Below, one piece after another: positions 1 to 64,000 of a DNA stretch of 64,000 nucleotides. Positions within the stretch are counted from its first letter, which is position 1, and each line of letters begins with the position of its first letter. Source of the DNA: Pyrinomonadaceae bacterium (GTDB lineage: Bacteria > Acidobacteriota > Blastocatellia > Pyrinomonadales > Pyrinomonadaceae); NCBI GenBank assembly GCA_021228405.1, contig JAJQRF010000005.1:248001-312000 (forward strand), written 5' to 3'. Both the position numbers and the translations under genes were made by a program. The notes beneath the pieces were generated by a model, which was not told the origin of the DNA, searched no databases, and saw only the letters and a list, made by a program, of their open reading frames with translations.

Positions 1-204
1 AGTGTTTTCGAGTTTTTGCGCAATTGACAATTCTTCGTTGTAAGCCGTAATTAAAATCGTAACTTTCGGTGAAAACTCCCCGCTTTTGACCTTTTTCGGA
101 AAGATGATGCTGATGAGATAGACGAGTAGCGGATAGCCGATATATGTGTAAAAAAGCAAGGCTAGGCTGATAAAAAAAACTGTTGCCGCGATTGTTTCCT
201 TCAC
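1..204 (-). CDS. Glycosyltransferase family 2, N-terminal part (cut by window edge)
   Basis: The reading frame starts with GTG at 204 and runs off the left edge, leaving 68 residues. Residues about 5-35 form one hydrophobic membrane segment. They are followed by VTILITAYNEE, the nucleotide-sugar-binding start of GT-A family 2 glycosyltransferases. This layout (one N-terminal membrane helix, then a cytoplasmic catalytic domain) is typical of processive or polysaccharide-assembly glycosyltransferases. The start lies one base after the stop of the O-antigen-ligase-like gene, so the two are surely co-transcribed. The role is inferred to be exopolysaccharide or glycan synthesis; the sugar is unknown because most of the protein lies outside the window. 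Confidence 0.8.
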   Translation of the reverse strand, partial: MKETIAATVFFISLALLFYTYIGYPLLVYLISIIFPKKVKSGEFSPKVTILITAYNEELSIAQKLENT

Positions 205-205
205 T

Positions 206-1771
206 TTAAGCGTTTGACGTTTGCCAGAGCGGATTTGCCTGAATGTCTTCCTTAAAACCTTTTTCGATCATATAGATACGGCGCAAAGCGACCGCGTATC
301 CGACCAGATAATAAATAAACCAAAGATATGCGATCGAAGCGAAAAAGCTTGAAACCATATACGCAACGATGCTCGCCTGAAAACCGATCGACATATAATA
401 AAACCAATCGTATTCGCCTTTTTCGTGCTGCATTCGTTCGATTGCTCCGAGCTTTCGGAAGGGGCTAATCATCATTATCAAATAAGCCGCCAAACCGAGC
501 AAACCGAGTTCGGAAGAAACCTGCGTAAAAGCGTTATGCGTTTCCAGATTATGCACGCCGAACGTCGGCGAATTGCCGATGCCGATTCCCCACGGATTCC
601 TGATCGTGACGAGAATCGAAAGAATCAGATTTTCCTTACGCAAATCCGAAGAACCGACCGGATCGAGTCCGGGGATAAAGATCGAAAGCAATCTGACACC
701 GTAATTTCCGGGCGCGGCAATGATGAAAATCAGCCCCACAACCAACGAAATAGCAATCGTCCGCACACGGTTATTGCGCCCGATCTTCCAAACCAAGACC
801 GCCATCGAAGCGATCAAGCCTAAAAAGCCGCCGCGTGAAAAAGTAACGACATTGGCGGCGAATAAAAGTGCCGTCATCGTAAAATAAACGACTTTTCCCA
901 GACGGCTTTTCGATGCCAAACCGAGCGTAATTAACAGCGGAATCATCGTCACGAGATGAAGAGCCATTTCGTTGGCGTTCTCGAACATTCCTTTAATATC
1001 GAGCGAAACGCGGTAGCCTTCCGTCTTAAATTCACCGCGCTGATACATCGAGATCGCCGTATAACTCATATAAATACTGATCGAAAACGAAATCCACATC
1101 AGCGCGAGAAGCCGTTTGCGCGTGCGCACGACGTTTATCATCACAATAAAAATGATGACGGCTTTGATAAAAGGATCGTTAAAGGTTTCCCAGGCGGCGG
1201 CAAAATCCCGCGAGATCGGCATTAGTATAAGCGCGAGAAAAGTCATTGCCAAAACGCATTTTACCTCGGTCGTTAAAATCGTCAGATTTCCTTCGGTCGT
1301 AAATTGCGTCGGAACATAAATTAACAGAGTCGCAACGGCGATGATAAACGCGCCGCTGATGAGAAATCCCAAACCCGGAATCAGTTCATAAGGGCGAAAA
1401 AATACGAAAAAACTGAAAAGAAAAACGCCGTAATACGTCAAAGTATGACCGTTGCGAACGATCCAGCGGTCGCTTTGCAAAAGATTCAAATCCTTCTTGA
1501 CGGCTTTCTGCTTTTTTTGCTGTTTTTTCCGGGCGGCATATGGAAGCTCAATGAATTTCGGCTCTTCGCTCTTTACGTCGGCAACTGAGTTTGATTCATT
1601 CTTTTCGGTTTCGGCGGAAAGTTTTGGCTGAACTTCGTTTTCAATCGGCTTTTTCTGAACTGAATTTTTCGGCGAAACTAACGACGAAACATCTTCCAGC
1701 GAATTTGAATCCTTTCGTTTCGCAGGTTTTAGCGGTTCGTAATCTTTTCTTTTGGTATCGCCCGTCAACAT
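206..1771 (-). CDS. O-antigen ligase / Wzy-like polysaccharide polymerase
   Basis: This 521-residue membrane protein begins with about 100 hydrophilic, Lys-rich residues, unusual for the family. About ten hydrophobic segments follow from residue ~110. The region around residues 300-430 shows Wzy_C (PF04932) features: a FSRGGFLG motif, then NPWGIGIGNSPTFGVHN and SELGLLGL, which match the periplasmic loop and following helix of O-antigen ligases and exopolysaccharide polymerases. It probably ligates or polymerises undecaprenyl-linked glycan at the outer face of the inner membrane. Downstream lies a family 2 glycosyltransferase one base away, and 27 bp upstream is a methyltransferase, together a glycan operon. 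The start ATG has only a weak purine-rich upstream stretch. Ligase versus polymerase cannot be decided from sequence. Confidence 0.8.
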   Translation of the reverse strand: MLTGDTKRKDYEPLKPAKRKDSNSLEDVSSLVSPKNSVQKKPIENEVQPKLSAETEKNESNSVADVKSEEPKFIELPYAARKKQQKKQKAVKKDLNLLQSDRWIVRNGHTLTYYGVFLFSFFVFFRPYELIPGLGFLISGAFIIAVATLLIYVPTQFTTEGNLTILTTEVKCVLAMTFLALILMPISRDFAAAWETFNDPFIKAVIIFIVMINVVRTRKRLLALMWISFSISIYMSYTAISMYQRGEFKTEGYRVSLDIKGMFENANEMALHLVTMIPLLITLGLASKSRLGKVVYFTMTALLFAANVVTFSRGGFLGLIASMAVLVWKIGRNNRVRTIAISLVVGLIFIIAAPGNYGVRLLSIFIPGLDPVGSSDLRKENLILSILVTIRNPWGIGIGNSPTFGVHNLETHNAFTQVSSELGLLGLAAYLIMMISPFRKLGAIERMQHEKGEYDWFYYMSIGFQASIVAYMVSSFFASIAYLWFIYYLVGYAVALRRIYMIEKGFKEDIQANPLWQTSNA

Positions 1772-1798
1772 TTTCCACTGAATTTCCGATTATTAAAC

Positions 1799-2548
1799 TT
1801 ATGCGTTTTTTCGCAAAACAACAATCAGATTTGTCCGCATCGAACGCATCGATCTTAGCATTAAAAATTTAATCCAGAGCAGTTCGGCAACCGCCAGCGG
1901 CGGAATCAAAGCCAAAACCGCGTCGGAACTCACAAAATTTATCTTTTCGACCGAGAAATTAGTTTCTGCGGCAAGTGCTTCGATGGTTTTCCGATTATTT
2001 GCCTTATAGTGAACTTCAAAAACGTCTTCCGAATCTCTGCCGTCGAGAATTTTGGCGAGCTTTTTGGCAATACCGCCCGAAACCGCTTTTCTCGCCAGCG
2101 AAAAATACCCGAATTCGTTCGGCGTGTGAAAAATAAAAATCCCGTTCGGTTTAAGAACGCGATTTATTTCGTTGAACTGAATCTGCGGTTTATCGAGATG
2201 CTCAACGACCATATTCGCCGTCACCGCATCAAAGTAATTCTCTTTAAAAGGCAAAAGGTCTGCCGTTGCCGCGACCTTTTTATGAATCGTTTTATGCTTT
2301 AACAGCGAAGGGAAATCAAAATCCAGTCCGACCACGTTTCCGGCTCTGTCGATCAACGCTTTTTCCTGTGCAAATCTCCAGGTCGGCAGAAGATGATGTC
2401 CGCATCCGAGATCGAGCCAATTAATATTCCGCCCGATCTGTTTTTCGAGAACTTCTTCGTAAAATTCCTGCGAATATTTCAGTTTCGGAATTATCGTTCG
2501 TTTGGCAACGCCGTAAAACTTGAAGAGGGTTTCCCGAAATCTGCTCAT
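1799..2548 (-). CDS. Class I SAM-dependent methyltransferase
   Basis: This 249-residue Rossmann-type methyltransferase shows motif I as WLDLGCGHH at about residues 44-52, an acidic residue after strand 2 (VGLDFD), and post-motif residues in the style FDAVTANMVVEHL. The pattern fits the Methyltransf_11 group. The C-terminal 30 residues are hydrophobic then basic and may contact the membrane. It is co-directional with the polysaccharide ligase (27 bp) and the upstream sigma-like gene (60 bp). A role in methylating a glycan or lipid carrier is inferred from context only; the substrate is not visible from the sequence. Confidence 0.8.
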   Translation of the reverse strand: MSRFRETLFKFYGVAKRTIIPKLKYSQEFYEEVLEKQIGRNINWLDLGCGHHLLPTWRFAQEKALIDRAGNVVGLDFDFPSLLKHKTIHKKVAATADLLPFKENYFDAVTANMVVEHLDKPQIQFNEINRVLKPNGIFIFHTPNEFGYFSLARKAVSGGIAKKLAKILDGRDSEDVFEVHYKANNRKTIEALAAETNFSVEKINFVSSDAVLALIPPLAVAELLWIKFLMLRSMRSMRTNLIVVLRKNA

Positions 2549-2608
2549 TAATCGAACTCACTTTTCTGTAAAATACGGATTTTTTCAGGGGCAGTTTAAG
2601 GTTAAGGA

Positions 2609-3763
2609 TTATACCGCAACTTTTTCTTCTTCGCTAACCACGATCAATTCGCGGACTTTGTGCTTTAAGGCTTTTTCAAACTGACGCGCTTCGTTTACAC
2701 CATTAAATGAAAGCGATTGCAAATTCGATTCGATGCGCTTGCGATAATCCGAAACGAGCGAATCCGAAACGCCGAGCATTTCGGCAACTTCTAATTGCGT
2801 TCCGCTGTCGGAAATCAGGTAGCAATGCCACAAAACGCTAATCATCCGATGATATTGTTTAGCTTTTCCGCGCACCGATTTTTCAAGATTTTTCAGAAAA
2901 TTTTCGACGCAACCGGCGGCAAGCACTTCGGCTTCGCGGCGCAAGATGTCTTCTTCGGGCGTTTCGCGCGAATCGGGGAAATCGTAATCCATCCGGTCTT
3001 CGTTTTCGTTGTCGCTCGTGCCGCTCACCGGAACCAGATGAATGTCCATAATCGGCAAACGCGACATCACGAACGAACGCAAACTGCGCACGTCAACCGG
3101 CGAATCGATCGCTTTGAAAACTCTGATGATGAGTTTTTCGAGTTCCGTATTGCTGATAACGATCTGTGCATCGCCCGTGCATCCGACCATTCGCGTGTCA
3201 CGGCTTTGAAATGAAACGGTTTTTACGCGTTCGTCCATTTCCTGGTTGTCGCGGCGCATCTTGCGGTCAGCCCATTCGGTCAAACCGTAAAGACGATCGG
3301 CAAGCCGGCGGTGTGCATCGGGATTATTCAGATTATCGAAACGTTTGAAAGAATTGCTGGTTTGAATCAGGGTGGAAATTCGGCGCGCAAGTCTATAGCT
3401 TTCGGGATAACGTTTGCGAAGCTCGGCGGTCAGCATATTCGTCAGTTCGATCTGACTGATCTCCGCTTCGATTTCCGCATCCGACATTCCCGTGTCGAGA
3501 TAATGCTGAAAGCGTTCCTTGCTTAAGAGCGCGACAAATAATTCCTGAGTTAAATCCGTGTAGGCATTATATTTACCTTCTTCGACCAGAAATCCCGCGC
3601 GTTTCGAGGCTCTGACCAAAGGATGTGACGAAACGATTCGATGTAATTCCGTCCAGATTTGGTTTACATCCGATTTTTTGAGGCTATCGTTCCATTTTCC
3701 AACTTTAATCTGCCGATTCTGAATAGATTTCGGCAAATTTTCCTGCTGTTTTAGTGAATTCAT
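2609..3763 (-). CDS. Sigma-70-like regulator with C-terminal helix-turn-helix
   Basis: This 384-residue protein is soluble and basic, with no membrane segments. Near residues 70-95 DLTQELFVALL resembles sigma region 2. Near residues 325-355 the sequence QLEVAEMLGVSDSLVSDYR is a clear helix-turn-helix like sigma region 4. The middle is poorly conserved and acidic. It is longer than ECF factors, and I know the type only as a divergent, lineage-specific family; the gene at 38265 has a comparable layout. It is first in a minus-strand unit that continues into methyltransferase, polysaccharide ligase and glycosyltransferase, so it may control surface glycan expression, but that is inference. Confidence 0.6.
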   Translation of the reverse strand: MNSLKQQENLPKSIQNRQIKVGKWNDSLKKSDVNQIWTELHRIVSSHPLVRASKRAGFLVEEGKYNAYTDLTQELFVALLSKERFQHYLDTGMSDAEIEAEISQIELTNMLTAELRKRYPESYRLARRISTLIQTSNSFKRFDNLNNPDAHRRLADRLYGLTEWADRKMRRDNQEMDERVKTVSFQSRDTRMVGCTGDAQIVISNTELEKLIIRVFKAIDSPVDVRSLRSFVMSRLPIMDIHLVPVSGTSDNENEDRMDYDFPDSRETPEEDILRREAEVLAAGCVENFLKNLEKSVRGKAKQYHRMISVLWHCYLISDSGTQLEVAEMLGVSDSLVSDYRKRIESNLQSLSFNGVNEARQFEKALKHKVRELIVVSEEEKVAV

Positions 3764-4268
3764 AATGAACCTGTCCGATTTGTTCTTGATTTTGCTTGCA
3801 TTTTTGAGAAAGTTCCGCCATTCCGCACTTCGAGTGAAAATCCCTTCCCGATTGAGATTACTGCTTCACTTTTCCGTGCCGATTAAACTTTTCTGACAAA
3901 ATAGAGTTTTGGTAGAAAAAAACTAATTAAATTAACCACCGAGCCAGCAATTAATTTGGTAGGTTGATGATAGAGAAAGTTGCCTCTCACCATCCACAAT
4001 TTAGATAGTAACAATTATTTCCCGTTTGGGCAAGATTTTTTTGCTTTTTTTTGAAATGTTTAACGTAGTCGGTTAAATTGATTATTTGCAACACTTATTC
4101 TTTATTTTAAGTTAGCTTTCTGTCAATTGATACAATAAATTCTGAAATTTCTTAAATTAGTTTTGGAAGCAAACCGCCATTATGGATTTATTTTTGTTGT
4201 AACGAAGAATTTAATACCTGTTCCCGACAGGCATCAGGTGTCTGCTCTTTCGTGTGAAAACTATTTAT
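3764..4268. other. Intergenic region between divergent genes
   Basis: About 500 bp separate two divergently transcribed genes and must hold promoters for both. The region is AT-rich. Around 3968-4003 the top strand has an imperfect inverted repeat (GATGATAGAGA against TCTCACCATC), too weak to name. I see no credible coding region, RNA gene or terminator. A short open frame starting at 4163 overlaps the next gene in another frame and looks accidental. Confidence 0.5.
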
Positions 4269-4568
4269 ATGTTTTGGAAAAAAATGAAAAGTTTCAGCAA
4301 AAATGTATCCTGTCCTTCTTCGCCAAAGCTGCTTGCATTTCAAAAAGGCGATATTTCATTGAATGAAGGAATTACGATTCAAAGACATCTCATACACTGC
4401 GATTTCTGCGCGGCGGAAGTAGAATTTTACGAACATTTTCCGCCCATCGAAGACAAGATCGAAGCCACCGAAATGCCGAAACCTTTACGCGAGCTTGCCG
4501 AAGCATTGCTCGGCAACCGCTCTAAGGATTTTTCCGTGCTTGATAAGCTATTGCCTGAAAAAGCCTGA
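4269..4568 (+). CDS. Small zinc-finger-like conserved protein
   Basis: This gene encodes about 99 residues starting from ATG at 4269; a GTG at 4254 and an ATG at 4284 are alternatives. The core HLIHCDFCAAEVEFY holds an H-x3-C-x2-C arrangement like the zinc-binding part of zf-HC2 anti-sigma domains. There is no membrane segment. The C-terminus is a short helical tail ending in LDKLLPEKA. It faces the sigma-like regulator at 2609 across a shared promoter region, so a small anti-sigma or zinc-ribbon partner role is possible. The role itself is not known. Confidence 0.65.
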   Translation: MFWKKMKSFSKNVSCPSSPKLLAFQKGDISLNEGITIQRHLIHCDFCAAEVEFYEHFPPIEDKIEATEMPKPLRELAEALLGNRSKDFSVLDKLLPEKA

Positions 4569-4600
4569 ACTTAAAATAGAATTTTCAACTTCCGAAACAG

Positions 4601-6430
4601 CTAACTTCCGCAAATCTCGTCTATCGCATCTTCATATTTTTCATCAATCACACTTCTTTTTATCTTTAAGGTCGGGGTCATTTCGCCTTTATCGATCGAA
4701 AACTCGCGCGGCAGAAGATAAACTCTTTTCACTCTTTCGTAATCGTTCATTTCCCGCGTAAACTCGACTGCATCGCGCTGAACACGTTTGATGACGTAGG
4801 AATTTTCACAAAGCTCTTCACGCGTTCCCTTCGCGTCGATTCCTTCGTCTTCGAGCGTTTGTTTCAAAGTATCCCAATCAGGCACGATCAGTGCGCCGAC
4901 TTGTTTTCTGCCCGAACCGACCGCGACCGCCTGTGCGATCAAAGGCGATTGTTTCAATAAACTTTCGACCTGAAGCGGCGCGACATATTTTCCGTTCGAC
5001 AATTTAAATAAATCCTTGATGCGGTCGGTAATGTAAAAATGTCCGTCTTCGTCTTCATAACCGACATCGCCCGTGTGATACCAGCCTTCCTCGTCGATGA
5101 CTTTGGCAGTTTCTTCCGGCTTATTGTAATAGCCCTGCATCACGTTTTTACCGCGAATCAATACTTCGCCGTCTTTTTCGGCGATCTTCATTTCGATTCC
5201 TTCAAATGGAGTTCCGATCGAGCCGACCTTGTTATCGTCGGGACGATTTGCACAAGTCACGCACGCTTCGGTCATACCATAGCCTTGCAGGATCGGGATT
5301 CCCGCCGCCCAGAATGCGTAAGAAAGTTTTTTCGACAAAGGCGCACCGCCAGAAACGAAAAACCGCAACGAACCGCCGACACCGTCGCGCCATTTGGAAA
5401 AAACAAGGCGGCTGGCAATCGCTTGTTTAGCGGCTAAAACCGGCGGAACGTTTTTGTGCGTATCTTTCGCTGTCCAGTATTCTTGTCCGACATCCAAAGC
5501 CCAATCGAAAAGCGAAGTTTTCCAACCGCCCGCTGATTTTCCTTTTTTAACGATCTTGTGATAAACCTGCTCGAAAAGACGCGGAACGGCGGTCATAATC
5601 GTCGGCTTGACTTCCTGCAAATGCGAGGCGATCTGATCGAACGCGGCGCAGTAATGAATTGCGACTCCGTTTGAACAAAGCACGTAAAAAACCGTCCGTT
5701 CAAAAATATGCGAAAGCGGCAAAACGGCAAGCGAACGGTCGGTGTTCAGAATCGGCAAACCTTTTGAGATGGCGACGACGTTTGAAATGAAATTTTCGTG
5801 CGAAAGCATCACGCCTTTCGGTTCGCCGGTCGTTCCCGAAGTATAGATGATCGTCGCTAAATCCTTTTCCTTGATCTGTTTAAGATAATTTTCAAACGCC
5901 TGCGAATCGATCTTTTCAGATTCAACGCCGAGCTTTTCAACATCGGCAAGAGTGATTGCGCGGTTGTCGTTCTCAGGTTTCGCGTCATCGTCGAAAAACA
6001 CCAATTTCTCTAAACGCTCGACGCTTTGAATCGCATTTTCGGCGTGTTTCCAGAGTTTCTTGCCCGAAATGAAAAGCATTTTCGCGCCCGAATCTTCCAA
6101 AATATAACGAATTTGCTCGACGGCTTGCGTCGTGTAAATCGGAATATTGACGGCGCGAAGCGAAAGAATCGCCAGATCGGTGAGCGACCATTCGGGGCGA
6201 TTTTCGGAAATTATCGCGATTTTATCGCCTGCTTTGACCCCCAAGTTCGCCAGACCGAGCGCGATATTCTTAATTTTTTCAATAACTTCCGAGCCTGACA
6301 AATGTTTCCAGGCATTATCGATCTTATAACTCAGCGCGTCAGTCCGCTTATTTATGCGAAAAGATTCAAGGCAAAAATGCGGAATCGTCTGCGGAATATT
6401 TTCAAACCCGATTAGATTTTGATTGATCAT
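4601..6430 (-). CDS. Long-chain fatty acid--CoA ligase (AMP-forming)
   Basis: This 609-residue enzyme has the normal length of bacterial FACL/FadD15-type acyl-CoA synthetases. The AMP-binding P-loop YTSGTTGEPKG lies at residues 196-206. Later come the QGYGMTEA adenine-binding motif and GWYHTGDVG with the C-terminal hinge DRIKDLFKLSNGKYV. It activates fatty acids with ATP and CoA at the cytoplasmic membrane for beta-oxidation or lipid synthesis. The plus-strand zinc-finger gene ends only 32 bp from its stop, so the two converge. It is transcribed alone, with a 174 bp gap to yifB upstream. Assignment to the long-chain class rests on length and motif spacing. Confidence 0.93.
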   Translation of the reverse strand: MINQNLIGFENIPQTIPHFCLESFRINKRTDALSYKIDNAWKHLSGSEVIEKIKNIALGLANLGVKAGDKIAIISENRPEWSLTDLAILSLRAVNIPIYTTQAVEQIRYILEDSGAKMLFISGKKLWKHAENAIQSVERLEKLVFFDDDAKPENDNRAITLADVEKLGVESEKIDSQAFENYLKQIKEKDLATIIYTSGTTGEPKGVMLSHENFISNVVAISKGLPILNTDRSLAVLPLSHIFERTVFYVLCSNGVAIHYCAAFDQIASHLQEVKPTIMTAVPRLFEQVYHKIVKKGKSAGGWKTSLFDWALDVGQEYWTAKDTHKNVPPVLAAKQAIASRLVFSKWRDGVGGSLRFFVSGGAPLSKKLSYAFWAAGIPILQGYGMTEACVTCANRPDDNKVGSIGTPFEGIEMKIAEKDGEVLIRGKNVMQGYYNKPEETAKVIDEEGWYHTGDVGYEDEDGHFYITDRIKDLFKLSNGKYVAPLQVESLLKQSPLIAQAVAVGSGRKQVGALIVPDWDTLKQTLEDEGIDAKGTREELCENSYVIKRVQRDAVEFTREMNDYERVKRVYLLPREFSIDKGEMTPTLKIKRSVIDEKYEDAIDEICGS

Positions 6431-6604
6431 TCAATAAAATTAGCTCTGTAAAATTTTTGTAATATTTCAAAATTCTGATGATAACATTTTTGTCGGGAAT
6501 TCGTCTTGCAGACACAAGCGAAAATGAATCGTCGGATTATAAAAAATCCGCGATTTGGCTTTCCGTTTTGGAATAAATAAAATTAAATCATTATTTAAGC
6601 TGAT

Positions 6605-8173
6605 TTACGCCCAGTAGTTTTTGTCGAGCGACCGGTAATTTATCGCTTCGGAAAGATGTGCGGGCGAGATATTTTCATCTCCGGCAAGATCGGCAATCGT
6701 TCTTGAAACCTTCAAAATACGGTCGTGTGCGCGCGCCGAAAGTCCTTGTTTGAGCATCGCCCGTTCGAGTAAAGTTTCGCTTTGCGAACTGAGCGGGCAA
6801 AATTTGCGAATATGCGTCGAAGACATCGCCGAGTTTGAAAAAATACCTTCGCCTTGGAATCTTTTCAATTGAATTTCCCGCGCTTTTATGACCCGCGCCC
6901 GAATCGTTTCGGAAGTTTCGACCGATTCGTCGGTTTTCCCGCGTAATTCCTTAAATTCAACCGCCGGAACGTCGATATGAATATCGATGCGGTCCATTAA
7001 CGGACCTGAAATTTTGCCGACATAACGCTGAATCATCGGCGGCGTACATCGACATTCGCGGTTTGAGCCGAAATATCCGCACGGGCACGGATTCATCGAA
7101 GCGACAAGCATAAAATTGCTCGGAAAAGTCAAAGAAGTTGCCGCCCGCGAGATTGTAACTTGTTTGTCTTCCATCGGTTGACGTAAAACCTCCAGAACGC
7201 TTCGGTCAAACTCGGGTAATTCATCAAGAAACAAAACGCCCAAATGCGCCAGCGAAACTTCGCCCGGTTTCGGGATCGAACCGCCGCCGATAAGCCCCGC
7301 TTGCGAAACCGTATGATGCGGATTTTTGAACGGTCTTTCGGTTATCAAACCCGATTTTCCCGTCAACCCCGCCACCGAATGAATTTTCGTGATTTCCAAC
7401 GCTTCTTCAAATTCGAGCGGCGGCAAGATCGTCGGCAAACGCTTGGCAAGCATCGTTTTTCCCGAGCCGGGAGAACCGACGAAAAGAATATTATGACCGC
7501 CCGCGCTGGCGATTTCGAGTGCACGTTTTGCCGATTGCTGACCGCGAACCTCGGAAAAATCGACGCGGTATTTATTTTCGTTCGCTTTCAGCTCGTTTTC
7601 GTCTAATTTCAAGGGCGAAATCGGCGTTTCGTGTCCTGACTGCAAACTTCTTGCGATCTCGACGGCTTGACGCAAATCCTGGACGGGAAAGACATTTATT
7701 TCTTTTACAACTGCCGCCTCGGTTGCATTTTCTTCGGGAATAATCAAATTTTTGATGCCGTTCTCACGGCATCGAAGCGCAATCGAAAGAGCACCGCGCA
7801 CCGGGCGAATCCTGCCGTCGAGCGAGAGTTCGCCGACGCTTAAAATATCGCGGAGTTTATCTTCGTTTACAATGTCGCCGTTCGCGCCTAAAATTCCGAG
7901 TGCGATCGGCAGATCAAAGCTCGCGCCTTCTTTTCTGACATCTGCCGGCGCAAGATTTATGGTTGTTTTGTGAAACGGAAAAAAGAATGAACTGTTGACG
8001 ATGGCGGCGCGGATTCGTTCGCGTGATTCGCGAATTGCGGTGTCGGGCAAACCGACGATGATGACAGGCGCACTCGTATCGACTTCACCTCTGATCGGCT
8101 GAAGATTAATCTCAATATCGACAATCAGCGCATCAATGCCGTAAACTGCGGCAGATTGAGTCAGGAAAAGCAT
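6605..8173 (-). CDS. YifB/ComM family Mg-chelatase-like AAA ATPase
   Basis: This 522-residue protein has the standard YifB layout. An N-terminal Lon-protease-like fold (residues 1-170) starts with the typical [15 protein letters not shown]. The Mg-chelatase AAA core has Walker A GSPGSGKT at 233-240 and Walker [10 protein letters not shown]. Next is a cysteine cluster [14 protein letters not shown], and a C-terminal Mg_chelatase_C helical domain contains [18 protein letters not shown]. ComM-type proteins act as hexameric helicases that drive branch migration during natural transformation. The upstream 280 bp gap is shared with the divergent sigma factor gene at 8454. Family call is firm; a role in transformation here is inferred from studied relatives. 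Confidence 0.93.
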
Positions 8174-8453
8174 TTTCTTTCCCCATGTATATTTTGTTAG
8201 GTTAAAACAATGAATTTATAGCATATTTTTTTCCAAAATCGAAAATTTCCCGTTTTTTTTGTCTTTCCATATTTTCGTGATTAATGATAAGTTCGTAGAA
8301 ACAAAGGTTTTTTCGTCGTTTGCCAAAAAACTCTTTACCTTTTTTCATTTTCATCATAAAATCTTTGGCGGCAAAGCAACTAATTTTTGGGGGTCGAACA
8401 TCATAGAAAGGGACGATTTTATAAATTCCAACGCTGACCTTTTAGGAGCAACT

Positions 8454-9107
8454 ATGGACTTAACCTCGGCGATCGAGCAAGATGTCGCTTTCGGGTTTGA
8501 GGAAAATGTCAGTTTTCCTGCGTTTCAAACTCCTGTTTTAGAAGAAAACTTAGCTGTCGATTCAACGGATTTATCATTGACGCAAAAAGCCGCGTCGGGA
8601 AACATTGCGGCTTTTGAAATGATCTATCAGCGTTATCATCGGCGCACGTATTCGCTTTGTCTGCGGATGACTAACAGCCAAACGGAAGCCGAAGACTTAA
8701 CTCAGGAAGTTTTCATTCAACTCTTTCGCAAGATCGGGAGTTTTCGCGGCGATTCGGCTTTTTCGACGTGGTTACACCGTTTGACGGTCAATCAGGTTCT
8801 AATGCACTTTCGTCGGCGAAGCGTGAAAAATGAAAAAACGACCGATGAAGGTGAAATGCCCGAACAAACCGTCAACGGCACGGCAAATCCGAATAAAATG
8901 CGCGTAGTTGACCGCATCGCGCTGAAAAAAGCGATCGGCGAATTGCCGCCGGGCTATAAAAATGTGTTTATTTTGCACGACATCGAAGGCTACGAACACG
9001 AAGAAGTTTCACGTCTTCTGGGTATTTCGGTCGGAACGTCGAAATCGCAACTGCACAAAGCGCGTCTCAAACTGCGCGGATTGTTAATTAAAGAAAATAA
9101 TCAATAA
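8454..9107 (+). CDS. RNA polymerase ECF-type sigma-70 factor
   Basis: I place the start at ATG 8454 because a clean AGGAG lies at 8444-8448; the frame stays open further upstream but without such a site. The 217-residue product has region 2 ([14 protein letters not shown], then [12 protein letters not shown]) and region 4 ([17 protein letters not shown] and the [24 protein letters not shown]). It recruits RNA polymerase to a dedicated promoter set. The next gene, 106 bp on, is its likely anti-sigma factor, and two DUF4097 proteins follow, an arrangement common in Acidobacteriota. The stimulus is unknown; the secreted downstream products suggest envelope response. Confidence 0.92.
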
Positions 9108-9213
9108 AAGATTTGCCGCTTAAGGCAACCCTTTAATTTCAAAGGCAATCTATTACAGGTGTAGTCAGTTATTTGGCGGAAAATTTTACAAAAACCAAAC
9201 TTTTAATAATTTA

Positions 9214-9963
9214 ATGAACTGCGAACATTGTCAGGAATTGATCAGTGCATTTTTGGACAACGAGCTCGATGAAACAAGCTCGGCAAACGTCCAAACGCAT
9301 CTCGGAATGTGTGCCGAGTGCGCTAAAGTGTGCGAAGATTTTGCGATGATCCTTGATTTTTGTCACTTTGAAGAACCTGTCAATGAAATCGTTCCGCCCA
9401 ATTCGCAAGCCCTCTGGTGCCGCATCAATAACGTAATCGAAAACGAAATCCAAACCGAACTTAAGATCGAAGAACAGAAAAAACAGGAAGAGATTAAAAA
9501 AGGCTGGTTTTCCAGAGTTTGGCAATTGTCGTTTTCGCAAGTCACTACTGCCGTTTTGGGAATCGCTTTGGTAAGTTCGCTTTTAACGATCGTCGGCATC
9601 AAAAATTACAATTCGGCGCAAACTGACAGTTTCGCTTCAAATTTTCCGGCTGACCCGACTTTTTTCGACAGAGCTTTGGCAAAAGTCGGTTTGATCGAAA
9701 CGCCGCAACAGATTCGTGAACGTAAAATGCAGGAACAAAAGGCGGCAATCGAATATTGGAATCAACGTGTTCAGGCGCGTCGTCTGCAATGGGATGAAAA
9801 TCTGCGCAAGGCTTTCGACCGGAATTTGAACGAGATCGATCAGGCGGTCAATGAATATACGTTAATTTTGCAGGAAAATCCGCATGATGAGCTTTCCGGT
9901 GAAATGCTCGATACGACGCTTAACGAGAAAATGGAGCTTCTGCGCGAATTTTCCGATCTATAA
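9214..9963 (+). CDS. Zinc-finger anti-sigma factor
   Basis: This 249-residue protein starts with a zf-HC2 domain: NCEHCQELISAFLDNEL, then HLGMCAECAKVC, giving the H-x3-C-x2-C zinc site. One membrane helix lies at about residues 112-130 (TTAVLGIALVSSLLTIVGI), and a charged, coiled-coil-like extracytoplasmic part of about 115 residues follows. The layout is that of single-pass ECF anti-sigma factors, which hold sigma at the membrane until a signal is received outside. It sits between the sigma gene (106 bp upstream) and a DUF4097 gene (35 bp downstream) in one operon. Pairing with the 8454 sigma is inferred from position. Confidence 0.85.
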   Translation: MNCEHCQELISAFLDNELDETSSANVQTHLGMCAECAKVCEDFAMILDFCHFEEPVNEIVPPNSQALWCRINNVIENEIQTELKIEEQKKQEEIKKGWFSRVWQLSFSQVTTAVLGIALVSSLLTIVGIKNYNSAQTDSFASNFPADPTFFDRALAKVGLIETPQQIRERKMQEQKAAIEYWNQRVQARRLQWDENLRKAFDRNLNEIDQAVNEYTLILQENPHDELSGEMLDTTLNEKMELLREFSDL

Positions 9964-9998
9964 TTTTTATATTTTTATCATAGTTTTGTTTTTTGGCA

Positions 9999-10778
9999 AT
10001 GAATTCAGGATTTAACAAATTTCTCGGGCTTGCGATGTGCAAAAAAACTACGATTCTTCTCTGGTTGAGCGTAGTTTTTTTCTTTACGTTTGCGGCATCC
10101 GAAATCTCCGCACAAAAGAAATTTTTTAAGAGCTACCCGGCAGGTAAAAGCGTTCGTCTGCAATTAACTAACCGCACGGGAACCGTCACGGTCGAAGGCT
10201 GGAACAAACAGGAAGTGGCGATCTCCGCTTATCTCGAACAGCCCGCCGCCAATATCGAACCGCAAAGCTTGAGCGGAACGATTTTGATAAATCTCGTCAA
10301 AGATAATCAGGGCAGAAACGAAGTCGGCAACGTAAACTTTCTGGTTCGCGTTCCGTTCACGTCATCGGTCGACATCGAAACCCGGATGGGAAATTTGAAC
10401 GTCAGCAACATTCAGGGCGGACTCGTCCGCGCACATATTTCGAGCGAAGGCGACATTACTTTGACAAATATCGCGGCAAGCGCGGTTTCGGCTGAAAACG
10501 TGATCGGCGATATTTTCTACGACGGTGAAATTCAGCGTGAAGGAAATTACCGGTTTACCTCGACACGCGGAAACATCAATTTGCGAATCCCCTTTAATTC
10601 CTCATTCAGACTCGTGGCAACCGCGCCTTCAACACGCAACATTCAGTTGGGCGAATTTGCCAACGGCGATATGAACGTCATCCGTGACGGACGGCGTGTC
10701 GCGGGCAAATTCGGCGACGGTAGTGCAACGTTTACCGTTACGAATCAACGCGGCAGCATTTCTTTTATCCGAAGATAA
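9999..10778 (+). CDS. Secreted DUF4097-type beta-helix protein
   Basis: About 260 residues. The ATG at 9999 is used here; the ATG at 10035 would begin right at the signal peptide (MCKKTTILLW through ISAQ). The mature part has repeating strands in the style GNLNVSNIQGGLVRAHISSEGDITLTNI, the pattern of DUF4097/adhesin-like parallel beta-helix proteins. The function of DUF4097 is not established; such proteins often lie in sigma/anti-sigma operons, as here. It is followed 37 bp later by a paralogue, suggesting tandem duplication and a shared envelope role. Confidence 0.75.
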   Translation: MNSGFNKFLGLAMCKKTTILLWLSVVFFFTFAASEISAQKKFFKSYPAGKSVRLQLTNRTGTVTVEGWNKQEVAISAYLEQPAANIEPQSLSGTILINLVKDNQGRNEVGNVNFLVRVPFTSSVDIETRMGNLNVSNIQGGLVRAHISSEGDITLTNIAASAVSAENVIGDIFYDGEIQREGNYRFTSTRGNINLRIPFNSSFRLVATAPSTRNIQLGEFANGDMNVIRDGRRVAGKFGDGSATFTVTNQRGSISFIRR

Positions 10779-10815
10779 TTTTTCAGAACAAAATTATCTT
10801 CCAAAACCCGATCAA

Positions 10816-11664
10816 ATGAAAAAAAATATTCGATTTATTGTGCCGGGCATAGTAATTTTGCTGTGCTTCGGCAATTTTGCTTTTTCACAAAACCTGATAA
10901 AACGAACGACCTATAAAAACGAAACTTTTGAATTCGGTGCCGGCGGAACCGTTTCGATCATCGGCGCACCGCAAGGTTCGATCTCGATCGAAGGCTGGTC
11001 GAAAAACGAGATCGAAGTTTCCGCCGAAATTGAAATACAGGCGGCGACCGAAGCCGATCTGACCAGACTAGCCGAGGTAAACGGCATCGTTTTTGACGAT
11101 GTGCGCGGTCATTTGCGCATCATTTCGGTCGGAACGCACGACAAGGATTATATGAAGCGCGTCGGCAGGAAATTCCCGAAAAATCTGCTCGGATTGCCGT
11201 TCAAAGTCGATTATAAATTGAAAGTTCCGAAATATTGCGACCTCGAAGTTGACGGCGGAAGCGGCGATTTTTCGCTTTCGGGCGTGGACGGCACGATGCG
11301 TATTAAATTCCTCAATTCAAACGCCAAAATCGAATTGGTCGGCGGCGCGATTCAGGCAACTGTCGGAACCGGAAAAGTCGATGTTTCGATCCCGACAAGA
11401 AACTGGCGCGGCAGATTTGCCGACATTCAGCTTGCGTCGGGAAATATGAACGTTTGGCTTCCCTTCAGCCTTAACGCCGAAGTCACCGCCAGCGTTTTGC
11501 GAAACGGAAAGATCGAAAATTCATTTGCCGAGCTGAAACCGCGCAGTAAAATCGCCTTTACCGAAAAATCGATTGCAGCAAAAGCCGGAAACGGCGGAAT
11601 TCCGCTGAGTTTTACGGTCGGCGACGGCGAGCTGAACATTTCACAATATAAAAAACCCGAATAA
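10816..11664 (+). CDS. Secreted DUF4097-type protein (paralogue of preceding gene)
   Basis: The start at ATG 10816 puts a signal peptide (hydrophobic run FIVPGIVILLCFGNFAFSQ) at the N-terminus of a 282-residue protein. The mature part begins with TFEFGAGGTVSIIGAPQGSI and SIEGWSKNEIEVSAEIE, closely echoing the EGWNKQEV segment of the upstream neighbour. A repetitive beta-helix-like region follows. It is the last gene of the sigma, anti-sigma, DUF4097, DUF4097 unit, which ends at a GC-rich palindrome (11679-11692). It may bind or shield envelope material, but no catalytic residues are visible. Confidence 0.75.
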   Translation: MKKNIRFIVPGIVILLCFGNFAFSQNLIKRTTYKNETFEFGAGGTVSIIGAPQGSISIEGWSKNEIEVSAEIEIQAATEADLTRLAEVNGIVFDDVRGHLRIISVGTHDKDYMKRVGRKFPKNLLGLPFKVDYKLKVPKYCDLEVDGGSGDFSLSGVDGTMRIKFLNSNAKIELVGGAIQATVGTGKVDVSIPTRNWRGRFADIQLASGNMNVWLPFSLNAEVTASVLRNGKIENSFAELKPRSKIAFTEKSIAAKAGNGGIPLSFTVGDGELNISQYKKPE

Positions 11665-11678
11665 CCCCGTTCAGAGTT

Positions 11679-11696
11679 CCGCCTTCAGGCGGCTTT
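11679..11696. terminator. REP-like GC palindrome, possible terminator
   Basis: CCGCCT and AGGCGG form a perfect 6 bp stem around TC (11679-11692), followed by CTTTTCG. It ends the sigma/DUF4097 operon. The surrounding bases (TTCAGAGTTCCGCCTTC...) match a second copy near 34144-34157 read on the opposite strand, so this is also a dispersed repeat. Confidence 0.6.
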
Positions 11697-11859
11697 TCGC
11701 ATCGAATTGCCTTCTCAAAAAGGAACTGTGAACACGATTCCGAAATTTTAGCTTTGCACGATTGCTCTATAAAATTTCGTTTTTGAATTTGGCAAATGAA
11801 AAGTGATAAGTTATTTTTTCTAAATCACTTTCCATTTTTATTTTTCAGATTGATAAATT

Positions 11860-12450
11860 ATGACAATTAAATCAGATGTTTGGCTTCGCAAAATGGCGGA
11901 AGAACACGATATGATTTCGCCGTTCCTTCCCGATTTGGTCAGAGAAACCAATGGCAACCGCATAATTTCGGCGGGTTGTTCAAGCTACGGTTACGATATG
12001 CGCCTGGCGGACGACGGTTTCCGCATTTTTTCATCATTTCACGGACGCGAGATCGACCCGAAAAAGTTTGATGAAGATTCGCTGATCGAACCGCCGATGC
12101 GCGAAGCCGAAGACGGCGCGAAATATTATCTTCTCCCGCCGCATCATTACGGTTTGGGCGTAACCGTCGAAACCTTCAAAATGCCGCGCAACGTAACCGG
12201 CGTAGCACTCGGCAAATCAACCTACGCCCGCGCTGGACTGTTGGTCAATACGACCCCGCTCGAAGCAGGCTGGTCGGGCAGATTGGTCGTTGAAATCGCC
12301 AATCTCGCCAATCTACCGCTCCGCGTTTACGTCAACGAAGGAATCGGTCAGATTTTATTCTTTGAATCCGACGAAGATTGCGCCGTTTCATACTCGGACA
12401 GGGGCGGAAAATATCAAAACCAACAAGGCTTAACTTTCGCAAAGGTTTAA
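11860..12450 (+). CDS. dcd: dCTP deaminase
   Basis: The 196-residue product matches dCTP deaminase along its full length. Seen are the N-terminal SDVWLRKMAEEHDMI, the active-site region SSYGYDMRLAD, the nucleotide-binding GKSTYARAG, and the C-terminal lid FESDEDCAVSYSDRGGKYQ. The enzyme deaminates dCTP to dUTP in pyrimidine deoxynucleotide synthesis, acting as a homotrimer in the cytoplasm. It stands alone, with 195 bp upstream after the DUF4097 operon, and ends 18 bp before a 43 bp perfect palindrome that may terminate it. Mono- versus bifunctional (dUTPase-coupled) type is not settled. Confidence 0.95.
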   Translation: MTIKSDVWLRKMAEEHDMISPFLPDLVRETNGNRIISAGCSSYGYDMRLADDGFRIFSSFHGREIDPKKFDEDSLIEPPMREAEDGAKYYLLPPHHYGLGVTVETFKMPRNVTGVALGKSTYARAGLLVNTTPLEAGWSGRLVVEIANLANLPLRVYVNEGIGQILFFESDEDCAVSYSDRGGKYQNQQGLTFAKV

Positions 12451-12468
12451 TTCAATAAGTTCTTGAAA

Positions 12469-12511
12469 AGTAAACCATCGTTTGTCCAATTTGGACAAAC
12501 GATGGTTTACT
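12469..12511. repeat. Perfect 21 bp inverted repeat (family 1)
   Basis: Arms 12469-12489 and 12491-12511 are perfect reverse complements around a single T. The arm reads TTGGACAAACGATGGTTTAC plus one base in its outward orientation. The same ~20 bp motif (GGACAA..GATG.TTTA) recurs at 18326-18505, beyond the AT-rich island. It may also serve as terminator for dcd, though it lacks a strong T-run. Confidence 0.8.
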
Positions 12512-12649
12512 ATCCAAAGACTGAATATTTGTTCATTTTCCGTCTTCGGATTCATTTCTTACAAAACCATCCGATACGCAAATTTTGAAATTCTTTGTAA
12601 CTGTAAGCACCAGACAATACTAATTTTGATTGCTTTCTTCAATTGCGGC

Positions 12650-13263
12650 TCACTGCCGCAACAAATTTTCCCAAGACTTTGTTGGAACGAGTTCTATCGT
12701 TTCTTTTTTTATAGTGCCTTCAAACTTTTGTGCGCGCAAAGCGGCTTGAATTTCGATTTGCACACCGCCTTTTTCTGTTCTGGTTCTATTGCAAATCTTT
12801 ATTTCATCACGCGCCGCAATTCGTAGCGGCATATTCCCAACCCAAAACTCGGCTAAACTTAAATGTTTGGCAATACACTCTTTTAGCTTGTCATTTCGTC
12901 CCCGAGAAAAACATCGCCTTCTGCCTCAGCATTCTCTATTTCGCAGCCATGAATAGAAACTACTTGATCGGCTTTATTAACCATTGCCAAGCAGCTCCCT
13001 TCCATAAACACACGACTATCCAAGTGCAAATCCCAATTGCCTTTCGATTTGATTCCAAGAAATGAGTAAAACGAGTAATCTTTTCCCGCAATAGCACCAG
13101 CTACCTCTGTAGTTCCAGCTTCGATACCGCCTCCATGAATCGCAATGATTGCCGTTTCCGGCGCACCATAGCGTTCAATGATTTTGTAATCAGTATTTTC
13201 ATTTTCGTGTTCTATCATTTGTTTATAACTTACATATTTATTCTTTTCGCCCATAAATTTCAT
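12650..13263 (-). pseudogene. Poly-gamma-glutamate hydrolase family protein, frameshifted
   Basis: The first part (13263 to about 12903) carries IIAIHGGGIEAGTTEVA, then SFLGIKSKGNWDLHL and VSIHGCE, motifs of the zinc-dependent PGA hydrolase family (PF05908). The frame then ends at TGA SCodon after GDEMTS-TAA near 12880. The next frame continues as GRNDKLKECIAKHL and ICNRTRTEKGGVQIEIQAALR, the expected C-terminal part, to a TGA at 12650. The break falls in a run of four G on the coding strand (12900-12903); five would restore one frame of about 205 codons. An RBS-like GGAG precedes ATG 13263. The family degrades capsular poly-glutamate or helps phage pass it. True decay, sequencing error and programmed slippage are all possible. 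Confidence 0.8.
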
Positions 13264-13328
13264 TCTCTCCAGTATGTTTATTACTTCTTTTTTCTAATAA
13301 ATTTTCTGCGCATCAAGCTGACGCGGTT

Positions 13329-13760
13329 TTAAAACAGCCGGGGTTGAATCGTTACTTGCGACACCCCTTGATTTTTGACATATTGCCGAATCACTTCTTC
13401 CGATGAATGTGCGCCGACCGTCGAAACGAAATACCCGTCCGACCAGAATTGTCCGCCCCACAACTGTTTTTTCACTTCCGGCATTTGCTTGAATATTTCG
13501 CGTGCCGTGATTGATTTAATAATTTGCATAATCTTTTTCGGACTATACATTGGAACTGATTGCACGAAAAAATGAACGTGATCGTCATCGGTTCCGATTT
13601 CGAGAAACTCGATTTCATACCGCAGCGCAATGACTTCGCAGATTTCTTTGAGTTTCTCGTCAACATCTTTCGTAAATATCGCTTTTCGATATTTCGCCGG
13701 ACAAACGATGTGATAAAGCAATATCGAAACGTCGTACTGTTTCCGAATGAGTTCGCTCAT
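13329..13760 (-). CDS. tnpA: IS200/IS605-family transposase (TnpA, Y1 HUH)
   Basis: This 143-residue protein has the size and motifs of IS200-type TnpA. HVH (in DDDHVHFFVQSVP) is the HUH metal-binding motif. The catalytic tyrosine is expected in VIRQYVKNQG near the C-terminus, and LYHIVCPAKYRK is the usual N-terminal strand. The enzyme moves single-stranded DNA by Y1 chemistry and recognises subterminal hairpins. A hairpin candidate lies just before the gene at 13775-13791. No TnpB follows. The gene looks intact. It sits between two broken genes inside the AT-rich island. Element ends are not resolved from this sequence. Confidence 0.92.
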   Translation of the reverse strand: MSELIRKQYDVSILLYHIVCPAKYRKAIFTKDVDEKLKEICEVIALRYEIEFLEIGTDDDHVHFFVQSVPMYSPKKIMQIIKSITAREIFKQMPEVKKQLWGGQFWSDGYFVSTVGAHSSEEVIRQYVKNQGVSQVTIQPRLF

Positions 13761-13774
13761 TCCTACAGTATATT

Positions 13775-13791
13775 CCGTAGCAGAACTACGG
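13775..13791. repeat. Subterminal hairpin of IS200-like element (candidate)
   Basis: CCGTAG-CAGAA-CTACGG is a 6 bp perfect stem with a 5-base loop, 15 bp upstream of the tnpA start. IS200/IS605 transposases bind imperfect hairpins near their ends, so this is likely the element's left-end hairpin. I could not pick a matching right-end hairpin with confidence. Confidence 0.55.
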
Positions 13792-13963
13792 GGAATTAGA
13801 CCTTTAAGGAACGATTAATATTCAACAATGAGTGTATATTTGGCTGCTGAAAGGTTTTTTCTTTATAAATTCTTTGACTCTTTGGTTAAAAATTTGTATA
13901 TTTGTTGCAATTTTTAAAAACACTCATACTTTTGAGTTTATAAGTTCGGACATCACCAAAAAA

Positions 13964-14869
13964 ATGCAACTAAAGAATATCATTACCACAAATCAGTCTG
14001 ATATTGCATTTATTGCAGGAAACGGAATAAACCGCTTCCCGAATAATCCAAAGGCAATTTCTTGGGATGACCTATTAATGAAGCTATGGAATAGTTTCTC
14101 GCCAGACAGCTATAAAGAAGTTCCAAAGGGAATTACAATTACCGAATTCTATGACCTGCTAGATATAGCTACGAGCAAAAATCGATCAACGAATTCTCAA
14201 ATTCAAAAAGAAGCAAGCAGATTGCTATCAGATTGGAAATTTCAAAATCATCATACCGCTTTCGTAAGAAAAGCCTTCGAGATAAACGCTCCAATTTTAA
14301 CAACAAATTTTGATTTAATTTTGCCGACTTGTTTAGGATTAAAACAGTTCTACACCGATACCAAAGCATTCACGGACTTTTATCCTTGGACAACATATTA
14401 CGGCAACAGGCAACTAAATTACCCGACCGATGGCTTTGGAATATGGTTTATCAATGGCTTTGTAAAATATCATAGAAGTATTCGATTAGGGCTTTCTCAC
14501 TATATGGGTTCAGTAGAGAAAGCAAGGAGTTTCTTGTACAAAGGAAACGAAAGAAAACTCTTTAGTGGAAAAAATCAAGATAATTGGTGAGGCTCGAAAA
14601 ATTGGCTTCATATTATTTTTAATAAGTCCCTCTGCATTTTTGGAATAGGTATGGAGGAAAACGAAGTTTTTATTCGTTGGTTGTTGATCGAACGAGCGAA
14701 ATACTTTAGGAAGTTTCCAGAACGAGCCAAAAGCGGATGGTATGTTTCACCGAAAAGAAAAAAAGCTGACGATAGAGATATTGGAAAAATTAAATTTCTT
14801 GAAGGGATTGGTTTCAAACTTATTGAAACGGATGATTATGCAGGAATTTACGAAACCCCTTGGGCTTAA
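13964..14869 (+). pseudogene. SIR2-like domain protein interrupted by in-frame TGA
   Basis: The start is ATG 13964; the frame is open further upstream but only with hydrophobic non-homologous sequence. The N-terminal part shows AFIAGNGINRFPNNP (NAD-binding glycine region), ILTTNFDLILP and FINGFVKYHRSIRLGLSHY, a pattern of SIR2-like proteins, many of which are NAD-degrading defence effectors. A TGA at 14588-14590 stops it at residue 208. The same frame continues without shift as NWLHIIFNKSLCIFGIG, then EVFIRWLLIERAKYF, a typical SIR2-like C-terminal half, to TAA at 14869. The single nonsense codon suggests recent inactivation. A split gene with re-initiation at ATG 14651 is less likely because the domain is cut mid-fold. 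Confidence 0.8.
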
Positions 14870-14938
14870 TAGATTCCTATGACGGGTTTTTCTAAAAAAT
14901 TCGCTAGGCTTGTAAGAAATATAAAGGAAGATACAACT

Positions 14939-15553
14939 ATGGAAACACTTTTAGATAAAGAAATGAACGTAAAAGCAACAACGGAAACAGATGTTGAATT
15001 TAATGAGTGGTTTATAAACTGGGAAAAAACTAATTTTGGGAATTTAGATCAGTTACCAGTTGCAATCCAAAATGAAATACGAAGGCTTGCAGTCCTGCAA
15101 ATGTCTAAAGAGCGTCGGAATCACACTTTACAAACGACAGCGTTAATCAATGAAGTTTATATAAAACTTATGAAAGCCCCAAACTTTAATATTGAGGGAA
15201 AAAGTCATTTTATTAAACGCATAGCTCTGATGATGAGAAACATACTCATTGATTATGCCAGAAAAAGGAAAATTTCAGGAGGTATGTATTGCGATCAGTA
15301 TTTAGACGAAATTAACTATTCAAAGGAAGAAATATCTGCTGTTGATAATTTAGCTTTGAGTATGGCACTTGAAAAATTAGAAATGCTCGATCGAAAACTG
15401 GCAGAAATAGTTGAGATGCGTTTTTTTATGGGGCTCACAATGAGTCAGATTGCTGAGGCTTTAGGAGTTTCCAAATCAACAGTTGAACGTGATTGGCACA
15501 CGGCAAAGGCTTTTTTGAATGCTGAATTAAGAAGCACAGTTTATGACTCCTAA
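14939..15553 (+). CDS. ECF-type sigma factor, TIGR02999-like, paired with kinase
   Basis: ATG 14939 is chosen because AAGGAAG lies at 14924-14930 with 8 bp spacing; an earlier ATG at 14879 lacks this. The 204-residue product has LAVLQMSKERRNHTLQTTALINEVYIKL and HFIKRIALMMRNILIDYARKRK split over region 2, and a region 4 HTH LTMSQIAEALGVSKSTVERDW. These are signatures of the TIGR02999 sigma family, which in Acidobacteriota and Planctomycetota sits beside Ser/Thr kinase genes. Its last 11 bases overlap the start of such a kinase here. The genes are clearly AT-richer than the surrounding chromosome, suggesting acquisition. Confidence 0.9.
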   Translation: METLLDKEMNVKATTETDVEFNEWFINWEKTNFGNLDQLPVAIQNEIRRLAVLQMSKERRNHTLQTTALINEVYIKLMKAPNFNIEGKSHFIKRIALMMRNILIDYARKRKISGGMYCDQYLDEINYSKEEISAVDNLALSMALEKLEMLDRKLAEIVEMRFFMGLTMSQIAEALGVSKSTVERDWHTAKAFLNAELRSTVYDS

Positions 15554-17600
15554 TCAATGGCAAAATATAAAAAAAGTTTTTGAAGAAGTTTGCTCTATTA
15601 CGTCTTCAGAAGAACTAGTTAAAATACTTAATCAAAGAGAGTTGAGTGATGAAGAACTAGATCAGATAAAAAGAATGGTTGAAAATCAGAACCTAACTTT
15701 TTTAGATAAGTCTGCAATAGAAAATGCTGCAAACTTTTTAATAAAAGAATACGATGATTTCAAAGGAAGAAGAATTGGACACTTTTATATAGAGTCGATA
15801 ATTGGTGTCGGCGGCATGGGCATTGTCTATAAAGCAAAAGACGAAAAATTAAGGCGCAATGTTGCTATTAAAATTCTTCCCAGCCAATCCTTGGGGTTAG
15901 AACAGTTTCGGCAATTTGAAAATGAAGCAATTGCCGCATCTGCCCTCAACCATCCCAATATCATAACAGTTCACGAGATCGGACAGGAAATTTCCTTTCA
16001 ATATATTGTTACTGAATTCATTGAAGGAGAAACATTGCGTGACAAATTAAATAACGAACAACTGGGTAAAACCGAGGTAATTAATATTGCAATAAATATA
16101 GCCGAGGCACTTAACATAGCTCACGAAAATGAAATTATCCATCGTGATATCAAGCCCGAAAATATAATGATTCACTACAAAGGCTTCATAAAGGTCGTGG
16201 ATTTTGGACTTGCGCATTTCTCTCACTCGACTGAAATTGAAAATCAACAATTTACGCTAACAAAGATAAATTCCGGCACCAGTCAAGTCTTAGGAACCTT
16301 TCGCTATATGTCACCCGAGCAGTTATTAGGTGAAACGCTTAATAAACAAACGGATATTTGGTCACTGGGCATAGTAATATACGAAATGTTATTCGGACAA
16401 ATCCCCTTTGAATGGAATTCCGAAATGGATATTAAAGAGCAGTTGCAAAACAGTTACCTCAGTATTCCCAATGCCCCGCAGACAGATGATTTCAAAGAAA
16501 TTCTCAGAAAATCAATCAGTAAAAACAAAGATAATAGATATCAAAATATAAGCGATTTACTTAATGATTTAAAGTTGCTGAAGAGTAAATACGATCAGGA
16601 AATCCAAGAAGATTTGATACGAACTTTTGTTGGGGAAAAATATGATTACTATAAAAATTGCTGGAATGGCAAAAAGATAAGCAATAATCTTGCTTGCCTC
16701 GCATTTGGACCTGTCTGGATGGGTTACAGGAAAATGTATTTATGGGCAATATCATTAATTATGGGATTTTTTATTATTGCAAATTTAATCAGTTATTTTT
16801 CGCTCGGTGAGCTATTAGAAAAAGTAAGATGGACGTTTTTCCCAACCTTTACAATAGTTGCCAATAGAATTTATGAAAATCACGTAAAAACTAAAATACT
16901 GGAAATTAAATCCAAGGGATTATCTAAACAGGAGGAACTTATGAAAATACAGGAAAAAGGCGGAACTTCATATGTCGGAGCAATATTTATTGTTCTGCTT
17001 TTCGGCGTTGTGGCGTTTTTTAGTCAAAGCAATTTGCTAATAAATATCTGGAGTAGTGAACCTACTTCTAATTCACAATCTGACGCGATCAAAAAAGACA
17101 AATCGGAATTGGAAAAGTTATATTTGGAAGCCTCTGAGATTAGTCAGCAAATGCTCAATATCGAAACTTCAAAAGAATTTGCTCCGACATTCATCTTTCC
17201 CAAAGACTTGACTCAAACCGACTATATTTCGGAAGTCAAAAGGCGGACAGCTTTACAAAAAAATGTATATGAGCAATATGTGTCGATGAATAATAAACTG
17301 ATAACGACTTACGACAAAATTATCAATGAGCGTCAAAGATTAAAGAAAACAGAATTGCCCAGCCAGGTGGCAGGTGTTGATTTTTTGAGGAGTCGTCATG
17401 TTGCCTGTGTAAGATACGAGCGTTTTCTGCAAGATATATTACAAACCGAACCGCTAACCGAAGAAAAAATACAAGCTTTACAAACAGCATTAGATGAGGA
17501 GTTGGATTCCCTTTCTGAAGAAATCCTAAAAAAAATGCGGAAATTCACCGAATTGAATTCGGAACTTCAACGTGATGTTATAAATGGCTCTGTAAAGTAA
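15543..17600 (+). CDS. Membrane Ser/Thr protein kinase with DUF2628-like tail
   Basis: This 685-residue protein has an N-terminal leader (MTPNQWQNIKKVFEE) typical of kinases coupled to TIGR02999 sigma factors. The kinase domain spans about 80-345: glycine loop GVGGMG 88-93, catalytic lysine in VAIK 107-110, HRDIKPEN 200-207, DFG 220-222, and GTFRYMSPEQ 251-260. All catalytic residues are present. A segment at about 370-400 (YYKNCWNG..LAFGPVWMGYRKMY) resembles DUF2628, then two membrane helices follow at about 398-418 and 478-500, with a coiled-coil-like C-terminal part of about 180 residues outside. It phosphorylates proteins on Ser/Thr and probably signals across the membrane; its target may include the overlapping sigma factor. 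Confidence 0.92.
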   Translation: MTPNQWQNIKKVFEEVCSITSSEELVKILNQRELSDEELDQIKRMVENQNLTFLDKSAIENAANFLIKEYDDFKGRRIGHFYIESIIGVGGMGIVYKAKDEKLRRNVAIKILPSQSLGLEQFRQFENEAIAASALNHPNIITVHEIGQEISFQYIVTEFIEGETLRDKLNNEQLGKTEVINIAINIAEALNIAHENEIIHRDIKPENIMIHYKGFIKVVDFGLAHFSHSTEIENQQFTLTKINSGTSQVLGTFRYMSPEQLLGETLNKQTDIWSLGIVIYEMLFGQIPFEWNSEMDIKEQLQNSYLSIPNAPQTDDFKEILRKSISKNKDNRYQNISDLLNDLKLLKSKYDQEIQEDLIRTFVGEKYDYYKNCWNGKKISNNLACLAFGPVWMGYRKMYLWAISLIMGFFIIANLISYFSLGELLEKVRWTFFPTFTIVANRIYENHVKTKILEIKSKGLSKQEELMKIQEKGGTSYVGAIFIVLLFGVVAFFSQSNLLINIWSSEPTSNSQSDAIKKDKSELEKLYLEASEISQQMLNIETSKEFAPTFIFPKDLTQTDYISEVKRRTALQKNVYEQYVSMNNKLITTYDKIINERQRLKKTELPSQVAGVDFLRSRHVACVRYERFLQDILQTEPLTEEKIQALQTALDEELDSLSEEILKKMRKFTELNSELQRDVINGSVK

Positions 17601-17654
17601 TTAAGGAAAATATTTAACCTGCGTAGAAAAAGTAATTGTCTGACGCTATTTTCA

Positions 17655-17690
17655 TATCCGCTCATCAACATTTGGTGACGGATTTTTTTT
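17655..17690 (+). terminator. Rho-independent terminator after kinase gene
   Basis: ATCCG (17656-17660) pairs with CGGAT (17679-17683), extended by TCA/TGA after a bulge, and is followed by an eight-T run. It ends the sigma-kinase unit. Confidence 0.7.
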
Positions 17691-17773
17691 GTTAATACGC
17701 TATTTAAAGATAAATTTATCAGTAAAATTTCATCCGAAAATTACTATAAATGATAAAAGTTCAGGAGTTGGCA

Positions 17774-18184
17774 ATGGAACAGAATCAAAGACTTTATAGA
17801 AAATCAAAGAAAACCCGAAACCAATCCGGAGTTTTCTCCGACGAGCATAAAAATTGCAAAGCTTGTGATAAACAGATCTTACGCCTAGAAATCGAGCAAA
17901 GAATGCTTAAAAATAAATGGATACTATTACGTGCAAAATTTTCTTTTGCAGTCTGTGTGATTAACCTTTTACTTTTAATGGGAGCTTGTATTTATATTTT
18001 TATCAATTCGTTTTATTTTCCACAAGAAATAAGATACAGCGTCGCAAGCATCGTCTATTTATCAATATTTGCTTTTATCGGTTATATAACGAATACATCA
18101 TCTATGATGCGTGCTGTCGCATCTGCAATATTGAATTTTTCCTTTCATAATAAAGAAAAGAAGAAATCTCGTAAGAAACTTTAG
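17774..18184 (+). CDS. Small two-helix membrane protein, unknown
   Basis: ATG 17774 is preferred over 17750 because AGGAG at 17763-17767 is spaced six bases from it. The 136-residue product begins with a Lys/Arg-rich cytoplasmic part carrying CKACDKQ, a possible half zinc site. Two membrane helices follow (about residues 65-85 and 95-112), and it ends in a basic tail KEKKKSRKKL. I recognise no family. It follows the kinase gene by 170 bp, behind a terminator, and shares its AT-rich composition, so it likely belongs to the same imported segment. Confidence 0.6.
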   Translation: MEQNQRLYRKSKKTRNQSGVFSDEHKNCKACDKQILRLEIEQRMLKNKWILLRAKFSFAVCVINLLLLMGACIYIFINSFYFPQEIRYSVASIVYLSIFAFIGYITNTSSMMRAVASAILNFSFHNKEKKKSRKKL

Positions 18185-18325
18185 TTGTAAAGAATTAAAT
18201 TTTTACCATTCAAACCAAGTTTTATGAAGATTTTTCTATAACCCCTTCAAGATAACTAGATTCAAGTAAATTCGTAAATAGATTTTTGTCCTTTCGGACT
18301 TTTGATGCTTAATTTTTGCACTTTC

Positions 18326-18505
18326 AGACAACGGATGGTTAAATTATCGAAAAAGCGTCAATATATGATTTAGCACAAATCCTTTATTTGCAATTTCCTC
18401 TTGGACAAAGGATGATTTATTCGCGGACAAGCTATGGTTAAAGTTTCAAGTTCTTTGAAAAATAAATCATCCGTTGTCCGACTTAGACAACGGATGATTT
18501 ATTTT
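18326..18505. repeat. Cluster of ~20 bp repeats (family 1)
   Basis: Five copies of a motif of the form GGACAACGGATGATTTATT occur: 18326-18345 (AGACAACGGATGGTTAAATT), 18401-18421, 18423-18443 (diverged), 18461-18480 on the opposite strand, and 18483-18505. The last two face each other and form a long hairpin with loop CGACTTA. Spacing of adjacent copies is about 22 bp. The same motif forms the palindrome at 12469-12511. No coding potential. Confidence 0.7.
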
Positions 18506-18590
18506 CTGTCGACAAAAATTTATTCATTTTTCCATCTTTTGAGTAATCATTCGGAAAGATTTGTAAATTATTCTTTAATTTCGCCGGATA

Positions 18591-18752
18591 AGTCTTTATT
18601 TTTCTCAAAGAAGTCTTTATTTAGATTCAAATAAAGACTGTTTTTGAAAAAGAAAAGAGTATTTCGGAGAAAATAAAGACTGATTTACTTTAAATAAAGA
18701 CTTATTTGAGAAAAATAAAGCTTATTTCAGCCGAAATACTCTTTTCTTTTTC
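18591..18752. repeat. 21 bp periodic repeat array with 22 bp terminal inverted repeat (family 2)
   Basis: AAATAAAGACT starts at 18629, 18671, 18692 and, slightly changed (AAATAAAGCTT), at 18713. A diverged copy sits at 18650, giving exact 21 bp steps. Two reverse copies, AGTCTTTATTT, start at 18591 and 18612, again 21 bp apart. In addition, 18646-18667 and 18731-18752 are perfect 22 bp inverted repeats. Together with family 1 this fills most of the roughly 650 bp between the small membrane protein (ends 18184) and the zinc-ribbon gene (starts 18837), which otherwise holds nothing I can name. Confidence 0.85.
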
Positions 18753-18836
18753 TCTTATAACAAGGAATTTCGAATAAAAAGACTATGATTCGATTTATCG
18801 AATTACACTCAAAAACAACTGATAACTGCTTACGGC

Positions 18837-19058
18837 TTAAACGATCTTTTCATTTTCGATTTCTTCGTGCCAGCAGTTTGTGCAGAAGCGGTGTGTTTGG
18901 CGTTGAGCCTTTGAAAATTCGGTGTTCAGCGGCATTTTTTCGGCGAGTATTTTTTCTTCAAAGGAAAGTTCCTGCCACGTTTTCATTTTCCGCAAACCGC
19001 ATTGCGGACACATATTTTTATTAAATAAACTTTCCATTGCCTTTTTGCGTTTTAGCAT
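18837..19058 (-). CDS. Small double zinc-ribbon-like protein
   Basis: This gene encodes 73 residues from ATG 19058, or 66 from ATG 19037, which has a nearby AAGG. Two cysteine pairs, CPQCGLRKM and FCTNCWHEE, frame a charged helical middle and could bind one zinc ion. I know no assigned function. It is divergent from the M14 peptidase gene at 19120 with a 61 bp gap and marks the return to normal base composition after the repeat region. It may be a housekeeping zinc-ribbon; confidence that it is coding comes from the cysteine pattern. Confidence 0.6.
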   Translation of the reverse strand: MLKRKKAMESLFNKNMCPQCGLRKMKTWQELSFEEKILAEKMPLNTEFSKAQRQTHRFCTNCWHEEIENEKIV

Positions 19059-19119
19059 TTAACATTTATTTACCAAACAAGATTTACAAATACAATTTCG
19101 ATCTGTCTAATTCTTTAAG

Positions 19120-21969
19120 ATGAAAATTAAAAGCCTTTTGCTTGCCGTCATTTTGTGCGCTTTTTCCGCGCTTTCTTTATTTGCACAAAACGAACCGAAA
19201 TTCGATTTTTATGCCCGCGGTGCATATCGTGCGGAAGTTCCGCGTCCGCAAAGTGTTTTGCGGTATGATGTCGGCGACCATCATACGACTTACGCGCAGA
19301 TGGAAAAGGTCATCGAAGAAATCGCCAAAGCCGCGCCCGACCGCGTGAAGATTTTTGACATCGGTTTGACGAACGAACATCGAATGCAACACCTTGTCGC
19401 AATTTCGTCGCCGAACAATATTGCCAAACTGGATCAGATCAAAGCCGCAAATGCGCGTTTGACCGACTCGCGCACCACTTCGCCGTCGGACGCGAATTTG
19501 ATCGTTCAATCGAATCCGACGATCGCGTGGATGGCTTATACGATTCACGGCAACGAATCGGCATCGTTTGAAACGATGATGCAGGTCATTTACCAGCTTG
19601 CCGCCTCGAACGAACCTGCGACGCTCGACATTTTGAACAATACCGTCGTTTTGATTCTGACGGGTGAAAACCCCGACGGACACGAAAGATTTGCGACGTG
19701 GTATAACTCCGTCGGCACGGGAAATGCCGACCGCGCCGCACTCGAACACCGCGAACCGTGGAGCATCTACGGGCGTTTGAATCATTTCCGTTTTGACCTC
19801 AACCGCGACAATATCGCGACGACGCAGAAGGAAACGCAAAATATGCAGACGGCGTTTTTTGAATGGAATCCGCAGGTCGTCGTCGATCATCACGGACAGC
19901 CTTCGCAATTTTTCTTCCCGCCCGTCGCGCTTCCGATCAACCCGAATCTGCCTCAGCCCGTCACGAATAAATGGATGGACATTTTCGGTCGCGCCAATGC
20001 GAACGCCTTCGATCAGAAGAATTGGGATTATTATAACCGCGACATTTTCGACCTTTTTTATCCCGGTTACTGGGATTCGATGCCGTCTTTGAACGGCGCG
20101 ATCGGGATGACGTATGAAACCGACGGCGGCGGCTTCAAAGGTTTGAAATGGACACGCGACGACGGCACGACCGTGACGTTTCGTTCGGCGATCGCCAAAC
20201 ATTTCGTCGCTTCGATGACGACCCTCGAAACTTTATCGAAAAATAAAGCACAAAGATTGCAGGATTTTTACGATTTCCGCCGTAACGCGCTCGAAGCCGT
20301 CAGCCGCGAACCGCTCAAACGAATTGTCATCGTTCCCGATAAAGACCCTGTGAAAACCGCCGAAATGATCGAGATCGTCAAACGTGCGAACGTCGAAGTA
20401 AAAGTTGCAGGTTCATCTTTCAGCTCGACTTCGGCGCACAGCTATATGCAGAAGGATGCTCCGAAAACCAATAAAATATTTCCAGCCGGTTCGTATGTTA
20501 TCGATCTGAATCAGCCGCAAAAGACCTGGATAAAAGCATTGCTCGAACAGGACACGCCGCAGGACAAAGCCTTCGTTGACGACAACAATGCGCGTTTCCG
20601 CCGCAACGAAAGACGCGGAAAATCGGCGATCAGGGAAGAATACGGATTTTATGACATCACGGCGTGGTCGCTTCCATTAGCATTCGGAGTCGATGCCTTC
20701 TGGACGGAAGACGCTTCAAACGTTTCCGCCACCACCGTTTCACAGGAATATTTAGACAATGCACGGCGCGGAAGCGTTTCGGGTCGCGCGCAGGTCGCTT
20801 ACCTGATCCCATACGACACGGACAGCGCGGGCGCAATGGCGATTCGACTGTTGAAAGAAGGTTTCCGCGTCGCGGTCGCGTCAAGACAATTGAGCGCGGG
20901 CAACAAAAGTTACAGACGCGGAACTTTCGTCATCAGAATCTCGCGCAACAACGAAAATATCCACGAAGCCGTTTCGCGTTTGGCGCGTGAACTGGGCGTG
21001 AATGTCGTTTCCGTCAACAGCGGATATATCGAAGAAGGCGACACGCCCGTCGGCGGTGAAAACGTTTACTCGTTAGCGCAACCGAAGATCGCAATTGTTG
21101 CCGACGAAGGCGTTGACCAAACCTCTTACGGCTCGATCTGGTGGACGCTCGACCGCTACGGCATCGAATTTACGCCGATGACCATTGCCAACGTGCGCGG
21201 CGGCGCGTTGAAAAATTACAACATTCTGATTATGCCCGACGGCTCGGCTTCGCGTTACTACAGCGCGCTCGGAAGCGGCGGCGTTTCCGCGCTGAAAACG
21301 TGGATTTCAAACGGCGGAACGCTGGTTACGGTGCGCGGCGCGTCGGTTTTTGCGGCATTGAAGGATGTCGGTCTGACGACCGCGAAACTCGTCGGAAGCG
21401 ACGAAGACGACCAGCCGACCCCGCGCGAAGATGAAGAAGTTGATAAACGCAAAGAAGCTGAATCCCTGCCGTCGCCGTCGCCGACACCGAAAAAGAATGC
21501 GACTCCTTCGGAAACTCCGAAACCGATCGATACCAAAACCGATAAACAGGATTGGCAGCCCGCCGCGCTCCCGCCGATCGCGTCGCCGTCGTCAAATGCC
21601 GGAAAAGTTCCAGAAGCAATTCCCGGCGCAATTATGCGCGCCACTGTTGACCGCACGACTTATCTGACTTTCGGAATGGAAACGGACGAAATTCCCGTTT
21701 TGCTTTCGTCGGGTTATTTCTTCCGTTACTCAAAAGAAGGCACGAATGCCTTGATATTTGAACAAAAACCGAAAAATCCGTTGACAATCTCAGGCTTCGT
21801 CTGGGAAGGTAATACTGAGCGATTATTGAAAGGAACGGCTTATATCATCGACGAGCCGACCGGCAACGGTCACGTCATCCTATTTGCCGACGAACCGTTT
21901 TTCAGAGGCATTTTCCGTTCGACGACCCGACCGTTTTTCAATGCGCTATTATTTAACGGAAGTTTTTAA
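19120..21969 (+). CDS. Secreted M14-family zinc carboxypeptidase
   Basis: This 949-residue protein has a signal peptide (MKIKSLLLAVILCAFSALSL, cleaved after FAQ). The M14 catalytic domain fills about residues 50-400. H143 and E146 in HGNES form the HxxE zinc site, VVDHHGQ near residue 258 supplies the third histidine, and TYETDGGG near 335 holds the likely catalytic glutamate. The C-terminal half has a Rossmann-like (DJ-1/glutamine-amidotransferase-like) region with IAIVADEGVD and a low-complexity Pro/Ser linker (SPSPTPKK, about residue 785). Such large M14 proteins are frequent in Acidobacteriota and probably digest extracellular peptides. The next gene starts 5 bp later. Confidence 0.88.
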   Translation: MKIKSLLLAVILCAFSALSLFAQNEPKFDFYARGAYRAEVPRPQSVLRYDVGDHHTTYAQMEKVIEEIAKAAPDRVKIFDIGLTNEHRMQHLVAISSPNNIAKLDQIKAANARLTDSRTTSPSDANLIVQSNPTIAWMAYTIHGNESASFETMMQVIYQLAASNEPATLDILNNTVVLILTGENPDGHERFATWYNSVGTGNADRAALEHREPWSIYGRLNHFRFDLNRDNIATTQKETQNMQTAFFEWNPQVVVDHHGQPSQFFFPPVALPINPNLPQPVTNKWMDIFGRANANAFDQKNWDYYNRDIFDLFYPGYWDSMPSLNGAIGMTYETDGGGFKGLKWTRDDGTTVTFRSAIAKHFVASMTTLETLSKNKAQRLQDFYDFRRNALEAVSREPLKRIVIVPDKDPVKTAEMIEIVKRANVEVKVAGSSFSSTSAHSYMQKDAPKTNKIFPAGSYVIDLNQPQKTWIKALLEQDTPQDKAFVDDNNARFRRNERRGKSAIREEYGFYDITAWSLPLAFGVDAFWTEDASNVSATTVSQEYLDNARRGSVSGRAQVAYLIPYDTDSAGAMAIRLLKEGFRVAVASRQLSAGNKSYRRGTFVIRISRNNENIHEAVSRLARELGVNVVSVNSGYIEEGDTPVGGENVYSLAQPKIAIVADEGVDQTSYGSIWWTLDRYGIEFTPMTIANVRGGALKNYNILIMPDGSASRYYSALGSGGVSALKTWISNGGTLVTVRGASVFAALKDVGLTTAKLVGSDEDDQPTPREDEEVDKRKEAESLPSPSPTPKKNATPSETPKPIDTKTDKQDWQPAALPPIASPSSNAGKVPEAIPGAIMRATVDRTTYLTFGMETDEIPVLLSSGYFFRYSKEGTNALIFEQKPKNPLTISGFVWEGNTERLLKGTAYIIDEPTGNGHVILFADEPFFRGIFRSTTRPFFNALLFNGSF

Positions 21970-21974
21970 GTTTT

Positions 21975-22460
21975 ATGTTCATTATCAAATCAAATTACAG
22001 CCGCCGGATCGAAATCAAAGCCGGTGCGGAAAGGGTTCGCGCGTTTTTCTCCGATATGCAGAATTTCGTCAAAATGATGGAAGGCGTGGAAAGCATTATC
22101 GCGCTTTCCGACACGAAAAGCCGTTGGACGATTCGCGTCGATTTTCCGCTGATCGGCAAGATCAAACAGGAATTTATCGTCGAACAAACGGCGGACGAAG
22201 AAGATTTTATCGAGTGGTCGCCCGTCAGCGGTGAAACTGATAATTTGTTGCGCTATTCTGCCGATCTGATCGCGGAAAAAGAAAATGAAACATCGATTAT
22301 GCTGATGTTGAGTGCAGAATTGCGCCGCGAAAAGGCAAGTCAACTGCATTTTCTTGCGGGAATGGCTGGCGCGGATGCCATCAGCACCGAAATGTCGAAA
22401 CATATCGGCAAAATGCTGGATAATTTTTTAGAAGAAGCAAAAACAAAATTGGAGAGTTAA
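21975..22460 (+). CDS. SRPBCC / START-like domain protein
   Basis: The 161-residue product has the layout of the SRPBCC superfamily: an N-terminal strand FIIKSNYSRRIEIKAGAERV, helix VRAFFSDMQNFVKMMEGVES, a curved sheet with DFPLIGKIKQEF, and a long C-terminal helix DAISTEMSKHIGKMLDNFL. It resembles CoxG-like members that bind lipids or hydrophobic ligands. No catalytic residues can be named. It lies between the M14 peptidase (5 bp) and the DUF2911 gene (4 bp) and is therefore part of one operon. Confidence 0.75.
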   Translation: MFIIKSNYSRRIEIKAGAERVRAFFSDMQNFVKMMEGVESIIALSDTKSRWTIRVDFPLIGKIKQEFIVEQTADEEDFIEWSPVSGETDNLLRYSADLIAEKENETSIMLMLSAELRREKASQLHFLAGMAGADAISTEMSKHIGKMLDNFLEEAKTKLES

Positions 22461-22464
22461 TTTT

Positions 22465-23301
22465 ATGAAAAAACTATTTCTAACAGCTATCTTTATTACA
22501 GTTTTAAGTATTTGTGCATTGGCACAAATTCCTGTGTTACGAGAATCGAACAAAGCAAGCGTGATGCAAACCGTCGGCGACACGACGATCACGATAACTT
22601 ATCATCGTCCGAACACGAAAGGCAGAAAGGTTTGGGGCGAATTGGTTCCCTATAACGAAGTCTGGCGCACGGGCGCGAACGACGCGACCGTTTTTGAAAT
22701 CTCTAACGATGTCACGATCAACGGGCAAAAGCTTCCGAAAGGAAAATACAGCCTGCACACGATTCCGACCGCTGGCGATTGGACGATAATTTTCAATAAA
22801 ACGTGGAATCAATGGGGTAGTTTCAATTACGATGCGAAGGAAGATGCTCTGCGCGTGACCGCGAAACCCGTCGCGGGAGAAATGATGGAAACTTTCGGCT
22901 TTGAAATCGACGATGTCAATAATTCTACCGCGAAAATAGTCATCGGTTGGGAAAAGCTCCGCGTTCCCTTCACTGTCGATGTCGGCGATTTCAACGCACG
23001 AGTTTTTAACGATTATCGCACGAGAATGATCGGCGATCCCGTGCAAGCCGCTAATTTAGTGATTTCAGCAAAATTAAAAGCCAATTACGAAGAAACGCTC
23101 GGCTGGCTCAATAATTCGATCGCAGTCCGCGAAACCTTCGGAAATCTCGGCACAAAAGCGCGTTTGCTGAATGAAATGGGACGCACTGCCGAAGCAATTA
23201 CGACTGCGGAAAAAGCAATTCAAATCGGCAAAGCGGCAACTCCGGCGGCAAATACGACGAATCTCGAAAATCTCGTCAAAGAATGGAAAGCCAAAAAATA
23301 A
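22465..23301 (+). CDS. Secreted DUF2911 protein
   Basis: This 278-residue protein has a signal peptide ending around CALAQ and a DUF2911 domain over residues ~35-175. Typical motifs are ITYHRPNTKGRKVWGELVPY, VWRTGANDAT and LPKGKYSLHTIP. The C-terminal 90 residues look like a helical TPR-like repeat (LNEMGRTAEAITTAEKAIQ). A GGAG-type ribosome site precedes the start. DUF2911 proteins are secreted and of unknown function. It ends the M14/SRPBCC operon. Confidence 0.88.
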   Translation: MKKLFLTAIFITVLSICALAQIPVLRESNKASVMQTVGDTTITITYHRPNTKGRKVWGELVPYNEVWRTGANDATVFEISNDVTINGQKLPKGKYSLHTIPTAGDWTIIFNKTWNQWGSFNYDAKEDALRVTAKPVAGEMMETFGFEIDDVNNSTAKIVIGWEKLRVPFTVDVGDFNARVFNDYRTRMIGDPVQAANLVISAKLKANYEETLGWLNNSIAVRETFGNLGTKARLLNEMGRTAEAITTAEKAIQIGKAATPAANTTNLENLVKEWKAKK

Positions 23302-23454
23302 GTATTTGATTCGGAATCAGACGGCTGTTCTGCTAATTTCCGAACGCTGAATTATTAATATCTTCGTTTAAGCATTTCACTTGACGAAGATATTTTTTTT
23401 CGTCATAATTCTTATTGAAATTGATTTTCAATTTCTGTTCACCGCAATAAAGTT

Positions 23455-23730
23455 ATGTCAACCAATTTAGCCGTTCAATTTTTACCGATCTTCTCGGACG
23501 AGAAAAAAGTCGATATTTCATTAGTCGAAGATCAAGCCGTCATCAAACTTTCCACCTGGACTGAGGGTTTGGGTTGGTGCGGGCAGAAAACCTTATCGCT
23601 CGACGCGGAAATGCTCGACGAACTGCATCGCGTAATTTCGGCGGCAAGAATTAAACTGAATCGGCAGAAAACGGTGGATCAGGAAGAAACGGTTTCAACG
23701 AAAGTTTTACAATTTCCGAGTTTTTCATAG
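23455..23730 (+). CDS. Conserved small protein, unknown
   Basis: This 91-residue protein has an N-terminal SNLAVQF-like strand and a central WTEGLGWCGQKTLSLDAEML, then a helix LDELHRVISAARIKL and a disordered tail. The compact domain resembles small single-domain proteins of unknown role seen in Acidobacteriota, but I cannot assign a family. It is monocistronic, followed after 24 bp by a perfect 15 bp hairpin terminator. Confidence 0.6.
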   Translation: MSTNLAVQFLPIFSDEKKVDISLVEDQAVIKLSTWTEGLGWCGQKTLSLDAEMLDELHRVISAARIKLNRQKTVDQEETVSTKVLQFPSFS

Positions 23731-23754
23731 AAAACTTCTCTCCGAAAAATTACG

Positions 23755-23790
23755 GGGAGCAATAGTTTGCAAACTATTGCTCCCTGATTT
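23755..23790. terminator. Perfect 15 bp palindromic terminator
   Basis: GGGAGCAATAGTTTG (23755-23769) is directly followed by its reverse complement (23770-23784) and then TGATTTTTTC. It lies between convergent genes and can serve both strands. Confidence 0.85.
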
Positions 23791-23813
23791 TTTCAGGTTT
23801 GAACTGAAATTTT

Positions 23814-24275
23814 TCAGCTTACTTCACGAAGGATGATTTTTTCGGAATTTACTTTTGAAATGCGTTCCGAGGTCAGTTTTTCAAGCTCTTCGATATGAAG
23901 TTGTTCATCGGCGATTCTTTCTTCGAGCCAGAACTTCTGCGCTATATCGTTGTCATCGCAAGCCGCCCAAGCCGCCATATAAGCCGCCATCGCATCCCTT
24001 TCGAGTTCCAAGTCCTGTTTGAGCATTTCCTTCAGATCGGTCGACTGACGGATCATTGCCGGTTCAACTGTCGGAATTCCGCCGAGCGCGACGAGTTTAT
24101 CACCCAAACTTTCCGCGTGATCCTGCGCTTCTTCCGCCTGATCGCGAAAGAACTTTTTATAAACTTCCCTCTCCAAACCCGTTACCAGATAACTGTGCTG
24201 AGAGTATTGAATTACTCCCGCAAGTTCAAAACTTAGTGCCTTATTCAAATTTTCGATTAATTCTGCGCGTGCCAT
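23814..24275 (-). CDS. Bacterioferritin-like ferritin-fold protein
   Basis: This 153-residue four-helix protein carries iron ligands of the ferritin diiron site: glutamate in ELAGVIQYSQH, E-x2-H in EEAQDHAESL, glutamate in ELERDAMAAYM, and E-x2-H in ADEQLHIEEL. The spacing follows bacterioferritin (about 155 residues). The haem-ligand methionine is not evident, so it may be a haem-free or Bfr-like member. It likely oxidises and stores iron or protects against peroxide. Single gene; the downstream 15 bp palindrome can end it. Confidence 0.85.
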   Translation of the reverse strand: MARAELIENLNKALSFELAGVIQYSQHSYLVTGLEREVYKKFFRDQAEEAQDHAESLGDKLVALGGIPTVEPAMIRQSTDLKEMLKQDLELERDAMAAYMAAWAACDDNDIAQKFWLEERIADEQLHIEELEKLTSERISKVNSEKIILREVS

Positions 24276-24399
24276 ATTTCAAATCTCCCTTGATATTGAT
24301 CGAACTATTAAGAGGCTACCAGACCGGAAAGCGGCGAGTCAAGCTAAACAATTGATAAATAACAACTTAGAAATGAATTTCATTTTCAACATAAAATAA

Positions 24400-24422
24400 A
24401 AAAGCGGCATAAATCCGCTTTT
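24400..24422 (-). terminator. Terminator of the SDR gene
   Basis: On the minus strand AAAAGCGG and CCGCTTTT pair around ATTTATG, followed by a T-rich run. It lies 28 bp after the SDR stop. Confidence 0.8.
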
Positions 24423-24449
24423 CGCATTCATTTAAATTTTCGCAAAGCC

Positions 24450-25199
24450 CTACGTGATCGTGCCGCCGTCAACCGTAATTATTTCACCGTTCATATACGA
24501 ATTTCGGTCGGAAACCAGGAAACAGGCGATCTCCGCCAGTTCCGCAGGTTTGCCGAGCCGTTGAAAGGAAACCCAATTTTCGTGTGCAAGCAAAAGTCTG
24601 TCAGGCAAGGTGTTTCCGAGATCGGTATCGAAAATTCCGGCGGCAATCGCGTTGACGCAGATTCCGAAATTGGCGGCTTCGCGCGAAAGGCATTTAGTAA
24701 AACCGATCATTGCGGCTTTTGAAGTCGCGTAATGAACCGAGGTCGGAAGCGCGCGAATGGCTCCGATACTCGTGATATTCAGGATATTTCCCTTTCGTTT
24801 GCGAATCATCAATTTGTAGAAAGGTTTCGTGACCGAAAAAAGGCTGTTGACGTTCGTATCGACCACCCAATCCCACGAATGATCGGTCGTTGTCGCAAAA
24901 TTATCGGCTTTATTGACGGCGGCATTGTTGACCAGAATATCAACTCCGCCCCATTCGTTAAATATTTCACGCGCAACTTTTTTCATTCCGACCCGATCCG
25001 TCACGGAAATTTTGAACGGCAAAGCTTTTCTTCCATACGATTCGATCTTTGCTTTAACTTGTTCCGCCAGATCATCGCTCGAATGGTAATTGAAAGCGAC
25101 ATCTGCGCCTTCGCGGGCAAAGACTTCACAAAGCGCGGCACCGATTCCGCGCGTCCCACCGGAAACAAAAGCGCGTTTTCCCTCTAATAAAAGACTCAA
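24450..25199 (-). CDS. SDR-family oxidoreductase (FabG-like)
   Basis: This 249-residue classical short-chain dehydrogenase has the cofactor site VSGGTRGIGAAL near residue 12, NNAA near 90, the catalytic serine in ITSIGAI, and YATSKAA (Y-x3-K) near 155. The C-terminal SYMNGEIITVDGGT is typical of FabG-type 3-oxoacyl reductases. It reduces or oxidises a hydroxyl/keto group with NAD(P)H. It lies 96 bp after the MGDG-type glycosyltransferase and could act on the same lipid pathway; the substrate is unknown. Confidence 0.9.
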   Translation of the reverse strand: MSLLLEGKRAFVSGGTRGIGAALCEVFAREGADVAFNYHSSDDLAEQVKAKIESYGRKALPFKISVTDRVGMKKVAREIFNEWGGVDILVNNAAVNKADNFATTTDHSWDWVVDTNVNSLFSVTKPFYKLMIRKRKGNILNITSIGAIRALPTSVHYATSKAAMIGFTKCLSREAANFGICVNAIAAGIFDTDLGNTLPDRLLLAHENWVSFQRLGKPAELAEIACFLVSDRNSYMNGEIITVDGGTIT

Positions 25200-25295
25200 A
25201 ATTATTTCTCCAATTAATACGACAGTTTTTAAAACTAATAAGAAAGGTTAATGAAAATGCAGTTCACTGACAAGTTTAAAAGTGTATATATTTCA

Positions 25296-26480
25296 TCAGG
25301 CAACGGCTTCTGATTCGGCAACCTTTTCTTTGACAGGCAAAAGCGCGCTGATTTCGGCGATAATGTTTTTTGTCGAATTCGGGATCGCCAAATTTACGGT
25401 CGCGGCTTTCATTTCCTTGTATTTGTTAGAATCGCCAAGCAAACTCTGCACAGTCAAAACAATATCGGAAGCATTTTCAAGCAAAATACCCGCGCCTTTT
25501 TGCGCGATTAATTTCACCGTTCCGGCTTCCTGCGGCATCGGCGGCGTGGTCGCGTCCGCGATGATCGGCAAACGGCAAGCAAGTGCCTCGAACGTCGTCA
25601 AACCGCCGAGTTTTGAAACCATTACGTTCGCGGACTGCATCAGTTTTTCGATCTCATCCGAATATCCGATGACTTTAACGGGAAACTTTGCGGTTTTCGC
25701 AATTTCTTCGGCTTCCTTGCGAAGTTCTTCGTTTCTTCCCGCGAGAAAAACGGCTTGAACGTCCAGATCGCCGCGCACAAGTTCGCGGAAAATCTGCGGA
25801 ATGTTTCCGCCGCCGACCCAACCCGCATTTACGAAAACCGTGAATTTTTCGGGATTCAAGCCGAACGCCTGACGCGCCGTTTTCGCGTCCGTTTCATCGA
25901 TCTCGTGAAATTTCGGATGAATCGGCATTCCCGAAATCTTTATTTTTTCGGGCGCAACGCCGTAATCCAAAAGCTGTTGTCTGGCTTCTTCGTTGGCAAC
26001 CAGATAAAGCGAAACTTCGTCGCAAACCCAACCTTTCCAAAAGCCGTAGCAAGGGTCTGTAACGACCGTTACGAGCGGAATCTGGTCGGCTAATTTCAGT
26101 TCCTTGAGTATTCGCGCAAAAATATGCTGTGTCATCGGGTGCACGCTGACAACGATGTGCGGGCACCATTTTTCAAATTGTTCCTTCAGATAAACGGCAC
26201 AACGATTCAGAAAAAAACTGCGCGTTTCGGGACGAACTTTATTGATGAGCCAATAATAATATTTCATCCAATGTTGTTTGTTTCGCAGAATCCAATTGTA
26301 TAAATTAACGCCTTTTTCGGTTAACTTATGCGATTCTTCGACGGCTTTGATGACTCTGACGACGGCGGATTCGCCCTGCCAAAACCGCAGAACGCCTTCG
26401 GACAAAGCCTGCGCCGCCGAACGGTGTCCGCCGCCGGTATCGGATGAAATAATTAAGATTTTCGGTGTCGTTTGGGACAT
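25296..26480 (-). CDS. MGDG-synthase-type glycosyltransferase (GT28-like)
   Basis: The 394-residue protein starts with SSDTGGGHRSAAQAL, the hallmark of monogalactosyldiacylglycerol synthase N-domains (PF06925). A GT28-type C-domain follows with VFVNAGWVGGGNIPQ and GGLTTFEALACRLPII, the sugar-nucleotide binding half. Family members add a hexose to diacylglycerol or related lipids at the membrane's inner face, as in Ugt/YpfP proteins. It begins 5 bp after the Uma2 gene and so belongs to the radical SAM, Uma2, glycosyltransferase unit. The acceptor is inferred to be a lipid. Confidence 0.88.
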   Translation of the reverse strand: MSQTTPKILIISSDTGGGHRSAAQALSEGVLRFWQGESAVVRVIKAVEESHKLTEKGVNLYNWILRNKQHWMKYYYWLINKVRPETRSFFLNRCAVYLKEQFEKWCPHIVVSVHPMTQHIFARILKELKLADQIPLVTVVTDPCYGFWKGWVCDEVSLYLVANEEARQQLLDYGVAPEKIKISGMPIHPKFHEIDETDAKTARQAFGLNPEKFTVFVNAGWVGGGNIPQIFRELVRGDLDVQAVFLAGRNEELRKEAEEIAKTAKFPVKVIGYSDEIEKLMQSANVMVSKLGGLTTFEALACRLPIIADATTPPMPQEAGTVKLIAQKGAGILLENASDIVLTVQSLLGDSNKYKEMKAATVNLAIPNSTKNIIAEISALLPVKEKVAESEAVA

Positions 26481-26485
26481 TAAAG

Positions 26486-27133
26486 TCAGATAATTTCTGA
26501 TAGAGTTTGCAAATTTATTTGCTCGTTGAAGATCGCCTGAATCGGAATCTTAAAACCTTCCAAAACAATTCCTTCGATCTTGCCGTCTTTTGCTTTCAAT
26601 AAAAGTTCGTAAGCTTCGTTTTGCAGAAAATACTGTTCGACGATTTCCTTTTCAGCATCGACGATCCAATATTCCTGAACGCCGTGCGCGGCATAATCCT
26701 GAAATTTCGTTTCGCGGTCGTTTTTCGCGGTCGAATCCGATAAAACCTCGACGACAAAATCCGGTGCGGGAAACTGCATTTGCTTACGTTTGAAATCCTT
26801 CGCCTTTTCGTTGCCGAAAAAACAAATATCGGGTTCGTAATCGTTCCGCGTCAACGAAATCATTATTTTTTCGATTCCGACAAAACCGAGCTGATTTTTG
26901 GCGACAAAAGTATCAATTAATTTACAAAGTAATTTCGTCGCAGAATTATGCTGAAGTTTGACGGGCGAATGAAAGAAAATTTCGCCGTTGATAAACTCCA
27001 TTTTTTTATTTTCTTCGACAATCTCGTAAAAATGCCGACGCTTTTCCTTTTCGGCTTTCAAAGCAGATTCCAGCTTTTGCGCGAAAAGAACCGCGTCGGG
27101 CATTTGCAGAGCTTGTTCCAAAGAAATTTGCAT
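26486..27133 (-). CDS. Uma2-family (DUF820) endonuclease-like protein
   Basis: This 215-residue protein has the PD-(D/E)XK fold markers of Uma2/DUF820: EFINGEIFFHSPV, YEPDICFFG, PDFVVEVLSDST and the final strand EYWIVDAEKEIVEQY. Such proteins are very abundant in some bacteria and their targets are unknown. It is wedged between a radical SAM gene (6 bp) and an MGDG-type glycosyltransferase gene (5 bp), which is odd for this family and may reflect insertion into an existing operon. Confidence 0.88.
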   Translation of the reverse strand: MQISLEQALQMPDAVLFAQKLESALKAEKEKRRHFYEIVEENKKMEFINGEIFFHSPVKLQHNSATKLLCKLIDTFVAKNQLGFVGIEKIMISLTRNDYEPDICFFGNEKAKDFKRKQMQFPAPDFVVEVLSDSTAKNDRETKFQDYAAHGVQEYWIVDAEKEIVEQYFLQNEAYELLLKAKDGKIEGIVLEGFKIPIQAIFNEQINLQTLSEII

Positions 27134-27139
27134 TCGAGC

Positions 27140-28300
27140 TTAGACGGCAACTTTTTCTTTCTGCGGCGAAACCGTTCCCAACGATTTGGCGGCTTTTTTC
27201 ATTTGACCTTCGAGCCGTTTGATCTTGACGAGATGTCCCGGATTCAAAGCCAGACTCGGATAGAAACAGTTCGATTCGTGCGTGCAGTAACAGCCGTTGG
27301 CGACTTCGCCGCGCCGCGCCTTCATCAAATCGGTGTTCCAAGCCTTTTGAAAATCCCAGTCGTAATCGCGCAAATTCAAAACGTCAGGTTTGTTTTCGCA
27401 CGATGAAAGCACACCGTTATCGTAAATGACCGCGCCCGCGCTTCCCGCGTAGCATTTTAACTGCGCTTTGTTTTCTTCCTTCGTTTTGGCGATCAGGTCG
27501 TGCATATAAATATCGACGGCGGCTTTGAAAAAGCCCGATTTTCCGCCGTAATTATTTTTCAGCGTCGCGTTTTTCGTATCGTCGAGAATCATCTGCGACA
27601 ATTTCTGATACATTTTGTGATCGAAATTCAATTCGTTCGGGTCTTTTGACGGCGGACGAATATAATTGATGTTAATCTTGTCGGGTTTCAAATCGTATTT
27701 CAGAAAGTCATACCAATCAAAGATCGTGTCCTGATTTGAATTCATCACACAAGTGCACGTTTGAATATCAAGCTGCGGATATTGTTCGCGCTTCATTTGC
27801 TGTAAAGTCCGCGCCGTGTGAATCGCCTTGTCCCAACTTCCTTCCTTCTGGCGAATCTTTTCGTGCGCGTCCTTCATTCCGTCAATCCCGAGCGCGACCG
27901 TCACGTTCAGATTCGGGCATTCATCCAAAATCCGCGTCACATCAGGGAAAATTCGCGGGTGAATCTGACCGTTCGACATCAAATAAACCGAATCGAGTTT
28001 ATTATTTTCATAGAACGAACGAACGATCTCGGGCAAATCCTTGCGCGTGAACGGTTCGCCGCCCGCCAAAACCAATACGCCGAGATTACCGCCCAAAGTT
28101 TCGGAAATTTTGTGAATTTCTTCGGCTTTCATTTGCAGTTTTTTACGCGGACGGTCGTCCAATTCTTCCGTAAAAAAGCAATGCGTGCAGCGCATATCAC
28201 ATACGCTTGTCACCAATATATTGAGAAAGACGGGCGAAATCGGTCTGCCGACCAGAATGCTTGCGTATCTCTTAAAAATTTCTTTCGTTGTAAAATCCAT
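27140..28300 (-). CDS. Radical SAM protein with SPASM-like C-terminus
   Basis: The 386-residue enzyme has the radical SAM cluster C34-x3-C38-x2-C41 in TSVCDMRCTHCFF, followed by GGEPFTR. C-terminal cysteines in LKCYAGSAGAVIYDNG, LSSCEN and GCYCTHESNCFYP look like auxiliary [4Fe-4S] sites of SPASM-type enzymes. It cleaves SAM to a 5'-deoxyadenosyl radical; the substrate is unknown. It is in a minus-strand unit with an upstream NapH-like polyferredoxin (63 bp), a possible electron donor, and downstream Uma2 and MGDG-type glycosyltransferase genes. Confidence 0.88.
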   Translation of the reverse strand: MDFTTKEIFKRYASILVGRPISPVFLNILVTSVCDMRCTHCFFTEELDDRPRKKLQMKAEEIHKISETLGGNLGVLVLAGGEPFTRKDLPEIVRSFYENNKLDSVYLMSNGQIHPRIFPDVTRILDECPNLNVTVALGIDGMKDAHEKIRQKEGSWDKAIHTARTLQQMKREQYPQLDIQTCTCVMNSNQDTIFDWYDFLKYDLKPDKININYIRPPSKDPNELNFDHKMYQKLSQMILDDTKNATLKNNYGGKSGFFKAAVDIYMHDLIAKTKEENKAQLKCYAGSAGAVIYDNGVLSSCENKPDVLNLRDYDWDFQKAWNTDLMKARRGEVANGCYCTHESNCFYPSLALNPGHLVKIKRLEGQMKKAAKSLGTVSPQKEKVAV

Positions 28301-28363
28301 TATCTTTTCCTTATAAAAACGTGTTCCGGGCTTTGATGCTTTTTATAAACGCCACGTTTTAAT

Positions 28364-30283
28364 TTATCTTACATCGCGCCTTTCATCAAGATTGGCGGGA
28401 GTTCGCGCTTTTCTGAATTCGGGATTAAGCTGGATAGCTTTTTGAAAATGCTTTTCGGCGACGGCTTCCATCCCGACATTTTGAAGCCGCATTCCGAGCA
28501 TCCAGTGAAAAAGCGGATCGTTCGGCGTATATTGATTCGCTTGATTTTCATAAGTGGCAAGGTTTTCCGTTTTTCCCATTGCTAGCGACGCGCCGACAAG
28601 AAAGTTATTCGCCAGCGGAAGCCGCGGATTCTTTTCAACGGCTTCCCGCCACACGGAAACGGCTTCTTCCTGCCGTCCGAGCCGCCACAGAGCTTCGCCT
28701 TTTTCTTCCTGCGCTGCGATCAGATCGGGACGTTCCTTTATCGATTCGTCGATGTTCGCAAATGCCTCTTCGCTTTTCCCAAGACGGTTCAGAATCGCGC
28801 CGCGATAATATAAACTGAGAGCTTTTCCCTGTCCCGATTGATGTTCTGCCGCTTTGCCGAGCAGTGCGACGGCTTCCTCGGAATTGCCTGATAAATATTC
28901 GAGCCAGGCAAGTTTCGGCAAGGCTTCGCTGTTATTGAATAAACCCGTATCAATCCCTCTGCGAAGATACTTTTTGCCGTTGAGAATATTTTCATTGTCG
29001 CTCGCGTTAAGCCACCGCACGGGATTGAGCCGCGCCAAAGCGAGTTCGTCGGGAATACGAAGGCTTTCGTAAGCGCGCGTCCCCAAAGCTTCGTTATATC
29101 GAATCCAACCGCTGTGCGCGTTCAATCCGATCCAAAGCAGAGATAATGCGAGAAAGCCGAAGCCCGCTTTGGTTATTTTGCCTGAAGATTTGAGGTTGAA
29201 ACGATAAAAAGACAAATCTTTGGCAGTTATCAACCTGAAAATCCTTAAAGCCAGAAATGTCGTCACGATGGCGATTCCCAAAGCCATCAGCATCGGCACA
29301 AGCTGGTAAACGTCCCAAACCGCAAAATAACTCAGGGCGAAAACGATCACACCGAAAATTTCCTCCGTCCAGGTCAGCGAATAATTCTTTTTAATCGTTT
29401 TCTTGACCGTCACGGCAGGTTTCCCGAATCCGAAATAGAGCGCGTCGTTCGGACAAACACTGACGCAATCCATACATTTCATACAGCCCTGATCGACGAC
29501 CATTCCATACTGCTTGACTTCGGCGTGAACCAAAACGTTCGAGGTGCAAACCGCCGTGCAGTGACCGCAACCGTGACAATTATCATTGACGCGAATCCTG
29601 CCGGGTGAAACTTTATCAGCCAAACTGAAGAAACCGCCGTATGGACACGCATAGGTGCAATATCCTTTTGAACCTAGAAAATAGACGGTCATAAAACCGC
29701 AAATGAACAGAAAAGGAATGGCGACCGCGATCGGCGGAAACGTCGCCCAATATTCCGTCGTGATGAGATGATTTGTAAATTCAGGGATCAACGGCTCGTT
29801 TTTCGGCGCGGCAAAATACCGGAACACGGTCGGCAGAACGAACATATAAAGCGCGACGACGAGCGGGATGAAAACCAGCAAACGCGAACGAAACGGTTTC
29901 GGTTTCAACCCGATTTTCTTCAAAAGCCACGCGCAGAAATCCTGCAGTGCGAGAATATGACAGCCCCAACCGCAAACAAATCTTCCGAAAATCAAGGTCG
30001 CCAGGATCGCCAGAGTAAAAAATATAAACCCGGCGTTGAGTGCCCCGCGTTGAAGCGTATACATCGATTCCGAAGGCTCGATGGGTGAGATCGTCCGACC
30101 CATAATAAGCCACTGGATAATATGCGCGATCATCAGTAAATTAAGTGTAATAAGGGCTAAGGCTCGCCACCAACTCGCGTTTGATTTGCGGATTCCCTCT
30201 TTTTGAGTTTCAGTGTTAGTTAAAACAGGCAGTTCTATCGAACGCTTTTTTTGCACTTTCTGGTTATCACAACCGTTTTTCAT
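28364..30283 (-). CDS. NapH/NosR-like polyferredoxin with TPR C-terminus
   Basis: This 639-residue membrane protein has helices from residue ~38, then CGWGC (104-108), further helices, and GYCTYACPYG (C209, C213). Two ferredoxin-type clusters follow: C236-x2-C-x2-C-x3-C246 and C267-x2-C-x2-C-x3-CP277. This matches NapH/NosR/CcoG-type quinol-linked or electron-transfer proteins. More membrane helices follow to about residue 400, then TPR repeats (about 440-620) such as ALSLYYRGAILNRLGKSEEA. The TPR fusion is unusual. It may pass electrons to the radical SAM enzyme coded 63 bp downstream; that partnership is inference. Confidence 0.88.
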   Translation of the reverse strand: MKNGCDNQKVQKKRSIELPVLTNTETQKEGIRKSNASWWRALALITLNLLMIAHIIQWLIMGRTISPIEPSESMYTLQRGALNAGFIFFTLAILATLIFGRFVCGWGCHILALQDFCAWLLKKIGLKPKPFRSRLLVFIPLVVALYMFVLPTVFRYFAAPKNEPLIPEFTNHLITTEYWATFPPIAVAIPFLFICGFMTVYFLGSKGYCTYACPYGGFFSLADKVSPGRIRVNDNCHGCGHCTAVCTSNVLVHAEVKQYGMVVDQGCMKCMDCVSVCPNDALYFGFGKPAVTVKKTIKKNYSLTWTEEIFGVIVFALSYFAVWDVYQLVPMLMALGIAIVTTFLALRIFRLITAKDLSFYRFNLKSSGKITKAGFGFLALSLLWIGLNAHSGWIRYNEALGTRAYESLRIPDELALARLNPVRWLNASDNENILNGKKYLRRGIDTGLFNNSEALPKLAWLEYLSGNSEEAVALLGKAAEHQSGQGKALSLYYRGAILNRLGKSEEAFANIDESIKERPDLIAAQEEKGEALWRLGRQEEAVSVWREAVEKNPRLPLANNFLVGASLAMGKTENLATYENQANQYTPNDPLFHWMLGMRLQNVGMEAVAEKHFQKAIQLNPEFRKARTPANLDERRDVR

Positions 30284-30446
30284 ATATTGTTTACAACTCT
30301 TTTATTTGGAAGAAAGCTGAAATTATCATTATACCTGACTTGATTAAAGCAACTAAAAGAGTGTATAAAAAAATGTTAAAGTCTTCCTAATTTTACTAAT
30401 TGGAGTCAATCAATTACTAGCCAATCGGCTGAAAATCTAAAAACTT

Positions 30447-32561
30447 ATGCTGAAAAAAATTATTATCGCGTCGCTTTCGTTGCTGATGCTTATTGGTAAT
30501 GGTTTTGGTCAATTACTGCAAGGTCCTAATCCGAATAGGTCTGAAGGTGATTCCGGAACGCTTGAAAAAATGATCGTGGCGAACGGCATCGTTTCGATGA
30601 ACCTCGATTTGAATCGGCTCAACGGAACCCGTTCCGGTGCAAAAGCCGTAAATCCGAGTGAGTTGCGTTTTGAGGTCGAGCGCGATTCATTTTTTACAGT
30701 TCTCGTTTTTAATAACGAATTGCGCGGACCGTTGCCGAGCGCAATGAAACTTATTCCGCAAACGTCTGCCGCTCTTCCGGGCAAGTTAAATTCATCGTTC
30801 AGCCAGCTAGTTGTCGAAAATCTGGCATGGGGCGGAGAATTTGAACTCGCCGTTCGTGACGGAAGAACAGGCTTTACCTTCTTTAACATCGAAGGTCATT
30901 CATACGATTACGCGGCAGACAGCAAATCGCTCAATATTCAAGCGGGCAAATTGCTTTTGTCGAAAGAATACGCAACCGAACTCGGTCGTCAATCGTTAGC
31001 CGGAACCGTTGTCGGTAAAATTTCGATCAATGCCAATATGCGCCCGATCGAAGTCACACAAATCGAAAACGGCGAAGTAAAAGCCGAAAAAATGCCGGCT
31101 TCGCTCAGACCCGGCTCTGACAATCTCGCGGTTCCGGGACCGGACGTTGTCGTCGGCGACTTGTCGGGACTTGCTTCGTTCGGTGCAGATTCGACCTATG
31201 TCGGTCTGGCGATCGGAACCGATTCCTGCAACTTTGGAACTATCGATCTGAACTGGTTTGCAATGCCGAGCAACGATCATCCGGTCATTCCGCAAAATAT
31301 GTATCGTATGAGCGGCGGCAGTGACAATGCCGAACGTTTCGAGCAAATCGGTCAATCGAGCGTCAAACACGCATTTACGGCTTTGACAAACAACATTTGC
31401 GGTCTTGGCTGTAACGGTGTCGGCGGCACACGGCTCGGCGTTGGCTGTTCTGACCCGTATTCGGCTGGTTTGAATGCAGGTCCGAATCTCGGTTCACGCG
31501 CTTGGATCAATCCTTTTACAGGTGCTTATCCGCGCGGCGATTCAGCCACGAACCCGAACAACCATACCGGACACAATCATACAGGTCCGGGACACAGAAT
31601 GCTTACCAAGATCAGCGATTTAAATACGACCCTTAATCCGGGTGCATCTTATTTCGCAGAAGGTCAGTATGTCACCCCGCACGAATATGCACATTGTCAG
31701 GCAAACCCGGGACAGTGCAATATGTTCAATAACGTTTCATATCGCAAATACACTGTAACCGGAACGACCAGCTTTACATTTTCTCCTGCCGCCGCAACGG
31801 TCAGAACCCAACCGGCGATCAGAGCTTGGACAGGAGCAACCTTTGTTGATTTTGAACCCGATCGCGGAAACGACGGTATGGGAACGATCGCATACAAAGT
31901 TTCCAATCCTTCACCGGGTGTGTGGCACTATGAATATGCCGTTTACAATATGAATCTGGATCGTGCAATCCAGGCTTTGAGTATTCCGGTCGGCAACGGT
32001 GCAACTATTACCAATGTCGGTTTCAGTGCTCCTCCGCAACAACTCGCGTGGACGAATGACGGAACGACCAACAGCACAGGTTTCAGCAATACACCGTGGG
32101 CAAATGCGCAGGCAAATGGAAATATTACGTGGAATTCGGAAACATTTGCTCAAAACCCGAATGCAAACGCGATTCGTTGGGGAACGATGTATAACTTCCG
32201 CTTCGATTCAAATCGTCCGCCGCAAGCGGTAGATGCCGTGATCGGTTTCTACAAAACAGGCGCACCGGTCACCGTTCCCGTTCAAGGTCCGAGTCCGGCA
32301 CAAGTTGCACAGGTTTCGGTTTCGGGTATGGTCGCTAACTTCGGCGCACAAGGCATTGCAAACGCAGTTGTCACGATCACCGGAAACAACGTAAACCGCA
32401 GTGTCACGACGGGTTCTTTCGGTACATACCGTTTTGATAACCTGGCTCCGGGTTCATACACGATCTCGGTAACGGCAAAACGTTATACATTTGCATCGCA
32501 AAATGTTTCGGTTACAGACAACGTAACGGGAGTTAATTTCGCACCGCAAAATCAACCGTAA
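30447..32561 (+). CDS. Large secreted protein with C-terminal carboxypeptidase-regulatory-like domain
   Basis: The 704-residue protein has a signal peptide (MLKKIIIASLSLLMLIGNGF, cleaved after GQ). The central 500 residues, with Cys- and Gly-rich stretches such as GLGCNGVGGTRLGVGCSDPY and a His/Asn-rich NNHTGHNHTGPGH, have no family I recognise. The C-terminal 80 residues, from VSVSGMVANFG, are an Ig-like CarboxypepD_reg repeat ending GVNFAPQNQP. It is probably a surface or extracellular protein. It is divergent from the polyferredoxin gene and is followed by a strong terminator, so it is its own unit. Confidence 0.8.
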   Translation: MLKKIIIASLSLLMLIGNGFGQLLQGPNPNRSEGDSGTLEKMIVANGIVSMNLDLNRLNGTRSGAKAVNPSELRFEVERDSFFTVLVFNNELRGPLPSAMKLIPQTSAALPGKLNSSFSQLVVENLAWGGEFELAVRDGRTGFTFFNIEGHSYDYAADSKSLNIQAGKLLLSKEYATELGRQSLAGTVVGKISINANMRPIEVTQIENGEVKAEKMPASLRPGSDNLAVPGPDVVVGDLSGLASFGADSTYVGLAIGTDSCNFGTIDLNWFAMPSNDHPVIPQNMYRMSGGSDNAERFEQIGQSSVKHAFTALTNNICGLGCNGVGGTRLGVGCSDPYSAGLNAGPNLGSRAWINPFTGAYPRGDSATNPNNHTGHNHTGPGHRMLTKISDLNTTLNPGASYFAEGQYVTPHEYAHCQANPGQCNMFNNVSYRKYTVTGTTSFTFSPAAATVRTQPAIRAWTGATFVDFEPDRGNDGMGTIAYKVSNPSPGVWHYEYAVYNMNLDRAIQALSIPVGNGATITNVGFSAPPQQLAWTNDGTTNSTGFSNTPWANAQANGNITWNSETFAQNPNANAIRWGTMYNFRFDSNRPPQAVDAVIGFYKTGAPVTVPVQGPSPAQVAQVSVSGMVANFGAQGIANAVVTITGNNVNRSVTTGSFGTYRFDNLAPGSYTISVTAKRYTFASQNVSVTDNVTGVNFAPQNQP

Positions 32562-32584
32562 CCAATTTTGAAAGTTACTTTGCT

Positions 32585-32620
32585 AAAAAGAACGGTTTAA
32601 AAACCGTTCTTTTTATTTTT
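32585..32620 (+). terminator. Strong terminator
   Basis: AAAAAGAACGGTTT (32585-32598) and its reverse complement (32601-32614) form a 14 bp stem with a two-base loop, followed by more T residues. It ends the preceding secreted-protein gene. Confidence 0.9.
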
Positions 32621-32686
32621 GACTTCTCCCTTACAAGTAAAACGTCCGCTATACTTCGATTCGATAAAACCTTAAAATTACAGTAA

Positions 32687-34096
32687 ATGGACAAAGACGG
32701 TCTGAAACTCAAATTTGAATCGGGAACGCTGATTTTAGAAAACGCAGACGAAAGCGACGCGGTCCCGGGAGCTTTTGTTTGGGACGTGCGGACAAAACAG
32801 TTTCGTGCTCCGGCATACCTTTACCGCGAAGTCATTCTGGAGCTTATGCGCGCCAAAACGGAATATGAAGATTCGGCAAAAAATTATTCTTCGTTTGAAT
32901 TCAAACAGAAATTTCATATCAAACCGCGTCATTATCAAACCGATTCGATCGAAGCGTGGAAAAAAAATCAGCGTTGCGGCGTGATCGTTCTGCCGACGGG
33001 CGCGGGCAAAACTCACGTGGCGACGATGGCAATCGAAATTTGCGGACGGCAAACGCTGATCGTCGTGCCGACGCTCGATCTGATGAATCAATGGTTCGAT
33101 CTTCTGCTTTCGACCTTCAACGCCGAAATCGGCTTGATCGGCGGCGGATTTTATGAGATCGGGGCGATCACGGTCACGACTTACGCTTCGGCGTTTCGCC
33201 ATCAGGAACGGCTCGGCAATCAGTTCGGTTTGATAATTTTCGATGAATGTCATCACCTTCCCGGCGAAGGTTATAAATACGCCGCCGAATTTGCGATTGC
33301 ACCGTTTCGGCTCGGTTTGACCGCCACGCCCGAACGCACCGACGAAGGCGATTTACTGCTCGATGATCTGGTCGGAAAGATCGTCTATCACCTCGAAGCG
33401 CAACAGCTTGCGGGCGAATATCTGGCTGATTACACGCTCGAAAAGATCGAAGTCGAACTCACCGCGAACGAGCGCGAGGAATACAACCGCGAACGCGAGA
33501 TTTTTCGCAATTTTCTGCGCTCGAAAAACATTTCGTTCGGTTCGCCCGACGGGTGGAAAAATTTCGTGATGCTTTCGGCGCGAAGCGAAGAAGGCAGACG
33601 CGCGATGAAAGCCTTTCGCAACTCAAAAAAGATCGCGCTCGGAACGGACGATAAACTTCGTGTTTTGCAGGATTTATTGATTCGTCACCGCCACGACAAA
33701 GTTTTGATCTTCACTGCCGAAAACGAAATGGTTTACAAAATCTCGCAGGACTTCCTGATTCCCGCGATCACGCACGAAACCAACGTCAAGGAAAGAAAAT
33801 TCTGGCTCGACGCATTCAATAACGGCGACGTTTTGGCGTTAACTACTTCAAAAGTTTTGAATGAAGGCGTGAATATTCCCGACGCATCCGTAGCGATCAT
33901 CCTCTCTGGTTCGGGTTCGTCACGCGAACACATTCAGCGTTTGGGCAGAATTTTGCGGAAAAAGGATGACAAACAAGCGATTCTTTACGAAGTTGTCGCC
34001 CGCAATACGGCTGAGGAAAGAATCAGCGAACGCCGCACCGACGCGCGCCAATTTCACGACGCGAAACAAAATTCGGAAAGAAATTTATTCGGTTAA
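32687..34096 (+). CDS. XPB/ERCC3-like superfamily 2 helicase
   Basis: This 469-residue protein has SF2 motifs in order: Q-like RHYQTDSIEAW, Walker A LPTGAGKTH near 101, DECHH (motif II) near 185, LTATPERTD (motif III) near 210, NEGVNIP, and QRLGRILRKK (motif VI). The DECH box and short length match archaeal/bacterial XPB-type repair helicases. It unwinds DNA with ATP. The convergent neighbour at 34182 encodes a DUF790 protein, the family that includes Bax1, the XPB-associated nuclease of Archaea, so the pair likely works in a nucleotide-excision-like repair step. Confidence 0.9.
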   Translation: MDKDGLKLKFESGTLILENADESDAVPGAFVWDVRTKQFRAPAYLYREVILELMRAKTEYEDSAKNYSSFEFKQKFHIKPRHYQTDSIEAWKKNQRCGVIVLPTGAGKTHVATMAIEICGRQTLIVVPTLDLMNQWFDLLLSTFNAEIGLIGGGFYEIGAITVTTYASAFRHQERLGNQFGLIIFDECHHLPGEGYKYAAEFAIAPFRLGLTATPERTDEGDLLLDDLVGKIVYHLEAQQLAGEYLADYTLEKIEVELTANEREEYNREREIFRNFLRSKNISFGSPDGWKNFVMLSARSEEGRRAMKAFRNSKKIALGTDDKLRVLQDLLIRHRHDKVLIFTAENEMVYKISQDFLIPAITHETNVKERKFWLDAFNNGDVLALTTSKVLNEGVNIPDASVAIILSGSGSSREHIQRLGRILRKKDDKQAILYEVVARNTAEERISERRTDARQFHDAKQNSERNLFG

Positions 34097-34143
34097 ACGG
34101 AGTTCAGAGTCTATTCTTTAAAAGGCTTTTCGTTTAGCAATCG

Positions 34144-34157
34144 CCGCCTGAAGGCGG
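34144..34157. repeat. REP-like GC palindrome, second copy
   Basis: CCGCCT-GA-AGGCGG sits between the convergent helicase and DUF790 genes. Reading the other strand, TTTAGAGTCCCGCCTTC matches TTCAGAGTTCCGCCTTC at 11671-11687 with two differences. Outer bases AGAGTC (near 34107) and GACTCT (34158-34163) add a second, longer inverted repeat around it. Confidence 0.7.
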
Positions 34158-34181
34158 GACTCTAAACTGAAATTTATTTTC

Positions 34182-35378
34182 TTATATCAGCTTTTCCGCC
34201 ATTTCGATCAAGGCAAGCGGTTCGAGTTTGGTTTTGTAAAAAAGCACGTTCGGGCTTTCCCAGAGGGCTTCGTCGCGGCTTCCGCGCAATTCCTGCGAGG
34301 CAGAGAGAATAAATTTATCGTAATTTGCGGCGCGAAATTCTTCGATTCTTTTCAGTAAACTTTTCGGAGTCCAAAATCCTAAAATATCGAGATAAATCTT
34401 TTCGCCCGAAGCTTTGACCAAAACCAGATCGGGAATGAATGCCGTCTTTCCGAGATCGATGACTTCCCTGTTTTCCTGTAGATTCCATTCGCCCGCGCGT
34501 TTTTCAAAATTTCTTTTCAGTTTTTCGAGATCGGAATTCACATATTCGGGGTCGTCAAAATAAAAAGAAACCAGTTCGTCCTGTTCGCTCGTTAGCTCGT
34601 AAAAATAGTTTCGATCTTTCTGCGGAATTTCCGCCGACATTTTCCAATCTTTGCAAATCAGAAGCGCGGGCAGAAAAACCGCCATTCGGATTCCGTATTT
34701 CTGCGAACGGTGAAAAAGCGAAGCCGCGCCCGTCAGAGTGATTTCGTAACCGTTCACGGCGTTTCCGATCACCGAATGAATCAGCCCGAAATGCTTTATC
34801 CAGCCGAAAATTGCGCGGTAATTTGCCGTGTCCGACGGCGCAATACGGATTTTCATTTCGACGCATTTATAAAGCAGAGCCTGCGCCTGCGCGAGATTGT
34901 AGCGGTCAAGCAAATCCGCCGCCGAAATCGTTTCAAAAGAAATAAGTCTTTGCTGTGCGGAAAGATCGGCGTAAAGGTTGGCTTCGATCTCAGCCGATTC
35001 AAGCTGAAATTCGTTTTCGGCAACCGTTTGCAGGACGGCTTTCCGCTGACCGGAATTTGGCAAAACAGGTTGAAATTTACGAGCTTCGAGGAAGATTTTT
35101 TGACGGATTTCAAAAGGTTCGACAGCCGATTCGGTTTGAAATTCCGAACGGTCGTAGAGCAGTTTTATGAAACCGCGCAGAATTCTGTAATCCGTTCCGT
35201 TGCCGACATATTCTTCCAGTTCGCGCTCGATCTCGCCGCGTGTTTTCCCGATAAACTCCTCAAAAACGGCGATGATATTTTCGGCATCGGCGAGAAACGA
35301 TTGATTGTTTGTTTTGATGAGGCGCGGAAAAATTTTATCTCCGCGCCGCCAGCTAAAAGCCAGATCGGATGTCAGCAT
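34182..35378 (-). CDS. DUF790 / Bax1-like nuclease
   Basis: This 398-residue protein begins MLTSDLAFSWRRGDKIFPRL, the usual DUF790 (PF05626) start. The C-terminal third carries a nuclease-like pattern: FIPDLVLVKASGEKIYLDILGFW, matching the D...(E/Q)xK-type strands of restriction-fold nucleases, then RIEEFRAANYDKFILS. Bax1 proteins nick DNA and bind XPB helicase in Archaea. It faces the XPB-like helicase gene with an 85 bp gap holding a GC palindrome. Family assignment is by N-terminus, nuclease motif and context; activity is inferred. Confidence 0.82.
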   Translation of the reverse strand: MLTSDLAFSWRRGDKIFPRLIKTNNQSFLADAENIIAVFEEFIGKTRGEIERELEEYVGNGTDYRILRGFIKLLYDRSEFQTESAVEPFEIRQKIFLEARKFQPVLPNSGQRKAVLQTVAENEFQLESAEIEANLYADLSAQQRLISFETISAADLLDRYNLAQAQALLYKCVEMKIRIAPSDTANYRAIFGWIKHFGLIHSVIGNAVNGYEITLTGAASLFHRSQKYGIRMAVFLPALLICKDWKMSAEIPQKDRNYFYELTSEQDELVSFYFDDPEYVNSDLEKLKRNFEKRAGEWNLQENREVIDLGKTAFIPDLVLVKASGEKIYLDILGFWTPKSLLKRIEEFRAANYDKFILSASQELRGSRDEALWESPNVLFYKTKLEPLALIEMAEKLI

Positions 35379-35592
35379 TTTTTCACCTTATTTTCATTAA
35401 ATTTTACCAGAAAACGCCTCGCCGCCGCCGATCTTCGGTTTCTTTTTTCAAAACGAAGAAAATAAATTACAATTGCCCTAAAAAAATGGTAACACGCCGC
35501 TTTTTAATTCGTCTTTTAAGATATAAGAGCAGAAATTTATTTCGATGTTTATAAATTCATTCCTGATTTTTCAGTTTAATTATGTGCATTAA

Positions 35593-38250
35593 ATGAGTAA
35601 ATTCTCCCGCAAAATTTGTCGTCCGCTGTTTGCCTTTGCGCTGGTTGTTGTTTTCTGCGTCATTTCAGCCATTGCAGACGAAAAGGATTCCGCCGAAATC
35701 GCGCAAACTTTGAGGGATTTTTACACGAGCTATCAGACGAGAAATTTGACCGAATGGAAGAAATACTGGCACGACAATTCACCGGTTTCGACAGGACGCG
35801 AGCGGGGTTTCAAGGAATGGAATTTATCAGCCGAACCGCAAAAGATAGTTTCGATAAATGTCGAAAAAGGCTGGGATAAAACTTTTGCGGTCGTCGAGAT
35901 CGAAGTTTCTCCAAACGCGGAAAAAAGGCATCTCGGATTAATTAAAGAAAGAAACGAATGGAAAATCTGGCACGAATCGCCGCTCAATGATTATCTGTCG
36001 GCAAAAAAACTGACCGAGAAGAAATTTAATGACAATGCGGCGGTTGATCTGAGCGACGAAGGCATCGTCAGCGCGTTGAGTTGGATCGGCTACGAGTTTT
36101 ATGAAAAAAGAGAGTTTGAAAATTCGCTCGAAGTTTTCGCTTTAGCCGAAAAAGCCGCGCAGAAATCCGGCGATGCGGCGGCACGTGTCAGTTCGCTGAT
36201 CTTTTGCGGTCACGACCTGCTGGAATCGGGACAGGCGCAGAAGTCTCTGGAAAAATACAAACAAGCCTTTCAAATCTCGCAAACGGAAAATTTTCAAACG
36301 GGAACGATTCGCGCTTTGAGCGGCATCGGCAATGCGGCGAACGTCTTAGGACAATATTTCGAGTCGCGCAATGCGCAGGAAAAGCGGCTGGAAATGCTCC
36401 GAAAAACCAACAATAAAAACCGCATCGCCATTACGCTGAAAAATCTCGGAAACACTTATTTTTATCTCGGGGAATATGAAAAAGCCTTGAATTCGTATCT
36501 CGAAAGCGAAAAACTCGGATTTCAGGACATCGGTTTAATGCTCAATATCGCGGCGGTTTTGAGCGAAATCGGCAAATATACCGAAGCCGAAAAAAGATTT
36601 CAGAACGGGCTTTTGCTCGCCCGCGATGCCAATAATTCAGCCGAGATCGGACGTGCTTTGAACGGAATCGGTTTAGCCGCCTTCAAACGCGCTCAATTTC
36701 AGGAAGCGATCTCATTTTTCCGCCAGAGTTTGAAGGAAGGAACTGCGCTCGGCAAAGACGAGCAATCCAAAATCCTACTCAATCAAGGCTACAGTTTTTA
36801 TAAATTGCAGGATTTCGCCGCCGCTTCCGAACTGACCGAAAAGGCGATCGAGATTGCCAGAGAAACCGAAAGCCCCGAGCCGATCTGGTTTGGTCAATAC
36901 GTTTTAGGCAAAATCTTAAAAAAACAAAACAAAAATCCGCTTGCCAGGCAAGAGTTTGAAAAATCCGTCGGGTTTATCGAAGACTGGCTGAACAAAAATC
37001 AGAACGCCGACGGTCTAGAAAGTTTTTTCCAGGATAAAGTCGAGCCCTACAGAGAATTGATCGGTTTGCTGACCGAGCAGAACGAATATGAAAAAGCGTT
37101 ATATTACGCCGAATTGTCGAAAGCCAAAACGTTGCTCAAAGTCATCAAAGGCGTAAATCAAAAGCCCGAAACACAATCCGTTTTTTCTTTGACGACGGCT
37201 TCGGAACTATTGAAGGACAGCGAAACGGCTCTGCTCGAATACGTCGTCGCCGAAGATGTGGCTTATATTTTTCTGCTGACGAAATCGCCGAAAGCCAATT
37301 CGCCGCAGTTGACCGTTCGCAAAATTTCCGTCAGCCGCAATCAACTCGAAAATTCGATCATCAATTTAAGAAACAAATTAGCCGCCGAAAACTACGATTT
37401 TGCCGACCAATCCGCCCAACTTTACAACTTGCTGATTCGTCCGGTCGAAGACAAATTAGCGAATAAGAAAAAGCTCGTGATCGTTCCCGACAGCGTGATC
37501 TGGAGCTTGCCGTTTCAATCGTTAAAAGCAAATTCGACCGATTTTTTATGGGAACGATTTTCCATCACATATTCGCGCTCGCTGACTTCACTGATCGATT
37601 CGGCGAACCGTCACAGATCGCAGGAAATCAAAAAAACTTCACTTCTCGGCATCGCCAATCCGTCGTCCGCATTCGCCGAACAGATTCCGTTTGCAGAGGA
37701 AAGCATTAAAGAGATCAGCCCGTTTTACAATTCGGAAGAATCGCAGATTTTTACGGGAAATACGGCAACCGAAGAAAAGATCAAGGCGGTCATTTCGGAT
37801 TACGACATCGTTCATTTCGCAACACACGGTTATCTCGATAATCAAAGTCCGATGTCGTCTTACCTGCAACTGACGACAAACGATTTTTCCGAAAACGGCA
37901 AATTGGAAGCGAACGAAATTCAAAATCTGAAGATGAAAGCCGATCTCGTAGTGCTTGCCGGATGTGAAACGGGACGCGGCAAACTGCTTGACGGCGAAGG
38001 GCTTATCGGGATTGCGTGGGCTTTGGAAAAAGCCGGAGTGCCGACTTTGGTAACGAGCCAATGGAAAGTACGCGACCGTAACACGAAGGATTTAATGACC
38101 GAATTTCATCGTTTGTGGAGAAAAAGTCTGGCGGAAAACAAACCGCTCAGTGTTTCCGAAGCATTGCGCGAAGCAGCTTTGTCAATCCGCAAAAAGCATC
38201 CGCATCCGTTTTACTGGGCTGGCTTTGCGGTGATGGGAAACAATTTTTAG
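35593..38250 (+). CDS. Exported TPR-CHAT caspase-like protease
   Basis: This 885-residue protein has a signal peptide (FALVVVFCVISAIA, cleavage before DEKDS). A SnoaL/NTF2-like region covers residues ~35-140, and TPR repeats ~150-480 (for example NLGNTYFYLGEYEKALNSYL). A CHAT domain spans ~540-885: H745 in ATHG and C791 in AGCETG form the His/Cys dyad, followed by GIAWALEKAGVPTLVTSQW. CHAT domains are caspase-like proteases. The stop is 14 bp before a sigma-like gene, and a membrane zinc-finger protein follows, so it may cut the anti-sigma protein outside the cytoplasm. That link is inference. Confidence 0.88.
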   Translation: MSKFSRKICRPLFAFALVVVFCVISAIADEKDSAEIAQTLRDFYTSYQTRNLTEWKKYWHDNSPVSTGRERGFKEWNLSAEPQKIVSINVEKGWDKTFAVVEIEVSPNAEKRHLGLIKERNEWKIWHESPLNDYLSAKKLTEKKFNDNAAVDLSDEGIVSALSWIGYEFYEKREFENSLEVFALAEKAAQKSGDAAARVSSLIFCGHDLLESGQAQKSLEKYKQAFQISQTENFQTGTIRALSGIGNAANVLGQYFESRNAQEKRLEMLRKTNNKNRIAITLKNLGNTYFYLGEYEKALNSYLESEKLGFQDIGLMLNIAAVLSEIGKYTEAEKRFQNGLLLARDANNSAEIGRALNGIGLAAFKRAQFQEAISFFRQSLKEGTALGKDEQSKILLNQGYSFYKLQDFAAASELTEKAIEIARETESPEPIWFGQYVLGKILKKQNKNPLARQEFEKSVGFIEDWLNKNQNADGLESFFQDKVEPYRELIGLLTEQNEYEKALYYAELSKAKTLLKVIKGVNQKPETQSVFSLTTASELLKDSETALLEYVVAEDVAYIFLLTKSPKANSPQLTVRKISVSRNQLENSIINLRNKLAAENYDFADQSAQLYNLLIRPVEDKLANKKKLVIVPDSVIWSLPFQSLKANSTDFLWERFSITYSRSLTSLIDSANRHRSQEIKKTSLLGIANPSSAFAEQIPFAEESIKEISPFYNSEESQIFTGNTATEEKIKAVISDYDIVHFATHGYLDNQSPMSSYLQLTTNDFSENGKLEANEIQNLKMKADLVVLAGCETGRGKLLDGEGLIGIAWALEKAGVPTLVTSQWKVRDRNTKDLMTEFHRLWRKSLAENKPLSVSEALREAALSIRKKHPHPFYWAGFAVMGNNF

Positions 38251-38264
38251 GGGAATTTTGAGCA

Positions 38265-39092
38265 ATGATGCAGATCGAAAGTAACAATTCAAACTTGCGC
38301 AGAACGAACGATCCGTTGCTGATTCCTTTTTTAACTTCGGAAACCCGCGAAAATTCGCAAATTATTCTGCACAAGCTTTTTGAAGAACACGCCGACCCGA
38401 TCTGCAACAGCATCGTCAGTTTTAGGACGAGAAATCTGTTCGGCTTGAGCTATGTCGAAAAAGAGATTTTGCGCGAAGATTTGAAACAGGAAGTGCGCCT
38501 GAAAATTCTCGCACACCTGCGCTATCTGCAAAACAATCCGACGACCGAACCGATCTACGATTTCCGCAATTACGTGGCGCGAATCACGCATAATCTGCTT
38601 CACGACTATTTTCGCGCCGAGTTTCGTTCGGCGGAAACGACCCGCTCACGCGATATTCAGCTTCCGAAAAGCGAAATCAAAAAGAACGAATGGCAGGAAT
38701 TTGAACTTCCAGTTTCGGAAAATGTCCAATTATTGCCCGAATTTGCCGTCAATATTGAAGATGAAGAAGAGCGCATCATTCAATTACAAACGATCTGGCA
38801 GGAACTCTGCAAGCTTCCCGCGCATCAATGCGCTTCGTGGCTTTTGAAAATCGCCGATAAAAACGACGATTCGACGCTGAAATGGCTTCCCGTTTTCCAA
38901 ATCGCTACGATTCGCGAGATCGCTTCGGCAATCGGGCTGGCTCCCGAAAAACTTGCTTCGATCTGGTCGGAACTGCCTTTGCAAGACCAAAAGATCGGCG
39001 AATTGTTCGGCGCGTCGCAACGTCAGGTGATAAATTGGCGCAAATCCGCCAATGAATGTTTACAACGCAGAATGCGAAAAAAACTTAAATAA
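38265..39092 (+). CDS. Sigma-70-like transcription factor
   Basis: A double ATG at 38265/38268 starts a 275-residue protein. DLKQEVRLKILAHL and FRNYVARITHNLLHDYFRAEF match sigma region 2. A C-terminal HTH, GELFGASQRQVINWRKSANEC, corresponds to region 4. A middle domain of about 80 residues separates them. Its layout resembles the regulator at 2609. It starts 14 bp after the TPR-CHAT gene with an AGGGG-like site inside the overlap, so the two are translated together. A partner anti-sigma (39179) follows after 86 bp. Confidence 0.75.
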   Translation: MMQIESNNSNLRRTNDPLLIPFLTSETRENSQIILHKLFEEHADPICNSIVSFRTRNLFGLSYVEKEILREDLKQEVRLKILAHLRYLQNNPTTEPIYDFRNYVARITHNLLHDYFRAEFRSAETTRSRDIQLPKSEIKKNEWQEFELPVSENVQLLPEFAVNIEDEEERIIQLQTIWQELCKLPAHQCASWLLKIADKNDDSTLKWLPVFQIATIREIASAIGLAPEKLASIWSELPLQDQKIGELFGASQRQVINWRKSANECLQRRMRKKLK

Positions 39093-39178
39093 TAATGACG
39101 TTTTTTGCGGTCGAAATGGTAACATCCGTTCGCCGTCTGCGTCTTTTATATTAAACGTCGGAAAATTTAATATTTTTA

Positions 39179-40099
39179 ATGAGAGCACACTTAAACCACA
39201 TCGAAATCTTAAAATACAGGCAGGCAACGCTACCACCGCTCGAACTGCTCGAAGTCGATTGTCATTTGGAAAATTGCGACCAATGCCGAATGAAGCTCAG
39301 ACAAAATCAGGAATTGGCGATACTTTACAATTCATTTTTTGAACCGCTGAACGGCGCAACCGAGGAAGAAAACTCCCGATTGCTTAAAATCCGCTTCAAA
39401 GAACGCTGGAGGCAACTGAAATCTTTGCATTTTTTTCCCGTGGGAACACTTCTCACTAACTGGCGGCGGCAAACCGCTCTGGCGGGTTTGGTGTTCCTGA
39501 TTGCAAGCGGATTTTTGATCTTCAGCCTGACCAAGAATGAAACAAACGAGGTCGCGGGAAATATCGTGCCGACTCAGGAAAATAAGACTGCGGGCGAAAA
39601 TCAAATTATCACGCCGACGACGGTTGAGCCGGTCGAAACGGTCGAGCCGCCGAAAATTTATTCAAAGAGCGTCAAAGCGGCACCAACCGATAAGGATTTG
39701 ATCGCGAAGAAAACATCTCCGACGGCTAAAAAACCCGAACCCGATCTGGTTGTCAAAGTAGATTCGCTCGAAACCGACCGGAGCAATACTTTATCGAACG
39801 ATGCAAACCCGAAAGAAGCGGTGAACGCACCGTTCAAAGTCGAGATAAAACCTCTGAAAAAAGGTTTAAGCATCGATTTTTCCGACATCGAAAAAGCTGA
39901 TGAATATGAGATTTACATTGCAGAAATGCCCGATTTCATTACCGTCAGCCGCGAAAAAACAAAAAGATCGAGATCGTCGATTTCGCTTAACAAACTGGCA
40001 AAGGGAAAAGATTACGTTTTACAAATTACGGCATTGAATCAAGGAATGCCGATTCAATCGGTCAAGAGAAAGTTAAATCTCAAGACTGCTCCAAATTAA
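39179..40099 (+). CDS. Membrane zinc-finger protein, likely anti-sigma
   Basis: This 306-residue protein has a cytoplasmic N-terminus with C28-H29-x3-C33-x2-C36 (VDCHLENCDQC), the zinc pattern of zf-HC2 anti-sigma domains. One membrane helix follows at 99-118 (TALAGLVFLIASGFLIFSLT). The outer part is first a Pro/Thr-rich linker (TPTTVEPVETVEPPK), then a fibronectin-like domain with EKADEYEIYIAEMP. Its position after the sigma-like gene and topology suggest it tethers that factor. The long extracytoplasmic domain could be the cleavage substrate of the exported CHAT protease. No homologue is known to me. Confidence 0.7.
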   Translation: MRAHLNHIEILKYRQATLPPLELLEVDCHLENCDQCRMKLRQNQELAILYNSFFEPLNGATEEENSRLLKIRFKERWRQLKSLHFFPVGTLLTNWRRQTALAGLVFLIASGFLIFSLTKNETNEVAGNIVPTQENKTAGENQIITPTTVEPVETVEPPKIYSKSVKAAPTDKDLIAKKTSPTAKKPEPDLVVKVDSLETDRSNTLSNDANPKEAVNAPFKVEIKPLKKGLSIDFSDIEKADEYEIYIAEMPDFITVSREKTKRSRSSISLNKLAKGKDYVLQITALNQGMPIQSVKRKLNLKTAPN

Positions 40100-40154
40100 A
40101 TAAACAATTTCCGGGCTTATCAGGATAATTGTTTAAAACTGAGGATAAAACCTG

Positions 40155-40814
40155 ATGAATACTAAAACAAAGTGCTTATTATTTTTTGTAGTCCCGTTTT
40201 TTGTCGGAATTTTCTTAATAAACTTATCTTTGATAAAAACTATCAACGCCGGCGGACCGACCACAACTTTGTCGCATACCAACGACAGACCCGATTCTTA
40301 TGCTATGTGTTCAGGTCATACTTCCGATACTCATTCGGTCGGCGTGATGTCGAGCGGAATCTGGATGCCGCAGGTTACGACGGAATCCGACTGGATTACC
40401 GTGCTTAATACGGAACCGGTCCGCGGCATCGGCTTCGTTCAATACCGCGTCGCCAAAAACTTTACGCCGTATATCAGGGCAGGTGTAATTACGATCGGAA
40501 ATCAAAATTTTACGATTTTGCAGGAACCTTTCGACGAAACAAAACCCTGCCCGGTCGAAACCAACCCTGCCGATGTCAGACTTTCCAATTCAGGCGGAAG
40601 CGTTGCTTTGGAAATGGATGACCACGGTTTGAATCAAAATTGGGAAATAGCCGCCAGTCAGGTCGAATGGCTGTTTCTCGGACAGCCGACGGGACGCGGT
40701 TCAGGTGCGACAAGTTTTGAAATTTTACTAAACAATACGGGCGAGCCGCGAATGACCACCGTAACGATTGCGGGCAAAACAATCCCGATCATTCAAGGAG
40801 GAAGTAACAGATAA
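40155..40814 (+). CDS. Secreted BACON-like domain protein
   Basis: This 219-residue protein has an N-terminal hydrophobic signal (FFVVPFFVGIFLINLSLIK). Two Ig-like repeats follow, of the BACON style: SDWITVLNTEPVRGIGFVQYR with RAGVITIGNQNFTILQE, and SQVEWLFLGQPTGRGS with RMTTVTIAGKTIPIIQ. BACON domains bind glycans or proteins outside the cell; the ligand is unknown. It is 55 bp after the anti-sigma-like gene and is followed by a long hairpin, ending the CHAT operon. Confidence 0.7.
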   Translation: MNTKTKCLLFFVVPFFVGIFLINLSLIKTINAGGPTTTLSHTNDRPDSYAMCSGHTSDTHSVGVMSSGIWMPQVTTESDWITVLNTEPVRGIGFVQYRVAKNFTPYIRAGVITIGNQNFTILQEPFDETKPCPVETNPADVRLSNSGGSVALEMDDHGLNQNWEIAASQVEWLFLGQPTGRGSGATSFEILLNNTGEPRMTTVTIAGKTIPIIQGGSNR

Positions 40815-40839
40815 TTTTACCTATTCGTAAAAATATCAA

Positions 40840-40874
40840 AGCCTGAATTTCATATAGCCGATGAAATTCAGGCT
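40840..40874 (+). terminator. Long perfect hairpin after the CHAT operon
   Basis: AGCCTGAATTTCAT (40840-40853) and its reverse complement (40861-40874) make a 14 bp stem around ATAGCCG. No T-run follows directly. A second stem, GATAAGATG (40905-40913) with CATCTTATC (40929-40937), lies 31 bp further on. The pair fills the gap before the Tat genes and could also act as an RNA-stability or regulatory structure. Confidence 0.65.
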
Positions 40875-41107
40875 GGTCGTAAACGATCTTTGTCTGTTTT
40901 GACAGATAAGATGATACATTGACAGACACATCTTATCTCAAAAAACTCCAAAGATTCAACATCAATCAAAATCAAACGGATTCCCGGGACAATATTCAGG
41001 GAAATTAGTTTGTCATTTCGGATAATTTGAACTCCGGACACGGCAGACTGCGGCTAAATTTCGCCCTGAGATCGAATCCGAAAGAATCCGAAAGTGAGAA
41101 TAAAAAT

Positions 41108-41818
41108 ATGAAGGAAAATGACAATCAGGATAAGAAAAAAAAGAAAAATGACCGCCGCGATTTTTTGAAGAAAGCGGCAATAGGAACGCTCGGGGCTTCG
41201 GCATTGATCGCCGGTCTGGGCACTTCGGAAAAGGCTTTTGCAAGACTGCTTTCAATGAAAACCAATGCCCACATCGACGAATTTTTCCAACGCGTTCGTT
41301 CATCGCGGCTTCTCCCGCAAGCCGATGCCAATCTGGTTCAGAGTATCGATAATTTCGTTCAGGCGGCTTCGCAGAATGATGCAATCGTCAGCAATGCCAA
41401 CCGCTTGCTTCAACATTTTGCCGACCGTGTTGCTTTGACATCGCGGGAACAACGGACCGTTTTGGGAATCCCCAAATCTGCCAGCGATCTGTTGACGGGC
41501 GGCTATCTGGCTTCACTTCAAGCATTGAGAACCGCGCCGCTTTCGACGCGGGATTTCGACGGTTTGCTGTCCGATGTAGATTCGTTGATAAATCGCCTCG
41601 AACCCGAATTTCTTTCGCGCGCGCTCCCGCAGCTTCAAATGGAAATGAGCAACGACTCAGAATTTTCCGCCCAGATCGGCAGAGCGACGGAAAATATGAG
41701 TTCGGCTTTCGGCAGACTTGCGCCGCCGATCGAGATCGGGGCGACCTTTGAAGTGCCGACCTGGGTTGCAGTTGTCGCAACTGTGGTAATCATCGTGCTC
41801 ATCATTGTTCTGAAATAA
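41108..41818 (+). CDS. Tat-signal protein with hydrophobic C-terminal tail, unknown (copy A)
   Basis: The ATG 41108 start gives 236 residues. The N-terminus has a twin-arginine signal: RRDFLKK, then AAIGTLGASALIAGLG, then AFA. The middle 170 residues are alpha-helical, Ala/Ser-rich, and carry GYLASLQALRTAPL. The C-terminus is a 20-residue hydrophobic run (VAVVATVVIIVLIIVL) ending in a single Lys. It is paralogous in layout to the next gene. Tat export plus a C-terminal anchor suggests a folded, possibly cofactor-bearing protein held in the membrane by its tail. I know no family. Confidence 0.7.
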   Translation: MKENDNQDKKKKKNDRRDFLKKAAIGTLGASALIAGLGTSEKAFARLLSMKTNAHIDEFFQRVRSSRLLPQADANLVQSIDNFVQAASQNDAIVSNANRLLQHFADRVALTSREQRTVLGIPKSASDLLTGGYLASLQALRTAPLSTRDFDGLLSDVDSLINRLEPEFLSRALPQLQMEMSNDSEFSAQIGRATENMSSAFGRLAPPIEIGATFEVPTWVAVVATVVIIVLIIVLK

Positions 41819-41904
41819 ATTCGGAAACTTTTGATTAAGCATAATTTCAGCAGGATTTGAGAAATCCGCAAACCAAAAATAAAACAATAAGGAGCTAGAG
41901 AAAA

Positions 41905-42621
41905 ATGTCGAAAAAAAATAACAAAGAAGAAAATTCAACCGATAAATCGAGACGCAGTTTTATCCGCAATGCGGCATTAGGTGCCGCCGGAATCACGCTC
42001 GGATTGACGCTGACCCGCGCCGAAAAAGCATTGGCAAAATTTGCATCGCGCCACGCTGACGATTTCTTTTCAAAAGCAGGCGGTTTAACTCCGGGAAGAG
42101 GCGATAGTTCCGCCTTCACATCGGTTTACGAACAGGTAAATTCGATGATGGAAAGAAATCCCGAATTCAAGGCAAACGCCGACCGCATTTTTGCCAATGT
42201 GATGAACAATACCAGTCGTTTCGCTTTTACAAATCCTAAAACGAGCTTAGGTTTGCACACCGACGTTACCAATTTGCTGGCAACGGCTTATCTGGGCGGT
42301 TTGTCGAGCTTGCGCAGTAATGTTCCGACCAGCGATCAAATCGCCGGAATTCTTTCCAATCCGTCGAGCGTTGACCGTTTTATCGAAAGCGGTTTCGTAA
42401 ATAACCTTTACGAAAGATCGAACGTGGAAGCGGAAACCAACGAAACATTCAGGGCGAATCTGAACACGGCTGTTTCCCAACTCGAAGGCGTTGTCGGAAG
42501 ACAAAGGGAAAATGATTGCTGGGTTCCGGTTTATCAAAACGGCGTACTTGTCGGATATGAACCGTGCTGGGTCGTCGTCGTGGTCGTGGTGATAATCATC
42601 ATCGTGTTAATTCTCAAATAA
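41905..42621 (+). CDS. Tat-signal protein with hydrophobic C-terminal tail, unknown (copy B)
   Basis: This 238-residue protein starts at ATG 41905 with AAGGAG at 41889-41894. It has RRSFIRN, then AALGAAGITLGLTL, the twin-arginine signal, followed by a helical region with AYLGGLSSLRSNVPT that parallels GYLASLQALRTAPL in copy A. The C-terminus is a pure Val/Ile tail (VVVVVVVIIIIVLIL) plus Lys, preceded by a Cys pair (NDCWVP and EPCW) absent from copy A. It begins 86 bp after copy A. Unknown role; the pair follows the CHAT/sigma locus but behind a hairpin. Confidence 0.7.
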   Translation: MSKKNNKEENSTDKSRRSFIRNAALGAAGITLGLTLTRAEKALAKFASRHADDFFSKAGGLTPGRGDSSAFTSVYEQVNSMMERNPEFKANADRIFANVMNNTSRFAFTNPKTSLGLHTDVTNLLATAYLGGLSSLRSNVPTSDQIAGILSNPSSVDRFIESGFVNNLYERSNVEAETNETFRANLNTAVSQLEGVVGRQRENDCWVPVYQNGVLVGYEPCWVVVVVVVIIIIVLILK

Positions 42622-42660
42622 TAACTTAGACAAATCTTTTGACCGAATCGCTGTGAAAAA

Positions 42661-42697
42661 AGAAGGCGTAAAGATTAAACTTCACGCCTTCTTTTTC
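42661..42697. terminator. Bidirectional terminator
   Basis: AGAAGGCGTAAAG (42661-42673) pairs with CTTCACGCCTTCT (42680-42692) with one mismatch, flanked by A- and T-rich runs. It separates the Tat genes from the convergent META gene. Confidence 0.85.
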
Positions 42698-42709
42698 AAT
42701 CGAAAATCT

Positions 42710-43507
42710 TTATTTGTTTTCACCTCTGAAGGTCAGCAAAAGCGATTTATCCTGATAAAGATATAACTTTTCGCCTTTGATCTCGTAACGATTCACGTTT
42801 TGCACGCCGTTCAAAAACGATCTTTCGATGTCCATTCGTTCGTCTTCGATACAGGCACGAAAAGTCGAAATCGCTTGTGTGATCTTCAAATCTTGTCCGT
42901 CCGCTTCATAATCCGCGCCGAAAACGTTACAACTCGTATTTCCGCCCGCACTTTGTTTTGCCTTATTGAAAACGATAAAAGCGTCGGCTTCGACTTTAGT
43001 GACCGATTTGTTATTGACCGCTTCGAGAATCCATTTTTTATCTTCCAGTTTGATAGAATCGTTATCCGCTCCGGCATTTTTTACGGGTTTCACCAATCTC
43101 AATTTCGCGATCTGGCGTTTGCCTTCATACAGCTTCAAAACATCTCCGTTTTTCCTGAACGATGTTGTTTTATCCAAAACGTTAAGAAATTGCGTTTCGA
43201 TGTGCATTTCATTCTTACCCGAACAAAACATTTTCGTCGTTCCGATGTCCGAAAAGTTCAATTTTTTTCCTTCGATCTCGAAAGTTCCGAACAAACGATT
43301 GCATCCGGCGTTTCCCGTCAAACGGTTTCCGCCTTCGCTGAATTCGATAAATGCTTTCGTATCTTTGATTTGTTTGCCTTTGATTGCCGTCGGAATCCAA
43401 CGTTGCGAGATGTATCCGCTCGTCAGATTTTGTGCAAATACGTTCAAACCGAATATTGAAATGATTGCGAATAAATAGAATATTTTGTTGATTTGATTGA
43501 ATTTCAT
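42710..43507 (-). CDS. Secreted double META-domain protein
   Basis: This 265-residue protein has a signal peptide (FYLFAIISIFGLNVFAQ). It then carries two META (HslJ-like) domains, at about 30-130 and 150-260. Each has the family's conserved core: GNAGCNRLFGTFEIEG with CSGKNEMHIETQFLNVL, and GNTSCNVFGADYEADG with CIEDERMDIERSFLNGV. HslJ-type domains occur in heat-shock or envelope-stress lipoproteins. The tandem arrangement suggests internal duplication. The ligand is unknown. Confidence 0.88.
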   Translation of the reverse strand: MKFNQINKIFYLFAIISIFGLNVFAQNLTSGYISQRWIPTAIKGKQIKDTKAFIEFSEGGNRLTGNAGCNRLFGTFEIEGKKLNFSDIGTTKMFCSGKNEMHIETQFLNVLDKTTSFRKNGDVLKLYEGKRQIAKLRLVKPVKNAGADNDSIKLEDKKWILEAVNNKSVTKVEADAFIVFNKAKQSAGGNTSCNVFGADYEADGQDLKITQAISTFRACIEDERMDIERSFLNGVQNVNRYEIKGEKLYLYQDKSLLLTFRGENK

Positions 43508-43910
43508 AATCTTCCCTTTTCGTTCGTCTTGTTTTTTATGATGATAATTTTCGCGGCTTGCACGAACTTTTTTATCTTTCGAGCCGCATTTTTTGAACGA
43601 TTCGGGAAAATTGTTCTTGCAAAATATTTTCGGGAAAGGTAAACTGTTTCCCGTTGATTCGAGTTTTGTGTTTTATTTTCAATAATCTAAAGCGGATTAA
43701 CTAATTCAAAACTTTAAGAAAATAAATTTTAAATCTAACCGAATTTGCCGTGTGCAAATTTTGCAACTCATAAACTCAAATCAGCATCAACAGATTTGGC
43801 TAAAATTGCCGTTTCCCCGTTGAATTTTTCGATGAAATCTTTTCTTTTTAGCCGCGTTTCGACGCAGGATTAAATCAATCCCAAAATTCCAATATTCCGT
43901 GGAGGAAAAT
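43508..43910. other. Intergenic region, no feature recognised
   Basis: About 400 AT-rich bases between divergent META and lectin-like genes. It must include both promoters. I see no hairpin, repeat or coding frame that stands out. Confidence 0.5.
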
Positions 43911-44699
43911 ATGTCTTTTAATTCCAAGTTTTTTCGCTTAGTTTGTGCCGTTTGCCTGGTCTTTTCCCTGTCCGTTCTGGCTTTTGCCGATACGATCAGA
44001 TTAAAGGACGGAAGTATCATCAAGGGAAAAATCACAGGTTTTTCAGGCGGAAAATTTACCGTCGTGATGGGACAGAAACAGATGTCCTTTTCTGCCGATG
44101 AGATCGAGTCGATCCTGTTCGATTCGATGAACGGAAATGCTGAAACCGTTAAAATATCCGATCAGAAAACGCCGTCGAACTCCAACTCGACCGTGATTAC
44201 GGTCGGGCAAACCACGAAAACTTCTGCGCCGCAAACAAGTTCGCCGCGTGTCATTACGACCGACACGGTAGCTCAGAACGCGCCCGCGACCATCGAACCG
44301 AAACCGACCGTTGTCGGTAAGGCGAAACCGATCGAACTCGGCGTGAAGGTTTTAGCCGACAACACGGCAAACGGCTGGACGAATTCGGGTTGGGTCGTCA
44401 GAAAAGGTCAGCGAATCCGCATCACGAGCGGCGGACGCGTTTCGCTCGGAAACGGACGTTTTTCGACTTCGACCGGAATTTCTTCGTTGCCCGACAATGA
44501 AAAGCTGATGAAAAGTGTCGCGACGGGCGCATTGATCGCGGTAATCGGCGACGATAACAACGATTTTATTTATGTCGGCGGTGAGCGCGAATTTATTGCC
44601 GAACGCGACGGAGCCTTGTTTTTGGGCGTGAACGAGGGGAATCTTGATGACAATTCGGGCGCGTTTGATGTCAAGATCGAGATCGATCCGAACATTTAG
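43911..44699 (+). CDS. Secreted protein with PA-IL-like lectin domain
   Basis: ATG 43911 is preceded by GGAGG (43901-43905), giving 262 residues. A signal peptide ends at LAFA. Residues ~25-65 (DTIRLKDGSIIKGKITGF) are a small beta domain. After a Ser/Thr/Pro linker, residues ~145-262 resemble the galactose-binding PA-IL (LecA) fold: VLADNTANGWTNSGWVV, GALIAVIGDDNNDFIYVGG and GALFLGVNEGNLDDNSG, with Asp/Asn residues typical of its calcium site. It may bind sugars outside the cell. Confidence 0.75.
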   Translation: MSFNSKFFRLVCAVCLVFSLSVLAFADTIRLKDGSIIKGKITGFSGGKFTVVMGQKQMSFSADEIESILFDSMNGNAETVKISDQKTPSNSNSTVITVGQTTKTSAPQTSSPRVITTDTVAQNAPATIEPKPTVVGKAKPIELGVKVLADNTANGWTNSGWVVRKGQRIRITSGGRVSLGNGRFSTSTGISSLPDNEKLMKSVATGALIAVIGDDNNDFIYVGGEREFIAERDGALFLGVNEGNLDDNSGAFDVKIEIDPNI

Positions 44700-44723
44700 T
44701 CTTAAAAGCTACTTCAATCAGGT

Positions 44724-44790
44724 AAATACGGCGGTCACGGAGATATTTTTGCTTTCGGCAATTGATATTTCCCGATCGCCGTATTTTATT
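44724..44790 (+). terminator. Long-loop terminator
   Basis: AAATACGGCG (44724-44733) pairs with CGCCGTATTT (44777-44786), then TATTTTC. The loop is 43 bases, so the call is moderate. Confidence 0.55.
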
Positions 44791-44873
44791 TTCGTGAAAT
44801 TGCTTGATTTTAAACAACTAAAAGCGGACAATCGGTATCTAAAAAAGTAAAACTTTTCAGATAAGGTAAAATT

Positions 44874-46133
44874 ATGAAATTCAGAACGACCGTGTTTTCC
44901 CGCTTCTCTATTTTCGCATTGATGAGTCTGTTCGTTTTCGGTTCGACGGTTTTCGCGCAATCGCGTCCGCAACGCCCCGATAATCCGAAAGGCGAAGGCA
45001 AAGCCAACCAGCGACCGAAACCGAAAACCGAAGAAGAAGCCAAACAGGAAGAAGAACGTCGCAAACTCGAAGAAGAGGAAAAAAATGCGATCGTTGACGA
45101 CGAAGTTCTGAAGGTCGATACGAACATCGTCAATGTTGACGCGGTTGTTTTTAACAAGAAATCCGGTCAGATCATCACGGGATTGAAAAAAGCGAACTTT
45201 GCCGTGTTTGAAAACGGCGTGAAGCAGGAAATCGTCAATTTCGCCACGCCCGAAGCTCCGATCACGGTGACATTGGTGGTCGAATACAGCAAATGGTCGG
45301 AAGTTTTCGGACTTTACGGAAACGGCGGATTTGAAGCGGGCAAGCTCGAAGTCGTGCGTCCCGTCGCTTATTTTCTTTCAAAATTCATCAAAGCTCCCGA
45401 CGATTATGCTTCGGTCATCGCCTTCGATATGCGCCCGACCCCGATCACGGATTTTACCAATGATCCGGCTCAGTTACAGCGAACGGTCGATATTTTGCTG
45501 AGAAACAATCCGGCTTTCCGCGAAAACAATCTTTTCGATGCGGTAAAATTTGCATTGGTCGGAGGTAAGGGCGATGCGGTCGTTTTAGAAGACACGAAAG
45601 AAAAAACCGCAATGTATGGCGGAATGGTGAGCGTCAAATCGAAACGCCGCGCGATCATTCTGGTCGCATCGGGAATCGACACTTTCAGCAAGATAAATTA
45701 CGACGAAGCCCGCCGCGTCGTGCAGGAAGCAGGTATTCCCATATACATCATCAGCACCGGAAATTTATTCTTCAAGAAATACGAAAATGCCCTGCCCGCC
45801 ACCGACAGCATCAGCGGAATGCCGGGCAGACTGAGTTTCTTGATGGCTCAAAACGTGATGAACACTTTAGCAAAGGAATCGGGCGGAGTGCATTATCCGA
45901 TGACTTTCGAGGGGGAATTGCCGAGTTATCTGAATTCGATCAATGCGCTTTTGCGCAATCAATACAGCATTGCCTACGATGCGGGCGATAAACGCGAAGC
46001 CGGAAAGAAATATAAACTCGAAGTCAAGGTTGACGTTGACGGCGACGGCGTTTACGACGATAAGCAATTCGTCGTTCAGCACCGACCGTTTTACAATACG
46101 CCGAAAGCGGAAAAACCGAAAAACAAAAAATAG
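44874..46133 (+). CDS. Secreted VWFA-related protein (acidobacterial TIGR03436 type)
   Basis: The 419-residue protein has a signal peptide (FALMSLFVFGSTVFAQ) and then a charged coiled linker rich in Glu/Lys (about 40-80). Next comes the TIGR03436 region: VLKVDTNIVNVDAVVFNKKSG, LKKANFAVFENGVKQEI, and a VWFA-like fold with ITVTLVVEYSKW and RAIILVASGIDTFSKI. The metal-ion-dependent adhesion site is degenerate. This domain is largely confined to Acidobacteriota and helps identify the genome. Function unknown; probably binds partners outside the cell. Confidence 0.9.
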   Translation: MKFRTTVFSRFSIFALMSLFVFGSTVFAQSRPQRPDNPKGEGKANQRPKPKTEEEAKQEEERRKLEEEEKNAIVDDEVLKVDTNIVNVDAVVFNKKSGQIITGLKKANFAVFENGVKQEIVNFATPEAPITVTLVVEYSKWSEVFGLYGNGGFEAGKLEVVRPVAYFLSKFIKAPDDYASVIAFDMRPTPITDFTNDPAQLQRTVDILLRNNPAFRENNLFDAVKFALVGGKGDAVVLEDTKEKTAMYGGMVSVKSKRRAIILVASGIDTFSKINYDEARRVVQEAGIPIYIISTGNLFFKKYENALPATDSISGMPGRLSFLMAQNVMNTLAKESGGVHYPMTFEGELPSYLNSINALLRNQYSIAYDAGDKREAGKKYKLEVKVDVDGDGVYDDKQFVVQHRPFYNTPKAEKPKNKK

Positions 46134-46152
46134 TTTTACGAACTTAACCGAA

Positions 46153-46186
46153 AAAAAGAGCAGAGATCAGATTCTGCTCTTTTTGA
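46153..46186. terminator. Rho-independent terminator
   Basis: AAAAAGAGCAGA (46153-46164) pairs with TCTGCTCTTTTT (46173-46184). It ends the VWFA-related gene. Confidence 0.88.
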
Positions 46187-46252
46187 TTTAAAGGCACCGA
46201 AAATTGTTTTGCCTTAAATCATTACTTTTTGGTAAACTTTTAGTTTGTCATT

Positions 46253-48139
46253 ATGTCGAAAAAGATAATCGAAAGCTACAAGAAAAAACTCAGCCGCGAA
46301 GAGGGATTTATTATCAAGCACGGTTCGCCGCTGCGGGTTGCACTTTGCTATCCGAATACTCACGCCGTCGGGATGGCAAATCTGGGAATGCACACGATGT
46401 ATGAACTTTTTAATAAGATTCCCGAAGTTTCGTGCGAAAGAGTTTTTCTGCCTGATGATTTTGAGTTAAAGGAATACGAAAAATCCAAAACGCCTCTGCT
46501 TTCGCTTGAAACGCAAACGCCGATTCGCGATTTCGATGTCGTTGCCTTTTCGATTTCCTTTGAAACGGATTATCTGAATATGGCGAAAATGCTCCGGCTT
46601 TCAAATATTCCCGTTTGGTCGAAAGACAGAAATCATTTTCACCCGCTCGTCGTGATGGGCGGCGCGGCTTCGTTCTTAAATCCCGAACCGATCGCCGATT
46701 TTACCGATATTATCGCCGTCGGCGAAGGTGAAATTCTGGTTTATCAGTTAGTTGATGCAATACTGGAGCAAGGAAATAAGGAAGACATTTTACTAAACCT
46801 TGCTCGAATCGGGCGCGGATTTTATATTCCGTCGCTCTACGATGTGATCTATAACGACGACGGAACGGTTTTCGATTACCTTCCGAAAGAAGCGGGCGTG
46901 CCGAAACGCGTCGGTCGCGCGCTTGCCGCGGTCAATCCGAAAGAAGGAACTTTGCGGCGCGCTCTGAAACGCGGTGAAACCGAATTAGCCGATTTTCTAA
47001 TCAATCAGGACACTTTCTGTCCATCGACAAGCGTTTGGTCCCCCGGCGCGGAAATGGGCGACCGTTTATTGGTCGAAATTTCGCGCGGTTGCTCGCAAGG
47101 CTGTCGTTTCTGTTGGGCTGGCTACAATTATTATCCACCGCGCGTCGTTCCCGCGAAAGACATTTTGGCGAAAGCCGCCGAATGGCGAAGCAGAACGAAT
47201 AAAATAGGTTTGGTTTCAACCGCCGTTTGCGACCATCCCGAAATCTCGACGATTCTTTCCGAACTGCGGAAGATGGATTATAAGATCACGGTTTCGAGCT
47301 TGCGATTGGATCAGATTTCCGATGAATTGCTCGATGCTCTGGTCGAATCGAACGATCAGCAGATCGCCGTTGCGCCCGAAACCGGTTCGGACAGATTGCG
47401 CCGCGTCATCAATAAAAATCTGACCAACGATGAAATAGTTGACATCTGCGGCGCGGTTTTCGATCGCGGAATGCTGACGATCAAACTTTATATGATGGTC
47501 GGGCTTCCGACCGAAACGCAGGAAGATTTGGACGAAATGTTCGTGCTCGTCGACCGCATCAAGAATCGAATGCTCGAAGCCGGAAAAAGATTCGGACGCG
47601 CCGGAAAAATCATTCCGAGTTTGAACGGTTTCGTTCCGAAACCGAATACGCCGCTTCAATGGGACGGAATCTGTGATGAAAAGGAATTAAAAAATCGAAT
47701 CAAATACGTCAGTAAAGGACTTTTCAGAATCCCGAACGTCGAAGTCCGCTTTATGTCGGCAAAAATCGCGCACGAACAGGCACTTTTTTCATCGGGCGAC
47801 CGAACCGTTTCAAAAGTCATCGAAGCGGCGGCGCAAAACGGTGGAAATATCCGTGAAACGTTGCGGAAATTGAACTTTGACGACGCGTTTCATATTTCGC
47901 GCAATCGCAGTTATGACGAATTTCTTCCCTGGTCGATCGTCGATTCGGGTTTAAGTTTTGAATTTTTGAAAGAAGAGCACGAAAAATCGCAAGCCGCACT
48001 TTCATCGAAACCGTGTCCGGCAGTTGAAAAATGTACGACTTGCGGAGTTTGTCCGACGACGTGGCTTGCCGACGCGCCGCCGAACCTTATTCAAATACAA
48101 CCTGCAAAAGTTCGTGAAGCGATGCTGTCCGTCAGGTAA
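46253..48139 (+). CDS. B12-binding/radical SAM protein, TIGR03960 type
   Basis: This 628-residue protein starts with a B12-binding-like Rossmann domain (ALCYPNTHAVGMANLGMHTM). It then has the radical SAM cluster ISRGCSQGCRFCWAGYNYYPP (C-x3-C-x2-C near residue 280) and MMVGLPTETQEDLDEM. A C-terminal cysteine cluster CPAVEKCTTCGVCPTTW looks like an auxiliary iron-sulfur site. The overall plan is TIGR03960. Its family usually neighbours a DUF2344 (TIGR03936) gene, absent here. The reaction is unknown; RNA modification has been suggested for relatives, which I cannot confirm. Confidence 0.9.
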   Translation: MSKKIIESYKKKLSREEGFIIKHGSPLRVALCYPNTHAVGMANLGMHTMYELFNKIPEVSCERVFLPDDFELKEYEKSKTPLLSLETQTPIRDFDVVAFSISFETDYLNMAKMLRLSNIPVWSKDRNHFHPLVVMGGAASFLNPEPIADFTDIIAVGEGEILVYQLVDAILEQGNKEDILLNLARIGRGFYIPSLYDVIYNDDGTVFDYLPKEAGVPKRVGRALAAVNPKEGTLRRALKRGETELADFLINQDTFCPSTSVWSPGAEMGDRLLVEISRGCSQGCRFCWAGYNYYPPRVVPAKDILAKAAEWRSRTNKIGLVSTAVCDHPEISTILSELRKMDYKITVSSLRLDQISDELLDALVESNDQQIAVAPETGSDRLRRVINKNLTNDEIVDICGAVFDRGMLTIKLYMMVGLPTETQEDLDEMFVLVDRIKNRMLEAGKRFGRAGKIIPSLNGFVPKPNTPLQWDGICDEKELKNRIKYVSKGLFRIPNVEVRFMSAKIAHEQALFSSGDRTVSKVIEAAAQNGGNIRETLRKLNFDDAFHISRNRSYDEFLPWSIVDSGLSFEFLKEEHEKSQAALSSKPCPAVEKCTTCGVCPTTWLADAPPNLIQIQPAKVREAMLSVR

Positions 48140-48140
48140 T

Positions 48141-48551
48141 TTAAGTTTTCATCAAAAATCCTGAAGGAGAAGCGGAATACTCGAATGTGTAACTATAATC
48201 ATACAATCCGAACGGTAAGATCGGCACTTTTTTGACGTATGAAACATACACTTCGACCACGCCTTTGTTCGTTTTTACCTGAATAAAAGCATCGGCAGGC
48301 AAATCATTTTCCCTTGCCGCTCTCATAACGTTATTTTTTACGTGATCCATCGGTGTGACACCGACGGGCGGCAAAGACATTCCTTTGATGACGGCGGAGT
48401 GCATTTCCTGCTTAAAGTTTTCCGCATGATAAGCGACGGGAATAAAATTATATCCGGCGTGTCCTGCTATAAATAACAAGACAAGAATAAAGAGCAGTTT
48501 TGCACCTGCTTCGCCGCGTTCCGACTGACGTTCTTTTACTAAATCACGCAT
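48141..48551 (-). CDS. Small single-pass membrane protein, unknown
   Basis: ATG 48551 is chosen with GAGAGG nine bases upstream; the frame is open to a TTG at 48578. The 136-residue product has RQSERGEAGAKLLFILVLLF as N-terminal anchor and a globular outer part with PVAYHAENFKQEMHSAV and YVSYVKKVPILPFGLYDYSY. It resembles DUF4845-like membrane proteins in size and layout, not in any motif I can be sure of. It ends 2 bp from the convergent radical SAM gene, and is 43 bp downstream of aroB. Confidence 0.65.
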   Translation of the reverse strand: MRDLVKERQSERGEAGAKLLFILVLLFIAGHAGYNFIPVAYHAENFKQEMHSAVIKGMSLPPVGVTPMDHVKNNVMRAARENDLPADAFIQVKTNKGVVEVYVSYVKKVPILPFGLYDYSYTFEYSASPSGFLMKT

Positions 48552-48593
48552 CTCGTTAAACCTCTCTAAATTGAACAACTTGATAGAGTGTCT

Positions 48594-49754
48594 TTACTTT
48601 TGGAGAACTTCGATTAATGATTCTTCGATAATTGACTGCGGAATTTCACGGCTCGAAACGATAACGGGTTTGCCGATTCCGCTCAAAAGAATCCATTGAA
48701 GAGTTTTTCCGGTAGTTTTTTTGTCGAAACTGAACGCTTCGACAACTTCTTTGAGGTCGATATTTCGTGTTTCAGGTAAGCCTCCAACCTTGCACAAAAC
48801 ATCGTTTAAAGATTTTACTTCATTTTTACTCAAAATATCAAGTTTTTTTGAAAGCGCGGCGGCAAATAAAATTCCATAGCCGACGGCTTCGCCGTGCTTG
48901 AAATATTTATAGCCGGTCACTTTTTCGAGTGCGTGCCCGAGCGTGTGCCCGAAGTTTAATATTTTTCGTGATTTGGAGTCGATGCGGTTAATGTCTTCCC
49001 GTTCGTCGTTAAGAACGATTTCAGCCTTAAAACTCACTTGGGCGTGAATTAAATCGGAGAGATTCTCGATAAAACCCTGATTGCTAAAAAGCGTTTTATA
49101 TTTTTCGATCTTATAATTATTTAAGAATCCGGCGGTTTGGTGGAAAAGTCCCTCGTTTGAAATTGCACCGTGCTTGACGGCTTCGCAAAATCCGGCGGTA
49201 AGTTCTCGTCTTGGCAAGGTTTTCAGTGTCAAAACGTCGATCAGCACGGCGTTCGGCTGATGAAAAGTCCCGATCAGATTTTTGCCGAAACTGCTGTTCA
49301 CGCCCGTTTTGCCGCCGACCGACGAATCGATCATCGAGAGAAGCGTGGTCGGAATCTGTAAAAAAGCGATTCCGCGCAAATAGACGGACGAAGCAAATCC
49401 GCTCAGATCGCCGACAACGCCGCCGCCGAGCGCAATGACGGCATCGTTTCTGGTTAATTTACGTTCACTTAAAAAGGCAAGCGCGGTTTCAAACGAACGC
49501 AGGTTTTTGTATTTTTCGCCGTCCTTCATCAGCCAGACAAAAACTTCAAATCCGGCATTTTCAAAACTTTTCCGCACAGTTTCGCCGTAAATTTTGAAGA
49601 TTTTCGCATTTGAAATTATGACGATCTTCTGTGCACCCGGCGATAGACAACTCTTCGCCCAACTCCCGCTGTTTCGTAAAAGATCGTAACCGATTTCTAC
49701 TGAATACCGGTGTGCAGCTTGACTCAGGCTGATTTCGACGTTCTTCGTTTTCAT
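48594..49754 (-). CDS. aroB: 3-dehydroquinate synthase
   Basis: Start is ATG 49754, giving 386 residues close to the usual 350-380; earlier ATGs at 49799 would overlap the upstream hairpin. NAD-binding GGGVVGDLSGFASSVYLRGI, PTTLLSMIDSSVGGKTGVN, and the zinc/substrate motif HGEAVGYGI are present. It converts DAHP to 3-dehydroquinate, step two of the shikimate pathway. It lies in a minus-strand unit after the monooxygenase and glmM genes but with a 224 bp leader holding structured DNA and a terminator-like hairpin, so it may be separately controlled. Confidence 0.93.
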   Translation of the reverse strand: MKTKNVEISLSQAAHRYSVEIGYDLLRNSGSWAKSCLSPGAQKIVIISNAKIFKIYGETVRKSFENAGFEVFVWLMKDGEKYKNLRSFETALAFLSERKLTRNDAVIALGGGVVGDLSGFASSVYLRGIAFLQIPTTLLSMIDSSVGGKTGVNSSFGKNLIGTFHQPNAVLIDVLTLKTLPRRELTAGFCEAVKHGAISNEGLFHQTAGFLNNYKIEKYKTLFSNQGFIENLSDLIHAQVSFKAEIVLNDEREDINRIDSKSRKILNFGHTLGHALEKVTGYKYFKHGEAVGYGILFAAALSKKLDILSKNEVKSLNDVLCKVGGLPETRNIDLKEVVEAFSFDKKTTGKTLQWILLSGIGKPVIVSSREIPQSIIEESLIEVLQK

Positions 49755-49772
49755 CTTGAAACCAAAAAGAAT

Positions 49773-49931
49773 AAGCCGCAAGTTTTTGAGTGAACTCACG
49801 GCTTAAATCTTTTATTTAGAGTAAGCAGATGAAGCAACGTGGAAGTGTACCGCATCTGCCAATTCGTGATAACTGTCCTCACCCCAGCTACCACTGGAAA
49901 CGGAGGTTCCACCTACCGTTTCGATGGTTTA
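49773..49931 (-). ncRNA. Candidate structured RNA / leader upstream of aroB
   Basis: On the minus strand a promoter-like TTGCCA (49961-49956), 18 bp gap and TATATT (49937-49932) precede a GC-richer segment. It can fold AACGG(U)AGGU-GGA-ACCU-CCGUU (49920-49899), CCAG/CUGG (49897-49884) and GCAGAUG/CAUCUGC (49859-49825). It ends in AAGCCG/CGGCUU with TTTTT (49804-49765), a terminator just ahead of the aroB start. The same segment, read as codons, encodes a 35-residue peptide without any start codon, so RNA is preferred. It could be an attenuator/riboswitch or a free small RNA. No known family matched by eye. Confidence 0.35.
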
Positions 49932-49978
49932 AATATACATTCTTTAATTTCGATTTGGCAAGCGGACAAAGATAAAAT

Positions 49979-50287
49979 TTATGTTTTTTCAGGTAAAATA
50001 AGAAAATCACTGACGGGATTCAAAACTACCTCAGGAAACGATTCCAAAATTGCCTCGCGCATCTTTTTGACGGATTCCGTTACAGGCATCACGGCAAAAG
50101 CACTTTCCCTTTGTTCAAGTGATTTCCATTGGGCATAACCGTAATAAATGCCGTCTTTATCCAGATGCAGACGTGAACCTAATGAATCGTGATTTTCCAA
50201 AATATAGCCGGTAATTTCTGCCCAGGCGGAGATGAATTGTTCTTCAAAACCTTGCTTTATGCGCCACCGATATAAAATAACGACCAT
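49979..50287 (-). CDS. Antibiotic-biosynthesis-monooxygenase-fold protein
   Basis: This 102-residue protein has the ABM ferredoxin-like fold: VVILYRWRIKQGFEEQFISAW, then a helix AEITGYIL, YYGYAQWKSLEQRESAF and EAILESFPEVV. Members are small cofactor-free monooxygenases or haem-degrading relatives; no residue here settles which. It follows glmM with a 3 bp gap and precedes the aroB leader, so it is likely co-transcribed with glmM. Confidence 0.7.
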   Translation of the reverse strand: MVVILYRWRIKQGFEEQFISAWAEITGYILENHDSLGSRLHLDKDGIYYGYAQWKSLEQRESAFAVMPVTESVKKMREAILESFPEVVLNPVSDFLILPEKT

Positions 50288-50290
50288 TTT

Positions 50291-51637
50291 TTATCCCAAA
50301 ACATTTCTGATGACATCCGCCAAAGAATGCGCTTGCATTTCGATTTCCTGCTGATTTTTGCCTTCGATCATCACCCGCGCCAGATTTTCAGTTCCCGAAT
50401 AGCGAAGCAAAAGTCTGCCGTTGCCTTTGAGTTCTTCTTCGATCTTTTGCGACGCTTCTTTGATTTCCGCAACTTCTTCAAACGGAAGCTTTTTGCTGAC
50501 TTTGACATTTACCAAAATTTGCGGATAACGCGAAAATCCTTCGGTCATTTCCGACAAAGTTTTGCTCTTTTCGACCAAAGTTTCGAGCAGATAAAGCGTC
50601 GTCATCATTCCGTCGCCGACCAGACTTTTATGCGGAAAAATAATATGTCCCGATTGTTCGCCGCCGACCGACGAATTTGTATTAATTAATTCTTCCAGAA
50701 CGTATTTATCGCCGACGGCTGTTCTTAAAAGTTCGATGTTTTTGGATTTCAGCGCGATTTCCAAACCGATATTGCTCATCACGGTTGCCACGACCGAATC
50801 GTTATTCAATTTTCCGTGATCTTGCAGATGTTGCGCCATCATCCAAAGCGTTGCGTCGCCGTCCACGAGATTTCCCTTTTCATCGACAAACAGCGAACGG
50901 TCGGCATCTCCGTCAAAAGCTACGCCGAAATCGGCTTTTTCCTCAATAACTTTTGCCTGAAGCTTTTCGAGATGAAGCGAACCGCAATCGTGATTGATAT
51001 TTTTTCCGTCCGGCTGATCGTAAATACAAACGACATTTGCGCCGAAACCTTTAAAAAGTTGCGGCGCAAGATTTGAAGCCGCACCGTTTGCACAATCGAT
51101 GACCATTTTGAGATTATCCAGCCTTAAATCTTTGAATTCACCTTTTAGATAATCGAGATAAGCTTTTTGATATTGTTCCGATTTCTCAGCATTTAAGCTG
51201 TTTTCGATCTGGTCGTTATTCTCTTCTTTTTTCTCGAAAATATATTGTTCGATTGCCCTCTCAGTCGCTTCATCAAGCTTTTTGCCCGTCGGCGAAAATA
51301 TCTTGATACCGTTGTCGTGAAAAGGGTTATGAGATGCACTGATAACGATTCCGGCATCGAAATCGAAATGTTTCGTCAAAAAAGCTACGCCGGGCGTGGT
51401 GATAACTTCTGCCGATTCGCACACCGCGTTTTTTGAAGCCGCGCCGCGACAAAAGGCTTCGGCGATCCAATCGCCTGATTCGCGTGTATCTCTACCGATG
51501 ATAAATCGCGGAGTTCTGCCGAGTTTTTCGGTAAATTGAATCGCCAACGATTCGCCGACGGTTTTGATCGTCTTTTCATCAAGCGGAAAAACGCCCGCTT
51601 CACCGCGCATCCCGTCTGTTCCGAATAATTTTTTCAT
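50291..51637 (-). CDS. glmM: Phosphoglucosamine mutase
   Basis: ATG 51637 is chosen because the protein then starts MKKLFGTDGMRG as in GlmM; 448 residues is the normal length. The phosphoserine loop is ISASHNPFHDNGIKIF, the metal site DGDADR, the sugar loop GGEQSGHIIF and the phosphate loop RYSGTENLARVM. It converts glucosamine-6-phosphate to the 1-phosphate for UDP-GlcNAc and thus cell wall synthesis. Downstream are the ABM-fold gene (3 bp) and, past a leader, aroB. Confidence 0.95.
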   Translation of the reverse strand: MKKLFGTDGMRGEAGVFPLDEKTIKTVGESLAIQFTEKLGRTPRFIIGRDTRESGDWIAEAFCRGAASKNAVCESAEVITTPGVAFLTKHFDFDAGIVISASHNPFHDNGIKIFSPTGKKLDEATERAIEQYIFEKKEENNDQIENSLNAEKSEQYQKAYLDYLKGEFKDLRLDNLKMVIDCANGAASNLAPQLFKGFGANVVCIYDQPDGKNINHDCGSLHLEKLQAKVIEEKADFGVAFDGDADRSLFVDEKGNLVDGDATLWMMAQHLQDHGKLNNDSVVATVMSNIGLEIALKSKNIELLRTAVGDKYVLEELINTNSSVGGEQSGHIIFPHKSLVGDGMMTTLYLLETLVEKSKTLSEMTEGFSRYPQILVNVKVSKKLPFEEVAEIKEASQKIEEELKGNGRLLLRYSGTENLARVMIEGKNQQEIEMQAHSLADVIRNVLG

Positions 51638-51863
51638 AGAAATCAATTCATCAAAACGATGAAATTTCAGTTATACCGCAAAACCGATAGCTATAACAAA
51701 TCGACCCTTGCCATAAGCGTTAATTATTGAACCCATAATTTTTTAATAAATCATTTGACAACCTTTTAGTAAATGAGCGAATCTTTAAGTGTGCGGTAAA
51801 CGCACCGCCGTTCGGATTTCGTAAAATCTTGCCCGACTTTCATTAAAAATTTTAGCTGTAACT

Positions 51864-53204
51864 ATGAAAAAAAATGCCCTGTATTATTCCGTCTTAGCTC
51901 TCCTGATTTCAACAATTACAACTTTTTCTCAAGAAACTAAGCCGAGTCCGACACCGGCTCGCCAGCGCGTCATCGTAGTCGGTGCAAGTCCGACACCGAC
52001 TCCTGTTTCGCCCGATCCTTCACAAACGCCGCGAAAAGTCGTTATTGTCACGAACAATCTGCCGACACCCACACCGACTCCGATTGCCAAACCGATTCCG
52101 CGCGATACGCCGATCACCGCTCCGTCGATTCCGAATAATATTCCGACTCCGAACACGTCACCCATCCCGACAAATTTATCTTACCGTTCGTTAAGTTTCG
52201 GACAATTGAAAAATAAAATCGCCGAAGCAAAACGCCAAATGCAGGCGCGTCCGATGCAGACTGCAATGACCGATTCGTTTTTACTGACGGATTTCGTCCG
52301 CGTTGCGTTTTTCGATTGGAAAACACAGCAGATCGATTACGCGGTTTTAACGAAAACTGCGTTTCTTTCGACAACTGCGGATAAACCGACGATTTCCTCG
52401 AACGGTAAAGGCATCACGCTTCGCACGATTCGCGGAAACGGCGTAAACACACCTGTCGTCATCGTTGACGAAGAAGGCAAAACGCATCTGCCTTTGCTGG
52501 TTCAATATCCGGTCGAAAAAGGCGGCAGATATATTGAAACGGCGTATTACATCTCGACGCATCCGGGCGTGGTCACGCCGGAAGTCGTCAGTGCGGGAAA
52601 ACTTTATGTCAAAAATACGATCGACGTGGCGCGTGAAAAACTCCGTGAACGCGGAATTTTCATCCAGCCGCAAGTCGCTGACATGGCGGAACGCCTTTCG
52701 ACGCTCGAACACGTCGATCATCAGCGTTTTCGCACCGAATATCATCCGAACATTTATAACGACATTTTCGCGCTTTACGCTTTGAACGAAGGAAATACTT
52801 ACCGTTATTCGGTCAGTTCGGCGGGTGCGGGCGGAATGGTGCAGATGATTCCTTCGACTTACCGAATGGTTCGTTCGCGTTTTTACAACGTTCCGCTGAT
52901 GCCTGATTTTGTGGAAGGAATGAGAAATCACGTCAACGCGGCAACGGCAATGCTTTTGTATATGCAGATGACGTGGAACGATCTGGTTGCCAGTCCGACG
53001 GTTTACAGTGCCGTCGAAACGGGACTCGCGACACCACAGCAATTAATGGCGGCGGGATATAATTCAAATCCTGCGAAGCTTGCCGGATACATCAATCGCG
53101 GCGGCGCAAACTGGACGGCTTTGATTCCGCGTGAAACCAAAATTTATTTGCAGATTCTTTCTTCGATGGATCAATTCGTGCCGATGACGCAACGCACCAG
53201 ATAG
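51864..53204 (+). CDS. Secreted protein with transglycosylase-like C-terminal domain
   Basis: This 446-residue protein has a signal peptide (LALLISTITTFSQ) followed by a Pro/Thr-rich linker with repeated PTPTP units (about residues 26-105). The C-terminal region (about 295-440) contains SVSSAGAGGMVQMIPSTYRM, the SLT-like helix-turn that in lytic transglycosylases follows the catalytic Glu, and YNSNPAKLAGYI. The exact catalytic glutamate is uncertain. It may cut peptidoglycan or have become a binding domain. Monocistronic, ended by a strong hairpin. Confidence 0.75.
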   Translation: MKKNALYYSVLALLISTITTFSQETKPSPTPARQRVIVVGASPTPTPVSPDPSQTPRKVVIVTNNLPTPTPTPIAKPIPRDTPITAPSIPNNIPTPNTSPIPTNLSYRSLSFGQLKNKIAEAKRQMQARPMQTAMTDSFLLTDFVRVAFFDWKTQQIDYAVLTKTAFLSTTADKPTISSNGKGITLRTIRGNGVNTPVVIVDEEGKTHLPLLVQYPVEKGGRYIETAYYISTHPGVVTPEVVSAGKLYVKNTIDVAREKLRERGIFIQPQVADMAERLSTLEHVDHQRFRTEYHPNIYNDIFALYALNEGNTYRYSVSSAGAGGMVQMIPSTYRMVRSRFYNVPLMPDFVEGMRNHVNAATAMLLYMQMTWNDLVASPTVYSAVETGLATPQQLMAAGYNSNPAKLAGYINRGGANWTALIPRETKIYLQILSSMDQFVPMTQRTR

Positions 53205-53229
53205 AAAATCTTTGCATAATGAAAAATTA

Positions 53230-53267
53230 AAGCGTTGAGAAATTTGGATTTTCTTAACGCTTTTTTG
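53230..53267 (+). terminator. Rho-independent terminator
   Basis: AAGCGTTGAGAA (53230-53241) pairs with TTCTTAACGCTT (53251-53262) with one G-T pair, then six T. Confidence 0.85.
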
Positions 53268-53289
53268 TTCAGAAGTAATTTGTAATCTC

Positions 53290-53853
53290 TCAATTTTCTT
53301 CTTTCATTCTCTGAAGTTGGACTTGAATATCGATAAATTTATTTCCGACCAGATTTTCACCGTCAAAAACCGAATTTCCTGTAATTTCGGCGATGGCAAA
53401 AGGTGGAATTTCAAAATCTTCAAGTTCTTTTTCGCTTTCAAACACGGCTTTGGCAATATGCAATCCCCAAAGCTCGCCGAGAAAAACGTCGATTTCGATT
53501 ACTTTTTTATCCGATTCAAAGAAGTATCGATTTTTGCGAATTTCGTTGCTCTCGATGCGTTCGTTGCGCCTGATTTCCCTGCTTTCAAAAATCTTAAATG
53601 CGTCGTGTTCGGCTTCGTTCAGATAGATTTCGGCGATCTTCCAAAGACCTTTTTTTTCTTTGACGGGAAAAATTTGTTGCAGGATAAAATTCCATTCTTT
53701 CGTGTCGGGCGAACGCATCCTGCGTAGGCGAAGTCTTGTGTTTTCAAGGTAATTGTCGAATATTTGCAAATGACGACTCGATTTTTTCAAAGGTTCGGGC
53801 AAGCCTCGAAGCAAAAATGTGCGACGCAGTTCGGTTCGGTATGTTTTGTCCAT
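53290..53853 (-). CDS. CYTH-domain (triphosphate tunnel) protein
   Basis: This 187-residue protein has beta-tunnel strands typical of CYTH proteins: RTELRRTFLLRGLP, NTRLRLRRMR, KKVIEIDVFLGELWGLHIAKAVF and FAIAEITGNSVFD. The paired Arg/Lys and Glu residues along these strands bind triphosphate and metal. The start lacks the common ExExK but a cluster of RxRxR is present. Activity could be inorganic tripolyphosphatase or ThTPase-like; undecided. It is divergent from a lipoprotein gene. Confidence 0.7.
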   Translation of the reverse strand: MDKTYRTELRRTFLLRGLPEPLKKSSRHLQIFDNYLENTRLRLRRMRSPDTKEWNFILQQIFPVKEKKGLWKIAEIYLNEAEHDAFKIFESREIRRNERIESNEIRKNRYFFESDKKVIEIDVFLGELWGLHIAKAVFESEKELEDFEIPPFAIAEITGNSVFDGENLVGNKFIDIQVQLQRMKEEN

Positions 53854-53907
53854 TTTCGTTTATTTGTTTATACTTATGCCTTTAATTTTATAAAAAACGA
53901 GGATTTT

Positions 53908-54459
53908 ATGAATTTCAGTAAATTATCGATCATTGCAAGCATTTTGTTTATTTCAATTTTAACAGGCTGCACCGGCAGTTCAAATACGAATACGAACACG
54001 ACGACCAACGCAGTAAATTCAAACGCGAACGTAAACGCAAATAAACCGGCAAACGGCGGATTGACGACGAGCACACCGCCAAAGGAAGAAACGATAAATC
54101 AAGCGGACACGATCACGCCCGTTTACAAAGCATATTGCGCGGCGATGGAGAAAAAAGACGAAGCGGCGATCAGAAAAATCTATTCGCAGGATACTTTGAA
54201 AAGTTTTGAAGCCGATATGAAAGCGGACGGAATTAAAACATTGGTCGAATTTCTCAGCACCGATAAAGTTACGACCAAGCTTTGCGAAGTCCGCAACGAA
54301 CAGATTCAGGGCGATACGGCGATCGCCGAAATCCGCGCCGAAGGCTATCCGAACGGCATTAAAGTTAAATTCATCAGAGAAAACGGCGAATGGAAAATGA
54401 CCAATCAAAGTCCGGCTTTCGACGATGTTAAGAAAACCGGAACCAATCCCGCGAAATAA
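53908..54459 (+). CDS. Lipoprotein, unknown (DUF4878-like)
   Basis: ATG 53908 follows ACGAGGA. The N-terminus is a lipoprotein signal with lipobox LTGC, then an Asn/Thr-rich linker (SSNTNTNTTTN). The C-terminal domain of about 110 residues (YKAYCAAMEKKDEAAIRKIY, then VKFIRENGEWKMTNQSP) resembles the NTF2-like DUF4878. It is an outer- or inner-membrane anchored protein; ligand unknown. A paralogous-looking lipoprotein follows downstream. Confidence 0.72.
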   Translation: MNFSKLSIIASILFISILTGCTGSSNTNTNTTTNAVNSNANVNANKPANGGLTTSTPPKEETINQADTITPVYKAYCAAMEKKDEAAIRKIYSQDTLKSFEADMKADGIKTLVEFLSTDKVTTKLCEVRNEQIQGDTAIAEIRAEGYPNGIKVKFIRENGEWKMTNQSPAFDDVKKTGTNPAK

Positions 54460-54480
54460 TCATAATTCGATAAAACCTTA

Positions 54481-54520
54481 AAGTGACGGCAAAGAATCTT
54501 CTCTGCCGTCACTTTTATTT
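54481..54520 (+). terminator. Rho-independent terminator
   Basis: AAGTGACGGCA (54481-54491) pairs with TGCCGTCACTT (54504-54514), then a T-rich tail. Confidence 0.88.
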
Positions 54521-54640
54521 AGATTAAAACTTTACATTTTTATTTAATGTGCTAATATCCGTTGATTCGGACTGTTTTTCCAAAAGCTGTCTGAAATTAC
54601 GTTCTACCCTAAAAAAAATTTAAAGACAGATCATTTAATT

Positions 54641-55267
54641 ATGAAAATCAAATTAATTTCAACATTGGGCGTTGCTTCGCTTGCGCTTGTTTTTTCAGCT
54701 TGCAGTGCATCCGTGACAACCAATACAACAACCAATACAGCTAAACCTGCGAATACCGCAACGAATAGCGCAAATACGAATACCGCGGCAAATACCGCAA
54801 ACACAAACACTGCGGCAAATTCGACCGCTTCGGCTCCGGCGGCAGACGGCGATACCGTCAAGATCGATGAAGCAGGCGTGATGATGCTGATTCCGAAAGG
54901 ATTCAAACACAGCAAAGACGGTGAAGACATCATCGTTCAAACCGAAGACGAAGGCGTTGACATTCGTTTCACCGTTCCGAAGGACGGCGATTACGAAAAA
55001 GCGATCACCGATGCGGCTCAGGAAATCGACGATTATCTGAAAGACGTGAAAATCGAAGATAAAGGCTCGGAATTGACGGTTGACGGAATGAAAGCCATCC
55101 AAATGAGCGGAACCGCAACCAACGAAGGCGAACCCGTGCAATGGAATCTGACGATCATCAATGCACCGAAAAAACCCGTTCTGGCTAACATTTATGCTGA
55201 AAAAACCAGCCTCGAAAAAGATATGGCGAAAGTCAAGGCTTTCTTGAGCAGCGTCAAAAAGCAGTAG
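54641..55267 (+). CDS. Lipoprotein, unknown
   Basis: This 208-residue lipoprotein has lipobox FSAC, a repetitive Asn/Thr/Ala linker (TNTANTNTAANS) and a compact C-terminal domain (about residues 65-208) with DTVKIDEAGVMMLIPKGF and DGMKAIQMSGTATNEG. The linker style and acidic C-domain match its upstream neighbour, but the domains differ. The C-domain recalls DcrB/PsbP-like proteins in outline only. Ends at a bidirectional terminator. Confidence 0.72.
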   Translation: MKIKLISTLGVASLALVFSACSASVTTNTTTNTAKPANTATNSANTNTAANTANTNTAANSTASAPAADGDTVKIDEAGVMMLIPKGFKHSKDGEDIIVQTEDEGVDIRFTVPKDGDYEKAITDAAQEIDDYLKDVKIEDKGSELTVDGMKAIQMSGTATNEGEPVQWNLTIINAPKKPVLANIYAEKTSLEKDMAKVKAFLSSVKKQ

Positions 55268-55289
55268 TTCCAAATTAATGTTGAATAAA

Positions 55290-55320
55290 AAAACGTTCGG
55301 AGATTTCCGAACGTTTTTTT
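55290..55320. terminator. Bidirectional terminator between convergent genes
   Basis: AAAACGTTCGG (55290-55300) pairs perfectly with CCGAACGTTTT (55307-55317), flanked by A- and T-runs. Confidence 0.92.
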
Positions 55321-55344
55321 ATTTATCTAAAAATTGCAACCGCT

Positions 55345-56556
55345 TTAAGCATTTGCCGCTTTATAAGCCGGAAGCATAACGCGTGCTTTCGGTTCTTTTT
55401 TCAGCCCCAATGCCCAATCAGCTTGCATCAGTGTGTGAATGTCGCGTGTTCCTTCGTAAATGACGGCGGCTTTGCAGTTTCGCAAATAGCGTTCGACAGG
55501 ATAATCATTTGTATAACCGTTCGCGCCGTGAACTTCGATCGCCATCGAAGCGGCTTTTTCCGAACGCGTCGTCGCTTGCCATTTCGCCAAGGATGCGGCT
55601 TTCGCCGACGGCATTCCGTTATTTTTCAAATAACCGCATTTGAGCCAGAGCAAATGCGTCATTTCATAATCGGCTTCCATCTCGGCGATCTTTTGTTTGA
55701 CGAGTTGGAAATTAGCGATGGTTTGCCCTTGGACTTCGCGGGTGTTCGCATAAGCGACCGAAGCATCACGCGAAGCGCGAATCACACCCGTCGCGCCCGC
55801 CGCGACCGTGTAGCGTCCGTTTTCAAGCGAAAACATCGCGATTTTGAAACCTTCGCCTTCCTGTCCGAGCATATTCGACGCGGGAACGCGCACGTCCTGG
55901 AGTGAAAAATATCCGGTATTTCCCGCTTTGATTCCCAATTTTCCGTGCAGAGTGCCCGACGAAAAGCCCGCCATCGTGCGTTCGACGATGAAACACGAAA
56001 TGCCCGAATGATCGCGGTTCTTTTGCTTTTCGGCATCCGTCCAGCAGAAAAACAGGAAATGATCAGCAACGTCGCCGAGCGAAATCCACATTTTTTCGCC
56101 GTTCAAAATCCAATCGTCGCCATCGCGCCGCGCATACGAACGCATTCCGACGACATCGCTTCCGGCATTCGGTTCGGTCAAGCCGAACGTCGCCAATTTT
56201 TCGCCTTTCGCTTGCGGAACGAGATATTTTTGTTTTTGTTCTTCGGTTCCCCAGGTCAATAAACTCAAAGAGTTCAATCCGACGTGAACGCTCATTGCCA
56301 CGCGCATAAAAGTGTCGCAGGCTTCGAGTTCTTCGCACACGAGTCCGAGCGAAACGTAGTCAAATCCCGCACCGCCGTATTCTTCGGGAATACAAACGCC
56401 GAGCAGTCCGAGTTCAGCCATTTTGTCGAAGACCGAACGCTCGAAATGTGATTTTTCGTCCCATTCTTTGATATAAGGAGCAATTTCGCCGTCGCAAAAT
56501 TCCTTTACGGTTTTCTTTAATGCAATATGTTCTTCAGTTAATTCTAAATCGATCAC
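55345..56556 (-). CDS. Acyl-CoA dehydrogenase
   Basis: This 403-residue flavoenzyme has FGLTEPNAGSDVVGM (FAD and substrate loop), GEKMWISLGDVADHF, and the catalytic-base region VIYEGTRDIHTLMQADWALG near residue 365. The N-terminus IDLELTEEHIALKKTVKEFC is typical. It oxidises acyl-CoA to enoyl-CoA in fatty-acid or amino-acid breakdown and passes electrons to ETF. It is monocistronic here; chain length is undecided, though the IYEGTRDI spacing is seen in glutaryl- and short-chain-type members. Confidence 0.93.
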   Translation of the reverse strand: MIDLELTEEHIALKKTVKEFCDGEIAPYIKEWDEKSHFERSVFDKMAELGLLGVCIPEEYGGAGFDYVSLGLVCEELEACDTFMRVAMSVHVGLNSLSLLTWGTEEQKQKYLVPQAKGEKLATFGLTEPNAGSDVVGMRSYARRDGDDWILNGEKMWISLGDVADHFLFFCWTDAEKQKNRDHSGISCFIVERTMAGFSSGTLHGKLGIKAGNTGYFSLQDVRVPASNMLGQEGEGFKIAMFSLENGRYTVAAGATGVIRASRDASVAYANTREVQGQTIANFQLVKQKIAEMEADYEMTHLLWLKCGYLKNNGMPSAKAASLAKWQATTRSEKAASMAIEVHGANGYTNDYPVERYLRNCKAAVIYEGTRDIHTLMQADWALGLKKEPKARVMLPAYKAANA

Positions 56557-56675
56557 AGTTCTTAATTTCCTCGTTAATATTTTGGTATGATAAGTTTTAC
56601 AGATAGTCCTATAACAAAGTTTACCATTTTGTCCGAATTTGCGCTAAAACCGCGAATTACAATCAATGCTTAAAT

Positions 56676-58034
56676 ATGCCGTCAAGAAAACTAATAATTA
56701 AAATTACATTAATTTGCTCGTTGCTCTTTATTTTGCAGACTTTCGGGTTTGCTCAAAACAAAGCGAACGAACCGATTCCGAAAATGCCGCGCCTTCTTTC
56801 GCAACGCGAACAAATGGACGTGCGCGAGATGTGGCTGAAAAAACGGCTCGACACACTGCTGTTGCCGATGATGCGGAAGCACGGAATTTCGATGTGGATC
56901 GTCGTCAACGAAGAATTTAACTCCGATCCCGCAACCGAATACATCGTGCCGCCGATCCCGATGGTCGGAAGCCGCGATTTTTTCATTTTTGCCGACACGG
57001 GCGAAAAATTAGAAAAAATTGCAATTGTCCGTTATTCCGAAGAACGTTTGAAAAATCATTATCAGATGGTCAGCGTTTCGCGCGATAAACTGACGGAAAC
57101 TCTGCGTTCGACAATTGCGAAATACAACCCGAAAAACATCGCACTCAACATCAACGGCACACGCGGACAGCAAAACGGAATGTCGCAGGCTTCGTATAAA
57201 ATGCTCGCCGAAACGCTCGGCGCGGAAACGGAAAAGAAATTCGTTTCAGCCGCAAGCTTTCTGAATGATTTTTTCGATACGCGCCTGCCCGAAGAGCTCG
57301 AACATTACCGAAATGCCGTTTTAGTAACCGACATTCTGACGCGCCGCGCTTTTTCAAACGAAGTCATCACGCCCGGCAAAACGACCGTCGGCGACGTGCG
57401 TTGGTGGTTTTTACAGCAGATAAATAATTTGGGTTTGAAAACGTGGTTTCAGCCCGACATCCGCATTCAAAGACAAGCCAAAACGACCGCGACGAATCAG
57501 CAGTTTTTGTCGGTCGCCGACGAAGCGACTGTTCTGGAACGCGGCGATCTGATCCATATCGATTGCGGACTCGATTATATGGGGCTTTCGACCGACTGGC
57601 AGAAACACGGCTACATTCTGAAAAAAGGCGAAAAAGACGTTCCGCAAGGTTTGAAAAATGCGTTGAAGAATACGAATCTTTTGCAGGACGCGATCTTCAA
57701 AGTTGCGCGGGCGGGAATGACGGGCGCGGAAGTTTACGAATCGGCGATGGCGGAAATGAAACGTCAAAATATCGAAGCGATGATCTATTCGCATCCGATC
57801 GGGACGCACGGTCACGGACTCGGCGCGTCGATCGATTTCCGCAAGGCGATTGGCGGTGCGGAAGAAAGATTTCGCCTTAATTCTTTCACTTCGATCGAGC
57901 TGAATACATCGACGATCGTTCCCGAATGGAACAATCAAAAAGTCACGCTGATGGCGGAAGACGATGCCGTGATGACGGAAAAAGGTTACGAATTCATCCG
58001 TCCGCGCCAGACGGAACTTTATTTGATTCGTTAA
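56676..58034 (+). CDS. Secreted M24-family metallopeptidase (Xaa-Pro-type)
   Basis: The 452-residue protein has a hydrophobic signal (ITLICSLLFILQTFGFAQ). A creatinase N-like domain (residues ~50-200) is followed by the pita-bread fold: metal residues in HIDCGLDYMGLSTDW, HPIGTHGHGLGASIDF and FTSIELNTST, with the final glutamate near TLMAEDDAVMTEKG. It cleaves N-terminal X-Pro bonds, probably outside the cytoplasm. The BrnT-like toxin gene starts 3 bp after its stop. Confidence 0.88.
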   Translation: MPSRKLIIKITLICSLLFILQTFGFAQNKANEPIPKMPRLLSQREQMDVREMWLKKRLDTLLLPMMRKHGISMWIVVNEEFNSDPATEYIVPPIPMVGSRDFFIFADTGEKLEKIAIVRYSEERLKNHYQMVSVSRDKLTETLRSTIAKYNPKNIALNINGTRGQQNGMSQASYKMLAETLGAETEKKFVSAASFLNDFFDTRLPEELEHYRNAVLVTDILTRRAFSNEVITPGKTTVGDVRWWFLQQINNLGLKTWFQPDIRIQRQAKTTATNQQFLSVADEATVLERGDLIHIDCGLDYMGLSTDWQKHGYILKKGEKDVPQGLKNALKNTNLLQDAIFKVARAGMTGAEVYESAMAEMKRQNIEAMIYSHPIGTHGHGLGASIDFRKAIGGAEERFRLNSFTSIELNTSTIVPEWNNQKVTLMAEDDAVMTEKGYEFIRPRQTELYLIR

Positions 58035-58037
58035 ATT

Positions 58038-58334
58038 ATGGACATCAGTTATACTTTACAAGACATCCGTTTTGAATGGGACGAAACAAAAGCCGATTCA
58101 AACATTGAAAAACACAAAGTTTCTTTTGAAACGTCCTGTGAAGTTTTCTTTGACCCGTTTTTGCAAAGTAAGGAAGTTGAACTGATTGATAACGAATTGC
58201 GTGAGGTAATTGTTGGTGCAACTGAAAATTTACGTCTTCTTTATGTTGCATACACTTTGCGCGATGATAAAATCCGCATAATTTCGGCACGAAACGTAAC
58301 CAAAAAAGAAAGAAACGAATATGAAAATCAATGA
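58038..58334 (+). CDS. brnT: BrnT-family toxin
   Basis: This 98-residue protein has the BrnT pattern: FEWDETKADSNIEKHKVSFE, VFFDP, an LYVAYTLRDDKIRIISARN core and a C-terminal RNVTKKERNEYE. BrnT is a RelE-fold ribonuclease toxin that blocks translation and is neutralised by a downstream antitoxin. The next gene overlaps by 14 bp, as in BrnTA pairs. It begins 3 bp after an M24 peptidase stop, so it may be read-through transcribed. Confidence 0.9.
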   Translation: MDISYTLQDIRFEWDETKADSNIEKHKVSFETSCEVFFDPFLQSKEVELIDNELREVIVGATENLRLLYVAYTLRDDKIRIISARNVTKKERNEYENQ

Positions 58335-58617
58335 CCTAAAAAAGCGTCTGGCAAAAGATAGAAAGTCTGTTGAGCTGAATGTGCGAATTCCCGAAGATGT
58401 TCTGGAAGATTTGCAAAGAATTGCTCCGCAACTCGGTTTTTCAAATTTTGAAGCATTAATCAAAGCTTATATTGGAAAAGGTTTAAGAACCGATTTGGAA
58501 CGGCTCGAACAATCGCCGGAAGTTTCTTCACTCATCGAAAGTTTACGCCGCAAAGGTGTCAAAGACGAGATTTTGGCAGACGCAATCGCTGAAATCAACA
58601 CATTAAAAGCAGCGTGA
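58321..58617 (+). CDS. BrnA/CopG-like antitoxin
   Basis: This 98-residue protein overlaps brnT by 14 bp. The core SVELNVRIPEDVLEDLQRI is a ribbon-helix-helix of the CopG/Arc type, which binds the toxin promoter. The C-terminal helices (LERLEQSPEVSSLIESLRRK) probably grip the toxin. It differs from classical BrnA, which has the RHH at its C-terminus, so it is a variant antitoxin. Its stop (TGA) overlaps the GTG start of moeA by four bases. Confidence 0.78.
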   Translation: MKINDLKKRLAKDRKSVELNVRIPEDVLEDLQRIAPQLGFSNFEALIKAYIGKGLRTDLERLEQSPEVSSLIESLRRKGVKDEILADAIAEINTLKAA

Positions 58618-59873
58618 TTTTAATTTCCGAAGCATTAAAAATAATCAAACGTGAATCTTTTGCGCTTCCAACCGAAACTGTCGAGCTTGAAAATGCCGTC
58701 GGTAGGATTTTAGCTGAAGAAGTCCGCGCCGATATGGATTTGCCGCCGTTTGACCGTTCGCAGATGGACGGGTTTGCAGTCAAAACGAACGACACGCAAA
58801 ACGTGCCCGTTAAACTGAAAATTATCGGCGAATCGGTGGCAGGAAAAGGTTTCGACGGCGAAATTAAAACAGGCGAAGCCGTTCGGATTATGACCGGCGC
58901 ACGAGTTCCGAAAGGCGCGGATTCGGTTCAAAAAGTCGAATTGACGAACGAAGATAACGGGTTTATCGAGATTTTAGAGCCGACGAAACTTCAACAAAAC
59001 ATCAATCTTCACGCTTCTGAAATAGAAAAAGGCGCATTGATTTTTGAAAAAGGCGAAATCATCACCGAACAGATGATCGCCGCGACCGCTTCGTTCGGCT
59101 ATGCAAAAATTCAAGTTTTTCAAAAGCCGAAAGTTGCGATACTTTCGACCGGAAGCGAGATCGTCAATATCGACGAAACGCCAGACAAAGATCAGATTCG
59201 CAACTCAAATTCGATAATGCTCAAAGCTTTCGCAGAAAAACTAAAGCTCGACGCGGAAGTTTTGCCTCTCGTTCACGACGATTTTGAAACGCTCAAAACC
59301 ACAATCGCCGAAGCGGTCGGTTTTGAGTCCAAAGTCCAAAGTCCAAAGTCCAAAGTCGATGTCCCAAAATCCAAAATCCAAAATCTAAAATCCAAAATCT
59401 TAATCCTCACAGGCGGCGTTTCGGTCGGCGATTACGATTTTACGAAACCGGCTTTGCGCGAGCTCGGCGCGAAGATTTTTTTTGAAAAAGTTTCGCTCAA
59501 ACCCGGCAAGCCGACCGTTTTTGCGAAATTGAACGACGTTTTGATCTTCGGACTTCCGGGAAATCCCGTTTCGGTCGCGGTCACGTTTGCACTTTTTACG
59601 CGGACAGCGATTTTGCAGATGCAATCGGCGAAAACGAGTGAATTAAAGAAAGGTTGTGCGGTTTGTGCAGACAAGCTCAAAGGCGCAAAAGAACGCGATT
59701 GTTATTTGCCTGTTTCACTTTCGACCGACGAAAACGGACAATTAATTATCGAATCTCTGCGTTTTTCGGGTTCCTCAAACTTTATCGCCTTTTCACGCGC
59801 CGACGCACTGGTTTTCATTCCGCAGGGCAAAAATCTCGAAAAAGGCGGCGTTGCCGAGATTTTGTATCTTTAA
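58614..59873 (+). CDS. moeA: Molybdopterin molybdotransferase with in-frame heptamer-repeat insert
   Basis: A GTG start at 58614 overlaps the antitoxin stop. The 419-residue MoeA has MDLPPFDRSQMDGFAV, GARVPKGADSVQKVE, STGSEIV, the MPT-binding LTGGVSVGDYDF, and PGNPVS. Between domains, residues ~238-262 (from 59326) are encoded by CCAAAGT/CCAAAAT tandem heptamers, giving a Lys/Ser-rich insert SKVQSPKSKVDVPKSKIQ. It inserts molybdate into molybdopterin. moaC follows after a methyltransferase gene. Confidence 0.93.
   Translation: MILISEALKIIKRESFALPTETVELENAVGRILAEEVRADMDLPPFDRSQMDGFAVKTNDTQNVPVKLKIIGESVAGKGFDGEIKTGEAVRIMTGARVPKGADSVQKVELTNEDNGFIEILEPTKLQQNINLHASEIEKGALIFEKGEIITEQMIAATASFGYAKIQVFQKPKVAILSTGSEIVNIDETPDKDQIRNSNSIMLKAFAEKLKLDAEVLPLVHDDFETLKTTIAEAVGFESKVQSPKSKVDVPKSKIQNLKSKILILTGGVSVGDYDFTKPALRELGAKIFFEKVSLKPGKPTVFAKLNDVLIFGLPGNPVSVAVTFALFTRTAILQMQSAKTSELKKGCAVCADKLKGAKERDCYLPVSLSTDENGQLIIESLRFSGSSNFIAFSRADALVFIPQGKNLEKGGVAEILYL
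59326..59400 (+). repeat. CCAAAGT/CCAAAAT heptamer tandem repeat inside moeA
   Basis: AGTCCAA repeats four times from 59326, then after GATGTCC a related CCAAAAT unit repeats with one change. About 75 bp in all; the frame is kept and no stop arises. Confidence 0.9.
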
Positions 59874-59898
59874 CTTTTGTGTTGTAACTTCATAGTTT

Positions 59899-60633
59899 AT
59901 GGAATCACCTGTCGCGCTCGCGCACGAAGCGATTCACGAAACCGTCGAAAATATTCTTAAAAATGAACCGCGCGGAAAGATTTTGGACGTTCCGGCGGGC
60001 GAAGGAGCATTGTCTTTGCGGCTTCGGAATCTTGGTTTCGACGTTTCGTGCTGTGACCTTTACACGGAAATTTTCAAGCTTCCCGATGCGGAAATAAAGC
60101 GCGGAAATCTCGATGCAAAACTTCCCTACGAAGATAAAAGTTTCGATTACGTCGTTTGCGTCGAAGGTTTGGAACATATCGAAAATCCGGCGAATGCGAT
60201 GCGCGAATTTGCGCGTCTGCTTAAGGAAAACGGGACTTTGATCGTTTCCGTGCCGAACATTATGAACATCGAAGAGCGTTTGAAATGGCTTTTCAGCGGT
60301 TATACTTCGCATTTCAAACCGCTTTCTGCGGAAGCATTAAAGAAAATAAGCGAAGAATTCGGCGGAATGGAAGAGATCGCTTTGCACGTCAATCCGATCG
60401 GCTATTCGGAAGCGCGTTTTTTGCTCGAAAAGAACGGATTTGAATTGCAGAAAACCTATCTCGACAAACCGAAAAAAAATTCGTGGGCGTTTTTCCCGCT
60501 CGCCGGTTTGATAAGATTAGTTTCGCGTTTTTCGTCCGAAAAAAAACGCAAATCGCGCTGGACGGACGAACTTAATTCAAACGAAGTTCTGCTCGGCGGC
60601 AATACTTTAATTTTCAAGGCAAGAAAAACTTAA
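59899..60633 (+). CDS. Class I SAM-dependent methyltransferase
   Basis: This 244-residue protein has motif I ILDVPAGEGALSLRL near residue 30, CCDLYTE, then YEDKSFDYVVCVEGLEHI and a C-terminal membrane-like segment SWAFFPLAGLIRLVSRF. The Methyltransf_11/UbiG-like pattern is clear. It lies between moeA (25 bp) and moaC, a position without an obvious molybdenum role, so it may be a lipid or quinone methylase travelling with the operon. Confidence 0.8.
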   Translation: MESPVALAHEAIHETVENILKNEPRGKILDVPAGEGALSLRLRNLGFDVSCCDLYTEIFKLPDAEIKRGNLDAKLPYEDKSFDYVVCVEGLEHIENPANAMREFARLLKENGTLIVSVPNIMNIEERLKWLFSGYTSHFKPLSAEALKKISEEFGGMEEIALHVNPIGYSEARFLLEKNGFELQKTYLDKPKKNSWAFFPLAGLIRLVSRFSSEKKRKSRWTDELNSNEVLLGGNTLIFKARKT

Positions 60634-60640
60634 AACTTTC

Positions 60641-60741
60641 TGCCCACGAAACACACGAAAAGCACGAAAAAAGATAGGAAAAGCTATATTTCTGTTTTTT
60701 ATTTTTTCTCCTTTTCGTTTCTTTCGTGTGTTTCGTGGGCA
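60641..60741. repeat. ~100 bp inverted-repeat element (copy 1)
   Basis: TGCCCACGAAACACACGAAA (60641-60660) and its exact reverse complement (60722-60741) enclose an AT-rich middle with further CGAAA/TTTCG pairs. It closes 8 bp before the moaC start and leaves no Shine-Dalgarno sequence there. Confidence 0.92.
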
Positions 60742-60749
60742 AAATTCTT

Positions 60750-61220
60750 ATGAATAAACTTTCGCATTTTGACGAACAAGGCAAAATTAAAATGGTTGAC
60801 GTTTCCGGGAAAGAAACGACGGCACGACGGGCAGTTGCGTCGGGGAAGGTTTTGCTTTCAAAGGAAACTCTCGAAATTTTGCGGGCGAACGAAAATCCGA
60901 AGGGCAATCCGCTCGAAATTGCGCGCATCGCGGGAATTATGGCGGCAAAAAAGACTTCTGAACTGATTCCGCTGTGTCATCAGATCAATCTTTCAAAGGT
61001 CGAAGTAAAAATCGAATTTATCGAAACGGGCGTTTATCTCGAAGCCGAAGCGAAAACCGCGTCGCAGACAGGCGTTGAAATGGAAGCCTTAACCGCCGTC
61101 AGCGTGGCGGCGTTGACCATTTACGATATGTGCAAAGCCGTGCAGAAAGACATCGTTATTTCCGAAATCCGACTCGAAACCAAAGAAGGCGGAAAAAACG
61201 GCGTTTTTTCCCGTAAATAA
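60750..61220 (+). CDS. moaC: Cyclic pyranopterin monophosphate synthase
   Basis: ATG 60750 gives 156 residues (typical 160). [19 protein letters not shown], then [40 protein letters not shown] and CKAVQKD carry the known active-site residues. It converts the MoaA product to cPMP in molybdenum cofactor synthesis. It sits just past a repeat element and is followed by a 20 bp-period repeat array. Confidence 0.95.
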
Positions 61221-61256
61221 ACTGAATTTTTGACAAAATCACATTTCTTTCACGGA

Positions 61257-61376
61257 TTGACGAGAATTTTCTTCGCTTGATAAGAATTTTTGTCAATTGA
61301 CGAGATTTTCTACGAATTGATGGATTTTTTTGCCGATTGACGCAAATTTTCGTCAATTGACAACATCGAAACGAAC
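61257..61376 (+). repeat. 20 bp-period TTGAC repeat array (family 3)
   Basis: TTGA starts at 61257, 61277, 61297, 61317, 61337 and 61357: exact 20 bp steps. Units resemble TTGACGAGAATTTTCGTCAA, itself nearly palindromic. The array fills the gap between moaC and the M50 gene. Confidence 0.9.
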
Positions 61377-61465
61377 TTTAAGAGAATTTTCTTTTGCTTT
61401 CACGAACTTTACGATAGAATAAAACGTAAATATTGAGGAGATTATTTAAGGAGTTTTAGAAAATA

Positions 61466-62254
61466 ATGAGATACAGATTAGCCGAAGATGCAAAGCCGCA
61501 ATTAACGCTTTTACTGATCGCTACTGCGATTACGATCGCCTTATGGTTTATTCCTTATGCAGATTATCTGGTTTATCCGATCCGACTTTTCGTGACCTTT
61601 ATCCACGAAGGAAGCCACGTTTTAGCTGCGCTTTTAACGGGCGGTTCGGTTCACAGCCTGACCATCGGCGCGGACGGCAGCGGAGAGGTTTATTCGGTTC
61701 CTTCGGGCTGGCTCGGCGCATTGCTGACTTCGAGCGCGGGTTATCTCGGTTCGACGGCGTTCGGCGTTTTACTGCTCGTTTTGATTCGCAAACAAGTTTC
61801 GCCGAAGAAAGTTTTGTTCGGTTCAGCCGCTTTCATAGCGTTAATGACAATTCTTTTCGGAATTTTAGCTCCTATTTTCAATATCTTTTCGCTTCAGGTC
61901 GGATTTTTTAATATCGCGTTTACAGTGATCGCGGGTGCGGTTTTGACCGCCGGACTTTTCGCCCTCGGCAAATATGCAAGCCTTAAAGTTGCAAGTTTTT
62001 CGGTCGCGTTTCTCGCCGTGCAATGTTTGCTCAACGCGCTGACCGACCTGAAAACTTTGTTTTACATCAATTCGCCGATCGGCGGAATGGATATGGCGAA
62101 CGATGCGACGAATATGGCGAATGCGACCGGAATTCCCTCGTTTGCGTGGGTCGTGATCTGGATCGGAATCTCGATTCTAATGATCTCCATCGGGTTACGG
62201 GTTTATGCGGTGACGAAAAAATCGAATAATGATGAATTGCCGTTTGAAGATTAA
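61466..62254 (+). CDS. M50B-like membrane metalloprotease
   Basis: GGAG upstream supports ATG 61466. The 262-residue membrane protein has six hydrophobic segments and the zinc motif H47-E48-x-x-H51 in FIHEGSHVLAALLTGG. A later third ligand is not certain. The family (peptidase M50B-like, DUF-type) acts inside the membrane on regulatory or signal substrates. Its target is unknown. A strong terminator follows. Confidence 0.82.
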   Translation: MRYRLAEDAKPQLTLLLIATAITIALWFIPYADYLVYPIRLFVTFIHEGSHVLAALLTGGSVHSLTIGADGSGEVYSVPSGWLGALLTSSAGYLGSTAFGVLLLVLIRKQVSPKKVLFGSAAFIALMTILFGILAPIFNIFSLQVGFFNIAFTVIAGAVLTAGLFALGKYASLKVASFSVAFLAVQCLLNALTDLKTLFYINSPIGGMDMANDATNMANATGIPSFAWVVIWIGISILMISIGLRVYAVTKKSNNDELPFED

Positions 62255-62275
62255 TTCAAAAGAAACCTGAAATGT

Positions 62276-62318
62276 AAAAAAGTTGATTGTATGGTAAAGT
62301 GCAATCAACTTTTTTATT
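62276..62318 (+). terminator. Rho-independent terminator
   Basis: AAAAAAGTTGATTG (62276-62289) and CAATCAACTTTTTT (62302-62315) form a 14 bp stem with T-run. Confidence 0.92.
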
Positions 62319-62339
62319 TGATTCGAGCATCCGAACATT

Positions 62340-63110
62340 ATGAAAAGATTAGCTTTCGTTTTATTAATCCTGTTTTCGGTTAGTGTAGTTTTCGGACAGA
62401 TCAAAAAATCCGAACCGCCGAAAGTTATTCCGCCGTATTCAAAATCTCTGCAAGCCGTCGTGGTGACAACGCCCGATTGGAACGCCTTTCAGGGAACGGC
62501 GCAGGTTTTTCAGCGAAAATCTGCCAAATCCGCCTGGAAATCGGTCGGGAAAAGTTTTCCCGTCGTGATCGGGCAAAACGGGATGGCGTGGGGCGCGGGT
62601 TTGAACGAACTGCCTTCGGACACGGGCAGATTGCTGATGAAGGTCGAAGGCGACGGCAAATCTCCGGCGGGAATTTTTGCTCTGACTTCCGCGTTCGGTT
62701 CGGCGGATAAAGCGGCTTTTATCAAGTTTCCATACACCAAACTCGAAGAATATACGGAATGCGTCGACGACGTGAAATCCACGCATTACAACAAGATCGT
62801 CGATCGGATGAAGATCGGAAATTTCGATTGGAAAAGCTCCGAAAAAATGCTCGAAATCGGCGCGCCTTACGAGCTCGGCGTGTTTGTCGAACATAATTCC
62901 GAAAAACAAAAAGGCGGCGGTTCGTGCATTTTTCTGCATATCTGGAAGGACGAACAGACCGGCACGGCAGGATGCACAGCGATGGCGCGTGACAATCTCG
63001 AAACCGTCCTGCAAACGCTCGACGTGAAGAAATACCCCGTTTTGATCCAGCTTCCGGCTGATTCTTACACACAATTTCAAACAAAATGGAAACTGCCGAA
63101 ACTCAAATAA
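62340..63110 (+). CDS. L,D-transpeptidase family protein
   Basis: This 256-residue secreted protein (signal [16 protein letters not shown]) has the L,D-transpeptidase (YkuD-like) pattern: [38 protein letters not shown], and the catalytic H200 in FLHIWKDE with C212 in TAGCTAM. It likely links or edits peptidoglycan cross-bridges. Its last 25 bases overlap the next gene. Confidence 0.88.
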
Positions 63111-63361
63111 GTTATCTCAACCAATTGCCGCTCGGTGCACGTCTGCATATTCGCTCAAAAACCGATTGGCGCAGTGCGGTGATTTCGCAGATCGACGCAG
63201 AAAAGGTGACGATCATCGTTTGCTCGCCGACGGGCAGAACTTACCGTCTGCGCAAAAAAACAGAATCGGAAATTGCTTTTGACGGCGAAATCCCGATTCT
63301 TAAAATTGAAGTTCACGAAGATTGGCGGGAAAATTTCAGCAAATACGACGTGCGCTGGTGA
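63086..63361 (+). CDS. Small conserved protein, unknown
   Basis: This 91-residue protein starts inside the end of the L,D-transpeptidase gene. Beta-rich sequence with [19 protein letters not shown] and [18 protein letters not shown] suggests an SH3- or OB-like fold. It may be a nucleic-acid or cell-wall binding helper, but I recognise no family. Ends 7 bp before a repeat element. Confidence 0.6.
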
Positions 63362-63368
63362 AAGAGTT

Positions 63369-63471
63369 TGCCCACGAAATACACGAAAGAAACGAAATAA
63401 GAAAGAGAGAAATTTCTAATAAGATTAATTTTTTCTTGTTTTTTTCGTATTTTTCGTGTATTTCGTGGGCA
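63369..63471. repeat. ~100 bp inverted-repeat element (copy 2)
   Basis: TGCCCACGAAATACACGAAA (63369-63388) and its exact reverse complement (63452-63471). Against copy 1 the arm has C to T and the other arm G to A, so the stem pairing is kept. Confidence 0.92.
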
Positions 63472-63485
63472 ATAAATCTTTTGTT

Positions 63486-64000
63486 TTACTTGGCGTTAAT
63501 TCTACTGACACCGATGATCTTTCGGCTTTCGTTTTCCTGCACGAAAACTACTAATTTGACATCTTCCTTTTTCCAGTTTTTGCTTATTTCCACGACCGAT
63601 TCGTTTTCAAAACCGCTTTGTTCGGGCGCGATATTCCCGATTGCTTTGAGTTCGCGCACGACCGATGAATGTTCGAGTTTTCTACCCGAATTTTCACCGT
63701 TTTTCACGCTTGAAGCAAGATTGTTTTCGGAAATCGCCAGATAAACCGTTGCATTTTCGTGTTTCGGGATGTCGGAGATTTTAATCCTGAATTTATTGTT
63801 TTCGGGCAAAATTTCGACTTTTGCCTTTTCATCTTTTGCGGCATTAACGATTGCATTCGCGGCTTTTCCCGCATCGCTTCCGACGAACTGCGTTTTGCCG
63901 TCAACGATCATTTGCGGCGTGTAAGTCGAATCCAGTTTTAATTTTTGCGAGTAAATCTCCTGTCTTTTCGTAAAAAGCGGTGACGCGAAAACATCCTTCC
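63486..64000 (-). CDS. DUF1223 thioredoxin-like protein, C-terminal part (cut by window edge)
   Basis: The frame runs off the right edge; 171 residues are visible. It reads KDVFASPLFTKRQEIYSQKL, LDSTYTPQMIVDGKTQFVGSD and then a C-terminal beta domain (ATVYLAISENNLASSV, ending in GVSRINAK). These are DUF1223 features: a thioredoxin fold whose usual catalytic CPxC lies in the missing N-terminus. Members are secreted or periplasmic; the role is unknown. It ends 15 bp from the inverted-repeat element. Confidence 0.85.
   Translation of the reverse strand, partial: KDVFASPLFTKRQEIYSQKLKLDSTYTPQMIVDGKTQFVGSDAGKAANAIVNAAKDEKAKVEILPENNKFRIKISDIPKHENATVYLAISENNLASSVKNGENSGRKLEHSSVVRELKAIGNIAPEQSGFENESVVEISKNWKKEDVKLVVFVQENESRKIIGVSRINAK

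Follow-up and report, generated by a model that had tools for sequence, protein, structure and literature searches.

A conserved triad of an exported TPR-CHAT protein, an ECF-type sigma factor and a membrane zinc-finger protein in Acidobacteriota and Verrucomicrobiota, and its possible role as a caspase-type transmembrane switch

Three genes recur side by side in Acidobacteriota and Verrucomicrobiota, encoding an exported TPR-CHAT protein (CHAT), an ECF-type sigma factor (SIG) and a single-pass membrane zinc-finger protein resembling an anti-sigma factor (ZF), and we are highly confident that they form a conserved module. The likeliest mechanism, which we judge roughly as probable as all other possibilities taken together, is that CHAT cuts ZF and thereby frees SIG. 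The locus studied here lies in a 64,000-nucleotide stretch of a Pyrinomonadaceae genome (the window). A first-pass annotation had described four open reading frames in one operon at 35593-40814, and all four were recovered at exactly these coordinates, with the 14-bp spacing between CHAT and SIG. The features of the locus, in positions of the window, are listed below.

35484..35518, + strand: candidate SIG-dependent (ECF-type) promoter, copy 1, 5' of CHAT-SIG (AAATGGTAACA-N15-CGTCTTTTA, 0 mismatches)
35593..38250, + strand: CHAT gene, exported TPR-CHAT protein of 885 aa (open reading frame and Pfam)
37825..37827, + strand: codon of the CHAT catalytic His745 (invariant in two alignments)
37963..37965, + strand: codon of the CHAT catalytic Cys791 (invariant in two alignments)
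38265..39092, + strand: SIG gene, ECF-type sigma factor of 275 aa (TIGR02937, structure model)
39114..39148, + strand: candidate SIG-dependent (ECF-type) promoter, copy 2, 5' of ZF-BACON (AAATGGTAACA-N15-CGTCTTTTA)
39179..40099, + strand: ZF gene, single-pass anti-sigma-like protein of 306 aa (zf-HC2 family alignment)
40155..40814, + strand: gene of a BACON-like exported protein of 219 aa (Pfam BACON, E 0.0017)
40840..40874, no strand assigned: 14-bp perfect inverted repeat 3' of the BACON gene (sequence)

The gene set stood, but the single operon did not. The promoter-like sequence found 5' of CHAT is repeated identically 5' of ZF, and the 5.7 Mb genome contains no further perfect match to its core. 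Because the same candidate promoter precedes both genes, the locus probably consists of two transcription units (CHAT-SIG and ZF-BACON) rather than one operon, and the inverted repeat is likely the end of the second unit. The doublet reached a shared score of 20, while none of the 379 same-locus control pairs exceeded 15; among 930 cross-locus control pairs, one pair scored 19. Known ECF promoters combine AAC at -35 with CGTC at -10, the two being 16 bp apart, and the candidate doublet has this form, with support that comes from the window alone. Judged by its sequence, both copies may be read by SIG. No sites with one or two mismatches were found in the 5.7 Mb genome, and a wider regulon of the motif in this genome was rejected, as 13 sites with up to three mismatches (the two exact copies included) were counted versus 42 in a reversed control. 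In the relatives, a fixed-pattern scan, a search for over-represented gapped words and matching within loci after correction of the start sites yielded no common sigma promoter above the controls.

The fourth gene of the locus encodes a secreted BACON-like protein, as the first-pass annotation had proposed; its Pfam match is weak, and it has two BACON-like motifs. Its place in a conserved set was not borne out: the motif was present in 2 other proteins among the 1098 examined around SIG relatives, which rules it out as a fourth conserved member. The BACON-like protein is a local passenger of the ZF transcription unit and stands outside the conserved triad. Two Tat-signal proteins located further downstream were also rejected as members of the module; no relatives of theirs were found near SIG homologues, and a strong hairpin separates them from the locus.

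To assess conservation of the triad, we searched 60 relatives and 396 genomes of the phylum and scanned 84,980 species genomes, obtaining 82 distinct SIG genes with neighbourhoods. ZF adjoins SIG on the same strand in 72 of them. Flanking sequence of 6 kb or more on either side was available for 42 distinct SIG loci; 39 of these have ZF as a direct neighbour, and 35 have a CHAT-TPR gene no more than 6 kb away. With 15 CHAT genes in the 5.7 Mb of the window genome, such a gene would be expected within 6 kb of about 4% of loci by chance. Hence, a lack of conservation in relatives, which had been named as grounds for giving up the proposal, was not observed; of the four-gene neighbourhood, the three-gene association is retained and the exact order is not. 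Relative to SIG, CHAT is typically convergent downstream (30 cases), less often downstream on the same strand (21) and seldom upstream (5); the window, with CHAT first and on the same strand, represents a minority. Hosts of the triad include Pyrinomonadaceae, other Blastocatellia, Bryobacterales and Terriglobia, and members were also found in genomes binned as Chthoniobacterales, Armatimonadaceae, Abditibacteriales and Acidimicrobiia, although individual metagenome bins may carry a wrong label. In one genus of Pyrinomonadaceae (g9) the set comprises four genes (SIG-ZF-secreted S9 peptidase-CHAT), and a genome often has several copies of it. The distances among CHAT proteins correlate with those among ZF proteins beyond what SIG accounts for (partial r 0.38, 34 loci), and in g9 the plain correlation is 0.93 (12 loci). 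Nearest-neighbour agreement among the CHAT, SIG and ZF trees is moderate (21-26 of 46), and strict co-inheritance of the triad as a unit is not claimed.

The CHAT protein of the window starts with a classical signal peptide (MSKFSRKICRPLFAFALVVVFCVISAIADEK), with a stretch near the N-terminus that looks NTF2-like by eye, and continues with TPR repeats at about 155-518 and the CHAT domain at about 600-884. The Pfam CHAT match (E 3e-66) and the TPR repeats agree with the earlier description of a TPR-CHAT protein bearing a signal peptide. Its proposed location outside the cytoplasm fits the relatives, 44 of 46 of which have a predicted export signal ahead of the TPR part (a strict rule detects 36, the others were judged by eye). 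The opposing case, in which the signal peptide would be a cytoplasm-facing anchor, is unlikely, because an uncut hydrophobic N-terminus would likewise place the TPR-CHAT part outside. Both catalytic residues named in the first-pass annotation, His745 and Cys791, are intact and do not vary across 16 aligned triad CHATs, nor within a second, divergent set that includes Verrucomicrobiota and g9. Since His and Cys are strictly conserved in all aligned triad CHATs, the sequences suggest that catalysis matters. An AlphaFold2 model of the protein (pLDDT 78) has Csx29 as its best structural match (Z 31), followed by separase at Z 26-28, and the entries 8rot and 8rw5 of the anti-sigma protein DdvA rank 6-7 in Foldseek. 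By sequence and model, with a CHAT fold and a His/Cys dyad, the protein is a putative protease of clan CD.

Pfam alone gives a weak match for SIG of the window (region 2, E 0.003). The TIGR02937 model of sigma70-ECF factors, on the other hand, matches it with E 9e-10 and also matches 21 of 21 aligned family members. The AlphaFold2 model of SIG (pLDDT 85.5, 61 sequences) consists of two domains, region 2 at about 14-127 and region 4 at about 165-275, and its best 50 structural matches are all sigma factors. It superimposes on region 4 of E. coli sigma-E bound to -35 DNA (2h27) with 2.2 A over 69 of 69 residues and on region 2 of SigW with 3.0 A over 94 residues. The gene that was initially called sigma-like can thus be specified as ECF type, having sigma-70 regions 2 and 4 without region 3. 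Most SIG relatives are 350-450 aa long and carry an insert between the two domains, similar to the winged helix at the N-terminus of the RNA polymerase delta subunit (E 0.005); SIG of the window has no insert. Descent of SIG from the sigma factor of type III-E CRISPR loci is not claimed, as the NCBIfam III-E sigma model matches only 1 of 21 members, and weakly.

ZF of the window has a zinc finger of the form H-x3-C-x2-C (H29, C33 and C36), predicted to be cytoplasmic, and one membrane helix at about 99-117 with positive charges ahead of it; the topology is N-in. A linker and an fn3-like domain lie on the outer side, in keeping with the single-pass zinc-finger protein with an outer domain that had been described. 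The three metal-binding positions are invariant in the family alignment, and a membrane helix is present in 44 of 46 relatives. The zf-HC2 match is weak in the window copy and is found in 19 of 21 aligned family members. The general family layout comprises two zinc fingers and a membrane helix around residue 150, plus a linker rich in proline, an fn3-like domain and a TPR-like tail; the window ZF is shorter outside, with one zinc finger and without the TPR tail. In the PDB, the family profile matches ChrR, the zinc-finger domain of DdvA and 3hug_B, which we take to be RslA, with RsiW below E 0.1. With its N-terminal HxxxCxxC finger, single membrane helix and sigma-adjacent gene, ZF has the hallmarks of the ZAS/zf-HC2 anti-sigma factors, and from the family profile matches and the gene position we infer that it binds SIG.

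The genes, the dyad, the export signal, the topology, the linkage and the promoter doublet are consistent with a transmembrane ECF module in which CHAT would cut ZF on the outside and thereby free SIG, a reading that we favour slightly. Here, the cytoplasmic zinc-finger domain of ZF would tether SIG at the membrane, while its linker and fn3-like domain would be presented on the outer side. CHAT would serve as the site-1 protease for this outer part, being of the caspase type and gated by a signal: its TPR domain would receive the signal or dock on ZF, and the His/Cys dyad would cleave the outer region. General membrane and cytoplasmic proteases, for example an M50 site-2 protease, would then complete the breakdown of ZF and liberate SIG. 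An M50 protease is present in the window genome; to our knowledge such proteases occur in nearly all bacteria, and presence alone is no proof of a role here. The freed SIG would transcribe CHAT-SIG and ZF-BACON from the two identical ECF-type promoters, resulting in a feedback loop. Cutting of the ZF outer part is the likeliest act of CHAT because of the strict His/Cys conservation. Against the cutting model speak the shorter outer domain of the window ZF and the lack of an obvious cut site common to the linkers of ZF in the window and its relatives, as well as the absence of the promoter doublet in the relatives and the few SIG-ZF loci without a nearby CHAT (for example L037 and L074).

The nearest known counterpart is the DdvS/DdvA pair of Myxococcus xanthus (PDB 8rot, 8rw5 and 8rlz), which likewise combines an ECF sigma factor, a single-pass zinc-finger anti-sigma factor and an outer TPR-CHAT part. 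Transcription from the ddvS promoter requires DdvS, and inactivation of DdvA by an unknown signal leads to active DdvS (PMC4374960). The entries 8rot and 8rw5 are titled as the DdvA transmembrane anti-sigma factor, with 'CHAT domain-containing protein' as the name of the molecule. The profile of the divergent triad CHATs has DdvA as its best PDB match (E 3.5e-6), with H and C conserved. In a 2018 paper, DdvS/DdvA was reportedly tied to a type III-B CRISPR-Cas system, and the large C-terminal part of DdvA was proposed as a signal sensor. No demonstration of protease activity of the DdvA CHAT part was found in the literature searched. Whereas in DdvA the finger, helix and TPR-CHAT form one chain of 991 aa, they are divided between two proteins in the window, where the outer side of ZF carries an fn3-like domain of its own and TPR-CHAT is exported as a distinct protein, which usually also belongs to a separate transcription unit. 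No DdvA-like fusions were found among the listed zf-HC2 matches of 40 relatives; L227 was considered as one and rejected, its long frame encoding a FecR-type protein. In our analysis the locus resembles a transmembrane DdvA divided into separate parts, whose protease looks active. That the parts are joined in a single chain in DdvA and occur as separate chains here is a classical sign that they work together.

The first-pass annotation had named Craspase (type III-E: Cas7-11, the TPR-CHAT protein Csx29, Csx30 and CASP-sigma) as the precedent. This holds in that the same three roles occur, TPR-CHAT being encoded beside an ECF-type sigma factor and its inhibitor, but Craspase is not the sole precedent, and DdvA with its single chain is nearer. 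Csx29 cuts Csx30, an inhibitor of an ECF sigma factor, and the III-E locus has its own sigma sites (PMC10028731). Craspase is cytoplasmic and activated by RNA, in contrast to the locus described here, where CHAT carries a signal peptide and a membrane zinc-finger protein takes the place of Csx30 as inhibitor. In line with the annotation, which had stated that CRISPR parts are missing, neither Cas nor Csx30 genes were seen among the scanned neighbour genes. The locus is therefore set apart from both systems, since it lacks what defines each of them, the single chain of DdvA and the Cas parts of Craspase. The single DdvA chain with its zinc finger and TPR-CHAT, and the cutting of an ECF sigma inhibitor by Csx29, both argue for the module as a switch. 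In the literature searched (major subscription papers excluded), no CHAT protein with an ECF sigma factor beyond Craspase and no description of the triad were found.

Regulated intramembrane proteolysis of the RseA/DegS/RseP and RsiW type follows a two-step cut logic like that proposed here, with a single-pass anti-sigma factor that has an outer domain and a cytoplasmic sigma-binding part, and with an ECF sigma factor that is autoregulated, as SIG may be. In those systems the site-1 protease is a serine or unrelated protease, whereas the candidate here belongs to the caspase clan. Separase shares the TPR-like superhelix and the CHAT/caspase-type domain (reflected in the Z scores given above) but is eukaryotic, acts in the nucleus or cytoplasm and cuts cohesin.

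Other explanations of the module were weighed. CHAT could be a co-sensor that does not cut: the exported TPR-CHAT would bind the outer domain of ZF as well as a ligand and would alter ZF by contact, its protease activity serving another purpose or self-processing only. DdvA holds TPR-CHAT within the anti-sigma chain, so that coupling is possible without a cut in trans, and its covalently attached outer part is thought to act by contact; furthermore, in relatives the outer region of ZF often has a TPR-like repeat at its end that is fit for docking. The strict conservation of His and Cys in all aligned triad CHATs, and the retention of both in DdvA, weigh against this explanation, and we regard it as unlikely, at roughly one chance in four. 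Slightly less probable still is that CHAT is an output, an exported protease for prey, toxins or misfolded proteins that is made by an ordinary envelope-stress SIG/ZF pair. The candidate SIG promoter ahead of the window CHAT and the secreted S9 peptidase in the g9 operon would agree with this, but in relatives CHAT is mostly a convergent separate unit that has no promoter motif in common with SIG, and the DdvA fusion together with the CHAT-ZF co-divergence point to a component of the switch. Chance neighbourhood, or an artefact of genomes that carry 2 to 60 CHAT genes each in this group, is hardly credible, being refuted by the neighbourhood counts (35/42 versus about 4% expected), by the recurrence in varied orientations and in another phylum, and by a tree of 93 CHAT domains in which SIG-adjacent CHATs cluster together and apart from the remaining CHATs of their own genomes (7 label changes compared with about 28-31 in shuffles, none of 500 being so low).

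Beyond the cutting of ZF by CHAT in this locus, a wider reading can be put forward tentatively, with somewhat less confidence than in that mechanism: a periplasmic CHAT protease would be dedicated to the site-1 cut of a transmembrane ECF anti-sigma factor, in a widespread switch of protease, inhibitor and sigma factor, and the fused DdvA and the cytoplasmic, RNA-gated Craspase would be derived or parallel forms of it. Most discussion of CHAT proteases concerns immunity and cell death; a role in gene control is known from a single CRISPR subtype. If the proposal is true, caspase-type proteolysis would be a general bacterial route for passing signals across the membrane, in an extracytoplasmic, CRISPR-free module, and it would give a hint at the origin of the Csx29-Csx30-CASP-sigma arrangement. 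The locus is simple and testable and comes with its own candidate reporter promoters. A protease of the type found in animal caspases may thus help to switch on bacterial genes from outside the cell membrane.

The long members of the SIG family (relatives of the window's ECF-type sigma factor) carry an insert that separates sigma regions 2 and 4 and resembles the N-terminal winged helix of the RNA polymerase delta subunit (E 0.005). They also have additional sequence within region 4; one example is listed below.

L036:5220-6317, long SIG protein (locus of a SIG relative)

In CHAT, the exported TPR-CHAT protease-like protein, a stretch that looks NTF2-like lies after the signal peptide and before the TPRs, where the structural model has low confidence. 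Counterparts are found in the CHATs of loci L031, L038, and L043 and are missing from the others.

Window 35670-36000, NTF2-like-looking stretch, CHAT residues about 27-136

Several other genes were recorded in the window and around SIG relatives.

Window 8259-9963, second ECF sigma/zf-HC2 anti-sigma pair, of ordinary type
Window 32687-35378, convergent genes for a DUF790 protein and an XPB-like helicase that carries the XPB damage-recognition domain
Window 41123-41818 and 41905-42621, adjoining genes for a protein pair with twin-arginine signals
L037:5471-8119, gene for a large exported protein with BACON repeats, oriented divergently to SIG

DUF790 corresponds to Bax1, the nuclease partner of archaeal XPB. 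The twin-arginine proteins are distantly similar to each other, and both end in a hydrophobic run with a final Lys (WVAVVATVVIIVLIIVLK, WVVVVVVVIIIIVLILK); neither matched any Pfam family above cut-off, and no counterparts were found in the surroundings of SIG homologues. At L037, SIG and its anti-sigma-like partner ZF lack a nearby CHAT and are accompanied by the BACON-repeat protein; a BACON-like protein is present in the window too.

In one genus of the window genome's family, loci of about 8 kb each (L150-L162) hold a repeated four-gene operon in the order SIG, ZF, secreted S9 prolyl oligopeptidase, and exported CHAT; as many as three such operons were seen in one genome. CHAT-domain genes themselves number about 60 within a single genome of the same class (G042).
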